NCBI GenBank assembly: GCA_030835085.1
Contig: JAUQWQ010000072.1
Coordinates: 1 to 45,072, forward strand
Source: Ignavibacteria bacterium
GTDB lineage: Bacteria > Bacteroidota > Ignavibacteria > Tepidaquicellales > OLB5
DNA: 45,072 bases
Direction: 5' to 3'
The translations under genes were made by a program, and so were the position numbers. Below the pieces are notes generated by a model. It did no database searches, was not told the origin of the DNA, and saw only the letters and a list, made by a program, of their open reading frames with translations. Below, one piece after another: positions 1 through 45,072 of the stretch; position 1 is the stretch's first letter; every line of letters starts with the position of its first letter.

Positions 1-408
1 AATTTTGGAAATGTTCTTATCCATTGCCATTGCGCTGGAAGTAACTCCGGTGCCCGTATATTTCACGCCGCGAAGCTCAAGCAATGATTGTATCCTGCCG
101 TCTTCGCCAAACTTTCCGTGCAGCGCAAGGAAAACTATATCCGTATTATCGAAGAGGTCCGAATTTATGCATTCAATTACCTTCCTGTTGTTGTATCTTG
201 TCAGTTCTTCGGCTGTCGGGAATTCTTTCCCGATAGCGGGCCTATCCATAAATATTTTCTCTTCATCCGGCTGCGCAGTGCCGTATATGGGATCAATTAC
301 CCTTACGTTATTGCCCGCTTCGCGCAGAGCTTTGGCAACTGACTTACCCGAAGCAAGCGCTACATTTCTTTCAGCGGATAGTCCGCCGGTAAGTACTATT
401 ATATTCAA
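1..408 (-). CDS. ddl: D-alanine--D-alanine ligase, N-terminal part (cut by window edge)
   Basis: Only the first 136 codons are inside the window; the gene continues off the left edge. The translation begins MNIIVLTGGLSAERNVAL, the glycine-rich Ddl start (LxGGxSxER). It later has ALHGKFGEDGRIQ, GVKYTGTG and AMDKNISK, which are hallmark Ddl segments of the N-terminal and central domains. Ddl joins two D-alanines with ATP in the cytoplasm for peptidoglycan precursors. The start is a TTG at 408: an in-frame TAA lies just upstream at 421-423 with no ATG between, so this is the only plausible initiator. No clear Shine-Dalgarno sequence precedes it. It lies downstream of the aldolase gene on the same strand. 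Family assignment is firm; completeness cannot be judged. Confidence 0.93.
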   Translation of the reverse strand, partial: MNIIVLTGGLSAERNVALASGKSVAKALREAGNNVRVIDPIYGTAQPDEEKIFMDRPAIGKEFPTAEELTRYNNRKVIECINSDLFDNTDIVFLALHGKFGEDGRIQSLLELRGVKYTGTGVTSSAMAMDKNISKI

Positions 409-450
409 TTCAGCAATTATTTAAAATTTTGCAGTTAATTATTTTTGTGG

Positions 451-1086
451 CTATTTACTTTTGTAAACCGTTTCTTTAAGTCCATCAAGCTTTTTCAGTT
501 GTGCTGCGGGAATCGCCTTTACTCCCCCAAGTACTTTTGCGTTAAAACAAATTTGGGCATACTGCTCAAGCTTATGTGTGATGTAATACGCATCTTCAAG
601 GGTTTTACCGTAAGCTACAAGACCGTGATTGCCGAGTATGACAGCGTTATGCTCCATAACAAACGGCTCAATTGATGCCGGCACTTCATCGGTTGATGGA
701 GTTGCATAGGGAGCTATTGGAATACTCCCGAACTGCAGGTAAATTTCAGGAAGAATATTGGCAGGCAATTTTTTGCCTGCTGCCGCAAATGAACAAATAT
801 ACAAAGGGTGTGTATGTATCACAGCGTTTATATCTTTCCTTTTGCTGTATATATAGAGGTGAAGCTTAAGTTCGGTGGATAAATGCCGCTTTCCGGCAAG
901 CTTTTTGCCCTTAATATCGCATTTTACCAGGTCAGCCGGTTTGATTTTTGATTTATTTGTCTTTGATGCGGTTGAAAGGATGTAATTCTTTTTTGTTCTA
1001 ACGCTCAGGTTGCCGTCATATGCTTTAACAAAGCCACTTGCGCCGCATAATTTTGAGTATTGTATTAATTCGTTCTTTAATCCCAT
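451..1086 (-). CDS. Class II aldolase/adducin family protein
   Basis: A 211-residue protein of the zinc-dependent class II aldolase fold (FucA/AraD/MtnB type). Visible are DGNLSVR near residue 24, a TEL segment with the likely catalytic Glu near 72, the zinc-ligand HTHP at about 91-94, and the third histidine in GNHGLVAYG near 154. Family members cleave or dehydrate phosphorylated sugars such as fuculose-phosphate or methylthioribulose-phosphate; the substrate cannot be told here. The reading frame stays open upstream to 1152, but those 22 residues are low in family likeness, so the ATG at 1086 (MGLKNELIQYSKL) is preferred. Neither start has a good ribosome site. It sits between metF and ddl on the same strand. 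Confidence 0.85.
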   Translation of the reverse strand: MGLKNELIQYSKLCGASGFVKAYDGNLSVRTKKNYILSTASKTNKSKIKPADLVKCDIKGKKLAGKRHLSTELKLHLYIYSKRKDINAVIHTHPLYICSFAAAGKKLPANILPEIYLQFGSIPIAPYATPSTDEVPASIEPFVMEHNAVILGNHGLVAYGKTLEDAYYITHKLEQYAQICFNAKVLGGVKAIPAAQLKKLDGLKETVYKSK

Positions 1087-1200
1087 TGTATTAGCAAGTG
1101 AAACGGCAACTTCCTCTGCTGAAGCAGAGTAAGTCAAGAAAGCAGAAGGCAAAATAAGATCTAAATATTTACTTTTGCCTCTATATTTATTGATTTCTTA

Positions 1201-1260
1201 TTTGACATTTGATATTTGACATTTCACGTTTCACATTTGACATTTCACGTCTCACGTTCA
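1201..1260. repeat. Short tandem TTTGACATTTCACG-type repeat
   Basis: A 16-bp unit (ATTTGACATTTCACGT) occurs at 1214-1229 and again at 1235-1250, a 21-bp period. A partial unit (TTTGACATTTGA) starts at 1201 and a fragment (CTCACGTT) follows. It fills the gap between metF and the aldolase gene. It is non-coding in all likelihood and resembles the low-complexity text at 43610-43695. Confidence 0.7.
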
Positions 1261-1263
1261 AAA

Positions 1264-2223
1264 TTACATTTTCAAGTGCCCGAACATCTTATTAATCGGC
1301 TTCGCAGACTGCATAATATAAAAATGCAGGCTTGGCGCGCCGTTGTTGAGCAGTTCCTCGGCCTGTTTGGCTGTCCACCTGGCGCCGATTTCCATTACAT
1401 GCTCGTCTTTGGCTTCGAGTATCTCGCCTGAGAGCTCTTCGGGTATGTTGATATAAAAATTCTTTGGTATGTTGAACAAATGCGATTTTGCTGTGAGCAC
1501 TTTAAGTCCGGGTATTATCGGCGCTTCAATCCCCGCATCGCGGCAGCGTTTTACAAAATCAAAATATACCTTATTATCATAAAACATCTGCGTAACAACA
1601 TAATCACCGCCGCAGGAAATCTTCTGTTTAACGTGGTCAACTTCAACCTTCATATTCGGCGCTTCAAAATGTTTTTCGGGGTAACCGCTGACTCCGATGC
1701 AGAAATTTGTCGGCTTGGCATCAAGCAGGTCATCTTCAAGGTACCTGCCGTTATTCATATTGTTCACCTGCTGAATAAGCTCATATGCAAAGCGGTTCTG
1801 TGATTTATATTCCGGTATAGGTTTATGATACCCAAGGTCATCGCCGCGTATTGCCAGAACATTTTCAATGCCCAGGTAATTAAGCTCAATAAGCGCGTCT
1901 TCGGTCTCTTCGCGGGTAAAGCCAAGGCATAAAATGTGGGGAACAGTATCAATATTAAAATGATTTTTTATAGCAACGCTTATTCCAATGGTACCGGGGC
2001 GTTTGCGTATGACTTTCTTCTGTATGCCCTGCGGTGTTTCCCTGTATTCAACTTCCGCTGCGCGTGAGGTCACATCTATGAATGGCGGCTCGTACTTCAT
2101 CACATCGCCTATCACATTAAAAAGCTGGGTTATATCACCGCCGCGCTTTGGGGGTATTACCTCAAAGCTTATAAGCGGCTTATGTTTACTTTTTGCCTTC
2201 TCTAAATGTTCAATTACTTTCAC
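1264..2223 (-). CDS. metF: Methylenetetrahydrofolate reductase
   Basis: A 319-residue single-domain FAD-dependent TIM-barrel enzyme that reduces 5,10-methylene-THF to 5-methyl-THF for methionine synthesis. Clear family features are SFEVIPPKRGG near residue 19, PPFIDVTSR, the NVLAIRGDD strand near 125, FCIGVSGYPEKH near 175, GGDYVVTQMFYD near 207 and APIIPGLKVL near 234. Length and motif order match the Bacteroidota MetF form. It starts at an ATG and no full methionine operon is nearby. A TolB-like gene precedes it on the same strand by about 20 bases, so co-transcription is plausible. Confidence 0.96.
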   Translation of the reverse strand: MKVIEHLEKAKSKHKPLISFEVIPPKRGGDITQLFNVIGDVMKYEPPFIDVTSRAAEVEYRETPQGIQKKVIRKRPGTIGISVAIKNHFNIDTVPHILCLGFTREETEDALIELNYLGIENVLAIRGDDLGYHKPIPEYKSQNRFAYELIQQVNNMNNGRYLEDDLLDAKPTNFCIGVSGYPEKHFEAPNMKVEVDHVKQKISCGGDYVVTQMFYDNKVYFDFVKRCRDAGIEAPIIPGLKVLTAKSHLFNIPKNFYINIPEELSGEILEAKDEHVMEIGARWTAKQAEELLNNGAPSLHFYIMQSAKPINKMFGHLKM

Positions 2224-2244
2224 GCTGTATCTGATTTTTTATAA

Positions 2245-3243
2245 TTACCTTATATCCGGTGTAATATTATTCGCTTTGCTGCCTGTCAGATTCTGCTTGG
2301 TGCCTTTATCAACATCAATTATCCATACACTTGAAGTTCCTTCACCCTGGCTATCGAAAACAATTTTATTGCCATCTGCTGACCAGTTATATTCAATTAC
2401 ATTGCCCGCTTCGCTGGTAAGCTGCCTGACCGAGCTGCCATCTGACTTCACGAGGTATATCTGGAACTTACCCGCTTTATCGGAAACATAGGCAAGATAC
2501 TTGCCGTCCGGTGACCACTTGGGGTTATATGAGCTTCCGCTGCTGGAAATAACTTTAACATTCTTTCCCGTAGCGTCACACATTTTTAGCGTACCTTTAT
2601 AATTTATATCAAAGGATGAAAACGCAATTTTTTTATCATCGGGTGAAAACGTTCCGTAAATTTCAGCGTCCTTTGTAGCCACAATTATCTTTTGCGCATC
2701 ATCTGTTGTATCGGTCAAATTCAGCACTACAAGATCAAAGTTCTGCTCAGCGCTTGAGGAGTAAACAATTTTCTGCCCGTCATGCGAGAACTCCGCATGT
2801 GTTGCAAGGCTGCCATCGCTGATGGGGAAAGTCTCGCCTGTTGCCATATCCATAATATATATAGCATTGCTCAGTTCTTTTTCTGAGCGGTACATAAGCA
2901 TCGAGCCGTCAGTTGTGAACTGCGGGTCAAGTCCGCCATCTATGAATGTGGGGAAACGGAAAGTCGCCGTATCATCAAGATCTACCATATACAGGTAATC
3001 GCTTATCCTGTTGGTTGCGAGAAAAAGTATTTTATTGGTGTTGGGCACAAACTTCGGCGAGTAACAGTCAAGCTCAAGAAAGCTTACCTGTTTAACATCA
3101 TCGCCGTCTTCGTTCATAACGAAGATCTGCTGTTTATCATTTTTGGTCGCATCGCTTGAAAAAGTGATCAGTTTTTTCTGCGGGAAAATGTTAGCTGCCG
3201 TTACAATAAGTAAAACTGCGGTTAGAAGAAGGAATTTCATCAA
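2245..3243 (-). CDS. Secreted TolB-like (PD40) beta-propeller protein
   Basis: A 332-residue protein with a signal peptide of about 22 residues (MMKFLLLTAVLLIVTAANIF). It is followed by at least five WD40-like PD40 repeats, with recurring phrases such as FSHDGQKIVYSSS, FSPDDKKIAFSS, WSPDGKYLAYVSD and WSADGNKIVFDS. These match the TolB/DPP6 propeller found in periplasmic scaffolds. There is no TolB N-terminal domain, no peptidase domain and no T9SS tail, so it is probably a periplasmic or exported binding propeller. It is divergent from the gene at 3450, sharing a 200-bp upstream region. Its specific partner is unknown. Confidence 0.85.
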   Translation of the reverse strand: MMKFLLLTAVLLIVTAANIFPQKKLITFSSDATKNDKQQIFVMNEDGDDVKQVSFLELDCYSPKFVPNTNKILFLATNRISDYLYMVDLDDTATFRFPTFIDGGLDPQFTTDGSMLMYRSEKELSNAIYIMDMATGETFPISDGSLATHAEFSHDGQKIVYSSSAEQNFDLVVLNLTDTTDDAQKIIVATKDAEIYGTFSPDDKKIAFSSFDINYKGTLKMCDATGKNVKVISSSGSSYNPKWSPDGKYLAYVSDKAGKFQIYLVKSDGSSVRQLTSEAGNVIEYNWSADGNKIVFDSQGEGTSSVWIIDVDKGTKQNLTGSKANNITPDIR

Positions 3244-3307
3244 ATTGAGCCTATAAATCCGTTAAAATTATTAGATATTCTGTAATTTTACCCAATTTTT
3301 TAGACTC

Positions 3308-3333
3308 TTTCAAGGAAGTAATTTTCCTTGAAA
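3308..3333. other. 10-bp inverted repeat in divergent intergenic region
   Basis: TTTCAAGGAA (3308-3317) and TTCCTTGAAA (3324-3333) are perfect inverted arms with a 6-base centre. It lies between the divergent genes starting at 3243 and 3450, with no U-tract on either side. An operator is as likely as an RNA hairpin. Confidence 0.5.
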
Positions 3334-3449
3334 CACCATCTATTTATTAGTAATTTACCCTTATATTTTACAAAAATGCTGAAATTTTAACTCTGCTTTA
3401 TTGATTATATACTTATAAGCAGGTAAATCACAGGAAGATCCGTATTTAA

Positions 3450-4172
3450 TTGAACAGGTACTTTAAACATAACTCTTTATCCTTACGGGGAACTGTATTT
3501 TTAGGATTTTTCCTGAGGAAATTTACGGTATTTTTGTATCTTGCGGCAATTATCGTGGCTGTATCATACTCCGCCGGGATATATGCACAAAATAACATAA
3601 AGAGCAATCTCGAAGTGTTTGAGCAGGAAATATCCGGCGAGCTGGAAAAATTCTTTTTCCTCCCCGGTGTTAACCGCGATGTAAAATTTGTGTTTTGGGT
3701 AAGCTCACCCAAAAAGAGCAAAGAAGATAAGAAGTTCATTGAAAGCGTCGTAAAAAAGACCGCCGATAGGAATAAGCTTAAATATTCCATAGCCAAAGAT
3801 GAAGTTATGGATTCACCCGATACGGTTTACAATAAATGCGCCATAACGGTGAATAAGCTATACACAGATTATACCAAGCTTATCAAAAACGGATTCCTTG
3901 GCGAAAAAAGTATGCAGCGCGAAATTACTTCATCACTTGATGTGAATATTTCTTTAAACAACGGTGAAGTATTGGTAAGTGATGAAATTAAGACTAAGTA
4001 TGATGATGAGATTCCGTATGATGATTACACACAGTTTGAAAGCGCGGAATACAAATTTACACAGTCCACGCAGCCTGATATAAGCCTGCTGGAATCAATT
4101 TTCTTTCCCGTGGCTGTAGTAAGCCTCTCAGCAGTTGCAGCAATACTGTTTTTTTCTATAAGATCGAAATAA
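3450..4172 (+). CDS. Unknown membrane protein with two terminal anchors
   Basis: I do not recognise this 240-residue protein. A hydrophobic segment near residues 24-45 (FTVFLYLAAIIVAVSYSAGIYA) is an anchor or signal peptide. A second membrane helix sits near 213-237 just before the basic C-terminal end (FFSIRSK). The roughly 165-residue middle is polar and would sit in the periplasm. It shows mixed alpha/beta character with a possible short repeat-free domain. The start is TTG at 3450 with AGGAAG about 12 bases upstream. The bamD gene follows after about 20 bases, so it may be an envelope protein co-expressed with bamD. It could be limited to this lineage. Confidence 0.7.
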   Translation: MNRYFKHNSLSLRGTVFLGFFLRKFTVFLYLAAIIVAVSYSAGIYAQNNIKSNLEVFEQEISGELEKFFFLPGVNRDVKFVFWVSSPKKSKEDKKFIESVVKKTADRNKLKYSIAKDEVMDSPDTVYNKCAITVNKLYTDYTKLIKNGFLGEKSMQREITSSLDVNISLNNGEVLVSDEIKTKYDDEIPYDDYTQFESAEYKFTQSTQPDISLLESIFFPVAVVSLSAVAAILFFSIRSK

Positions 4173-4191
4173 GAAAGATAAAATATAACAA

Positions 4192-4968
4192 TTGAAAAAA
4201 CTCAAATTATCAGCACTCGTTTTAATTGCTCTCTTTACCGTTCAGCTGCTCACCGGCTGCGGTTCATCCAAAACCGATATCACGACCGATGACCCCGAAA
4301 CAGCTTTCAATATCGCCAAGAAAAAATATGACAAAAGGGATTTCGTTGACGCCATCGACGACTTTTCATTCATAAAAATTCGTTTCCCCGGCACCGATGT
4401 ATCAGATAAAGTACAGTACTACCTGGCATCAAGCTATTTCTACCAGAAGGAATATATCCTGGCAGCGTATGAGTTCGAGAGCTTCCTGAAGAACTTTCCG
4501 TTAAGCCCGCTGAATCCCGAAGGCAAGTACATGCTTGGCAATACATATTATGAGCTTTCACCCAAATCATCGCTTGACCAGCAGTTCACCCTGGAAGCAA
4601 TGAACCAGTTCCTTTCATACATTGAAACTTACCCGCAGGATAAAAATGTACCGGATGCAGAAAAGAAAATTAAAGAATTGCGCAATAAGCTTGCTTACAA
4701 AAATTACTTTACCGCCGAGCTTTACATGAAGACCGATAACTACAAGGCGGCTTCACTGTACTTCCAGGCGGTGTATGATGAGTATATTGATTCAGACTGG
4801 GCTGATGACGCTATGGTTGGACAGGCAGAAGCCTACATAAACGGCAAGCGGTATGAAGACGCGAAAAAGGTACTGGAGAAGTTCAATAAACTTTTCCCCA
4901 ACAGCACTTTAAAAACAAAAGCGAACACTCTGCAGAACAGAATAAAGGACCTGCAGGCAGGCAAATAG
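4192..4968 (+). CDS. bamD: Outer membrane assembly lipoprotein BamD
   Basis: A 258-residue lipoprotein: signal peptide MKKLKLSALVLIALFTVQLL with lipobox LTGC (Cys23). Tandem TPR-like helices run to the end, including FNIAKKKYDKRDFVDAIDDF, YYLASSYFYQKEYILAAYEFESF and PLNPEGKYMLGNTYYELSPKS. This is the BamD/YfiO/ComL arrangement. BamD sits on the inner face of the outer membrane and feeds beta-barrel proteins to BamA; BamA is not in this window. It starts with TTG at 4192. It lies between an unknown membrane protein and an acyl-CoA thioesterase on the same strand. Length fits the family. Confidence 0.93.
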   Translation: MKKLKLSALVLIALFTVQLLTGCGSSKTDITTDDPETAFNIAKKKYDKRDFVDAIDDFSFIKIRFPGTDVSDKVQYYLASSYFYQKEYILAAYEFESFLKNFPLSPLNPEGKYMLGNTYYELSPKSSLDQQFTLEAMNQFLSYIETYPQDKNVPDAEKKIKELRNKLAYKNYFTAELYMKTDNYKAASLYFQAVYDEYIDSDWADDAMVGQAEAYINGKRYEDAKKVLEKFNKLFPNSTLKTKANTLQNRIKDLQAGK

Positions 4969-4997
4969 TCACAGAAGGAAATTAACTGAATATATTA

Positions 4998-5489
4998 ATG
5001 AGCGAACTGAAACCAAAAACCATGAAGGAATCACAGGTTACTATGATAGAACTTGTGCTGCCTAACGATACCAATATATTAAAGAACCTGCTGGGCGGAA
5101 GACTTATGCACTGGATGGATATTGCCGCGGCCATGGCCGCATCAAGGCACTGCCATAACGTAGCCGTTACTGCCGTGGTTGATGACCTCTCTTTCCACGA
5201 ACCAATAAGACTCGGCAACATTGTATCACTTTGCGCAAATGTTAACCGCGCTTTTAATACTTCTATGGAAGTGGGCGTTAAGGTTGAAGTCGAAGATTTT
5301 AAAACCGGCGAGAAGAAACACTCCAACAGCGCGTATTTTACTTTTGTGAGCGTTGATAGCGATACCTACCAGAAAATGCCGGTACCGCAGATAATTCCCG
5401 AGACACCGGAAGAAAAAAAATGGTACAACGACGCATTGATCCGCAGGGAGCAGAGACTGAATCAAAAACACGGCATTATTCATAATTAA
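4998..5489 (+). CDS. Acyl-CoA thioesterase (hotdog fold)
   Basis: A 163-residue single hotdog domain of the YciA/BFIT/ACOT type, which hydrolyses acyl-CoA to free acid and CoA in the cytoplasm. The typical stretch NILKNLLGGRLMHWMDIAAA (about 24-43) carries the conserved N-x-GG-x-M-x-MD pattern. It is followed by AVTAVVDDLSFHEPIRLGN and the strand VKVEVEDFKTGEK. ATG start at 4998, about 30 bases after bamD. Chain-length preference cannot be read from sequence. Confidence 0.88.
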   Translation: MSELKPKTMKESQVTMIELVLPNDTNILKNLLGGRLMHWMDIAAAMAASRHCHNVAVTAVVDDLSFHEPIRLGNIVSLCANVNRAFNTSMEVGVKVEVEDFKTGEKKHSNSAYFTFVSVDSDTYQKMPVPQIIPETPEEKKWYNDALIRREQRLNQKHGIIHN

Positions 5490-5548
5490 TACAACTAAAA
5501 TTAATGCCGGAAAATATACCAGCTAACAATACTTCAGGAAGCAGCATA

Positions 5549-6166
5549 ATGCTTAAAGCAGTTAACCTTACGAGAAAATTTGACAGAAAAGTTATTTTTG
5601 AAAATGTGAACTTCGAGCTCACCCCCTCAAGCGCAACTGCCATAACCGGCAGGAACGGCTCCGGGAAATCGACCCTGATAAAAATAATCGCTAACCTGCT
5701 TATTCAGTCTTCAGGTGAGCTGAACCTGTTTAATAAAGGCGAAAAAGTTAAAAAGGAAAATGTATTCAAATACATAGGGTTTGTATCGCCTTACCTGAAT
5801 CTATATGATGAATTTACAGGATACGAAAACCTGAAGATAATTTCCGATATCCGCGGCTCAGGTCACGGTAATATTGATAATGTATTAAAGCGCGTGGGAC
5901 TCTATAACAGGCGTAATGATCTGCTTAAAATTTATTCTTCGGGAATGAAGCAAAGGCTTAAAATTGCCTTTGCCATTTTGCATGAGCCGAAAATCATGCT
6001 GCTTGATGAACCCACAAGCAATCTTGATCTCGAAGGAATTTCTGTGGTGGATGATATAGCCAATGAATATAAGCGTGACCGAATACTGATTATCGCAACA
6101 AATGATGCGCATGAGCGTTCGTTGTGCGGCAATGAAATAAATCTGAACGAGATAAAACAAAGTTAG
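5549..6166 (+). CDS. ccmA: ABC transporter ATP-binding protein, CcmA (cytochrome c maturation)
   Basis: A small ABC ATPase of about 205 residues. Walker A is GRNGSGKST (about 34-42), the signature is YSSGMKQRL (about 131) and Walker B is IMLLDEPTSNLDLEG. Length, plus a CcmB gene as the next membrane partner, identify it as CcmA. It energises the CcmABCD complex that handles haem for periplasmic cytochrome c assembly. The frame opens at an ATG at 5504, but ATG 5549 has AGGAAG at 5536-5541 with a 7-base spacer and gives the normal N-terminus (MLKAVNLTRKF), so it is chosen. An inserted repeat element with its own gene separates it from ccmB by about 760 bases. Confidence 0.88.
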   Translation: MLKAVNLTRKFDRKVIFENVNFELTPSSATAITGRNGSGKSTLIKIIANLLIQSSGELNLFNKGEKVKKENVFKYIGFVSPYLNLYDEFTGYENLKIISDIRGSGHGNIDNVLKRVGLYNRRNDLLKIYSSGMKQRLKIAFAILHEPKIMLLDEPTSNLDLEGISVVDDIANEYKRDRILIIATNDAHERSLCGNEINLNEIKQS

Positions 6167-6170
6167 AATA

Positions 6171-6290
6171 GAACACTGATGACACTGATGATACTGATTA
6201 TCACGGATAAAACATATTCTAGGAAAAAAGATATTACATATTACAAAAAAATATCAATGTAAATCCGTTTTATCCGTTAAATCCGCGTTC
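6171..6290 (+). repeat. Repeat copy A of the GxxExxY-associated element (about 120 bp)
   Basis: The left part holds 9-bp near-tandem units (ACACTGAT, GACACTGAT, GATACTGAT) followed by TTATCACGGATAAAAC. The right part is GTAAATCCGTTTTATCCG followed by TTAAATCCGCGTTC. The inner arms CGGATAAAAC and GTTTTATCCG are inverted, and the outer ends GAACACTGAT and ATCCGCGTTC form an imperfect terminal inverted repeat. It matches copy C (6781-6901) along its full length. It begins four bases after the ccmA stop codon. Confidence 0.85.
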
Positions 6291-6341
6291 ATAATAAGGG
6301 TATTTGAGAATTATAAAATACAAACTAAACACTTCAGTCAA

Positions 6342-6743
6342 ATGATTTATACAAACTTACTGCATAAAGAAATAACTGATAAGATCATTAATTGCTTTTA
6401 TACGGTATACAATGAATTAGGTTATGGTTTCCTTGAAAAAGTATATGAAAATGCTATGAATATTGAGCTTATTGAACAGGGCATTACAAATGAAAAACAA
6501 AAACCTATAAAAGTATTCTATAAAGGACATTGTGTTGGTGAGTACTTTGCAGATATAATTGCTGATAGGAAGATCATTATTGAATTAAAGGCAAACGAAG
6601 CAATTTCTTCGGCAAACGAATTACAACTGGTTAATTACCTGAAGGCAACAGATGCAGAAGTTGGTTTGCTGTTAAATTTTGGTCAAAAACCAGAGTTCAA
6701 AAGAAAAATATTTACAAATGACAAGAAAAAATTATCAGCGTAA
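6342..6743 (+). CDS. GxxExxY family protein (PD-(D/E)XK nuclease-like)
   Basis: A 133-residue protein matching the GxxExxY family. The signature is GFLEKVY (residues 29-35). It is followed by GEYFADIIADRKIIIELKA with D71 and E81-x-K83, the PD-(D/E)XK-like core, then NELQLVNYLKAT with Q95, and GLLLNFG. The family is widespread and has no firmly known function; the fold suggests a nuclease or a derivative. The last codons and the TAA stop lie inside a copy of the flanking repeat (copy B), so gene and repeat form one unit. It sits between ccmA and ccmB. There is no obvious ribosome site before the ATG. Function beyond fold is inference. Confidence 0.9.
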   Translation: MIYTNLLHKEITDKIINCFYTVYNELGYGFLEKVYENAMNIELIEQGITNEKQKPIKVFYKGHCVGEYFADIIADRKIIIELKANEAISSANELQLVNYLKATDAEVGLLLNFGQKPEFKRKIFTNDKKKLSA

Positions 6744-6771
6744 ATCCGTTTTATCCGTTAAATCCGTGTTC
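6734..6771 (+). repeat. Repeat copy B, right half only, overlapping the end of the GxxExxY gene
   Basis: ATCAGCGTAAATCCG and the following TTTTATCCGTTAAATCC, GTGTTC match the right halves of copies A and C. The TAA in GCGTAAATCC is the stop codon of the GxxExxY gene. No left half is present directly upstream of that gene. Confidence 0.85.
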
Positions 6772-6780
6772 AAAAAGATA

Positions 6781-6901
6781 GATCACGGATGACACTGATG
6801 ACACTGATTATCACGGATAAAACTTATTTCAGGAAAATGATTTTTACATATTACAAAAGAAATATCAGCGTAAATCCGTTTTATCCGTTAAATCCGCGTT
6901 C
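6781..6901 (+). repeat. Repeat copy C of the GxxExxY-associated element (121 bp)
   Basis: It has the same order as copy A: GATCACGGAT end, GACACTGAT units, TTATCACGGATAAAAC, an A/T-rich centre ending ATCAGCGTAA, then ATCCGTTTTATCCG and AATCCGCGTTC. The centre just before the right half reads like the last codons of the GxxExxY gene (ATATCAGCGTAA). This suggests a short internal-deletion derivative of a gene-bearing element. Confidence 0.85.
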
Positions 6902-6927
6902 AATTAAAAAGCATTCAAAGGGCAATA

Positions 6928-7590
6928 ATGTTTAAACAGGCACTGGCAATATGTAAAAAAGATTTTAACAGCGAAATCCGCACGCGTTACGCCGTGAACG
7001 CCCTGCTTATGTTCATTATTGTAGTTATATCTGTAATAAAATTCTCTTTGGGCGAAGATAAGCTCTCCGCAGAAATGAACGCAGGGCTGTTATGGATTAT
7101 CATATTCTTTGCAACATCAAACGGTCTTTCACGCGTATTTGTATCTGAAGAAGAACGCGGCACATCACTTGTACTTAAATTAAGCTCATCTGCCGGTTCG
7201 GTCTTTTTAGGCAAACTTATATTTAATACGCTCTTAACTTTTATTATAAATTTCCTGATAATTTTCCTCTATATAATTATCACGGGTTTGGATATCAAAA
7301 ATCTTGCGTTATTTTCACTTACTATCGGGCTCGGTAACCTGGGGCTATCGGCAGTGATGACGATAATCGCCGCATTAATATCCAAGGCAAGCTCAAAGGG
7401 TACTCTGTACCCGGTGCTCTCATTCCCGCTGCTGCTGCCGCTTTTGCTTGCTGCAATAAGCGCAACAACGCTCACAATTGAAGGCGCGCCGATTGGCGCA
7501 ATAGCAGGTGAGCTGCAGATGATAGCTTCATATACTATTGTTGTAATTACAGCCTCGTTCCTTCTGTTTGAACTCGTCTGGCACGATTAG
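6928..7590 (+). CDS. ccmB: Haem exporter-type membrane protein CcmB
   Basis: A 220-residue integral membrane protein with about six hydrophobic helices. The CcmB family pattern is visible: an N-terminal cytoplasmic start (KQALAICKKDFNSEIRTRYA), the loop RVFVSEEERGTSLVLKLS (about 70-87), and the late stretch LYPVLSFPLLLPLLLAAI. CcmB is the permease partner of CcmA in cytochrome c maturation system I. ATG at 6928 follows AAAGGG by about six bases. The intervening repeat element may place transcription of ccmB under altered control. ccmC was not seen after it. Confidence 0.9.
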   Translation: MFKQALAICKKDFNSEIRTRYAVNALLMFIIVVISVIKFSLGEDKLSAEMNAGLLWIIIFFATSNGLSRVFVSEEERGTSLVLKLSSSAGSVFLGKLIFNTLLTFIINFLIIFLYIIITGLDIKNLALFSLTIGLGNLGLSAVMTIIAALISKASSKGTLYPVLSFPLLLPLLLAAISATTLTIEGAPIGAIAGELQMIASYTIVVITASFLLFELVWHD

Positions 7591-7703
7591 AATTACATGT
7601 ACTTAAGTCCTTAATAATTAACTTATGCACCCTAACAAATTTTTAATATTATGGTCTGTAAAGGAAGAGCTACAAGAATAATAATCAGTGGTAATATCAA
7701 ACA

Positions 7704-7721
7704 GTGTAAAAATTTTTACAC
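7704..7721. promoter_or_regulatory. Perfect 18-bp palindrome, candidate operator
   Basis: GTGTAAAAATTTTTACAC is exactly self-complementary. It lies about 20 bases upstream of a candidate -35 box for the TPR gene, in the gap after ccmB. It has no U-tract, so a protein-binding site is favoured over a terminator, although A/T-rich palindromes do occur by chance. Confidence 0.5.
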
Positions 7722-7742
7722 CCTCTCACTGGCAATAATAAC

Positions 7743-7771
7743 TTGACATATCGGTAAAAAAATTTTAGATT
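7743..7771 (+). promoter_or_regulatory. Candidate sigma-70-like promoter of the TPR gene
   Basis: TTGACA at 7743-7748, a 17-base spacer, then TAGATT at 7766-7771. The start codon at 7799 is about 20 bases downstream of the expected transcription start. Box match and spacing support it; transcription has not been shown. Confidence 0.5.
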
Positions 7772-7798
7772 GAACTAACAAAACAAGGGGAATTGCCA

Positions 7799-9208
7799 TT
7801 GGCCTATTTTGACGATATCGAATTTGAAGAAGGTTCGAAAAAGAAAAATCTGGATAAAGAACAGCTCATAGAAGCACTGCTTAACAGGCGTGAGCGTATT
7901 ATGCCCGATCTCGATATTGATTCCATAGACGATATTGTAAATTACCTGCTTGAAAAAAACCTGCACACCAAGGCAATAAGCTGCCTTAACACACTGCTTG
8001 ATTACTTCCCCTATTCCAACGAGATCTGGCAGAGAAAAGCGATAATTTACGATCACAAAGGCGAGTTTAACAAAGCGCTTGAGTGCTTTGACCAGGCAAT
8101 AAACCTGAACCCGAATGATGAAGAAGCGCTGATAAACAAAGGAATAACTCTTGATAATTCAGGTTTATACACTGAATCCATCGAGTGTTTTGATGTAGTG
8201 CTTAACTTCGCGCCAAATAACATCGACGCACTCTTCAATAAAGGACTCATCCTCGAAAAGATCGATAAGTTTGAGGATGCAATATCCTGCTTCCAGAAAA
8301 TAATTGAGCTTGATCCCGACCACAAGGATTCATATTACGAAATGGGTTACTGCTTTGACTATATTGACAGGCTTCAGGATTCACTTTCAGCCTACGAAAA
8401 ACACATCGGAATAGTACCTTTTAATTATAATGCATGGTATAACAAAGGCGTTGTGCTTAGCCGTATGGGCAGATATTATTACGCCATTGAAGCATATGAA
8501 ATGGCGCTCTCGGTCAACCCCAAATTCGCTTCAGCGTGGTATAACAAGGGCAATGCTTACGCAAGCCTTGGCGTGTTAACGCGCGCTATTGAAGATTACA
8601 AAACCGCGCTTGGCATCAACAGGAAAGATGTTTACGCATTATATAACCTCGCAAGCGCATATGAACAAATGGCTGATTACAAAGGCGCTATTGAGTATTT
8701 TACAAAAGCAGTAGCAATTGAACCGGGGCATTATGAATCATATTTCGGCAGGGGCAACTGTTATTATCAAATTGAAGATTTTAACAAAGCTTTAAGGGAT
8801 TACGATAAAGCAGTTGAGCTCTTCAAGGAAAACCCCGAGCTTTGGTACGCAAAAGCGGATGCTGAATATAATTTAGGCAAGATGCATGAATCGATTGTAA
8901 GTTACAAAACAGTGCTTAAACTGAGCCCTGATAATCACCAGGCATCGCTTGATCTTGCGAATACTTATATTGATACTGAGCAGTTCGCAAAAGCTGATGA
9001 ATTACTAACAATGTTAATCAACCTCAAAACAGCATGGGCTGAGCCCTACTATGCCAAAGCGAAGCTGTACTTCCTTATGGCAGAAGTTGAGCTTGGATTG
9101 AAGTATATTGAAATGGCGTTTATGATAAATCCGAATGAACGTTTTGAATTTGATTTTGAAAGGGATTGGGAAAAAGTCCTGCAATTCCTGATAGCAAGAG
9201 ATAATTAG
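7799..9208 (+). CDS. Tetratricopeptide repeat protein
   Basis: A 469-residue soluble protein made of about eleven TPR units, many with the canonical W/Y-x-x-G/A-Y/F pattern (for example AWYNKGNAYASLGVLTRAIE, ALYNLASAYEQMADYKGAIE and ALINKGITLDNSGLYTESIE). It has no signal peptide and no enzymatic domain. TPR arrays bind partner proteins; no partner is evident here. Two in-frame TTG codons (7793 and 7799) could start it. AAGGGG at 7785-7790 sits eight bases before 7799 but only two before 7793, so 7799 (MAYFDDIEFEEG) is chosen. It is monocistronic: a candidate promoter lies in front and a strong hairpin behind. Confidence 0.9.
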   Translation: MAYFDDIEFEEGSKKKNLDKEQLIEALLNRRERIMPDLDIDSIDDIVNYLLEKNLHTKAISCLNTLLDYFPYSNEIWQRKAIIYDHKGEFNKALECFDQAINLNPNDEEALINKGITLDNSGLYTESIECFDVVLNFAPNNIDALFNKGLILEKIDKFEDAISCFQKIIELDPDHKDSYYEMGYCFDYIDRLQDSLSAYEKHIGIVPFNYNAWYNKGVVLSRMGRYYYAIEAYEMALSVNPKFASAWYNKGNAYASLGVLTRAIEDYKTALGINRKDVYALYNLASAYEQMADYKGAIEYFTKAVAIEPGHYESYFGRGNCYYQIEDFNKALRDYDKAVELFKENPELWYAKADAEYNLGKMHESIVSYKTVLKLSPDNHQASLDLANTYIDTEQFAKADELLTMLINLKTAWAEPYYAKAKLYFLMAEVELGLKYIEMAFMINPNERFEFDFERDWEKVLQFLIARDN

Positions 9209-9216
9209 AGTTTCAG

Positions 9217-9242
9217 GAACAAGGGGCTGCAGCCCCTTGTTC
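9217..9242. terminator. Bidirectional terminator hairpin
   Basis: A perfect 26-base palindrome centred on CTGCAG (GAACAAGGGG arm and its complement). It lies between the convergent TPR gene and ftsE. TTCTTCAAATAAAA follows on the plus side, so the U-tract is weak. Confidence 0.65.
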
Positions 9243-9254
9243 TTCAAATAAAAT

Positions 9255-9923
9255 CTACTCCTTTATAACAACTTCAAGAACTTTTTTATCTTTTATCTGA
9301 AGCAGGCGTTTGCTTTTCAGCCTGCGGACAATATCGTAGTTATGTGTAGCAATAAATACAGCAGTACCTTTATAATTGATATTCAGCAGTAATTTAATTA
9401 TTTCAAACGAAACGAAAGGATCAAGATTGCCTGTAGGCTCATCGGCAATCAATATATACGGCTCATTTACCATAGCGCGCGCTATTGATACCCGCTGCTG
9501 CTCGCCCCCTGAGAGCTCATGGGGCATTTTTTTGTATGAATCGAACACACCGACTTCGTTAAGAATATTATAAACTTTTTTCTTTATCATATCGGGTTTC
9601 ATCCCTGATAGATATAACGGCAGAGCAACGTTTTCAAATACATCCCTGTCATCCAGAAGTTTATAATCCTGGAAAACGAAACCAATTTTTCTGCGCAGCA
9701 CGGGAATTTCGGGTTTTTTGATATTCTGGGAATTGAATCCGTATACAACAAGCTCACCTGTCTGCGGAAACAGCTCCATGTTAATCATTCTGAGCAGCGT
9801 TGTTTTGCCTGTACCGCTCTCGCCTATCAGGAAAACGAACTCCCCTTTTTCAATCTGGAAAGTTACATCAGTGAATAATTCCTTTGAAGGATAAGCGTAA
9901 GAAATATTATTAAAGTTTATCAA
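9255..9923 (-). CDS. ftsE: Cell division ATP-binding protein FtsE
   Basis: A 222-residue ABC ATPase. Walker A is GESGTGKTT (about 34-42), followed by the FtsE-typical FVFQDYKLLDDRDVFENVALPL, the signature LSGGEQQRVSIARA, Walker B ILIADEPTGNLDP and the H-loop ATHNYD. FtsE pairs with FtsX to couple murein hydrolysis to septation; FtsX is not next to it here. It starts with TTG at 9923, directly touching the pdxA stop codon, so the two are likely co-transcribed. A LolD/MacB-type ATPase is the main alternative, but the Q-loop phrase favours FtsE. Confidence 0.86.
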   Translation of the reverse strand: MINFNNISYAYPSKELFTDVTFQIEKGEFVFLIGESGTGKTTLLRMINMELFPQTGELVVYGFNSQNIKKPEIPVLRRKIGFVFQDYKLLDDRDVFENVALPLYLSGMKPDMIKKKVYNILNEVGVFDSYKKMPHELSGGEQQRVSIARAMVNEPYILIADEPTGNLDPFVSFEIIKLLLNINYKGTAVFIATHNYDIVRRLKSKRLLQIKDKKVLEVVIKE

Positions 9924-10904
9924 TTATTTTTTTCCTGTTTTCTGTTTTAGTCTGTTCCGTGAAATTTTATCTGCCCATTTAATTGCCTCAACAAGGCTTA
10001 CTTCGCTGGCAATGCCCCTGCCTGCTATATCAAATGCTGTGCCGTGGTCAGGTGAAGTGCGAACAAACGGCAATCCCGCTGTAAAATTGGTACCTTTGTG
10101 TCCGGCAAGCATTTTAAAGGGAATAAATCCCTGGTCATGATACATTGCCAAGGTCATTTCAAAGTTAAGGTATTTTTTTGAAGCAAAAAATGCATCCGGG
10201 GAATAGGGTCCTGTGATTTTCATACCTCTTAATTTCCTGTTTGCCGCATTTATTACCGGCGTAATTATTTTCACTTCTTCATCACCTATTAAGCCGTTAT
10301 CGCCTGCATGCGGATTCAATCCAAGCACTGCCATTTCACTCTTTTTCATGGCGAGATCTTTTTTTAATACATCGTAACATATATTCAGCTTGCTCATTAA
10401 CCGTTTTTTTGTAACCAGCCCTGCGGCATCCCTTAACGGCGGGTGCGTGGTAATAAATGCCATGTTTAAAATATCGCTCAGCATTACCATGCATGAATCT
10501 TTTGAGCCACTGAGCGTGGTAAGCATTTCAGTGTGACCGTCAAATTTAAATCCGCCTAGGTTTAGCGATTTTTTATTTATCGGTGCAGTTACTATTGCAT
10601 CATACTCATTGTTTAAGCAAAGCTCAATTGCGGTCTTTATCGCCAGTCCCGCAGTAAAACCCGCTTCAGCAGAAATGGTGCCGGGTTTGATTTTAAGCTT
10701 GCCGATTTCCATCGGTAAGATATTAAACTCATCCGCCGTGATCTTATATTTCAGCAGTTTTGAATAATACGCCAGCACTTCAACCGGTGAAATCACAGTG
10801 AGGTCATATTTTCCTGTGATTGCCTTATTCTTCAGGGTCTTTAATATCGTTTCGGGACCTATACCGTTATAATCGCCAATTGTTATTAATATTCTCGGTT
10901 TCAT
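9924..10904 (-). CDS. pdxA: 4-hydroxythreonine-4-phosphate dehydrogenase
   Basis: A 326-residue PdxA family enzyme, which oxidises 4-phosphohydroxy-L-threonine in pyridoxal phosphate synthesis. Family motifs seen are ITIGDYNGIGPE at the start, APINKKSLNLGGF, DGHTEML with a metal-ligand His, GLNPHAGDNGLIGDEE, and AMYHDQGFIPFKML near residue 265 with the third metal His region. The ending TSPDHGTAFDIAGRG is also typical. It is placed between ftsE and a membrane protease on the same strand with almost no spacers. Confidence 0.95.
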   Translation of the reverse strand: MKPRILITIGDYNGIGPETILKTLKNKAITGKYDLTVISPVEVLAYYSKLLKYKITADEFNILPMEIGKLKIKPGTISAEAGFTAGLAIKTAIELCLNNEYDAIVTAPINKKSLNLGGFKFDGHTEMLTTLSGSKDSCMVMLSDILNMAFITTHPPLRDAAGLVTKKRLMSKLNICYDVLKKDLAMKKSEMAVLGLNPHAGDNGLIGDEEVKIITPVINAANRKLRGMKITGPYSPDAFFASKKYLNFEMTLAMYHDQGFIPFKMLAGHKGTNFTAGLPFVRTSPDHGTAFDIAGRGIASEVSLVEAIKWADKISRNRLKQKTGKK

Positions 10905-10909
10905 ATTTA

Positions 10910-12040
10910 TCAGGCAGTACCTGCCGCATAATTTTTGTTATAATACTCCATTGCTTCGGCTATCCTTCTTTTGATTGATGGATGCGAATATGTCCAGAAC
11001 TCAACCAGCCGGTTAGGCTCATCATCGGCTAGGTTCTGCTCTGCCAGTTTTTTCATTGTGCTCTCAAGCGCCAGCGGATCCCTTGTTGTATCAATGGCAT
11101 ACCTATCGGCTTCAAATTCAAACTTGCGTGATATACCCGCTGTTAATGGACTCGTGAAAAAACTATATACCGCTGCAATTACCGCTAGCAGAGGAAGCGC
11201 GCCAATTTCCCACGGCTGCGAAAATCCAAATACCGGGAGAAGCTTAATGTAAATTTGTGACATTACAAAGAGTCCAAGAAATGTACCGAAGAGTGAGATC
11301 AGGATATTTTTTACAATATGTCCCCGTTTGTAATGACCCAGCTCATGCGCGAACACGGTTTCAATTTCTTTTTCCGTGAAAGTTTCAAGCAATGTATCGC
11401 CAAGTATAATGCGTTTTGTTTTCCCTAATCCCGTAAATGCAGCATTAGCTTTTTTGGTGGTCTTGCTCATATCAAATTTGTATATACCGCTCACTTTGAA
11501 TCCGGCCCTGTCGCATAAAGCCATGAGTTTTGATTTCAGTTCTTCGTTATCAATCGGGGTGAACTTATAGAACAATGGAAAGATGAACACAGGCGCAATT
11601 TGCGCCAGGAGAATTGAATATACCCACACAATACAGGCAAGGTACAGCCACCATAATTCATAATTTGATATCAGCCAGTAGAACAAAAACGCTATGGGTG
11701 CGGCGATTATACTTCCAACAATGGCAGCTTTGGCTTTTTCTGTAAGCCATTTGCCGAATGTCAGGTTTGATAGCCCGAATTTATGTTCAAGCCTGTAGCC
11801 GAAGGCGTAATCAATGGGGAAAGATATAATTGAGCTGACGAGTCCGATAATTAAACCATAAATTACCAGAGCCAGGTATGGATTTGAAGTATAGCCGAAG
11901 GCAAAAAGCTCAAGCCTTTTGCTGTAACCAAACCAAAGGAAAAGTATTAACAGTACGAAGGAAAATACTGATTCCGTTATGTTTACGATCAATTTGATCT
12001 TTTCGTACTTCTTGGCCTGTTCTTTCCGGTTTTCATCCAT
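10910..12040 (-). CDS. M48 family membrane metalloprotease (Ste24/CAAX protease 1 type)
   Basis: A 376-residue zinc protease with several membrane helices. The zinc motif HELGH is at 232-236 and the third ligand Glu is in FEFEADRYA near 310. The Ste24-specific stretches TPIDNEELKSKL and NAAFTGLGKTKRI are also seen. Prokaryotic members probably degrade or process membrane proteins. The frame is open to 12277, but the extra 79 residues are encoded by hairpin repeats (GATGGGCGAAGCCCATC and similar) and carry no family likeness. The ATG at 12040 (MDENRKEQAKKYEKIK) is therefore chosen. It is likely the first gene of the transcript with pdxA and ftsE. Confidence 0.9.
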   Translation of the reverse strand: MDENRKEQAKKYEKIKLIVNITESVFSFVLLILFLWFGYSKRLELFAFGYTSNPYLALVIYGLIIGLVSSIISFPIDYAFGYRLEHKFGLSNLTFGKWLTEKAKAAIVGSIIAAPIAFLFYWLISNYELWWLYLACIVWVYSILLAQIAPVFIFPLFYKFTPIDNEELKSKLMALCDRAGFKVSGIYKFDMSKTTKKANAAFTGLGKTKRIILGDTLLETFTEKEIETVFAHELGHYKRGHIVKNILISLFGTFLGLFVMSQIYIKLLPVFGFSQPWEIGALPLLAVIAAVYSFFTSPLTAGISRKFEFEADRYAIDTTRDPLALESTMKKLAEQNLADDEPNRLVEFWTYSHPSIKRRIAEAMEYYNKNYAAGTA

Positions 12041-12118
12041 AAGTGCAAAATTATGGTTAAAAAACGGGAGATTAAACAGAAAAATAAAAATCCTGCCGTT
12101 TGCTGCTTTTTGTAACAG

Positions 12119-12249
12119 ATAAGCCCCGAAGGGGCGGAATATATCAGCGATGGGCGAAGCCCATCGGAACGAACAAATGAGAAAATGTTGGTCATATACA
12201 CCCTCCCCTTTGGGGAGGGTAATCACGCCAATGGCGTGATGGGTGGGGT
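12119..12249. repeat. Cluster of hairpin repeats upstream of the Ste24 gene
   Basis: Three short hairpins lie close together: CGATGGGC-GAA-GCCCATCG (12148-12166), ACCCTCCCC-TTT-GGGGAGGGT (12200-12220) and ATCACGCC-AAT-GGCGTGAT (12222-12240). A CCCCGAAGGGG stem also sits near 12124-12134. The first hairpin with its flank (ATATATCAGCG upstream, GGA downstream) recurs at 14524-14553. These are interspersed REP-like sequences, not coding. Confidence 0.75.
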
Positions 12250-12276
12250 CGCTTTTAAAAGTCCCGACAAGGAGCA

Positions 12277-12310
12277 ATAAAAAATGCCCGGCACAACTCT
12301 ACCGGACATT
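12277..12310 (-). terminator. Rho-independent terminator of the T9SS cargo gene
   Basis: Read on the minus strand, ATGTCCGG, a loop of about 11 bases, CCGGGCAT, then TTTTTTATT. One mismatch in an 8-bp stem. It lies about 40 bases after the stop codon at 12352. Confidence 0.8.
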
Positions 12311-12351
12311 CAATAAATTTCTAAACTATAAATCGCTATTTCAACAATTCT

Positions 12352-13767
12352 CTATTTCAACAATACCATCTTCTTCGTATCACTAAATCCATCAGCTTCT
12401 AACTTATAGAAGTACATTCCCGATGCAAAATTCGTACCATCAAACTGAACTTCATAACTTCCTGCTTGTTTGTATTCATTAATACTGAATACTTCCCTGC
12501 CTAATAAGTCATATACCTTAATTATGACCTCAGCGTCTTTTGGTATTTCGTATGAAATATTAGTATTAGGGTTAAAAGGATTTGGGTAATTTTGAAATAA
12601 TTTATAACTATATGGTAGATTTGTTGAGATAATATTTATACCAATTGGATCCACATTTCCTTCTTTATCAATTTTTAAAATGTATGGATTAGCTTCATCG
12701 CCAAAAAAATCTGTCATACCCGCAATGATAAAGCCAGTATCACAAGCTTGTTTAATATCGAATCCATAACAATTTTGATTGTGAAATCCATGAGATTTAA
12801 CCCACAAAGTTGAACCATTTGAATCAATTTTCCTAATTCTCGCATAAGCATCAACCCCATTATATAACCATCCTGACATAATAAAATTATTATCTAATGT
12901 AGGATTGATGGACCAAATTTCATTACTATGATAAGTAGAATCAATTAACTGAAACCACATATTATTGCCTGTTGAATCAAATTTAGACAGAAATTTATAA
13001 CCGCCAACAAGGTAGTTATTTCCTATTGTCCTGGCAATAGTTCTTGTAATTAAGTTCGGCTGCTGTGTAAAAGTGTTTTCCCAGAATACACTTCCACTAA
13101 GATCTATCTTTGTTAAAAATAAATTTAGAGGTGAATTGACAAGTATTTTATGATATCCAACTAATACTAAATTTGAATCACTTGTTAATGTCATACCTGA
13201 AAAGCCACCATCAAAACGATTTGTATTATATAATGAATCAAAAATTAAATTTAAACCGCTGTCATACTTTGCTAAATAAGGGCTATCAAGATTAGATCTA
13301 AATGTACCGCAAATGAAAAAATCACCATTATTGGTCTGCAATACTGTATTGATAATTAAAAAATCGTAACCTAAAAATGGACTGATCTGCAAAACATCTC
13401 CATTCTGGTTAATTTTTACAAGACTGCCTTCGTGTCCGCATATTAAATAATTATTATCAAGAGTTTTAATAATACATTCAGCTAATTCAACATCTACCGT
13501 TTTACTCCAAAGCGTATCACCGAATTTATTATATCTCACAATGTACATATCATCTCTTATCCCGGATTCACGCTTTCTGCCTACAGCAATATATCCTTCA
13601 TCCGGTGTTTGTACAACAGATGTGAAATATTCGATATCGGGTGCTAATATAGTCTTCTGAAATGTTATCGTTTGAGATTGAAAATCGGATACGAATAACA
13701 AAACTAATATCACCACTAAACCAGCTAACTTTAGTCTATTCTTATACGATTTCAAATTGGTATCCAC
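12352..13767 (-). CDS. Secreted beta-propeller-like protein with T9SS sorting domain
   Basis: A 471-residue protein with a signal peptide (about residues 13-32, LAGLVVILVLLFVSDFQSQ). The body is made of repeated units of the form GYIAVGRKRE, YLICGHEGS, FFICGTFRS and YLVGGYKFL, like delta-60/SBBP-type propeller blades. The last 80 residues start YKLFQNYPNPFNPNTNISY and end GMYFYKLEADGFSDTKKMVLLK, the type A T9SS C-terminal domain. It is predicted to be exported by Sec, then moved across the outer membrane by T9SS and its tail cut by PorU. The ligand or role of the body is unknown. A terminator follows and a repeat-rich 1.7-kb region precedes it. Confidence 0.87.
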   Translation of the reverse strand: MDTNLKSYKNRLKLAGLVVILVLLFVSDFQSQTITFQKTILAPDIEYFTSVVQTPDEGYIAVGRKRESGIRDDMYIVRYNKFGDTLWSKTVDVELAECIIKTLDNNYLICGHEGSLVKINQNGDVLQISPFLGYDFLIINTVLQTNNGDFFICGTFRSNLDSPYLAKYDSGLNLIFDSLYNTNRFDGGFSGMTLTSDSNLVLVGYHKILVNSPLNLFLTKIDLSGSVFWENTFTQQPNLITRTIARTIGNNYLVGGYKFLSKFDSTGNNMWFQLIDSTYHSNEIWSINPTLDNNFIMSGWLYNGVDAYARIRKIDSNGSTLWVKSHGFHNQNCYGFDIKQACDTGFIIAGMTDFFGDEANPYILKIDKEGNVDPIGINIISTNLPYSYKLFQNYPNPFNPNTNISYEIPKDAEVIIKVYDLLGREVFSINEYKQAGSYEVQFDGTNFASGMYFYKLEADGFSDTKKMVLLK

Positions 13768-14040
13768 ATTTTTCTTGCCTAATGTTTACTTTAAATATAA
13801 TTCTTTAACAGGAATAAAACTCTCAAAAAAAATGAAAGTTTATTGTGTAAGTTAAATTAAAATAATACACTTTTTGACTTTTTGCAATATTAAAGTAAAA
13901 TGTTATTGTTACAAAAAACTTAAAGTGAGTTAATTTGGAGAAAAACAGCATCAAGGCTCAGGTATTTACAGGGAACTATTGATAATTATAGGATCAATAC
14001 AAATATAATGCAGCAACTATGGCAGAACAATGATTTGCGT
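13768..14040. other. A/T-rich region upstream of the T9SS cargo gene
   Basis: No open frame with coding character was found. On the minus strand TATATTTAAAG near 13789-13799, about 25 bases before the ATG, could be a Bacteroidota-type -7 element (consensus TAnnTTTG), but the match is partial. Nothing else is recognised. Confidence 0.4.
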
Positions 14041-14925
14041 CACATATGAACCTGCCGGTTTTTACAGGTTTTGCGGGGTTCCGGTTCACCGGGTTTTTCA
14101 GTTCGGGCAGGCGAAGCCCATCGGAACAATCTTTTCTCTGAAAAGAAACGGCAGAGCATAAAAGATAACATATCACTCCTACGGAGTTCTGTTTTTATCT
14201 GCATTTTCATTCTACAAACATTTCACCACTGTCAGAGCCAGTCCATAGGCCTACGGGGTTCGTTTTTTAAATGTGCAAATCCACTCTCAATTTAAAGATT
14301 GTATATCAAAAAACCCGGATTTCTTCAGACTATTTAGCTCCGTGAGGAGCGGTATGTTTATAGATTTGATTTAAGCCCGGTGAACGGAGCTCCGTAGGAG
14401 CGATATGTACAATAAATCAATTTTCTACCACAGACTTTTAACGCGACGCATGTGGCAGAGATATATCAACTATCGGCAGAGACCATCAAAAAGTCAAAAC
14501 ATAACAAGCAACGAAGTGGCGCAATATATCAGCGATGGGCAAAGCCCATCGGACACAAAAAGGAACAAATAAAAGCCCTGTAAGCCGTAGGACTGGCTTT
14601 GACAGTGGCGCAATAATTAACCCTATTTTACACGCAGAGTCCCCATAAAGCGGTAGACTCTGCGGGGACATAAATAATTGAAAAAATACCCCCTCTCAAT
14701 CTCCCCCTGTAAGGCCGAAGGACTGCCACCGGCATGTGGGAGAAGAGAACACAACGGAGTTGTGTTCGAAGTAGGGGTAATTATAAAAATCTATTTTACA
14801 CGCAGAATGCCCACAGGGTGGAAGGCTTTTATGAAACTAATAAACAATGATACCACCCCATCCCGCCTTCGGCGGTCTTTCCCCTCCTTATCAAAGGAGG
14901 GGAGCTATTATATGTCACCAAATCA
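14040..14925. repeat. Field of degenerate hairpin repeats, no gene
   Basis: Many short palindromic pieces occur without a believable gene. Examples are GCTCCGTGAGGAGCGGTATG (14338-14357) and GCTCCGTAGGAGCGATATG (14390-14408). CGATGGGCAAAGCCCATCG is at 14533-14551, and CGCAGAGTC with its partner GACTCTGCG lies near 14634-14659. GGGGAGGA-type stems lie near 14880-14902. A 19-bp unit CCACTGTCAGAGCCAGTCC at 14226-14244 recurs inverted with one mismatch at 14590-14608. CTATTTTACACGCAGA occurs twice, near 14622 and 14793. Open frames here are built from these units. Confidence 0.75.
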
Positions 14926-15081
14926 ACAAAAAGTACTTCTAAAATCACTTGACTTTTCATTTGGCATATATTATATTATTATTGTGTGCATATGGCATAT
15001 AACAAACTTATCCCTTTTATTATGAAAAATCTGAATACATTAAATTCTCTCCGTGGTTACATGGATAAAATGAAAAAAACG

Positions 15082-15323
15082 CATTCTCATTATGAATATT
15101 TCATAGACATTTTCCCGCTTAAAATATTCATCTTGATAATCATCATGAGAATGTTAAAGTGCTGAAATATCAATTCCATTCTCATTATGATTATCATGGA
15201 GAAACCATTTCCCAACATGAATATATTCATAATGAAAAAAATTAAATCAGAATAATGAGCTGTATTCGCAATAAAACACTCCCGAAACCCCTGAAAAAAA
15301 AATTCACATTCATCGTGAGAATG
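15082..15323. promoter_or_regulatory. Four copies of a TCATnnTGAGAATG motif in two inverted pairs
   Basis: Copy 1 (15082-15100, minus sense) reads CATTCTCATTATGAATATT. Copy 2 (15134-15153, plus) reads TGATAATCATCATGAGAATG. Copy 3 (15177-15196, minus) reads CATTCTCATTATGATTATCA. Copy 4 (15306-15323, plus) reads ACATTCATCGTGAGAATG. Copies 1/2 and 3/4 face each other, and a 14-bp palindrome ATGAATATATTCAT sits at 15217-15230. The longer copies resemble Fur-type boxes (GATAATnATAATG), but paired RNA stems are equally possible. Confidence 0.6.
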
Positions 15324-15441
15324 TATTACCGGAAAACTACCGTAAAAACAATCCCTGTAAATTTTAAATTGCATGAAACAACATGAATAACAGTACCCGG
15401 TCTTTCAATTTATCTTCATTTTACGTTCTTATTAAATTACC

Positions 15442-15449
15442 TATATTTG
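15442..15449 (+). promoter_or_regulatory. Bacteroidota-type -7 element before the amidohydrolase-like gene
   Basis: TATATTTG matches the TAnnTTTG consensus of Bacteroidota promoters and lies about 26 bases before the ATG at 15476. A convincing -33 TTTG was not seen (ATTTTACG at about 15418-15424). Confidence 0.4.
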
Positions 15450-15475
15450 CAGTAATAATAATTAATTCTCTACAG

Positions 15476-17173
15476 ATGAAAGCATTTAAAGCACAACCGG
15501 CTGTAAAATTGTTGTTTTTGGCGCTGTTTTGCGTAATATTGGCATCGTGCGGCAAAAACCCGGAAGTTATATACATTAACGGAAAAATTTATACACTCGA
15601 TAAAAACAACACCGTGGTGGAAGCTCTTGCGGTATACGAAGGCAAGATACTTGCCACGGGCAAATCAAGCGAGCTCACAGAAAAGTACAAGGATGCCAAG
15701 GTAATTGACCTGAAGGGTAAAACAGTTGTGCCCGGCTTTATTGATGCTGAGGCGAATTTAATGGAGTTTTCCAAGCAGCTAAGCCTGCTCGATCTCAGGA
15801 ATGCAAGATCAGTGGATGAAATTGTGAACATAGTACGCGAGCGCTCAAAAACCTCGAAGCCGGATGACTGGATAGGCGGCTTTGGGTGGGATGAACTTAA
15901 GCTTAACGAAAAGGACCTGGAAAGGCTGCATCACAGCCTGCTTGATAATGTATCAACCACGCAATCAATTTACCTGGTTAACGCGCTTGGCAATACAACA
16001 TGGGTCAACAAAAAAGTACTGGAGCAGACCAAAGTTAACAAAGATACCCCCGACCCCGAGAACGGCGCAATTGGTTTTGATGAAAACAACAATCCAAACG
16101 GGCTGTTTTATGAAGCGGCACAGGAGCTTGTTATAGATATCCTCCCCCAGCCTTCTGAACAGGAAGTGATGAGTAATATTACCCGCGGAATAAATGAGCT
16201 TTTTAAATACGGCATCACTGAGATCAATGATGCAAATATTACGGAGCAGGGTTTAAGCGTATATAAAAAAATGGTGGATGATAATAGATTCCCCATTAGG
16301 CTTTACGCTATGATACCGGGCAAAGGTCCTTTGTTTGAAAAATATATTTCAAGCGGACCAGAAGAATACAAAGACAGAATTAACGTTAAATGCGTAAGCC
16401 TTGAGTACGACGGCTATTTTGAAACACAGGATGCTGCGATGGAAAATGATTACAACGAAGACCCCAAACGAATGACGCCTTTTAACGATGACTTTGATAT
16501 CAAGGAAATGACAAAGAAGGCAAATGAAAAGGATTTCCAGATATCGGTTAAGACAATTGGCGATAGGGCATTAACACAGACGCTTAACGCGATTGAATCG
16601 GTGAACAAGGAAGTTAAATCAAAAGCGGGAAGAACGAGACTAGAGTACCTTGAGTTTGTCACTCCCGCGGATATGCAGCGCATTAAGGCGATGGAAATAA
16701 TTCCTTCAATAAGACCAGAAGTAACATTGACCGATAAGCTGATACTCAATGAAATGATAAAACCCGAAAACGGGCAGAACCTGGGTTTGTGGAGCAATTT
16801 ATTCAAGCAGAATAATATTATCATCTCAGGAACTGACTTCCCGTACCATACAATAAATCCTCTGGTGGTCATGTACTATTTATCAAGCGGCCTCTCAGTT
16901 GATACTGCCGCTAACAGGCTTACCAATAACACAGCACAGAAATTAAGTGTACTGGATGCACTGAAGTCATTTACAGTTTATTCAGCATTCGCCTCATTTG
17001 CCGAAGAAGTAAAAGGTACCCTCGAAAAAGATAAGTTCGCTGATATGGTGGTACTCTCTGATGATATCATAGCATCAGATCCGCAGGTGCTGCTTAAAAC
17101 AAAAATTTTAATGACAATTATACGGGGCGAAGTTGTTTATGAGAACAAGAGTCCCGGGGCATTGTTATATTAA
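15476..17173 (+). CDS. Amidohydrolase-fold (YtcJ-like) lipoprotein lacking metal ligands
   Basis: A 565-residue lipoprotein: a signal peptide ends in LASC (Cys25), followed by a YtcJ-type amidohydrolase body. The frame of the fold is clear: YINGKIYTLD, KVIDLKGKTVVPGFIDA, WIGGFGWDE, IGDRA, SGTDFP and the tail KGTLEKDKFADMVVL. The catalytic HxH is replaced by E92-A-N94. The HAIGD histidine is K359 (VKTIGD), the RIEHAQ histidine is Y391 (RLEYLE), and the usual carboxylated-Lys position appears to be Ser. Only the final Asp (454) remains. It is therefore probably inactive or repurposed. The upstream open frame from 15383 is dismissed because the lipoprotein signal starts at ATG 15476. Confidence 0.85.
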   Translation: MKAFKAQPAVKLLFLALFCVILASCGKNPEVIYINGKIYTLDKNNTVVEALAVYEGKILATGKSSELTEKYKDAKVIDLKGKTVVPGFIDAEANLMEFSKQLSLLDLRNARSVDEIVNIVRERSKTSKPDDWIGGFGWDELKLNEKDLERLHHSLLDNVSTTQSIYLVNALGNTTWVNKKVLEQTKVNKDTPDPENGAIGFDENNNPNGLFYEAAQELVIDILPQPSEQEVMSNITRGINELFKYGITEINDANITEQGLSVYKKMVDDNRFPIRLYAMIPGKGPLFEKYISSGPEEYKDRINVKCVSLEYDGYFETQDAAMENDYNEDPKRMTPFNDDFDIKEMTKKANEKDFQISVKTIGDRALTQTLNAIESVNKEVKSKAGRTRLEYLEFVTPADMQRIKAMEIIPSIRPEVTLTDKLILNEMIKPENGQNLGLWSNLFKQNNIIISGTDFPYHTINPLVVMYYLSSGLSVDTAANRLTNNTAQKLSVLDALKSFTVYSAFASFAEEVKGTLEKDKFADMVVLSDDIIASDPQVLLKTKILMTIIRGEVVYENKSPGALLY

Positions 17174-17208
17174 TATGACCTTAAATTATAATTAACTCTA
17201 AATCATAC

Positions 17209-18087
17209 ATGAAAGAAACTGTTAAGACCTGGACAGTTCTTGACATACTGAAAGTTACCGAAGCGGCCTTTCGTGAGCGCGGGATAACGAATCCCCGTTT
17301 AAACGCGGAGCTGCTGCTTGCGGATACTACAGGAGACAGCAGAATAAACCTTTACCTAAACTTTGAAAAACCACTCACTGAAAGTGAAGTATCATTATAC
17401 AGGGATAAAGTTAAACGCAGACTGAAGTTTGAGCCTTTACAGTACATAAGGGGTAAAACGGAGTTTTACAGTCTTGAGTTTAGCGTAACCCCTGATGTTT
17501 TGATACCCCGCCAGGAAACCGAGATTTTGGTTGAAAAGGTACTGGAGTATATAAAAGTATCGGGTATAGAGTGCCCGAAATTTCTTGAAATCGGCACAGG
17601 CTCAGGGTGTATATCAATAGCTATTGCCGCAAATGCGGAGTGCAGCATTACAGCTTTTGATATCAGCAATGAAGCGGTTAAGGTCGCTGAGATGAATTCA
17701 GCGGCAAACGGTACCGGTGAAAAGGTTAAGTTTGAAACGAAAGATTTTTTTGAGCCGGGGTTAACTTTTGAGGGTTATGATATAATAGTAAGCAATCCGC
17801 CGTACATATCAGCACAGGATGTGCCGGGACTGAATGAAGAAGTTAATGGATATGAGCCGTACATTGCTTTAACAGATGATGACGAAGGACTCTCTTTCTA
17901 CAAAAGGATTTTTGAGCTTTACAATGATTCCCAAAATAAACCCGCGGTTTTTCTGGAAATTGGCGATGGCAAAAAAGAAGCTATTGTAAAACTGTTAGGT
18001 GAAAGTAATATTAAAAATTACAATATTCATAACGACCTGATGAATATGCCAAGGGTACTTGAAATAAAAGGAATAGGAAATAAATGA
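17209..18087 (+). CDS. prmC: Peptide chain release factor glutamine methyltransferase
   Basis: A 292-residue PrmC/HemK enzyme that methylates the GGQ glutamine of release factors. It has an N-terminal helical domain (NPRLNAELLLADTTG), then the linker LQYIRGKTEFYSLEFSVTPD and VLIPRQETE. The SAM motif is FLEIGTGSGCISIAIA (about 125-140) and the catalytic motif is NPPYIS near 197. ATG start at 17209. Its last bases overlap the start of dtd by four bases (ATGA), indicating translational coupling. Confidence 0.95.
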   Translation: MKETVKTWTVLDILKVTEAAFRERGITNPRLNAELLLADTTGDSRINLYLNFEKPLTESEVSLYRDKVKRRLKFEPLQYIRGKTEFYSLEFSVTPDVLIPRQETEILVEKVLEYIKVSGIECPKFLEIGTGSGCISIAIAANAECSITAFDISNEAVKVAEMNSAANGTGEKVKFETKDFFEPGLTFEGYDIIVSNPPYISAQDVPGLNEEVNGYEPYIALTDDDEGLSFYKRIFELYNDSQNKPAVFLEIGDGKKEAIVKLLGESNIKNYNIHNDLMNMPRVLEIKGIGNK

Positions 18088-18539
18088 TAGCTTTAATACA
18101 AAGGGTTACTGAGTGTAATGTTACCGTAGGGGCTGAGCTTATCGACAGCATCCGCGGCGGAATGCTTGTACTGCTTGGCGTGAAAGACGGCGATACGGAA
18201 ACTGACGCGGCTTATCTTGCGGCAAAGACCGTTAACCTGCGGATATTCCATGATGAAAACGAGAAGATGAATCTTTCACTCCTTGATACCGCACAGGATA
18301 TGATGATAGTCTCGCAGTTCACACTGCATGCCGATACACGGCATGGCAACCGCCCAAGCTTCACCGAAGCGGCTGAGCCTAAAATTGCTGAAGAGCTGTA
18401 TGAATACTTCACGCAGGAAGTAAAAAACCTGATAGGTCACGATAAAGTACACAATGGAGTGTTTGGCGCAATGATGAAAGTTAAGCTTGTGAATGACGGT
18501 CCGGTTACAATAACGCTTCGCAGTAAAAACGATTATTAA
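18084..18539 (+). CDS. dtd: D-aminoacyl-tRNA deacylase
   Basis: A 151-residue DTD that removes D-amino acids (and glycine) wrongly attached to tRNA. The two signature motifs are present: SQFTLHADTRHGNRPSF (about 77-93) and, near the end, NDGPVTITL, the Gly-cisPro motif of the partner subunit's active site. Length matches the family. It is coupled to prmC by an ATGA overlap and followed after 12 bases by a DUF2520 gene. Confidence 0.96.
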   Translation: MIALIQRVTECNVTVGAELIDSIRGGMLVLLGVKDGDTETDAAYLAAKTVNLRIFHDENEKMNLSLLDTAQDMMIVSQFTLHADTRHGNRPSFTEAAEPKIAEELYEYFTQEVKNLIGHDKVHNGVFGAMMKVKLVNDGPVTITLRSKNDY

Positions 18540-18551
18540 AATAATTACAGA

Positions 18552-19412
18552 TTGGATAAAATACTTTTAATAGGTTTCGGTAAGCTTGGCTCGCATTTAT
18601 ATTACTCGCTTAAAAGTACGGGTAAGTACAATGTTACTGCTGCCAAAAAACGCAGCACTAAAAAAAGTATTTTAGCCGGATTGATCAGAAGTGCAGATGT
18701 AATTTTTATATGTGTACAGGATTCCAAAATATCAAAAGCTGCTGAGAGTATTATTAAGTCCGGGGCTGCATTAAAGAACAAAACAATATTCCATACATCA
18801 GGTGCATTAACAAGTGATGCTGTTGCGGAATTGAAGCAGCAGGGTGCATACATAGGTTCATTTCACCCCGTGCAAAGCTTCGCTAAAAGGACCACCAGTC
18901 TAACCAATAGCTTTAAGGATATATACATTGCAGCAGAAGGTGATAAACCGGCTGTTAAGAAAGCATATTCAATAGCTAAAAGTATTGGTTCAGTACCGTT
19001 AACAATAAAGAAAGAGAACAAAGTTTATCATCACATATGCTGTGTAATGGCTTCCAATTTTTTGAGTGCGTTGAATGGCAGAATTGAAGAGACGGGACGC
19101 AAAAAGATACAAATAAATGGGTTTAATAATCTCACATTTTTAAACATATATATGCCGCTGGCAAGGCAAACGCTTGGCAATATAGCCCTTCACGGCGCAG
19201 CAGGTTCACTTACGGGTCCGATAGAAAGAAACGATTTAACAACCGTGAAACATCACCTTGAAGCGCTGAAGAAGAGCAGTAAAGAACTGCTGAGTTTTTA
19301 TATATTAATGGGAATTGAAACCGTTAAACTGGCGTTAAATAAGAAAAGCATAACAAAAACTCAATCAGCAAATTTATATAAATTATTTTCTAACTATATT
19401 ATAAAACAATAG
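18552..19412 (+). CDS. Rossmann-like/DUF2520 domain protein
   Basis: A 286-residue protein with an N-terminal NAD(P)-binding Rossmann domain (KILLIGFGKLGSHL, GxGxxG-like). A strand of the F420-dependent/ProC-like type follows (DVIFICVQDSKI, FHTSGALTSD, GSFHPVQSF). The C-terminal helical half is DUF2520-like, with HHICCVMASNFLSAL. The arrangement resembles 2-dehydropantoate or pyrroline-carboxylate reductases, but the substrate is not known. It starts with TTG at 18552, in line with dtd. The HSSG/FHPVQ phrases are the typical marks of this family. Confidence 0.85.
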   Translation: MDKILLIGFGKLGSHLYYSLKSTGKYNVTAAKKRSTKKSILAGLIRSADVIFICVQDSKISKAAESIIKSGAALKNKTIFHTSGALTSDAVAELKQQGAYIGSFHPVQSFAKRTTSLTNSFKDIYIAAEGDKPAVKKAYSIAKSIGSVPLTIKKENKVYHHICCVMASNFLSALNGRIEETGRKKIQINGFNNLTFLNIYMPLARQTLGNIALHGAAGSLTGPIERNDLTTVKHHLEALKKSSKELLSFYILMGIETVKLALNKKSITKTQSANLYKLFSNYIIKQ

Positions 19413-19418
19413 TTTATA

Positions 19419-20111
19419 TTGAAAACCAAAAATCTTAAACTCATCTTACCCCTGGTACTTGTAATACTGACGGTAAACACATATTCACAGAAACTCACCA
19501 AAGCTGATCTGTCATTTAAACAGGTTTCAGGTCATAATTTACAAATGAACAGCATTAACAAAACATTTGCTGATTCACTACAGAAGAAACTTGTACCTAA
19601 ACGTAATATCAGCGCATTATTCCTTGGGCTTGGCGGTGGTATTGCTGTACCTATGACAAAGTTCAGTGAAACTGCAAATCCAACATTTGGTTTGCTGGGC
19701 AGACTTGAATTTTCATCAACTGGCATTTTTCCGTTTGTGATAGGCGGGGAAGTTAATTATTATTCATATAACTCCCCTGATGAATTCCGTACAATTAACC
19801 TGCTAAGCAGTTACAGGACTAAGATACTTTCATTCGGGCTTAACATAGATTATTCGCTTTCAAAGCTTTTCAGGTCCTCGTTCACAATGCCGTTCATATC
19901 TGTTGATGTAAAGAGCAATAACATCAAAAGGGATTTTGATGAGAACAAATCTTTTGAAGGACTTGCTTTAACGGAATCGAAAGTGAGTATAGGGGCAGGC
20001 ATTGGTTTTACCCTGTTCATACTGGATTTTTCAGTGAAGTACAATTACATGAAAGATAACTCTTTTATTTCAGTAACCACAAAGACAAAGTTTCCTGTTA
20101 TCCGGTTCTGA
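19419..20111 (+). CDS. Outer membrane beta-barrel-like protein
   Basis: A 230-residue exported protein with a signal peptide of about 23 residues (LKLILPLVLVILTVNTYSQ). The mature part alternates short amphipathic strands (FVIGGEVNYYSYN, KILSFGLNIDYS, PFISVDVKS, VSIGAGIGFTLFILDFSVKYNYM) with glycine-rich starts. This suggests an 8-strand outer-membrane barrel of the OmpA-like/PorT-like kind. No named family is recognised with certainty. It starts with TTG at 19419, only six bases after the DUF2520 gene. Confidence 0.7.
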   Translation: MKTKNLKLILPLVLVILTVNTYSQKLTKADLSFKQVSGHNLQMNSINKTFADSLQKKLVPKRNISALFLGLGGGIAVPMTKFSETANPTFGLLGRLEFSSTGIFPFVIGGEVNYYSYNSPDEFRTINLLSSYRTKILSFGLNIDYSLSKLFRSSFTMPFISVDVKSNNIKRDFDENKSFEGLALTESKVSIGAGIGFTLFILDFSVKYNYMKDNSFISVTTKTKFPVIRF

Positions 20112-20144
20112 GCGCTATACTAATACAAATAGAAAAAATACTTA

Positions 20145-20834
20145 ATGGACCTAAGATCATACGCTGAAAATATTTATATAATCCCGATACTTATCTTTTC
20201 TGTGGTAATTCACGAAATGGCTCACGCATGGGTAGCGTTAAAGTGCGGCGATACTACCGCAAAGGATCTTGGCAGGATAACCCTGAACCCGATACCGCAT
20301 ATCGATCTGTTCGGGTCAATAATCATTCCGTTGTTCTCTATCATAGCAACCGGCAGGGTATTTATAGCATGGGCAAAGCCCGTGCCAATTGACCCGCGCA
20401 ACTTCAGGAATTTCAAAAGGGATGATACACTGGTAACTATCGCAGGACCAATATCGAATTTACTGATAGCTTTATTATGTTCAGTATTTACGATAGCGCT
20501 TTATTACATTATGGCTTCGGTTAATCCGGTGGAGGGTTCCTTTGGTTTCGAGTTCCTTAATTACATGCTTAAGATGTTTTACGCGGGTATAATACTTAAT
20601 GTATCGCTTGCAGTATTTAATATGATACCTATTCCCCCGCTGGATGGTTCACACGTGCTCGCCAACATACTGCCGGATGACCTGGCAATGCGTTACCGCA
20701 GTATAGGATTTATGGGAATATTTATCATACTTGCTTTGTTTAACTTTGTACCGGGGTTTTCGCAGGTGTTTATCGGCATAATCTCGTTTGTCGCAAAACC
20801 GTATTTAAACCTAGTTGATCTGTTCATACGATGA
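20145..20834 (+). CDS. Site-2 protease family protein (M50)
   Basis: A 229-residue integral-membrane zinc metalloprotease. HEMAH near residue 24-28 is the HExxH motif in the first helix. NMIPIPPLDGSHVL near 166-179 is the second motif, with the NPDG-like aspartate ligand. It has about five to six hydrophobic helices and the cytosolic part AKPVPIDPRNFRNFKRDD, typical of the short S2P/FtsH-less M50 subgroup. It is proposed to cleave membrane substrates; the target is not known. It overlaps the next gene by four bases (ATGA). Confidence 0.92.
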   Translation: MDLRSYAENIYIIPILIFSVVIHEMAHAWVALKCGDTTAKDLGRITLNPIPHIDLFGSIIIPLFSIIATGRVFIAWAKPVPIDPRNFRNFKRDDTLVTIAGPISNLLIALLCSVFTIALYYIMASVNPVEGSFGFEFLNYMLKMFYAGIILNVSLAVFNMIPIPPLDGSHVLANILPDDLAMRYRSIGFMGIFIILALFNFVPGFSQVFIGIISFVAKPYLNLVDLFIR

Positions 20835-21196
20835 AAAATAACACAATAATAAACGAAAATTCAGATATTAATTTTCTTGAGGAATATTACCCCGAGAGGC
20901 CGCTCTCCCCAAAGGAGGCTGATGAACTCAACCAAAGTGTTGATAAAAAAATAGCATCAAGTAAAAAAAGTATATTTAAGATACTAAGTCACCTGAAAGC
21001 GCTGAAGAAATATATGATGGATGGTGATGTAAAGTGGTACAGAAAGTCTGTGGTAATTGCGGCACTAGTATATTTTATAACCCCCATTGACGCAATGCCT
21101 GATTTTGCTCCGCTGCTTGGTTATTTAGATGATATTGGGATTATAGCATGGACTGTAAAATTCCTTGGTGATGAAATAAATTCATATTATGATTAA
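20831..21196 (+). CDS. DUF1232 (YkvA-type) small membrane protein
   Basis: A 121-residue protein. The C-terminal half carries the DUF1232 signature: WYRKSVVIAALVYFITPIDAMPDFAPLLGYLDDIGIIAWTV in two membrane segments. An N-terminal polar tail of about 60 residues is rich in Asn, Glu and Lys. The function of the family is not known. Start overlaps the M50 stop, so the two are translated together. It is convergent with the GT2 gene at 21219. Confidence 0.86.
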   Translation: MKNNTIINENSDINFLEEYYPERPLSPKEADELNQSVDKKIASSKKSIFKILSHLKALKKYMMDGDVKWYRKSVVIAALVYFITPIDAMPDFAPLLGYLDDIGIIAWTVKFLGDEINSYYD

Positions 21197-21215
21197 CAGC
21201 ACCGTGCGGTGTTAA
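21193..21215. terminator. Hairpin between convergent genes
   Basis: The core CACCG-TG-CGGTG is flanked by TTAACA and TTAA with a one-base bulge. It lies between the DUF1232 stop and the GT2 stop codon; no strong U-tract on either side. Confidence 0.45.
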
Positions 21216-21218
21216 ACG

Positions 21219-22316
21219 CTATATTTTCTGATCTTTCCAAACGACTTTTCTATCAATTGCAATCAAAACAGAAGTAATTATAACATACACAGCAAAGTAA
21301 ATTTCATAAAAAGGCATAAATAAATAAACCCTGTACATTTTGAATTCCTTAATAGCCGGAAATAAAAATACTGAATCAAATAACAATTTAACAATAAAGA
21401 AGAACAGGTATGACTGCAGGCTTAAGTATGCCCAGCCTGTAAGTATCACTGCGCCCGTCAGCCATGAAAGCACACCTACGACTATACCGAAATTGAATTC
21501 ACCCATTCCGCCCATAGCCCAGCGCTTCTTCTGCCTGAAAAGCTGCGTTAAATTTAGGCATGGCAGAGTAACATTTTTGGTATCATTATCAACCGGGAAT
21601 ACAGTGCGCTTATATGATGAATCTTTGTTTATCTTTTGGAGCAATAAAAAGTCCTCGGTGATGGAAAATCTAAGTTTCTCGTACCCGCCAACTTCATCAT
21701 ATGCGGCTCTGCGGTATGACATGTTGTTGCCTACGCAGCTTATGGGTACACCAACACCATCACCCCCTGAAGCAACAGAAAGGAGGTACAGCCAGTCAGC
21801 TGACTGCAGTCCGTAGAAGAAACCAGTTGGCATTATTACAGAGTATCCTGCTGCGACACCGGTTTTATCATCGTAATAATCCAGCATTCTGCGAAGCCAG
21901 TTTTTGTTAATTTCAATATCTGCATCGGTAGTGAATATAACTTCGCCTGTCGCAATTTTAAGAGCCTGCGCAAGCGCATTGGTTTTTCCTTTAAGCTTTT
22001 CGTGGGGCTCTGAAATTTCAAAGTACTTTAACGATGTGTGCTTACTGCAATATTCAAGCATTATTTCTTTCGTTCTGTCCGCAGACCTGTCGTTAACAAG
22101 TATGGCTTCCAGCTTATCCATTGGATAGTTGAGTTCAAGCAAGGATTTTATGCATTCTTCAATACTTGCTTCTTCATCCTTTGCGCAAATTATGACAGAT
22201 ACTTTCGGCTCAAAGGATGACTTCCTGGCTTTACGCGAATTGGCTATCAATCCCAGCAGCATTAAGAAATGCATCAGCAGGTAAACACCAAGAATTATAT
22301 TTACAATTATATCCAT
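21219..22316 (-). CDS. Processive family 2 glycosyltransferase
   Basis: A 365-residue membrane GT2. It has an N-terminal helix, then KVSVIICAKDEEASIEECI (donor-binding start), LEAILVNDRSADRT, the DxD-like TTDADIE near 110, SITEDFLL with the catalytic ED, and QKKRWAMGG. That last stretch fits the Q-x-x-R-W motif of processive and bactoprenol-independent GT2s. Two or three membrane helices close the protein. It probably makes or extends an envelope glycan. The frame allows a TTG at 22331, but a terminator stem occupies that place. ATG 22316 (MDIIVNIILGVYLL) is chosen; it follows the U-tract directly. Confidence 0.85.
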   Translation of the reverse strand: MDIIVNIILGVYLLMHFLMLLGLIANSRKARKSSFEPKVSVIICAKDEEASIEECIKSLLELNYPMDKLEAILVNDRSADRTKEIMLEYCSKHTSLKYFEISEPHEKLKGKTNALAQALKIATGEVIFTTDADIEINKNWLRRMLDYYDDKTGVAAGYSVIMPTGFFYGLQSADWLYLLSVASGGDGVGVPISCVGNNMSYRRAAYDEVGGYEKLRFSITEDFLLLQKINKDSSYKRTVFPVDNDTKNVTLPCLNLTQLFRQKKRWAMGGMGEFNFGIVVGVLSWLTGAVILTGWAYLSLQSYLFFFIVKLLFDSVFLFPAIKEFKMYRVYLFMPFYEIYFAVYVIITSVLIAIDRKVVWKDQKI

Positions 22317-22348
22317 AAAAAAGTCCCGCAAAGAAATATTACGGGACT
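22317..22348 (-). terminator. Terminator after the M6-like gene, abutting the GT2 start codon
   Basis: On the minus strand: AGTCCCG, a 13-base loop, CGGGACT, then TTTTTT immediately before the ATG at 22316. It ends the transcript from 22378-25545; the GT2 gene thus begins right after it. Confidence 0.8.
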
Positions 22349-22377
22349 ATCATTATAATTTAGAATTTGTTCAATTT

Positions 22378-25300
22378 TTATTTTACTACTGCAATTTTGA
22401 TTGAAGCAGTTTCACTGCATCCGCCGCTTAGCTCAAGTATGGCAAAATATATACCGCTCTGTACGTTTGATATATCCCACTGCACTTCGTTATCAAGTCC
22501 TTTGTTGGTTGTGCCCGGCAGTGTGGTAACAAGCTCACCAGATAGGTCCATGATCTTTATGCTGATGCCGGATACATCACCATTCAGGAAGTAGCGGATG
22601 TTAGTAAATTTGCCATAAGCAGGATTAGGCCAATTGTAAACCTTATCAGATGGCAGACATGGCTGGGTGCTTGTTACGGTCGCAAGACTTCCGGCTCCGT
22701 CATTGGTATGAGCTGAATTTCTGAGGAAGTTCTTCCATAATACCCTGGTATCGTTGTAAGCCCATGGAGTCTTATATCCGTACAAATAGCCGTCTTCTGA
22801 ATAGATTAAAATGCCAAAGTTACCGTTAGAGTTGATAACAGCAGGAGTAGATCTTACCCTGCCTCCTGTATTGATTGGGAAACCATCAAGTACTTTGCCG
22901 TTAATGCTGTAAGCGTAAACTCTGCCATCGCCGGTTCCGAATATCACTTCGGCGATATTATCGCCGTTAAGATCAGCAACTGCAACACCGCTTGTAATAG
23001 ATGTTACGTTAGGAATGCTGTACGGGAAGTTATCAAGCACAACACCGAATTTATTGATGACATATATTTTATTATCGGCTGTAAGAATAATTTCCTGCTG
23101 CCCGTCACCGTTTATATCGCAAATAGTTGGTGTAGAGTTTACAGTTGTAATACCAAGATTATTTGAAAGTACGGTATCACCGCCGTTTGCTCCCTGCCTG
23201 ATGATCTTATTATCATTTGTAATTCTGACAGGTGTGGTCGGAATTTCAACCGGCTGTCCAAAATAAATGTAACTGGATGCCAGATATTTGTTATCGGCGG
23301 AAATGAAGTCATATGACCCGGGTAATCCGCCATCTATATTCAAAGCTAATCCAACTATTTTATTTGATGCTACAGAATCGAAAGTAAATAACAAACTATC
23401 CAATGAAAACTTCCCTATTTTCCCGTTTTGAGTTCCGGTATATATCTTATTACCAGAGAATGGCGGATTAGGACCGATTACCGTTAAATTCGGGGTAGTC
23501 AGGTTTACGCCTGCATCAAAACTCTGCACTAAAGGAGCGCCGGTAGCTGTATCAATAACAAAACTAATCAGATTAAGTTTGCTGCCCGATACACCTGTTA
23601 CGAATTTATTGTTTCCGCCAATATTGTAATTCAGGAATCCTACAGCATATCCCGAAGCGCTGTCTTTTAAGAAGCCATTAGGCATATCAACTCTTATAGG
23701 ATTGCCGTTATCACGGAATCCGAAAAGCGTATCGTTGACATTCACAAATATTTCATCGAAGCTGTTACCGTTGTAATCAAAGCCCATGGGCTGAGCGTTG
23801 CCGGTTGTATCAATGCCAACATACCTTGGGAAGCCGGAAATGTTTGCAACATTACCGCACACCTGGTAAGTAAATGTCATCGATGGTCCAATTTGGCTGA
23901 AAGCTGACAGGCAAACTCTTGAATTTATGTTAGAGTAGCTTTTCGAATTCGGGAAGGTAGTCTGGTTGAATTCATTGCGGTAAATATTAGACGGCCTGTA
24001 ATGCTCGCCGTTATACCAGAAATCAACAAAGAAACCATCGCTGATGATATCACCTATTGGAGTGGATACAACAACACCAATATCCTGCGAGCCCTTGGCT
24101 TCTTCAACATCTACGCCGCGGTGATCTATATCAGTATTTATTGTATTGCTGCCAATTTTGGCTTCAATAACGTTTTCATCAATATGCCATACAAGTATAC
24201 CGCCCTGGTAATTTGCTGTATCGTTCTTTAACCCCGGTACACTCCAGTCAAGTTCATCAACATCTGTTATGCTTCCTTTCAGCTTCCAGATATCTGAACT
24301 ATTGAAGCCGTCTTCATCTTTTGTGAAATACATCGAATCACGGGTACCGTTTTGATTTACATAGTATATAGTCTGCCCGTTTCCGTATGCATCGCGGTTA
24401 CGGTTTTCAACAAGGAAATATTCTTTTCCGCTTATTAAAATTTTATATACCGATTCATTGCCGTTAAAATCAAGTGTTGCGGCTTTAGTTGTATAAGTTC
24501 CGCCTGTACCGGCAACAATCGGATCAACCCAGCCAAGATATTGCTTCTCCCAAGCTGAAGGCTCCGGGGGGAAAACGCCAAGGTAGCTGAATATTGCCTG
24601 ACCGTCCATTAAGCCAAACCTTCCGATTGCTGTTCTTCCGGTTTCGGTATCAAACAGGTCAGGAAGTCCTAAATGACTGCCAATTGTAGCAACAACTATA
24701 CCGTTCATACCAAGCTCCAAATAAATATCTCCAAATGAAGTGTTAACAATCCGGTATTCCTGCTCAGGCAGCATACATGAATTTGAAATTATTGTTCCTT
24801 CGTTGGTATAATATCCCTGTGTTGTATCGCCATAGATAGATCTTAGTGTACTGAGCCCCATATAAATAGATGGCAGGTCAAGCTCACCAACAAATAATCC
24901 CTGCGAAGCAAGGTCAACATCCCGACCAACTCCAGCATGGAAAATTATGAATGCAGAATTGTTTGAGTTAATCCCGGAAAAATCTATGGTACTATCAGCC
25001 GAGCGCCAGACATCATTGAAGAACGTTCCCATTCTTCCAAGATTTTCTGTCCTGCGCGGTGAATAGACTTCCATTTCATTCGGAAGATTTCTCACGCTTG
25101 GGAGAAGAACATAATTAATTACTAACCTTCCTTTTGAAGATTTGTAATAGTAGTTCTTCAGGAATTCCAGCTTATGAATGAAATACAAACTGTCATGCGG
25201 CGGTGCATCAACTGAATCAGGGTAATTACTGGATACATCAAACCTGCCATCACCTGTAGTTTGTGAATTATTATCCGGTTTAAACTGAACACGTATTGCA

Positions 25301-25545
25301 TACACATTCAGTGTTTCGGGTACAGCAGAGCGAAACATCATATTGCTGTAAAAATTCTCCGTTCTTTCCTGCGGATAGTAGGTGATTGGATGCGTAATCA
25401 TAAGCTGCTTACCAGCAACTTTGCTGTTAAGCAGATTATTAGCCTGACCAAAAACAGGCTTCTGGTGTACCAAAAAACTAACGGATACTAACAGCATCAC
25501 TGCTGTTAGTATCCGCACTTTCATTAGCGAACTTGATATGATCAT
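22378..25545 (-). CDS. M6-protease-like T9SS cargo with FG-GAP repeats, active site degenerate
   Basis: A 1055-residue secreted protein. After the signal peptide (about 9-34) comes a region like immune-inhibitor-A M6 proteases (NYPDSVDAPPHDSLYFIHKL, SSKGRLVINY, HLGLPDLFDTETGRTAIGRFGLMDG, WEKQYLGWVDP). The expected HEFGH before LGLPDL reads ATIGS (286-290), so both zinc histidines and the Glu are lost. The middle part carries FG-GAP/VCBS-like repeats (ICDINGDGQQEIIL, VADLNGDNIAEVIFG). The end is a T9SS tail (NWPNPAYGKFTNIRYFL ... IYFAILELSGG). It is probably a surface-attached non-enzymatic relative. It sits directly after porV with a spacer of four bases. Confidence 0.82.
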   Translation of the reverse strand: MIISSSLMKVRILTAVMLLVSVSFLVHQKPVFGQANNLLNSKVAGKQLMITHPITYYPQERTENFYSNMMFRSAVPETLNVYAIRVQFKPDNNSQTTGDGRFDVSSNYPDSVDAPPHDSLYFIHKLEFLKNYYYKSSKGRLVINYVLLPSVRNLPNEMEVYSPRRTENLGRMGTFFNDVWRSADSTIDFSGINSNNSAFIIFHAGVGRDVDLASQGLFVGELDLPSIYMGLSTLRSIYGDTTQGYYTNEGTIISNSCMLPEQEYRIVNTSFGDIYLELGMNGIVVATIGSHLGLPDLFDTETGRTAIGRFGLMDGQAIFSYLGVFPPEPSAWEKQYLGWVDPIVAGTGGTYTTKAATLDFNGNESVYKILISGKEYFLVENRNRDAYGNGQTIYYVNQNGTRDSMYFTKDEDGFNSSDIWKLKGSITDVDELDWSVPGLKNDTANYQGGILVWHIDENVIEAKIGSNTINTDIDHRGVDVEEAKGSQDIGVVVSTPIGDIISDGFFVDFWYNGEHYRPSNIYRNEFNQTTFPNSKSYSNINSRVCLSAFSQIGPSMTFTYQVCGNVANISGFPRYVGIDTTGNAQPMGFDYNGNSFDEIFVNVNDTLFGFRDNGNPIRVDMPNGFLKDSASGYAVGFLNYNIGGNNKFVTGVSGSKLNLISFVIDTATGAPLVQSFDAGVNLTTPNLTVIGPNPPFSGNKIYTGTQNGKIGKFSLDSLLFTFDSVASNKIVGLALNIDGGLPGSYDFISADNKYLASSYIYFGQPVEIPTTPVRITNDNKIIRQGANGGDTVLSNNLGITTVNSTPTICDINGDGQQEIILTADNKIYVINKFGVVLDNFPYSIPNVTSITSGVAVADLNGDNIAEVIFGTGDGRVYAYSINGKVLDGFPINTGGRVRSTPAVINSNGNFGILIYSEDGYLYGYKTPWAYNDTRVLWKNFLRNSAHTNDGAGSLATVTSTQPCLPSDKVYNWPNPAYGKFTNIRYFLNGDVSGISIKIMDLSGELVTTLPGTTNKGLDNEVQWDISNVQSGIYFAILELSGGCSETASIKIAVVK

Positions 25546-25549
25546 TTAA

Positions 25550-26692
25550 TTATTTCTGGGGTTGTTCTTCAGTTTTCTTTTCTTCGGGTTTCTTTACTGT
25601 GGTTTCGGGCTGACCGAAATTTACAGAAAGAGTAAATCTTAAAGTATTTGCAAGAGGGTGGTTCTCTTCAATTGTATTTATGTAACTGAAATCAAAACCA
25701 TACATACTGTATCTTATGCTGGCGCCAAGGGTAATGAATTTTCTTTTACCTCTGTCGGGATCTTCATAAAAGAATCCGCCGCGTAAACCGATAAGTTTAG
25801 GATTGCCGTACCAGTATTCTGCTCCAACAGATGATTGAATTGATTTCATTACATTATCAATTCCTCCTCCAAATGAAGTGAAGATACCTTTGTAAACAGG
25901 GTCAGACTCGCCATTTTCTCTTCTTTTAACCAGAAGTTTTGCGAAATCAGCTGTCAAAGTTAAATTATTGAATTCGCTTTGGTATATATCATAAGCAAAA
26001 CCCAATCTTAAATTTGTAGGAAGCGGGTCAGCCTGGTCATTATCAACATATGTAACTTTAGGACCGATATTTGATAAGTTCATTCCTAAACCAAATTTGT
26101 TATTAAGGAATTTCAGTTTTGTTTTAGAAGGTTTCCATAACATGGAAATATCAAAACTGAGATCATATGCAGTACCGGTGCCCTGTTCACCCGCAACCGG
26201 ATCAACAGCAAGCTTACTGTAAATAAATCTTGTAACAACGCCTACACCAAGATCGCGGGTCACTTTTGTTCCGTAACCTACAGCCAGAGCGCCGTCAAAA
26301 GCCTGATAATCACCTATTTCATTACCGAATTCATCTGTCTGAATGATCCTACCGATATTGAGATATGTTATGCTTACACCTAAAGTACCTTTAAGTTTTT
26401 TCATGTAATATTTTCCTGCAAGGTAATCATAGAACAGGTCAGAGAGACCCAAACCCGGAAGCCATGGTGAGTGAGTTATAGAAACCTGTGAACCTTTTTG
26501 GAAACCCAGACCTGCAGGGTTCCAGAACATTGCGGAAGCATCGTTTATCATACCTGTGCCTGTTTCACCCATACCTGCGTTTAAAGAATTAGGACCGATT
26601 AATAAGAAAGGGACAGCTGATTCACCCTGCGCAAATACTCTGCCGGATAGCACAACGAAAACTGCCAGCACGCACATTTTGATTTTAAACAT
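25550..26692 (-). CDS. porV: T9SS outer-membrane protein PorV (LptO) family
   Basis: A 380-residue outer membrane barrel of the FadL-like PorV/PorQ type. The signal peptide ends VFAQ (about 22). The family start is VPFLLIGPNSLNAGMGETGTGMINDASAMFWNPAGLG, with a series of beta strands to the end; an unusual Lys/Glu/Pro-rich tail (VKKPEEKKTEEQPQK) follows the last strand. PorV acts with PorU in shuttling T9SS cargo and attaching it to the surface. The start has a strong AGGAGG about eight bases upstream. It lies directly after porU, as expected for an attachment-complex operon. Confidence 0.9.
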   Translation of the reverse strand: MFKIKMCVLAVFVVLSGRVFAQGESAVPFLLIGPNSLNAGMGETGTGMINDASAMFWNPAGLGFQKGSQVSITHSPWLPGLGLSDLFYDYLAGKYYMKKLKGTLGVSITYLNIGRIIQTDEFGNEIGDYQAFDGALAVGYGTKVTRDLGVGVVTRFIYSKLAVDPVAGEQGTGTAYDLSFDISMLWKPSKTKLKFLNNKFGLGMNLSNIGPKVTYVDNDQADPLPTNLRLGFAYDIYQSEFNNLTLTADFAKLLVKRRENGESDPVYKGIFTSFGGGIDNVMKSIQSSVGAEYWYGNPKLIGLRGGFFYEDPDRGKRKFITLGASIRYSMYGFDFSYINTIEENHPLANTLRFTLSVNFGQPETTVKKPEEKKTEEQPQK

Positions 26693-26732
26693 TTAAAGAA
26701 TCCTCCTGGATATATATTATTATTAACTATTT

Positions 26733-29700
26733 CTATTTTAAAACTGCTAATTTACCTGTATTTGTAACAGATAAACCGTCAACTGATTCAACAACAATTT
26801 TGTAAATATAAACACCATTTCCCAATGTTTCACCGTCCTGATCTTTCCCATCCCAGTCTATGACCACAAATTTATCTGAAATATTGGGTCTCTCGATCTC
26901 TTTGATTAATCTTCCCGCTACAGTATATACTTTGATCTTCACGTTTATATCTGCGGGATAGTTATGCTGAAATGTGAATGCTGTTTTATCCCAGAAAGGA
27001 TTGGGATAATTATAGATATTTGTAACCTGCAGAGTACCTGTCGAAGCAACATCAAACTCAATTGTGGCTTCGCTGGAATTATTATAAGTATCCCAGGCTC
27101 TGAGTTTTAGTGAATGCCTGCCAACTGCTAAACCTGAAAAGTCGTATTCAAGAGTACCTGACTTATAAGTTGTATCACTATTGTAATAATTAGTGAAATC
27201 GTACTTATTGTTTTCATTTCCGTCAAGCACGCCTTCAAGCTTATGACCAAGTGTTCCGGTAGTGTTAATTCCGGATTCATCAAAAAGATCAGCAATAAAT
27301 TTAGAATTCTCATTTACAACATCACCGCTCCGGAAATTCCTGGTATTCATGAACATACTTATCCTGGGTCCGGTTGAATCTAATTCAGCATTGGGATTAA
27401 TACCGCCTACAATAAAATTCCTGTTAATACCGGCACCATCATACTGGTTATTATAGAAGTAATTTATAAGTCTGCCTGCCTGGTTCTGGTAAGAAATATC
27501 TTTAGGAACTATGAACTCAGCTGTCCACTGTCCGTTTTGTACATTCTTGGTACCTGAATATATTATGCCGCCGTTCAATCTGAAGCTTTGAGGCGGATCG
27601 CACTCCTGTGTTGACCTGTTCCTGTCAACATCGTATATTTTGAGTACAAGTTTACCGTTATAATCATTCCAAAGGCTTGAATCGGCGCGAAGTACCGAGC
27701 CATATATCTTTATTTTGCTCAGAGCCTTCATCGTATCTCCTGCAAGCCCGCTGATACTATCTATGTGTGATCTGAATCTCGGCATTTGAACACGGATTGT
27801 GGGGTCACACATTAATATATACTTTGCATCATTATCCTGATACGTAATTTGATTTTTTGTATTAAAAATTGCAGTTCCAAACCTTTTCTGCAGAAGCAAA
27901 GTATCCCTGGGAACATAAAGATTACTGAATACTACATACATCAAAGCAGCGTTGCTTGATGCATATACCGGTCTTGAAGCTGCAAGTGTGCCAATAGCTC
28001 CTTTACGATTTGCCATCATAAATAATTCGCCGGCACTTGTATTTGAAGGATTATCAAACTTACTCATATCACAGCTTGCAATTGATACGAACGGATACCT
28101 GTTTGTATTATTGATAAGGCTAAGGATATTATCTTTTTCAAGAACGTATTCATGAGCCCATACGTCCGGACTACCGTGCCCGGTATAATGAATATTCAAT
28201 ACACCATCAGTCCAGTACTTGGCAATATCAGCATTAACCTGGGGTTTTCTTCTTCCCTGAGGGGTAATTACTGTCGGATAATTTTCCAAATATGTTTTTA
28301 CTTTATCAATAAAAGGCGGTGTATACTGCTCAGCCAAAGATTCACACTGGTTCAAATGAAAAATCCCTTCACATGGCGTTGAAGTGGTTGTTTCATCATC
28401 AGCAACAAAAAGCATTTTATTCTTCCAGTAACCGTTGTTTTCACCGTTTTCGTATGCTTCAATTTTATCGATGTAGTTGTTTACTTCAACCAGTGAGTTT
28501 GCAGGAATTCTGCCTATTGCAAGATCAGGCTTATCTATCAAATTCGCGCCATCAACTACATTTGCATAAAAATCATCCGTTGTAAGACCATCCACCTGGT
28601 GGATCTGGGGATCGGTTTTCTCCCAAGCAGGTACATAATTTGTTGCAGAACTGGGGAGCAGACCTTTATAATCAAAACTCCCGTCACCCATCAGGCATAT
28701 AAATGCAGGTCTTGTGCTCCAGTTTTCAAATGAGTATTTAATAAAATCTCTTATAGCAACTGCATCATAAACACCGCCTGAAAATTCGTTAAAGACCTGT
28801 TCTGTGGTAACAACCATAGTTTTCAGATAATCCGGATTTGTCGGTCCGCCCTGCTCTCTTTTGGTTTTAAGTCTTTCGGCAGCTGAAATAAAATCTTTAT
28901 GAGTAATAATTAAAAAGCTCGCACCGTCTGAAATACCATGAAGGTTCTGATTTGAGACTCTTGATGAAATTGAAGTCTGGGTAAGGTTTTTATAACCGTT
29001 TTGTCCCACAACAAAATACCTGCTTAAGTTCCCGCCTGATTCTGTCTTCTGAAATTTTACATTAGATGACGATGCCGATATTGGCTGTATGAGCTTAACA
29101 TCACTGAATGATGTAGCATCAAAAACCCTTATATTGTTGTTTGAAAATGACGAAACATTATATTCAACCAGCGCTGCTGTATCGGGAGAATTAAATCTCA
29201 GGAAATCACCGGATGCGGAATTGAATCTTCTCTGGTAAAGTATTTCATACCAGTCCAGGTATCCCTGTGCTTCACCGTTTGAGGCATAAAAGGTAGAGCG
29301 GAGTTTAACCTGCTCACCGTTTGTTTTTTGGGATTGGTTGACTGTAAAACTGGAAACACCTGTATTGATCCATGCATTAAATCCTGCTTCAACGCAGTAT
29401 AAATTGAAAAGGTATTCAGACATATTTGAATAATCATCTTTTACCTGGAAATATCCGGAGTTGGGACATACTACCCTTTGGGCAAGTTTTATCCTGTAAA
29501 AAATATCGGATCCTCCAGCCAAACCTGAAAGTGTGGTATTCCATTCTATAGACTGCCCCGGGTTCCTGCCGAAGCTGAGCCATAAATTTCCTTCATTGAT
29601 CAGGTTCGTATTTTCAGGCTCTTCAAAGAGCTTTTCTGTGAAAGTTGAAGGTACTACCGCAGGGTTACCGTTTTCAGACTGGGTTAAAACCATTCTTTTC

Positions 29701-30896
29701 CCGTTATTGGGAGTATTAAAACATAACCAGTAATAATTTGAACGTGAATAATAATTCAACACATGATTATATGTATTATTCACTGAATCATAAATCCACG
29801 GATTAATTGATTTCCCGTAAAAGATTATATAATCATCATTATTAAAAACCCCATCATTTTCGCCTTCTATATATATAGCGTTTTCTATCAGATCTTCCGG
29901 ACGGGTAAATGCCATCCTTTCAGGAAGAAGTTCTCCGCCGTTGCCGTATATTTTAATTGTCCTCGGATCTATTCCGTTCAGATTTATTCCTGCACCATCA
30001 AGGATATTTTTGGTGATCTTATAAATACCTTCACTGGTACCGTCACCATTATCTTTAATTTCCAGCTTATACCAGTCCCCGGAAGCCAATACACTATTTG
30101 TTACAAGTCTCTCTTTAATAACATTCCTTAATTTCGGGTTCATCCACGAAGCGGCATTGCTGAAGTTTATTCCGCTGTTTGTAAGTAACGCTACTTCTTC
30201 CCTGCTGCGAGGCCGGCTCAGCATAACAGGTGATTCACCAAATGTGATTCTAACACGAATCCTGGAATAATACCTTACACTTTTAGTTACCGGATTATAC
30301 TGAAAAGGATATATCACGACATTACCTGTAACTGCATCCCTTAACGGACCCACACCATCCAGGCTAACAAATTTTTCGGGGAGATATTTATTCTGTGTAT
30401 ACTCCGCGGATTTGTTATATGTATAAATAACGTTTTCAAAACTCCGTATATTGGGATTAAACAATTTTACGCCGGGAACAGGAGCAACATTAACGTTTTG
30501 CTCTTCCTTCATATCATAATCAATTACCTGTACTGTATTGCTGCGCTCAGAGGGAAGGAATACAGAAAGGCTCCTGTACTTCAGGTCAGGGCTGCCGCTG
30601 AATGATATTGATTTATCCAGCCCGTACTGAAATTCATATACTGAAAAATTTTCACCGTTAGAACTGAAATTTTGTGAATAAACATTTGCAGGGTAATATT
30701 CAAATTCTATATACGATGAATTTGATGAAATGATCTTGTAGTCCTGTGAGACCTCACCAAAGAGATAATCACTCATTTCGAGAGATTTCTTTTCGCTGTT
30801 TATCGGGCTTTTAGTGAACGGGTCACCGCCCTGTGCAAAAATGCTTACACCGGTAAGAATAAGTAAAGCTATCAGGGAATTTTTGAATGATTTCAT
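26733..30896 (-). CDS. porU: Type IX secretion system sortase PorU
   Basis: A 1387-residue cell-surface cysteine protease of the C25 (gingipain) family that removes the C-terminal signal from T9SS cargo. Following the signal peptide come a long beta-rich N-terminal part and the C25 catalytic domain. That domain has LNIHYTGHGSPDVW (His, about 900) and FVSIASCDMSKFDNPSNTSAGELFM (Cys, about 940), then an Ig-like segment. The last domain is a FlgD-like T9SS-type tail (NYPNPFWDKTAFTF ... VYIYKIVVES). The 5' leader has a candidate promoter and a terminator-like hairpin (see those features). It is followed by porV and an M6-like cargo, so this is a T9SS assembly locus. Confidence 0.93.
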   Translation of the reverse strand: MKSFKNSLIALLILTGVSIFAQGGDPFTKSPINSEKKSLEMSDYLFGEVSQDYKIISSNSSYIEFEYYPANVYSQNFSSNGENFSVYEFQYGLDKSISFSGSPDLKYRSLSVFLPSERSNTVQVIDYDMKEEQNVNVAPVPGVKLFNPNIRSFENVIYTYNKSAEYTQNKYLPEKFVSLDGVGPLRDAVTGNVVIYPFQYNPVTKSVRYYSRIRVRITFGESPVMLSRPRSREEVALLTNSGINFSNAASWMNPKLRNVIKERLVTNSVLASGDWYKLEIKDNGDGTSEGIYKITKNILDGAGINLNGIDPRTIKIYGNGGELLPERMAFTRPEDLIENAIYIEGENDGVFNNDDYIIFYGKSINPWIYDSVNNTYNHVLNYYSRSNYYWLCFNTPNNGKRMVLTQSENGNPAVVPSTFTEKLFEEPENTNLINEGNLWLSFGRNPGQSIEWNTTLSGLAGGSDIFYRIKLAQRVVCPNSGYFQVKDDYSNMSEYLFNLYCVEAGFNAWINTGVSSFTVNQSQKTNGEQVKLRSTFYASNGEAQGYLDWYEILYQRRFNSASGDFLRFNSPDTAALVEYNVSSFSNNNIRVFDATSFSDVKLIQPISASSSNVKFQKTESGGNLSRYFVVGQNGYKNLTQTSISSRVSNQNLHGISDGASFLIITHKDFISAAERLKTKREQGGPTNPDYLKTMVVTTEQVFNEFSGGVYDAVAIRDFIKYSFENWSTRPAFICLMGDGSFDYKGLLPSSATNYVPAWEKTDPQIHQVDGLTTDDFYANVVDGANLIDKPDLAIGRIPANSLVEVNNYIDKIEAYENGENNGYWKNKMLFVADDETTTSTPCEGIFHLNQCESLAEQYTPPFIDKVKTYLENYPTVITPQGRRKPQVNADIAKYWTDGVLNIHYTGHGSPDVWAHEYVLEKDNILSLINNTNRYPFVSIASCDMSKFDNPSNTSAGELFMMANRKGAIGTLAASRPVYASSNAALMYVVFSNLYVPRDTLLLQKRFGTAIFNTKNQITYQDNDAKYILMCDPTIRVQMPRFRSHIDSISGLAGDTMKALSKIKIYGSVLRADSSLWNDYNGKLVLKIYDVDRNRSTQECDPPQSFRLNGGIIYSGTKNVQNGQWTAEFIVPKDISYQNQAGRLINYFYNNQYDGAGINRNFIVGGINPNAELDSTGPRISMFMNTRNFRSGDVVNENSKFIADLFDESGINTTGTLGHKLEGVLDGNENNKYDFTNYYNSDTTYKSGTLEYDFSGLAVGRHSLKLRAWDTYNNSSEATIEFDVASTGTLQVTNIYNYPNPFWDKTAFTFQHNYPADINVKIKVYTVAGRLIKEIERPNISDKFVVIDWDGKDQDGETLGNGVYIYKIVVESVDGLSVTNTGKLAVLK

Positions 30897-30921
30897 TCTA
30901 TTAAAATTTAGTTATTTTAAA

Positions 30922-30960
30922 TAAAAAAACCGAAATTGAATAAATAGTTCAATTCGGCTT
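30922..30960 (-). terminator. Terminator-like hairpin in the porU leader
   Basis: Read on the minus strand: CCGAATTGAA, loop CTATTTA, TTCAATTTCGG (one bulged base), then TTTTTTTAT. It ends 26 bases before the porU ATG and so could stop or attenuate transcripts entering porU. It may simply terminate the transcript of the upstream GT9 gene. Confidence 0.7.
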
Positions 30961-31061
30961 TATAAAATCCTCTATAAAAAAATTGCTAGCGGTATCCGTA
31001 TTATAAAACCGAAATTAAAACCTCTAACAATTTCTCTATAAATTTTACCCTCTTTTAAAGC

Positions 31062-31090
31062 AATATATATTGCTAAGTAAGAAATGTCAA
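31062..31090 (-). promoter_or_regulatory. Candidate porU promoter with palindromic -10
   Basis: On the minus strand TTGACA (31090-31085), 17 bases, then TATATT (31067-31062), a near-consensus sigma-70 promoter. The -10 lies inside a perfect 16-bp palindrome AGCAATATATATTGCT (31059-31074), a possible operator. The leader to porU would be about 155 bases. Confidence 0.55.
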
Positions 31091-31138
31091 GACAAAATGA
31101 ACCAATAAAAAGCCGAATTTTGCGTTAAATATACTGAT

Positions 31139-32242
31139 TTAAACAGATAAATAGGCCATACAAGTTTCCAAAACATCTGTTATTTCAATATTTTTTATCA
31201 TCCCACCAGATGCCTGTATTGAAGCTTTTTGGGTACCTACCGGTCCCCATTCATAAGCTTTTGTAGGGCCAAACAACCCAATAACCGGAATATCAAATCC
31301 GGAAGCAAGATGCATAATTCCTGTATCATTTGAAATAAATAAACCGGTTTTGCTGATATTTGCAGCGTTTTTCATAATTTCCCCGCAGTACTTTGCATAC
31401 TCTATTTGCGGGTATTTTTCCCTGAGCATTTTTTCCAGTTCATTTACACACTTTGTATCAGCGGGACCCTCGGAAATATAAAAATATGCACGGGTTCTAT
31501 TATACAGCAAATCCATTAAACCGGCGAATTTTTCAAACGGCCAGATATTGCCTTCTTTTGCCGCGCCGGGATGTAGTCCGATAACAACTCTATTTTTGTT
31601 CGGGAAATTCTTCGCATAAAACTCATCTGCAAATTTCTGTTGTTCAGAATTTACCGTGAGCAGCAAATGATTTTCTTCAGGTGTAATTCCTATCTGACGA
31701 ATTACGTCAAGATTTCTTTCGATCTGGTGTACTTTCTTAGAATCCCATAAAAAATCATTCTTAATATTTAATGTATACCCGATCTTATTTGGCTCATAGT
31801 CTTTTGACCTTACTCCAACCCTGATTTTAGCCTGTGAATAATAACCCAGCAGGTGATTGGTAGCGGAAAATATTACCGATGATGGCACGATTGCGATCTG
31901 CGGGTTCTTATCACGAATATCTTTTACTGTATTGATAAAATTTTCTAAACCATATTCATACATAAGGATATTATCAACCGGTGAATTATTGTTTTCGAAT
32001 ATTTCTTTAAAGCCCGTTGATCTTTTTGTCACAATTGTTATTTCGGCATCGGGGAATTTTTTGCGTACCGATCTCATCATTGGTACCGAACACAGCATAT
32101 CTCCAAGCTGGTGCCTTACAATTATTAAAATACTTTTGATATCTGTAAACATTCCAGGCGAGGGTGTAATATCTTTTTCAAGTACAAATCCTTTAAAGAT
32201 CTTTAAGCCAAAATCACCAAGTACTTTTTCGGTCTTGCTCAA
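31139..32242 (-). CDS. Family 9 glycosyltransferase (heptosyltransferase-like)
   Basis: A 367-residue GT9 enzyme of the type that adds heptose to lipopolysaccharide cores. It shows IKSILIIVRHQLGDMLCSVPMMRSVRKKFPDAEITIVTK near the start. Further on come VVIGLHPGAAKEGNIWPFEKFAGLMDLL and ISNDTGIMHLASGFDIPVIGLFGPTKAYEWGP, the donor-binding GT9 signature. No membrane segment. The start is TTG at 32242; the 31 residues before the usual first strand are an N-terminal extension, so an internal start near MFTDIKS is possible. The small membrane protein and dNK genes lie just upstream on the same strand. Confidence 0.92.
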   Translation of the reverse strand: MSKTEKVLGDFGLKIFKGFVLEKDITPSPGMFTDIKSILIIVRHQLGDMLCSVPMMRSVRKKFPDAEITIVTKRSTGFKEIFENNNSPVDNILMYEYGLENFINTVKDIRDKNPQIAIVPSSVIFSATNHLLGYYSQAKIRVGVRSKDYEPNKIGYTLNIKNDFLWDSKKVHQIERNLDVIRQIGITPEENHLLLTVNSEQQKFADEFYAKNFPNKNRVVIGLHPGAAKEGNIWPFEKFAGLMDLLYNRTRAYFYISEGPADTKCVNELEKMLREKYPQIEYAKYCGEIMKNAANISKTGLFISNDTGIMHLASGFDIPVIGLFGPTKAYEWGPVGTQKASIQASGGMIKNIEITDVLETCMAYLSV

Positions 32243-32253
32243 TATATTTAAAA

Positions 32254-32427
32254 TTAATCTTTTTTTACTTCCCGGTACTCAGCATCCTGTATCATATTAA
32301 CATCATAAGTCTTCTTTGGAGGGTTTTGGGCGGATTTGTTTTTTTGAGACGCAGAAACATTTTTTATTATCCTTCTTAAAAAAAGGTACACAAAGTAAAC
32401 CAAAATAGCTATAATTACATATTTCAT
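32254..32427 (-). CDS. Small single-pass membrane protein (57 aa)
   Basis: Translation MKYVIIAILVYFVYLFLRRI, then KNVSASQKNKSAQNPPKKTY and DVNMIQDAEYREVKKD. It has one hydrophobic helix at the N-terminus followed by a basic stretch and an acidic tail containing a DAEYREV phrase, similar in layout to small Bacteroidota proteins of unknown function (for example DUF4834-type). Its ATG overlaps the stop codon of the kinase gene by one base (TAATG), which suggests translational coupling. It is followed by the GT9 gene. Coding is supported by this overlap and by the ordered composition; function unknown. Confidence 0.65.
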   Translation of the reverse strand: MKYVIIAILVYFVYLFLRRIIKNVSASQKNKSAQNPPKKTYDVNMIQDAEYREVKKD

Positions 32428-33095
32428 TATTGAGCCGCTTTCCGAAGTGAAGGATTATAATATTTCACAGCCGAAAGATCTGATTTAAAGATCTCATTTA
32501 CCAGTTCATCAAAATCCGCAGGATTGTTTACAAAATCGGTCTCTTCGCAGTTCACTATCATGATCTTGGTCGCTTTATATCTTGAAAAGAAATAGTTATA
32601 AGCTTCATTAAGGCTGTTTATGTAATCTTCGCTGATTTCCTTTTCAATTTCACGGCTTCTTTTCCTGATATTTGTCATCAGCCTTTCAACGGATGACTGC
32701 AGGTAAATTACAAGGTCAGGAACAACAACTCCTTTATCAAGTCCGGTAACTACATGTTCGTATATTTTAAGCTCATCATCACTCAGGTTAAGGTATGCAA
32801 ATATTTTATCTTTTTCGAAAATGTAATCACTGATGACAAAATTCTGGAACAATTCTTTCTGGTGAACTTCCTGAAGCTGAGTGTATCTTTCCAGCAGAAA
32901 GAACATCTGCGTTCTGAAGGCATATTCTTCGGGTTTAACATAGAATTTTTCAAGGAAAGGGTTATCTTCAAAATTTTCAAGAATAATCTTGGCATTCAGC
33001 CTTTCTGCTAGCATCTGAGCAATAGAAGTTTTACCCGCTCCAATAACGCCTTCTACAGCAATATAGCTTAACCCGGAATTATTGTAGTTACTCAT
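32427..33095 (-). CDS. Deoxynucleoside kinase (deoxyadenosine/deoxyguanosine-kinase type)
   Basis: A 222-residue P-loop kinase that phosphorylates deoxynucleosides. The P-loop is VEGVIGAGKTS near residue 14. Then come the RTQMFFLLERYTQL and NFVISDYIFEKDKIFAYLNL regions (DRS-like base-binding part), and the LID-type arginines in RKRSREIEKEISEDYI near 142. The start ATG at 33095 follows a TTG at 33098; both are possible, the ATG is preferred. The folK stop codon (TGA at 33102-33100) is only four bases upstream. It clusters with folate genes and likely serves nucleotide salvage. Confidence 0.9.
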   Translation of the reverse strand: MSNYNNSGLSYIAVEGVIGAGKTSIAQMLAERLNAKIILENFEDNPFLEKFYVKPEEYAFRTQMFFLLERYTQLQEVHQKELFQNFVISDYIFEKDKIFAYLNLSDDELKIYEHVVTGLDKGVVVPDLVIYLQSSVERLMTNIRKRSREIEKEISEDYINSLNEAYNYFFSRYKATKIMIVNCEETDFVNNPADFDELVNEIFKSDLSAVKYYNPSLRKAAQ

Positions 33096-33099
33096 CAAA

Positions 33100-33588
33100 T
33101 CAACTGATCTGTTTTACTTTGCAATTATCTTTACTGCTTTTATAAAGGCTATAAATATCATTTTTCAGAACCGGGTGCCTGTATCCCGGGATAATATCAA
33201 CAAGCGGTTTCAGCACAAAATTCCTGCACTCTATGTAGGGATGTGGTATCTTAATTAAATGCTTTCTTATCACCAGGTTACCGTAAAATAAAATATCTAT
33301 ATCAAGCTCCCTGGCTTGCCACTTAGGATTATTTGTTCGTCCTGCTTTCTTTTCTGTTCGTTTTGCAGTTTCAAGTAATTCTGCAGGAGTAAGCCTGCAT
33401 AAGAAAACCGCTGCGCAGTTATAGAAGCTTTTTTGTTTTTTAAAGCCCCAGGGTTCAGTCTCGTAAATATTCGATACTTTTAAGAGATTCAATTCTTTAT
33501 TCAAAGCAAGAGTTTTTAAAGCAAAATTTATATTCCTTAACCTGTTTCCTTTATTCGAACCGAAACCAAGTACAACAAGCTCAGCCAT
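33100..33588 (-). CDS. folK: 2-amino-4-hydroxy-6-hydroxymethyldihydropteridine pyrophosphokinase
   Basis: A 162-residue HPPK, which transfers pyrophosphate from ATP to 6-hydroxymethyl-dihydropterin in folate synthesis. Motifs seen are VLGFGSNKGNRLRNI, SNIYETEPWGF, the catalytic stretch AREL-DIDILFY (about 92-102) and IPHPYIECRNFVLKPLVDI. It is preceded two bases upstream by folB, its pathway neighbour, so they form an operon. Length fits the family. Confidence 0.95.
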   Translation of the reverse strand: MAELVVLGFGSNKGNRLRNINFALKTLALNKELNLLKVSNIYETEPWGFKKQKSFYNCAAVFLCRLTPAELLETAKRTEKKAGRTNNPKWQARELDIDILFYGNLVIRKHLIKIPHPYIECRNFVLKPLVDIIPGYRHPVLKNDIYSLYKSSKDNCKVKQIS

Positions 33589-33590
33589 AT

Positions 33591-33980
33591 TTAAGAATGA
33601 TCCTGTTTTTCAGAATGCCTGTATTCTGAGTGTTCAACTTCTACATACTCAGTCAATCCGCCCAGGGGCGGTGAAGGTTTACGTACTTTTATAACTACTT
33701 TTTGCACCACTTCAAAATTTTTAATTATATTAAGGGCAATCCTGTATGCAAGCGCTTCTATCAAGAAGAACTTTTCGCTTGAAACAACTTCTTTTATGAA
33801 ATTATACGCTTTCTCATAATTCAGAGTTTTTTTAAGATTATCTTCCGCCTCTGCTTCTGTTACGTCACACGTCATTTCCGCGTCAATTTCAAAAAGTCCG
33901 CCGCTCATTCTTTCAGTATCAAGCACACCATGGTGTGCGTAGAACCTGGCATTGATTATGCGAATGATAGTGTAATTCAT
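33591..33980 (-). CDS. folB: Dihydroneopterin aldolase
   Basis: A 129-residue FolB that cleaves dihydroneopterin to hydroxymethyl-dihydropterin and glycolaldehyde. Landmarks are FYAHHGVLDTER near the start, NFIKEVVSSEKFFLIEALAYRIA, and KVVIKVRKPSPPLGG with the conserved Lys. The C-terminal tail (EYVEVEHSEYRHSEKQDHS) is a little longer than usual. The start codon has a strong ribosome site (GGAGG about five bases upstream). It is upstream of folK in the same direction. Confidence 0.92.
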   Translation of the reverse strand: MNYTIIRIINARFYAHHGVLDTERMSGGLFEIDAEMTCDVTEAEAEDNLKKTLNYEKAYNFIKEVVSSEKFFLIEALAYRIALNIIKNFEVVQKVVIKVRKPSPPLGGLTEYVEVEHSEYRHSEKQDHS

Positions 33981-34018
33981 TTAAACCTCCGGTGAACTGT
34001 TTAAAAAATATAATGCGG

Positions 34019-35143
34019 TTATTTCTTTTTCTTATTTATCTTTTTCTTACTGATCTTTTTTGCAGCTTTTGATTTTGCACTTTTGGAAACTGTATTTTTC
34101 TTAACCGGTTTCTTCTTTTTAACAGTTGCACTTACATTCTTTCTTGAAGCAGCTTTAAGCTTTGATGCTTTTGGTTTTGAAGATTTGGATTTCTTCACTG
34201 CTTTTTTCACAGATTTCTTTGTGCCGGTTTTTGATTTAGCTTTCCTGGCTTTAAATTCTTCCAGGGCAATCTTTACCATTGTACCCATTTCTGCGGGTGA
34301 CTCAGCAACATAAATTCCCGCTTCACGCATTGCTTTAATTTTATCTTCCGCTGTACCTTTTCCTCCGGCTATAATAGCTCCCGCATGTCCCATTCTCCTT
34401 CCCGGAGGCGCTGTTCTGCCTGCTATGAATCCGACAACAGGTTTTGTCATATACTTCTTAACATATTCAGCGCAGGTTTCTTCGGCATTTCCGCCAATTT
34501 CACCAATCATAATAACCGCATCAGTATCTTTATCTTCATTAAACAGCTTCATTGCGTCAATGAAGTTAGTGCCAATAATAGGATCTCCGCCGATACCTAT
34601 GCATGTAGATTGGCCAAGTCCTAAAGCAGTAAGCTGGGCAACCGCCTCATAAGTCAGGGTTCCGCTTCTTGAAATTAAACCAACCCTGCCGGGTAAATGG
34701 ATGAAGCCGGGCATTATACCTATTTTACAGAACCCGGGAGTTATTACACCGGGGCAGTTTGGGCCAACCATTCTGACATTTCGTCCGGATTTATTCAGGT
34801 CCTCGAGATAATTCCTGGCTGTGATCATATCTTTGGTAGGGATTCCTTCTGTAATAGTGACAATTACATCAACACCTGAATCAGCCGCTTCGAGTATTGC
34901 ATCAAGTGCGAATGCCGGCGGAACGAATATAACAGAAGTATTTGCTCCTGCTTTTTCAACTGCTTCTTTGCATGTGTTAAAAATGGGTACTTTTTCATCG
35001 AATAATGTTCCGCCTTTTCCGGGTGTAACGCCTGCAACAACATTTGTGCCGTATTCGATAATTTGTCTTGTGTGGAATGAACCTTCGGAGCCGGTTATAC
35101 CCTGCACCATTAACTTTGTGTTTTTACCTACTAAAACGCTCAT
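34019..35143 (-). CDS. sucD: Succinyl-CoA synthetase alpha subunit with lysine-rich C-terminal tail
   Basis: Residues 1-297 are a typical Suc[16 protein letters not shown] near 10, then [22 protein letters not shown] follows near 127, with the phosphohistidine H253 in [16 protein letters not shown]. The enzyme makes ATP or GTP from succinyl-CoA with SucC; SucC is not in this window. Unusually, residues 298-374 form a tail of 77 residues with about 34 lysines and no Asp/Glu (for example [27 protein letters not shown]). This looks like an H1/AlgP-type basic tail. It could bind nucleic acid or be an expanded low-complexity region. The reading frame is continuous and ends in TAA. Confidence 0.93.
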
Positions 35144-35257
35144 TATATGCTTTCTATATTAAAAATTAAATATTTTTGTGGGAAGTATCCGCGATAAGCA
35201 GATAAACAAAAATAAGGATTAAATTTTTATGAAAAAATACCAGATAATTGCTTAAAA

Positions 35258-35293
35258 ATACAAAAAGCAGAGTTTTATACCTGCTTTTTGTAT
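35258..35293 (-). terminator. 13-bp terminator hairpin
   Basis: ATACAAAAAGCAG and CTGCTTTTTGTAT are perfect arms around a 10-base loop. On the minus strand TTTTTAAG follows. It stands about 485 bases after the stop of the small secreted protein and before sucD. Confidence 0.75.
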
Positions 35294-35551
35294 CTAAAAA
35301 AATATGTGAATTGTCATCTCTTTTTACAATTCCGGTGAATGACCATGATTTTAAATCATGGTTGAACAAACTGCATGTAACCCCGCAGTATCGGCAGCCC
35401 GTTAGTTCTTTTTAATTGGAAAAGAGACAGGAACGAAGTATTCAAGGGCTGTATTCTTTTCATTGTCTGAGCTTTTTTTGACTCTCTCAATACCGTTTTC
35501 TTTCTTTTCATTTTATTGTGACCACACTTCTATTTAAATTTTTTTGCCGTA

Positions 35552-35641
35552 TTAATTAAACAGTAATGTAAGAGTGAGCTTCAGAATTATGATACCGAGC
35601 CATATGCCTGCCTGAGTAAATAATATTTTTCTTTCGTGCAT
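35552..35641 (-). CDS. Possible micro-ORF, 29-aa hydrophobic peptide
   Basis: ATG at 35641 encodes MHERKILFTQAGIWLGIIIL, then KLTLTLLFN, and a TAA stop at 35554-35552. It has a single hydrophobic stretch like many small membrane peptides. There is no good ribosome site, and chance occurrence cannot be excluded. Confidence 0.2.
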   Translation of the reverse strand: MHERKILFTQAGIWLGIIILKLTLTLLFN

Positions 35642-35777
35642 TTTCTTAATTTGATCTATAATTATAAAATTGTTTCCCTTTTGCAGATATTTATCAATAC
35701 CTGCAAAAGGTACTTCAATTCAGAACACTCTTAACAACGGAGAACATCGGTCAAGAGCATTCCCGGACAGTAATGAA

Positions 35778-36173
35778 TCATTTATTATTTATGGTAATAA
35801 ATCCTTTTCCCAGCTCGGTGTCGTTCTTATCAAACACCGTGAATGTATAATCCCCTGCCTGCGGAATATACATTTCGTAAACAAACCATGATGACGCAGG
35901 ATCGACACTCATAGACATAACCGGATTAGGCTGTCCCATCACAAATCTTTTGAACTTGATTTCATCCTGCCCGTACACAGAAGGGAATTTGACAAGTATA
36001 TATACAAAGTTTTCCTTCATGAAATCCATACTTAAAGTTTTTTTCTCATCCACAGGCTCACCGCTTGTTGTGGCTGATTCGCATACATGAATTGTCTGTG
36101 AATTAATCCCGGGTATAAAAGCTAAGGCAAGTACAAAAACTGAAATACCTAATAGAATCTTTTTATTTTTCAT
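35778..36173 (-). CDS. Small secreted protein of unknown function
   Basis: A 131-residue protein with a signal peptide of about 25 residues (KKILLGISVFVLALAFIPGINS). The mature part of about 106 residues has a beta-sandwich look, with alternating strands (FVYILVKFPSVYG, FKRFVMGQPNPVMSMS, SWFVYEMYIPQAGDYTFTVFD, LGKGFITI). The segment GDYTFTVFDKND is like cell-surface adhesion domains. No family was recognised and no T9SS tail is present. It is just downstream of a T9SS cargo gene on the same strand. Confidence 0.72.
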   Translation of the reverse strand: MKNKKILLGISVFVLALAFIPGINSQTIHVCESATTSGEPVDEKKTLSMDFMKENFVYILVKFPSVYGQDEIKFKRFVMGQPNPVMSMSVDPASSWFVYEMYIPQAGDYTFTVFDKNDTELGKGFITINNK

Positions 36174-36228
36174 ATTTTTTTAATTATAGATCTAATTTAA
36201 TATTGCACATAAAAGAAAAAATTCAGCA

Positions 36229-37893
36229 TCATTTTATAAGGACCATTTTCTTTACTTCCGTATAGCCGTCTGTTTCCATTTTGCAGAAATATGTACTGCT
36301 GGAAAGTGATGAGCCATCAAAGATTATTTCATGACTACCCGGCTCGATAGATCCGTTTATAATTTCTTTTATTGCCTGCCCGTTAAGGTTATACACAGTA
36401 ATCCTGACATTTGATCTATGCGGAATTGAGAATTTTATAACAGTAACAGGGTTAAACGGGTTTGGATAATTTTGGGAAAGGCTGAACTCTGACGGTAATT
36501 GATCAGCTGGCGATTTAAGCTGGGTTGCCTGCGAATATTTTACAACGGCGTAATCGAAATTACCGGTGGCTGAACCCGTGCTGATACCCGTAACATATAC
36601 ATTTCCCGTGTAATCCGCGGCAATCGATAGCGGAATATTCTCTCCGGCTGGTGCGTCAGAGTATCTGATTTCCCATAATCTCACACCGGATCTATCATAC
36701 TTAATTGTTGTATATTCACTTCCCAGCCCTGAAAGACCGGCGCTTTTACCTGTTACATACACATTATCAAACCGGTCAGCTATTACGATGTTAGGATAGT
36801 CATATCCTGAGCCAATTCCGTTATAAACATCATACCATATTAAACCACCATGGGTAACAGGATCATATGCTCTGACCATGTAATCAGCAGTTCCATACAA
36901 TGAAGTTGAACCGCATACAGTGATCTTTCCCCGGGTATCTATTGCAGCGGATGAAAAAGAATTAAAAGCGCCAATATCGGTACTATGCCATTTCAAAACG
37001 CCGGAATAGTCATAACACAATATTATATTTGCCGCTCCGCTTCTGCCCAAGCTATAAATTTCTTTTACCTGCTGATTAATTAAGTTCTTATAACCAATAT
37101 CAATTTCTGCGGTTTCATGTTTTTTTATCCATTTTAGTGCGCCCTGTGAAGTGTATTTAATTGTTATGATATCATCATAATTCGCCTGGCTGCCGCTGTA
37201 TCCGGTCACATAGATATCATCATTTTGATCGGTTAAAATTGAAAAAGAGCCGTCATTCAGATTATCACCATCATTATATCTTTGAACCCATTTTTCAATT
37301 CCCTGGCTTGTATACTTAATTGTTATTATATCATCTAATGTATGTGTGCCTGTAACTATATCCCTTCCTTTGCTTTTGCCTGATATTATTACATCATTTT
37401 TGGAATCAATACAAACTGACCAGCCGTAATCATTTCCGTTAGCAGTACCGTTATATTTTTTTGTCCATAACAGGCTCCCGAAACTATCATACTTCAATGT
37501 TACACAATCCAGTCCGCTGTTCCTTCCCTGTGTTATGCCGGTAATAATTATGCTTCCGGAATTATCAAAAACCATATCCAGCGGATCATCTGCACCGAAA
37601 ATCCCGTTATATGTTCTGATCCATTTCTGGTTACCTGCGGAATTATATTTTATTGTGACAATATCTTGATTACCGTTAAGGTTATATGAACGGCCGGTTA
37701 CATATACATCACCTGATTTTTCGTCTACCAGAACTTTCCTGGAAAGATCTTCGCTGTTACCCGTGCCGTTGAACCTGTTTACCCACTCCTGGGCTACCTG
37801 CGAATTTGAAGAAATTGAAAATAAGATCGTAAAAATAAATATTATTGTTTTATATGAACTCTTTAATTTATACAGAGTACTTGTATTATTCAT
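36229..37893 (-). CDS. T9SS cargo with SBBP-type beta-propeller repeats
   Basis: A 554-residue secreted protein. After the signal peptide come repeated blades of SBBP form, with phrases such as DVYVTGRSYN, DVIISGKSKG, DIYVTGYSGS, NVYVTGKSAG and NVYVTGISTG, each followed by a TIKY or VKYS strand (YNSAGNQKWIRTYNG). It ends in the T9SS tail (SLSQNYPNPFNPVTVIKFSIP ... TYFCKMETDGYTEVKKMVLIK). The usual prediction is a surface propeller of unknown ligand. A hairpin lies just before its start codon, after the next T9SS cargo gene upstream. It uses an ATG at 37893. Confidence 0.87.
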   Translation of the reverse strand: MNNTSTLYKLKSSYKTIIFIFTILFSISSNSQVAQEWVNRFNGTGNSEDLSRKVLVDEKSGDVYVTGRSYNLNGNQDIVTIKYNSAGNQKWIRTYNGIFGADDPLDMVFDNSGSIIITGITQGRNSGLDCVTLKYDSFGSLLWTKKYNGTANGNDYGWSVCIDSKNDVIISGKSKGRDIVTGTHTLDDIITIKYTSQGIEKWVQRYNDGDNLNDGSFSILTDQNDDIYVTGYSGSQANYDDIITIKYTSQGALKWIKKHETAEIDIGYKNLINQQVKEIYSLGRSGAANIILCYDYSGVLKWHSTDIGAFNSFSSAAIDTRGKITVCGSTSLYGTADYMVRAYDPVTHGGLIWYDVYNGIGSGYDYPNIVIADRFDNVYVTGKSAGLSGLGSEYTTIKYDRSGVRLWEIRYSDAPAGENIPLSIAADYTGNVYVTGISTGSATGNFDYAVVKYSQATQLKSPADQLPSEFSLSQNYPNPFNPVTVIKFSIPHRSNVRITVYNLNGQAIKEIINGSIEPGSHEIIFDGSSLSSSTYFCKMETDGYTEVKKMVLIK

Positions 37894-37910
37894 TTATGTA
37901 TTTTTTTATA

Positions 37911-37935
37911 AACCGGGTGAAATACTCACCCGGTT
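37911..37935 (-). terminator. Strong hairpin between two T9SS cargo genes
   Basis: AACCGGGTGA and TCACCCGGTT are perfect arms with a 5-base loop. The minus strand then reads TATAAAAAAATACATAAATG, so there is no clean U-tract. It is 18 bases before the start codon at 37893. Confidence 0.5.
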
Positions 37936-37990
37936 AAAATTACCATTTACTTTTAATCTGCCGGTTAAGACAGAGTATTTAATAGCTGCA

Positions 37991-40240
37991 TTACTTTATC
38001 AAAACCATTTTTTTGATACTGCTATATCCATTTGTTTCAAGCTTGTAAAAATATGTTCCGCTGGAAAGCCCGGAGCCGTCCATTTCAACTTTGTAATTAC
38101 CTGCAGAAAGTCTTTCATTTACCAGCAGTATTACTTCTTTTCCCAGCAGATCATATACAGTAAGTTTAACATCTGCTTCATTTGGAACTGAGAACTTTAT
38201 TGATGTCACAGGATTAAAAGGATTTGGATAATTCTGTTCAAGGCTGAATTTATCGGGAACATTCCCTGAAACTGGCTCTACACCTGTAACTGAATTATTT
38301 ATCCTGATACCCCAGCCAAGCAGTTTGCCTTCCGGCTGTCCCGTTGTATTCTGCACACTAAGCACCCAGTTACCCTGCGGTGATGTGAGTCCGAATAAAT
38401 TAAATGCCTGGTATGGTGCTGCCAGATATGACCATGGAGCATTAAAAGAGCTTAACGCTGAATTTCCGTCTTTAAAAAATGTTAATATCCCGTTTCCCTG
38501 CCCTCCGTTTATGCTTACAAGTGATCTTTCCTGGCCATTGGGAGCTTTAAGCTTGGCAATAATTCCTGAAATACTTGGCTGCTGAACCGAAAGAAATACC
38601 TCAACTGCATTCATGCTAACATTCCCGGGAATATTAATTGTATCATAAACCGTTGTGCCGGCCGGTACGGTCAAATCAGGTGCCTTTAACGAAAATCCGC
38701 CCGGGAACGGATTTGAAGGATTTTCTTTCCGGTTAATTGTTGTAGGATGAGCGTCAAAAATATCTGAAACGGGTCCGGTAGTTGTTTCATTCAGGTATCC
38801 GCTGAACCGGCATGTATTTGCTGCGCCTGTATTGAAAGAACCGTTAATACCCGCAGTAGATGAAATATTATTCAGGTTACCTTCAAAATCCCATGAAGCG
38901 ACAAGCGGCCCGATAAGGGTTTGTGACCTTGTTGAATTGAACATATTCGCTATTATTTCAATTTGCGTCATTTCTCTTGACCATATTCTCAATTCATCCA
39001 TATAACCATTAAAGTTATTGTTCGCATCCCATTGCAGGTTACCTATTCTAAGGGGATCATTTGTAATTGGTATTGAGGTTGCAAGCAGCTGCTGGTTTAT
39101 AAACTTTCCGTTGATATAGAATTTCACAGAATAGTTGCCTCCTCCGGCTCCTGTCCATGAAACGGCGACATGATTCCATTTCTGGAACTGAACCAAACCT
39201 GCTGAAACCGAAGAATTACCCAGCTGCATACTTACAAGTCCGCTGCCCTGAATGTATAACCTGAAAGTAGTGTTAGCCTGGGTAGTACCTTTAGATATTA
39301 CTGTGTACCCCCCCGGTAAATTACAATAAACCCACGCTTCTATTGTTCCCCCGCCTGTAAGATTAAAGGCGCTGTTGTTAGGTACCCTAATATGACTGTT
39401 AATATTGCCCGGGAAAAACATGGCCAGGTTATATGGTACGGGCTGCCCCGGTATATTTGTAAATTGAACCGCAGTTCCTCCTCGGAAAACCCCCACCAGA
39501 TTATTGATATCTTCGTAAACCAGCCCGCCCAGATTAAACGTCCATGAAGCAAGAAGGTATTTATAATCTTCGTTTGTTGTAAGCGCTGAGCTTTGGTTTG
39601 CCGCGGGACCGTCTCCAATTCCGGTAAACCGTGTCCTTGCAATTTCCGATGCTGAACGCGTAGTGCTCCAGAGCCTTACTTCATCAACAAAACCATTTAT
39701 AAACGCACCGGGAATTAACCTGCTGCCTCCGATAGTTAATGAATCAGAGTTATTGCTCCATGTTGAAGCAAGTGACTGAGCCCCGTTTGAAATACCGTCA
39801 ATTGTAAAGGTGACCAGTGAGTTCGGGCTTCCCTGCAGCCATGATGCGGCAACATGAACCCACCTGTTGAGCGGAACAGCATCATTGGATGCGAATACTG
39901 TTCCGTTTGTATTAATAAAAAGCTTGTGATTAATTCCGTTGCTCCCTACCCCGAAGAAGAATGTAGAGCCCTTTTGAACTATGCATGAGGTAGATTCATT
40001 GTAAGTTGTTAAATATATCCATGCTTCAACAGAACCGGTAATTGCCGGGTTCAGAATAGTATTATGCGGTACCGAACAGTACCTTCCTGCTCCGCCAAGA
40101 TTTGCCAGAATACCATTATTTGATCCTGAGCCATAACTATCGCCGGTAAGCGGAACCTGGGGATTATTATCCTGCGAATATGAGAACATTATGGAAATGA
40201 TCATCAATAAGATCGTGACAGTAATTTTTAATCTTTTCAT
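37991..40240 (-). CDS. T9SS cargo with two LamG-like domains and a P-type domain
   Basis: A 749-residue secreted protein. The signal peptide (about 22 residues) is followed by two concanavalin/LamG-like domains (GSVEAWIYL ... WVHVAASWLQ ... GFVDEVRLW; GTIEAWVYC ... WNHVAVSWTG ... GYMDELRIW). Next is a proprotein-convertase P-like domain (VYDTINIPGNVSMNAVEVFL ... GNWVLSVQNTTGQPEGKLLGWGI) and a T9SS tail (EQNYPNPFNPVTSIKF ... TYFYKLETNGYSSIKKMVLIK). Such proteins bind carbohydrate or surfaces outside the cell; ligand unknown. The ATG at 40240 has an AAGGAG seven bases upstream. It shares its upstream region with the divergent gene at 40549. Confidence 0.88.
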   Translation of the reverse strand: MKRLKITVTILLMIISIMFSYSQDNNPQVPLTGDSYGSGSNNGILANLGGAGRYCSVPHNTILNPAITGSVEAWIYLTTYNESTSCIVQKGSTFFFGVGSNGINHKLFINTNGTVFASNDAVPLNRWVHVAASWLQGSPNSLVTFTIDGISNGAQSLASTWSNNSDSLTIGGSRLIPGAFINGFVDEVRLWSTTRSASEIARTRFTGIGDGPAANQSSALTTNEDYKYLLASWTFNLGGLVYEDINNLVGVFRGGTAVQFTNIPGQPVPYNLAMFFPGNINSHIRVPNNSAFNLTGGGTIEAWVYCNLPGGYTVISKGTTQANTTFRLYIQGSGLVSMQLGNSSVSAGLVQFQKWNHVAVSWTGAGGGNYSVKFYINGKFINQQLLATSIPITNDPLRIGNLQWDANNNFNGYMDELRIWSREMTQIEIIANMFNSTRSQTLIGPLVASWDFEGNLNNISSTAGINGSFNTGAANTCRFSGYLNETTTGPVSDIFDAHPTTINRKENPSNPFPGGFSLKAPDLTVPAGTTVYDTINIPGNVSMNAVEVFLSVQQPSISGIIAKLKAPNGQERSLVSINGGQGNGILTFFKDGNSALSSFNAPWSYLAAPYQAFNLFGLTSPQGNWVLSVQNTTGQPEGKLLGWGIRINNSVTGVEPVSGNVPDKFSLEQNYPNPFNPVTSIKFSVPNEADVKLTVYDLLGKEVILLVNERLSAGNYKVEMDGSGLSSGTYFYKLETNGYSSIKKMVLIK

Positions 40241-40548
40241 TTTTACTCCTTTTAATTAATCTTTGGTTTGTTATATATGATTTCAACATCCCCATGTTTA
40301 GTATAAAAAATTGTGAAAATTTTCAGGAACACTTTGGCTGTTATATGGATAAAACAACTATAAGATATTCCTGAATAAAAACTAATAAGGCAAAACTACA
40401 CTTGAAATAACATTTTTCAAAAGGATGTTTTAGAAATTGTGAAAACCGGAAAATGCAGAAAATAATTCTTTTTTCTGCATAAATTCGTATTTTTTGATGT
40501 TTTTTTAATCCAAGTTATGCTAAATTGTGAAAAAATTTTAAGTACCGG
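40241..40548. promoter_or_regulatory. Divergent promoter region with three AATTGTGAAAA repeats
   Basis: AATTGTGAAAA occurs at 40309-40319, 40435-40445 and 40523-40533. The first adjoins a palindrome TGAAAATTTTCA. A 10-bp hairpin ATGCAGAAAA/TTTTCTGCAT is at 40453-40480. The region separates the T9SS cargo gene on the minus strand from the unknown plus-strand gene, so it may hold both promoters. No gene is seen in it. Confidence 0.55.
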
Positions 40549-42027
40549 ATGATACAAAGTAAAGCTATAGATATAATAAAAAGCTTCAATAAAAAGGAGA
40601 TTTCAGGGTTTGCAAAATATCTGGAGTCACCTTATCTTAATTCAAATAAGAACCTGGTTAAGCTTTTTTCAGGTTTGAAGAAATACTATCCTTCATTTGA
40701 AAGCAGTAAACTCACAAAAGAATCGGTGTACAAAACTGTATACCCCGGTAAAACTTACGATGACCGGAAGTTAAGGAAACTATTCTCTGACCTGTACAAA
40801 GAAACTGAACGGTTCATGGTACTAACAGCAGCTGAAAAGAATAAATTTGTTTACAATAAATTGCTGCTTGAAGAACTCGACAGCAGGAAGCTGGATAATC
40901 TGTTCATACCTAAAATGGAACAGTATAATGCTTACCTTGATGATACATACTACAATACAGATAATCTTCATTACGACTATTTTCTGGAAAAGCATCTGGC
41001 TGAATGGAAAAACGTGATGTTCCACCTGGAAAGGGGTTTGCAGCAGAAAATTACGCATAACATTTACAAAAGAACAGAATACATAATTTTCTATTTTCTT
41101 TCTGATTTTTTTCTTTCCTTCCAGGATAATCTTTCGAACAAAAGCAGATTCAACACTAAGATTGATGTTGACATTGGAAACGAATTCCTGAAGAACTTGA
41201 ATATTCCGGCCCTGTTTGAATTCATTCTTAAACATGATTTTAAAGGAAAGAACGCACTTAATGCATATTACCTCGCTTTCATGGCTTTCAGTAATTTTGA
41301 TGATGAAAAATATTACTATGATTTTAAAAAATACGTAATAAAGCACATTGGGCATTTCAATGAAGGTACCAGACGAATGGTGGTTATTAACCTTATCAAT
41401 TACTGCGTGAGAAAGAAGGCGTTATTGAAAGACAATAGGGTCAGAATGGAACTGAACGATAATTACAGTATCTATATCAAATACCGGCTGTACAGATTAA
41501 GCGGTGAGAATTACTTCAGAAGTGATATTTTTCTTAATATAATTTCAAATTATTTTGAATTGGGTAAAATATCAGAAGCAGAGGATTTTCTTGGCAGGAA
41601 TATTGATGTTATTCAGCCTTCACACAGAAAAAACATAAAGACCCTGTGCAGCTCTATGATAGAATTTGAAAAGGGTAACTTTGGTTTATCTTTAAGAGAG
41701 TCTTCAAGGATGAAGACCAATACATATATGTTTAAATACCGTATAAAATACCTGACTCTTAAAAACCATTACGAACTGAAAAACTACGATATCGCAAAGG
41801 AAGCTCTGAATTCATTCAGAAAATATGTTAATAACGATGAAAACCTGACAGATATACTGAGATCAAAAACAAATGATTTCCTTAATTATTATAATTTGCT
41901 ATGGAAATATCATGAGGATCGCCCCAAGGCGGAAATTATTGAAGAAACAATTGGATCATTGAAAAAAAATACCCCGATACCTGATTACAATTGGCTTGAA
42001 AACAAATTCATGGAATTGAAACATTAA
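40549..42027 (+). CDS. Unknown conserved-looking protein, alpha-helical
   Basis: A 492-residue protein of no recognised family. It is rich in Lys, Tyr, Asn and Leu and has no signal peptide. The first 110 residues (SFNKKEISGFAKYLESPYLN, KLFSGLKKYYPSFES, RKLRKLFSDLYKETERFM) look like a helical domain. The C-terminal third has TPR/Sel1-like pairs (KISEAEDFLGRNIDVI, YELKNYDIAKEALNSFRKY). It could be a scaffold or a regulator. It is a lone plus-strand gene with a repeat-bearing upstream region and a good terminator. Confidence 0.7.
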   Translation: MIQSKAIDIIKSFNKKEISGFAKYLESPYLNSNKNLVKLFSGLKKYYPSFESSKLTKESVYKTVYPGKTYDDRKLRKLFSDLYKETERFMVLTAAEKNKFVYNKLLLEELDSRKLDNLFIPKMEQYNAYLDDTYYNTDNLHYDYFLEKHLAEWKNVMFHLERGLQQKITHNIYKRTEYIIFYFLSDFFLSFQDNLSNKSRFNTKIDVDIGNEFLKNLNIPALFEFILKHDFKGKNALNAYYLAFMAFSNFDDEKYYYDFKKYVIKHIGHFNEGTRRMVVINLINYCVRKKALLKDNRVRMELNDNYSIYIKYRLYRLSGENYFRSDIFLNIISNYFELGKISEAEDFLGRNIDVIQPSHRKNIKTLCSSMIEFEKGNFGLSLRESSRMKTNTYMFKYRIKYLTLKNHYELKNYDIAKEALNSFRKYVNNDENLTDILRSKTNDFLNYYNLLWKYHEDRPKAEIIEETIGSLKKNTPIPDYNWLENKFMELKH

Positions 42028-42040
42028 TGGTAATAACAAA

Positions 42041-42064
42041 AAACCCCGCAGAATAGCGGGGTTT
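42041..42064. terminator. Bidirectional terminator
   Basis: AAACCCCGC and GCGGGGTTT are perfect arms around AGAATA, between convergent stop codons at 42027 and 42088. Flanking A and T runs give it a U-tract-like end on both strands. Confidence 0.8.
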
Positions 42065-42087
42065 GGCATTTGTTGTTTATGTAAAAT

Positions 42088-42795
42088 CTAATCTTCTTTA
42101 ACTGAATTGCCTGTAATCACCCACTCACCGTTTTTATTGGCTGTAAGATTATATGTTACAGTTAAGGTTTTTGTTACTTCTGAATCCTTGCCGTCTTTTT
42201 TAACTACCTGTGTCTGCTTCACCTTTGCAACAACACTTGCCTTATCATCTTTCTGGCTCAATACTTTCGGCTCTTCAACAATTGTGAATTGTTTTGTGTT
42301 GCGGTAACCTGATTTCAGCTTATCAACGGGCCTTGATGGAAAATACTTATGCGCCTTTTTCATGTTGCTTTCAAAATTCCCGGTCTCATTAATTCCGCGC
42401 TGAATGTATTCATAGTAATCTTTAACTGTTGAAGTTGGATTTTCGAACTTCTTCGTTATTTCCTTCTGGATCTCTTTTTTCTTTTCTTTTTTCTTTTCAA
42501 CTTCAACTTTCTTCACAGAATCTTTTTGTACCTGTGTCATATTGTGAGTCTGAACAGTGCCTGTATCAGTCGGTGTATTCTGACTGGAAGTATTTTCTAT
42601 CATGCCAATTTTCTTTTCACGCTCTTCAAGCTCTATTTCTTTAAGCTTTACCCTTGCTTCACGGTCATTAAGCTCCTTTTCCTTATCAGCAAGTATCTGG
42701 AAGCTGGTTTTACTGGTTTCATCACGCTCTTTGGTACAGCCTGCAGCAAAAATTAGTATGGCTAAGAATGCTATATATTTAATGTAGTTACTCAT
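42088..42795 (-). CDS. Lipoprotein with coiled-coil and NTF2-like-looking C-terminal domain
   Basis: A 235-residue lipoprotein. The signal peptide ends in AAGC (Cys20). A charged helical stretch (ILADKEKELNDREARVKLKEIELEEREKKIG) and a Lys/Glu-rich linker follow. The C-terminal part of about 120 residues (STVKDYYEYIQRGI ... ASVVAKVKQTQVVKKDG ... TVTYNLTANKNGEWVIT) resembles NTF2-like or DUF4878-type folds. No enzymatic signature is present. It is predicted to sit in a membrane leaflet with a spacer and a globular tail. Its neighbour downstream in transcription is the convergent terminator; upstream lies the amidase gene. Confidence 0.75.
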   Translation of the reverse strand: MSNYIKYIAFLAILIFAAGCTKERDETSKTSFQILADKEKELNDREARVKLKEIELEEREKKIGMIENTSSQNTPTDTGTVQTHNMTQVQKDSVKKVEVEKKKEKKKEIQKEITKKFENPTSTVKDYYEYIQRGINETGNFESNMKKAHKYFPSRPVDKLKSGYRNTKQFTIVEEPKVLSQKDDKASVVAKVKQTQVVKKDGKDSEVTKTLTVTYNLTANKNGEWVITGNSVKED

Positions 42796-42909
42796 GGTTA
42801 TTAAAATATTGGTTTATATGTTAACCTTAACTGTAAATATAATAGCTAAATAAGGTAATTGCAACCTTATTTTTCTAAATTAATAAGTAATTTATTTAAT
42901 ATCAGCAGT

Positions 42910-43695
42910 TTATTGTGCTTCGTAAAGGACTTTATAGTTTTGAAAAGCAGTAAACAAAGCAATTGCAACTTCATTTTGCCCCTTTTCGCTTGAAAGGTAA
43001 ATTTCATCATTCGGGTCTGAAAGATACCCCGTTTCAACCAGCACAGAAGGCATTGATGCGCCGAGAGTGACCCAGTTGCCTGCCTGGTATACTCCCCTTG
43101 ATTCAAGCTCTGTATGACTTAACATATTTACTTCAATTATGGAAGCGAGGTATTCGCTAAAGCGGGTATAGCCTGCATGCGCAAGGCTTGAAAAAATAAA
43201 ATTATCCAGTGTATCCATGCCGAACTGCTGGAAAGCTATCTGGTAATTTTGTTTCATTGTAAACTCAACAGCCTCGGGGAATCTTTCTTTGTTCAGCAGG
43301 TAAACTTCAAATCCTTTTTTATCGCTTTCTTCCATCTTTTTATGATTGGCATGAATGCTCACAAACAGCTTTGCCCTGTTATTGTTTGCCTCTATTGTCC
43401 TATCCCTCACCTGTGAGAATTCATCTGTAGTTCGTGAATATATAATTTTAATATCAGGATATTTACTCTCTATCATCTTTCCAAGCTTCATAGCAATGGG
43501 CAGAACGATATTTTTTTCCTGCACACCGGTTTTATCGCCAATTGTTCCGGGATCTTTCCCTCCATGCCCGGCATCAATGTAGATCACATCAAGCCTGCTT
43601 TGCGAATACAATGTCAAATGACAAAATCCAAATGCCAAAAGAAGCAATAAATGCTTTAGTGAATACTTTGAAATTTGAGCTTTGAAATTTGGCAT
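42910..43695 (-). CDS. N-acetylmuramoyl-L-alanine amidase (Amidase_3)
   Basis: A 261-residue zinc amidase that cuts the amide between MurNAc and the stem peptide. Motifs are VIYIDAGHGGKDPGTIG with the first His, VQEKNIVLPIA with the Glu ligand, LFVSIHANHKK with the second His and VLVETGYLSDPNDE with the catalytic Glu. A signal peptide is predicted (KHLLLLLAFGFCHLTLYSQ). The frame runs up to 43761, but that overlaps the yajQ end; ATG 43695 (MPNFKAQISKY) is chosen. The DNA encoding the signal peptide is made of low-complexity text like that at 1201-1260, so the N-terminus is odd. There is no AMIN domain. Confidence 0.88.
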   Translation of the reverse strand: MPNFKAQISKYSLKHLLLLLAFGFCHLTLYSQSRLDVIYIDAGHGGKDPGTIGDKTGVQEKNIVLPIAMKLGKMIESKYPDIKIIYSRTTDEFSQVRDRTIEANNNRAKLFVSIHANHKKMEESDKKGFEVYLLNKERFPEAVEFTMKQNYQIAFQQFGMDTLDNFIFSSLAHAGYTRFSEYLASIIEVNMLSHTELESRGVYQAGNWVTLGASMPSVLVETGYLSDPNDEIYLSSEKGQNEVAIALFTAFQNYKVLYEAQ

Positions 43696-43702
43696 TTTGA
43701 TT

Positions 43703-44200
43703 CTACCGGTAGTTTGTAAATTGTACGGCAAAATCAAGCTCAGCACCGCGCACAAGCGCAATTGCTTCCTGCAGCAGGTCTTTATCGCGGCTTGAAACCC
43801 TCACCTGTTCATCCTGTATAGCAGCCTGCACTTTAATTTTGGAATCCTTGATAATTTTAACGATCAGTTTCGCATTTTCTTTATTGATACCCTGCAATAC
43901 TTCTATCACCTGCCGGACCATATTGCCGCCGGCCTCTTCCTGGGGTTTAAATTTCAGTGATTTAAGCGGAATACTGCGCTTCACGAACTTATTCTGCATC
44001 ATATCCACTATAGCCTTGGATTTATAGTCATCATCTGCCAGAATGGTAATTGTTTTATCTTTCTGGGAATACTCAATAGTACTTTTAGAGCCCTTAAAAT
44101 CATATCTCGAAAGGATTTCTTTCCTTGTTTGATTTATGGCATTATCTACTTCCTGCCAGTCAATTTCGGAAACTATATCAAATGAATAATTATCTGCCAT
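43703..44200 (-). CDS. yajQ: YajQ family nucleotide-binding protein
   Basis: A 165-residue protein of the UPF0234/YajQ family with a two-domain ferredoxin-like fold. Known relatives bind cyclic di-GMP. Typical stretches are SFDIVSEIDWQEVDNAI at the start, ISRYDFKGSKSTIE-like text (LSRYDFKGSK), VKIIKDSKIKVQAAIQDEQVRVSSRDKDLLQEAI, and the ending DFAVQFTNYR. It is three bases from the DUF2442-like gene in the same strand. Confidence 0.93.
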   Translation of the reverse strand: MADNYSFDIVSEIDWQEVDNAINQTRKEILSRYDFKGSKSTIEYSQKDKTITILADDDYKSKAIVDMMQNKFVKRSIPLKSLKFKPQEEAGGNMVRQVIEVLQGINKENAKLIVKIIKDSKIKVQAAIQDEQVRVSSRDKDLLQEAIALVRGAELDFAVQFTNYR

Positions 44201-44202
44201 GA

Positions 44203-44484
44203 TTATACTTTCAATTTTTTGTTAATAAAATTGTATTTATATAAATTTTCCTTGCCTAAGATCTGTTCTACATGGAATACTTCATTACAATCATCAAAAG
44301 AGAACATTTCTCCATCTAAAACATACCATTTTTCACGCTGCTCTGCTTTAAGTTTTTTTATAGATGGGAAATAAATTAAAGGCACAGAAATGTCCCTGCC
44401 ATCAGCCAATAAGACATTCATTTTTCCCCTAATTGGAAATGTTATTTTTTTTATCAATGGTTTTATTTTTCTCAGACCATCCAT
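44203..44484 (-). CDS. DUF2442-like protein (putative toxin-antitoxin partner)
   Basis: A 93-residue protein. The block MNVLLADGRDISVPLIYFPSIKKLKAEQREKW matches the DUF2442 pattern of a short strand, DGR-x-I-x-VPL and a PxxxxLxxxxREKW segment; the tail is FHVEQILG. It is directly downstream of a DUF4160 gene (gap four bases), and such DUF4160/DUF2442 pairs are common in bacterial genomes. The pair has been considered toxin-antitoxin-like. Activity is inference only. Confidence 0.78.
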   Translation of the reverse strand: MDGLRKIKPLIKKITFPIRGKMNVLLADGRDISVPLIYFPSIKKLKAEQREKWYVLDGEMFSFDDCNEVFHVEQILGKENLYKYNFINKKLKV

Positions 44485-44488
44485 GATT

Positions 44489-44767
44489 TTATAGTTTTAT
44501 TGTTCTAATTCTTTGACCTTTTCCAAACTTCTCTATCTGCTCATTCAGCAATTTAATATTTTCTTTTATCAATTTCTCAATCTTTTTTAATTCATTATGC
44601 GAAAATCCACCTTTATCAACTACCTGAATTTTGGGCTCCAGCCAAAACTTTGCAGTTCTACGGAATCTGCCTTTTTTGGATTCAATATGAACATGCTTTC
44701 TGTTTTCCGCTAAATCACTGGAATAGATTAAGAAAACATATTGATTTATAATTAGAAGTTTCGGCAA
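44489..44767 (-). CDS. DUF4160-like protein
   Basis: A 92-residue basic protein. KHVHIESKKGR followed by AKFWLEPKIQVVDKGGFSHNELKKIEKLIKENIKLL matches the DUF4160 pattern (HVHV ... AKFWLEP ... GxxxxELxxIexLI). It starts with TTG at 44767, three bases after the EVE gene. It forms a pair with the DUF2442-like gene. Function unknown. Confidence 0.82.
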   Translation of the reverse strand: MPKLLIINQYVFLIYSSDLAENRKHVHIESKKGRFRRTAKFWLEPKIQVVDKGGFSHNELKKIEKLIKENIKLLNEQIEKFGKGQRIRTIKL

Positions 44768-44769
44768 TT

Positions 44770-45072
44770 TTATTTCCCGTTTTTCGAAAATACTGTATTT
44801 GGCTCAAGTCCAGACATTTGGAGTATGGCATTCCATACCTTCTCATCTACCGGCTGAACTGATAATCTTGCTTCTCTCACTATCCTCGAATCACATGTGC
44901 GTTTATCTTTTTTTATCTGCTCAAGTGTAACCGGGCTCGGCAGCCTGCGTTTGGGTTTAATATCGAAAATAAAAATTTTCGGATTGCCGGCCTTAGGGTC
45001 AATATACGGATCAGTAATTATTTCGCAAATTCCCACAACCTGTTTTTCGCCGCCGGTGTGATAAATGAATGC
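44770..45072 (-). CDS. EVE-domain (YTH-like) protein, C-terminal part (cut by window edge)
   Basis: About 100 residues lie inside the window, with an open frame to the edge: AFIYHTGGEKQVVGICEIIT, then DPYIDPKAGNPKIFIFDIKPKRRL, PSPVTLEQIKKDKRTC, RIVREARLSVQPVDEKVWNAIL. This matches EVE domains, which share the PUA/YTH fold and bind modified bases. Its partners in this window are DUF4160/DUF2442. The true start lies beyond position 45072; a GTG at 45036 is internal. Confidence 0.9.
   Translation of the reverse strand, partial: AFIYHTGGEKQVVGICEIITDPYIDPKAGNPKIFIFDIKPKRRLPSPVTLEQIKKDKRTCDSRIVREARLSVQPVDEKVWNAILQMSGLEPNTVFSKNGK

Follow-up and report, generated by a model that had tools for sequence, protein, structure and literature searches.

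REPINs are high-copy repeats, and the RAYTs associated with them are tyrosine (HUH) transposases related to those of IS200/IS605 (PMC3116915). The homing endonucleases in rRNA insertions of CPR bacteria are of the LAGLIDADG or GIY-YIG type (PMC11270868). Intergenic 7-nt words occur in Xanthomonas (GGGAATC) and Nostoc (GGGGATT), with 70-75 convergent (inverted) pairs per Xanthomonas genome, and the available part of that report links no gene family to either heptamer (PMC4692102). The available portion of the work on the Coxiella intervening sequence (IVS) element describes no word arrays (PMC4990558). Environmental genomes commonly carry small GxxExxY and S23/four-helix-bundle genes, whose role is unknown. 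A search of an open-access library found no paper on GxxExxY function and, through the family accessions, nothing relevant; only two papers in it name GxxExxY, one of them, in the excerpt available, merely as a neighbouring domain; subscription papers and preprints lay outside the search.

The insert between ccmA and ccmB

The window, which is the whole 45,072-nucleotide stretch analysed (an Ignavibacteria contig from genome G000), contains ccmA, encoding a haem exporter ATPase-like protein (5504..6166, + strand), and ccmB, encoding the haem exporter membrane subunit (6928..7590, + strand; PF03379, E 1e-21). The 761 bases between them (6167-6927) hold a GxxExxY gene and three related repeats, as the initial annotation had stated, and the coordinates, the TIGR04256/PF13366 matches and the repeat comparison agree with this. 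The gene (6342..6743, + strand, 133 codons) has its stop codon (6741-6743) within repeat B (6740..6771, with homology from 6703), confirming that it ends inside this copy; repeat B consists of a right arm only and belongs to the GxxExxY gene. Repeat A (6171..6290; left arm 6171-6212, right arm 6259-6290) and repeat C (6781..6901; right arm 6870-6901, stopping 26 bases short of ccmB) are complete gene-less hairpins. In both, the left arm is made of ACACTGATG-type words (GAACACTGATGACACTGATGATACTGATTATCACGGAT...) and the right arm (...ATCCGTTTTATCCGTTAAATCCGCGTTC) approximates its reverse complement. Independently of the repeat comparison, Tandem Repeats Finder reported a period of 9 at 6173, 6741 and 6784. 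A, B and C are the best matches in their own genome (E 1e-64, 7e-40 and 4e-14), and gene-less hairpins with the same words elsewhere in it (C35, C31 and C230) match more weakly. Moreover, repeat A is 92% alike to C, compared to 78-83% for the G007 and G004 copies.

There is no other ORF of note in 6167-6927 and Pfam gives PDDEXK_3 only, so that no transposase, the mark of an insertion sequence or DNA transposon, is encoded, as first described. The window is without rRNA, and the insert sits between two protein genes, outside any rRNA gene. Elsewhere in the window, an Acido-Lenti-1 RNA (Rfam RF01687; 45.4 bits, cut-off 37) lies at 12122-12166 on the minus strand, directly upstream of a gene for an M48-peptidase-like protein, the listed ORF of which probably begins too early.

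The GxxExxY protein (133 aa) matches TIGR04256 (E 3e-39; 134 bits, cut-off 35) and PF13366, PDDEXK_3 (E 8.5e-41; 139 bits, cut-off 22). Its catalytic residues are complete: in 72 sequences, E32 (of GxxExxY), D71 and E81-x-K83 are invariant, and Q95 is present in more than 90%. The AlphaFold (AF2) model (pLDDT 92.6) has Cas4 SSO0001 as its nearest fold (4ic1; Foldseek E 2.6e-4, Z 9.7), followed by the LHK-Exo and lambda exonucleases; most remaining matches have middling Z and are informative to the superfamily level only. These residues and modelled folds uphold the original PD-(D/E)XK assignment and make the protein a predicted nuclease of the Cas4/lambda-exonuclease type, whose enzyme activity is inferred. 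Cas4 proteins are identified by four cysteines for an Fe-S cluster and by a cas gene context; the window protein fits neither, with only two Cys and a ccm context. Between G000 and G007, the gene has a dN of 0.030 and a dS of 1.37 (about 1.4), a ratio of 0.02, compared to 0.042 for ccmB. By this measure, it is under strong purifying selection, stricter than on ccmB, and appears to encode a maintained enzyme.

Across the family, GxxExxY genes occur in 13 of 15 genomes in 1-9 diverged copies each, a few of them broken by internal stops. The window's own genome has two further copies with the same design and different words: one lies at the carA-carB junction and has arms CCACAGAGAACACTGAG.../...CTCTGTGCTCTCTGTGG, and the other has arms of the ACACGGAG/ACACAGAG type. 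An insert occupies the ccmA-ccmB junction of G000, G004, G007 and G011 and is absent from the other ten of 14 genomes, including the closest relatives G005 and G014, where the two genes lie a few bases apart or overlap; the outcome named at the start as fatal, that close relatives would all carry the insert, did not occur. In G011, the site has a minimal form (left arm, gene, right arm), and ccmA takes its stop codon from the left arm. The last residues of the window's ccmA are unlike those of empty-site relatives, and its final ~20 bases match G007, not the closer relative G005; an exchange of the junction along with the element would fit.

The two extra gene-less hairpins at the ccm site are found in G000, G004 and G007. 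In each of these three genomes, hairpin A is 91-93% identical to hairpin C, compared to 77-87% between genomes, which indicates that they have been homogenised or locally remade. In the G004 copy (L041), the right arm has been lost and the GxxExxY frame reads into hairpin C, gaining ...NTDDTDNADLHG, translated from words. Gene-less word hairpins number about 4-5 in 2.4 Mb of G007, according to a word-composition scan, and they are likewise few in the window's own genome; a generic hairpin scan over 1.2 Mb of G007 had been overwhelmed by terminators and AT-rich palindromes. At L008, ACGCAAAGAGCGCAAAG words form a further arm pair near 1570-1680, not far from a ACACGGAT solo hairpin, and clusters of differing word types may be common.

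Word arms beside GxxExxY and S23 genes

The arms were evaluated at 128 GxxExxY genes, drawn from the own genus and from a named set covering about 20 phyla, by aligning each left flank to the reverse complement of the right flank and calling inverted arms at a score of at least 27. Inverted arms are present at 104 of the 128 genes (81%), compared to 1.7% of 1051 control windows at the same loci; 19% of GxxExxY genes have no arms at this threshold. The initial annotation had expected the repeats to recur beside other GxxExxY genes, and repeats of the same kind do; a single repeat sequence does not. The recurring feature is a class of word arms, the sequence of which varies per element. For example, words in the named set include AACACGGATGACACGGAT, GACAGGATTAACAGGAT, CCACGAATTAACACGAAT, CCGCCAAGGACGCCAAG and CCACTGAGGACACAGAG, and another clade uses CACTAAG and GACAGGATTA. 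The spacing of the words is 9-10 nt in GxxExxY arms and strictly 7/14 in the arms of S23 genes.

The word composition of the arms follows protein identity (Mantel r 0.489, 0/2000 permutations), compared to 0.078 in the outside flanks. Among pairs less than 60% identical, the relation is 0.38, against 0.00 outside. Further, left and right arms agree at 0.76 in register versus 0.56 when shifted by one word, and the in-register alignment is better in 76 of 83 cases. The arms were chosen by their own left-right match, which inflates the left-right similarity and leaves the Mantel correlation unaffected. Overall, the unit occurs in about 20 phyla, with relationships that cross phyla and words that change with the protein.

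The same frame surrounds a second family. S23/four-helix-bundle genes (TIGR02436) are present in 14 of the 15 genomes, and 44 of 57 (77%) have inverted arms, compared to 0.6% of controls. Their arms have a strict 7-nt period (autocorrelation 0.60 at lag 7 and 0.64 at lag 14). The family is unrelated to GxxExxY and has no nuclease fold, yet it shares the arm design. It also shares sites: at carA-carB, G011 and G003 have an S23 element and G008 and G000 a GxxExxY element (L079 and L080 versus L019 and L020), and the junction before an MBL-fold-like gene holds GxxExxY in some species and S23 in others. In G007, carA-carB has a different hairpin insertion (ACCCCACCTAAATCCTCCCCGAAGGGGAGGA...) in place of a word-arm element. 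At one junction, two S23 subfamilies with different words occur across species of the genus and family (L088, L089 and L097 versus L095 and L101). Within the window, a one-sided array of 7-nt words (ATTTGAC/ATTTCAC/GTTTCAC) at 1197-1255, between two minus-strand genes, resembles an S23-type arm without a gene or partner.

Insertion, probable mobility and possible mechanisms

Comparison of filled and empty sites against G007 identified blocks of ~420-490 bases at positions where 1-6 bases separate the aligned flanks of the empty site (5-6 bases at L030, L255, L261 and L265, 1 at L259, 5 at L257, and 5 at the S23 locus L107). The initial annotation had proposed looking for empty sites and a target duplication: sites lacking the element exist, at ccm and elsewhere, but no target-site duplication is consistent among the filled/empty pairs, and a possible TAAA at L030 is unrepeated elsewhere. 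Both neighbouring genes are codirectional with the inserted gene in 67 of 85 cases, compared to 477 of 855 gene triples in G007 (p 3e-5). The operon's genes stay intact upon insertion, since the preceding gene has its stop at or within the left arm and the following one begins past the right arm. Judging from these alignments, the unit inserts precisely between neighbouring genes, usually in the operon sense.

A Salinivirgaceae copy (L109; Bacteroidota, 73% identical) groups with the copies of the window, G007 and G004 in the protein tree, with support of 95/89, and the G011 ccm-site copy (69% identical) branches outside this group, though G011 ccmB is 92% identical. The Salinivirgaceae copy lies on a short MAG contig that could be misbinned. 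The simplest reading of the tree at the ccm junction would be two arrivals, or a replacement. A recent lateral arrival of the G000 copy is unsupported: the synonymous divergence of the gene from G007 is similar to that of ccmB, which makes the window copy old and not a fresh insertion, and with an old element, loss in G005 and G014 is as possible as gain in G000. GxxExxY has no phage match and only one viral contig, and almost no plasmid association (8 plasmid records only, all non-mobilizable); a phage or plasmid vehicle was rejected on these grounds.

It is very likely, from comparing related species, that the gene makes up a single unit with its arms, which a given site either carries whole or lacks; the earlier view that gene and repeat behave together is borne out by this and by the frequency of arms. 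It is also highly probable, on comparative evidence without any movement having been shown, that the unit is mobile and laterally transferred, and so the mobile part of the original proposal of a mobile or self-spreading element stands while self-spreading remains undemonstrated. The reading favoured here, by a modest degree of confidence, places the insert in a class of very small mobile elements, each with one gene between inverted arms built from short, degenerate words, which in GxxExxY arms recur every 9-10 nt (e.g. ACACTGATG). Its starting points are established by sequence comparison (the unit, its precise insertion, the co-evolution of word and protein, the homogenisation of arms and selection on the active site); its mechanism is inferred. 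That the protein acts on the arms as DNA is close to an even call, with no binding or cutting data. GxxExxY would be a nuclease specific for its own words, recognised either as DNA or in an arm hairpin/cruciform, and would cut or trim there; repair would then copy the element, or use one arm as the template for its partner, which could keep the arms matched, yield gene-less hairpins and let the unit spread. The few gene-less hairpins found, unlike a busy mobile repeat, count against this explanation.

The S23 parallel is its main difficulty. S23 genes share the design without a nuclease fold, so what the two families have in common cannot depend on a nuclease, and two further schemes were considered because of this parallel: copying driven by the host, in which the protein is a partner specific for the words, and an RNA role like that of the IVS. 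In the latter, the arms would pair in the polycistronic transcript, the insert would fold away or be cut out (RNase III-like), the protein would act on RNA, and mobility would be passive. This is unlikely, although the arms are in-register complements, the insertions lie in sense orientation within operons, and S23, the protein of rRNA IVSs in the available account (PMC4990558), has the same design and sites. Whether treated as RNA or as DNA, repeats A and C are predicted to fold only marginally better than shuffles (z -1.2 to -1.9), without strand bias, for which reason structure alone was left out as evidence. Pairing alone explains neither the tandem words nor their tracking of the protein, and DNA nucleases are the closest structural matches.

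A host function (repair, regulation or defence) would make the arms regulatory binding sites around a gene that moves only by ordinary recombination and lateral transfer. A dN/dS of about 0.02, many sites that persist vertically across the genus, and the expectation that an autoregulator would likewise produce word-protein co-variation keep it in consideration; it is nonetheless improbable in view of a scattered distribution, as many as nine diverged copies in a genome, precise insertion of the unit with both arms, gene-less hairpin copies, and the absence of a GxxExxY match in PADLOC defence models (at E 0.1) or PHROGs. Finally, that small ORFs arose by chance in degenerate intergenic repeats has only the few broken copies with internal stops behind it and is scarcely credible against the arm statistics, word co-evolution, purifying selection and an active site invariant across phyla.

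The reading as small mobile elements can be extended, more tentatively and at somewhat less than even confidence, to a single pan-bacterial class of mobile DNA ("word-arm elements"), in which unrelated, interchangeable proteins (the GxxExxY nuclease paired with 9-nt words and the S23 four-helix ring paired with 7-nt words) recognise their own words and host replication or repair copies and inserts the element; the 23S rRNA IVS would be the special case that landed in rRNA. A link between the heptamer repeats of Xanthomonas and Nostoc and S23 elements is our suggestion, with no data behind it. The shared frame of inverted word arrays points to a shared biology and gives GxxExxY and S23 a concrete test substrate, their own words. 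It would explain many unexplained intergenic tandem repeats and possibly the origin of rRNA intervening sequences, and, if the reading is true, it describes a mobile element without any recognised recombinase.

Comparison with known systems

A mobile unit of gene plus arms of this kind was not found described in the open-access literature searched, and an earlier description cannot be ruled out. Cas4 and lambda-type exonucleases share with the window protein the order of active-site residues (acidic/ExK/Q) and are its closest folds; it differs in having only 133 aa, no Cas genes nearby and no match in a PDB sequence search. Like the homing endonucleases of introns and rRNA insertions (PMC11270868), GxxExxY is a nuclease gene that is the sole cargo of a small insertion, with the same site re-occupied in related hosts; unlike them, it has no evident intron and inserts between genes.

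The 23S rRNA IVS with S23 is closer in form. In the portion of its description available (PMC4990558), it has one small ORF between inverted repeats and no transposase, and it is described as selfish. The window element meets the IVS definition in its inverted-repeat termini around one ORF and fails it in not lying inside an rRNA gene; it stands between protein genes and encodes a protein with a nuclease fold. The S23 genes outside rRNA have their design and insertion sites in common with the GxxExxY elements.

The REPIN-RAYT definition is unmet, with no HUH/Y1 transposase (Pfam: PDDEXK_3 only) and without many dispersed doublets. GxxExxY units differ in that the protein is of the PD-(D/E)XK type, a genome has several diverged copies and few solo hairpins, and the arms consist of 9-nt tandem words. 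Even so, the likeness to REPIN-RAYT (PMC3116915) is substantial in organisation: repeats flank the gene, gene-less doublets exist, and a dedicated protein is accompanied by its own inverted short repeats, the type of which follows the protein clade.
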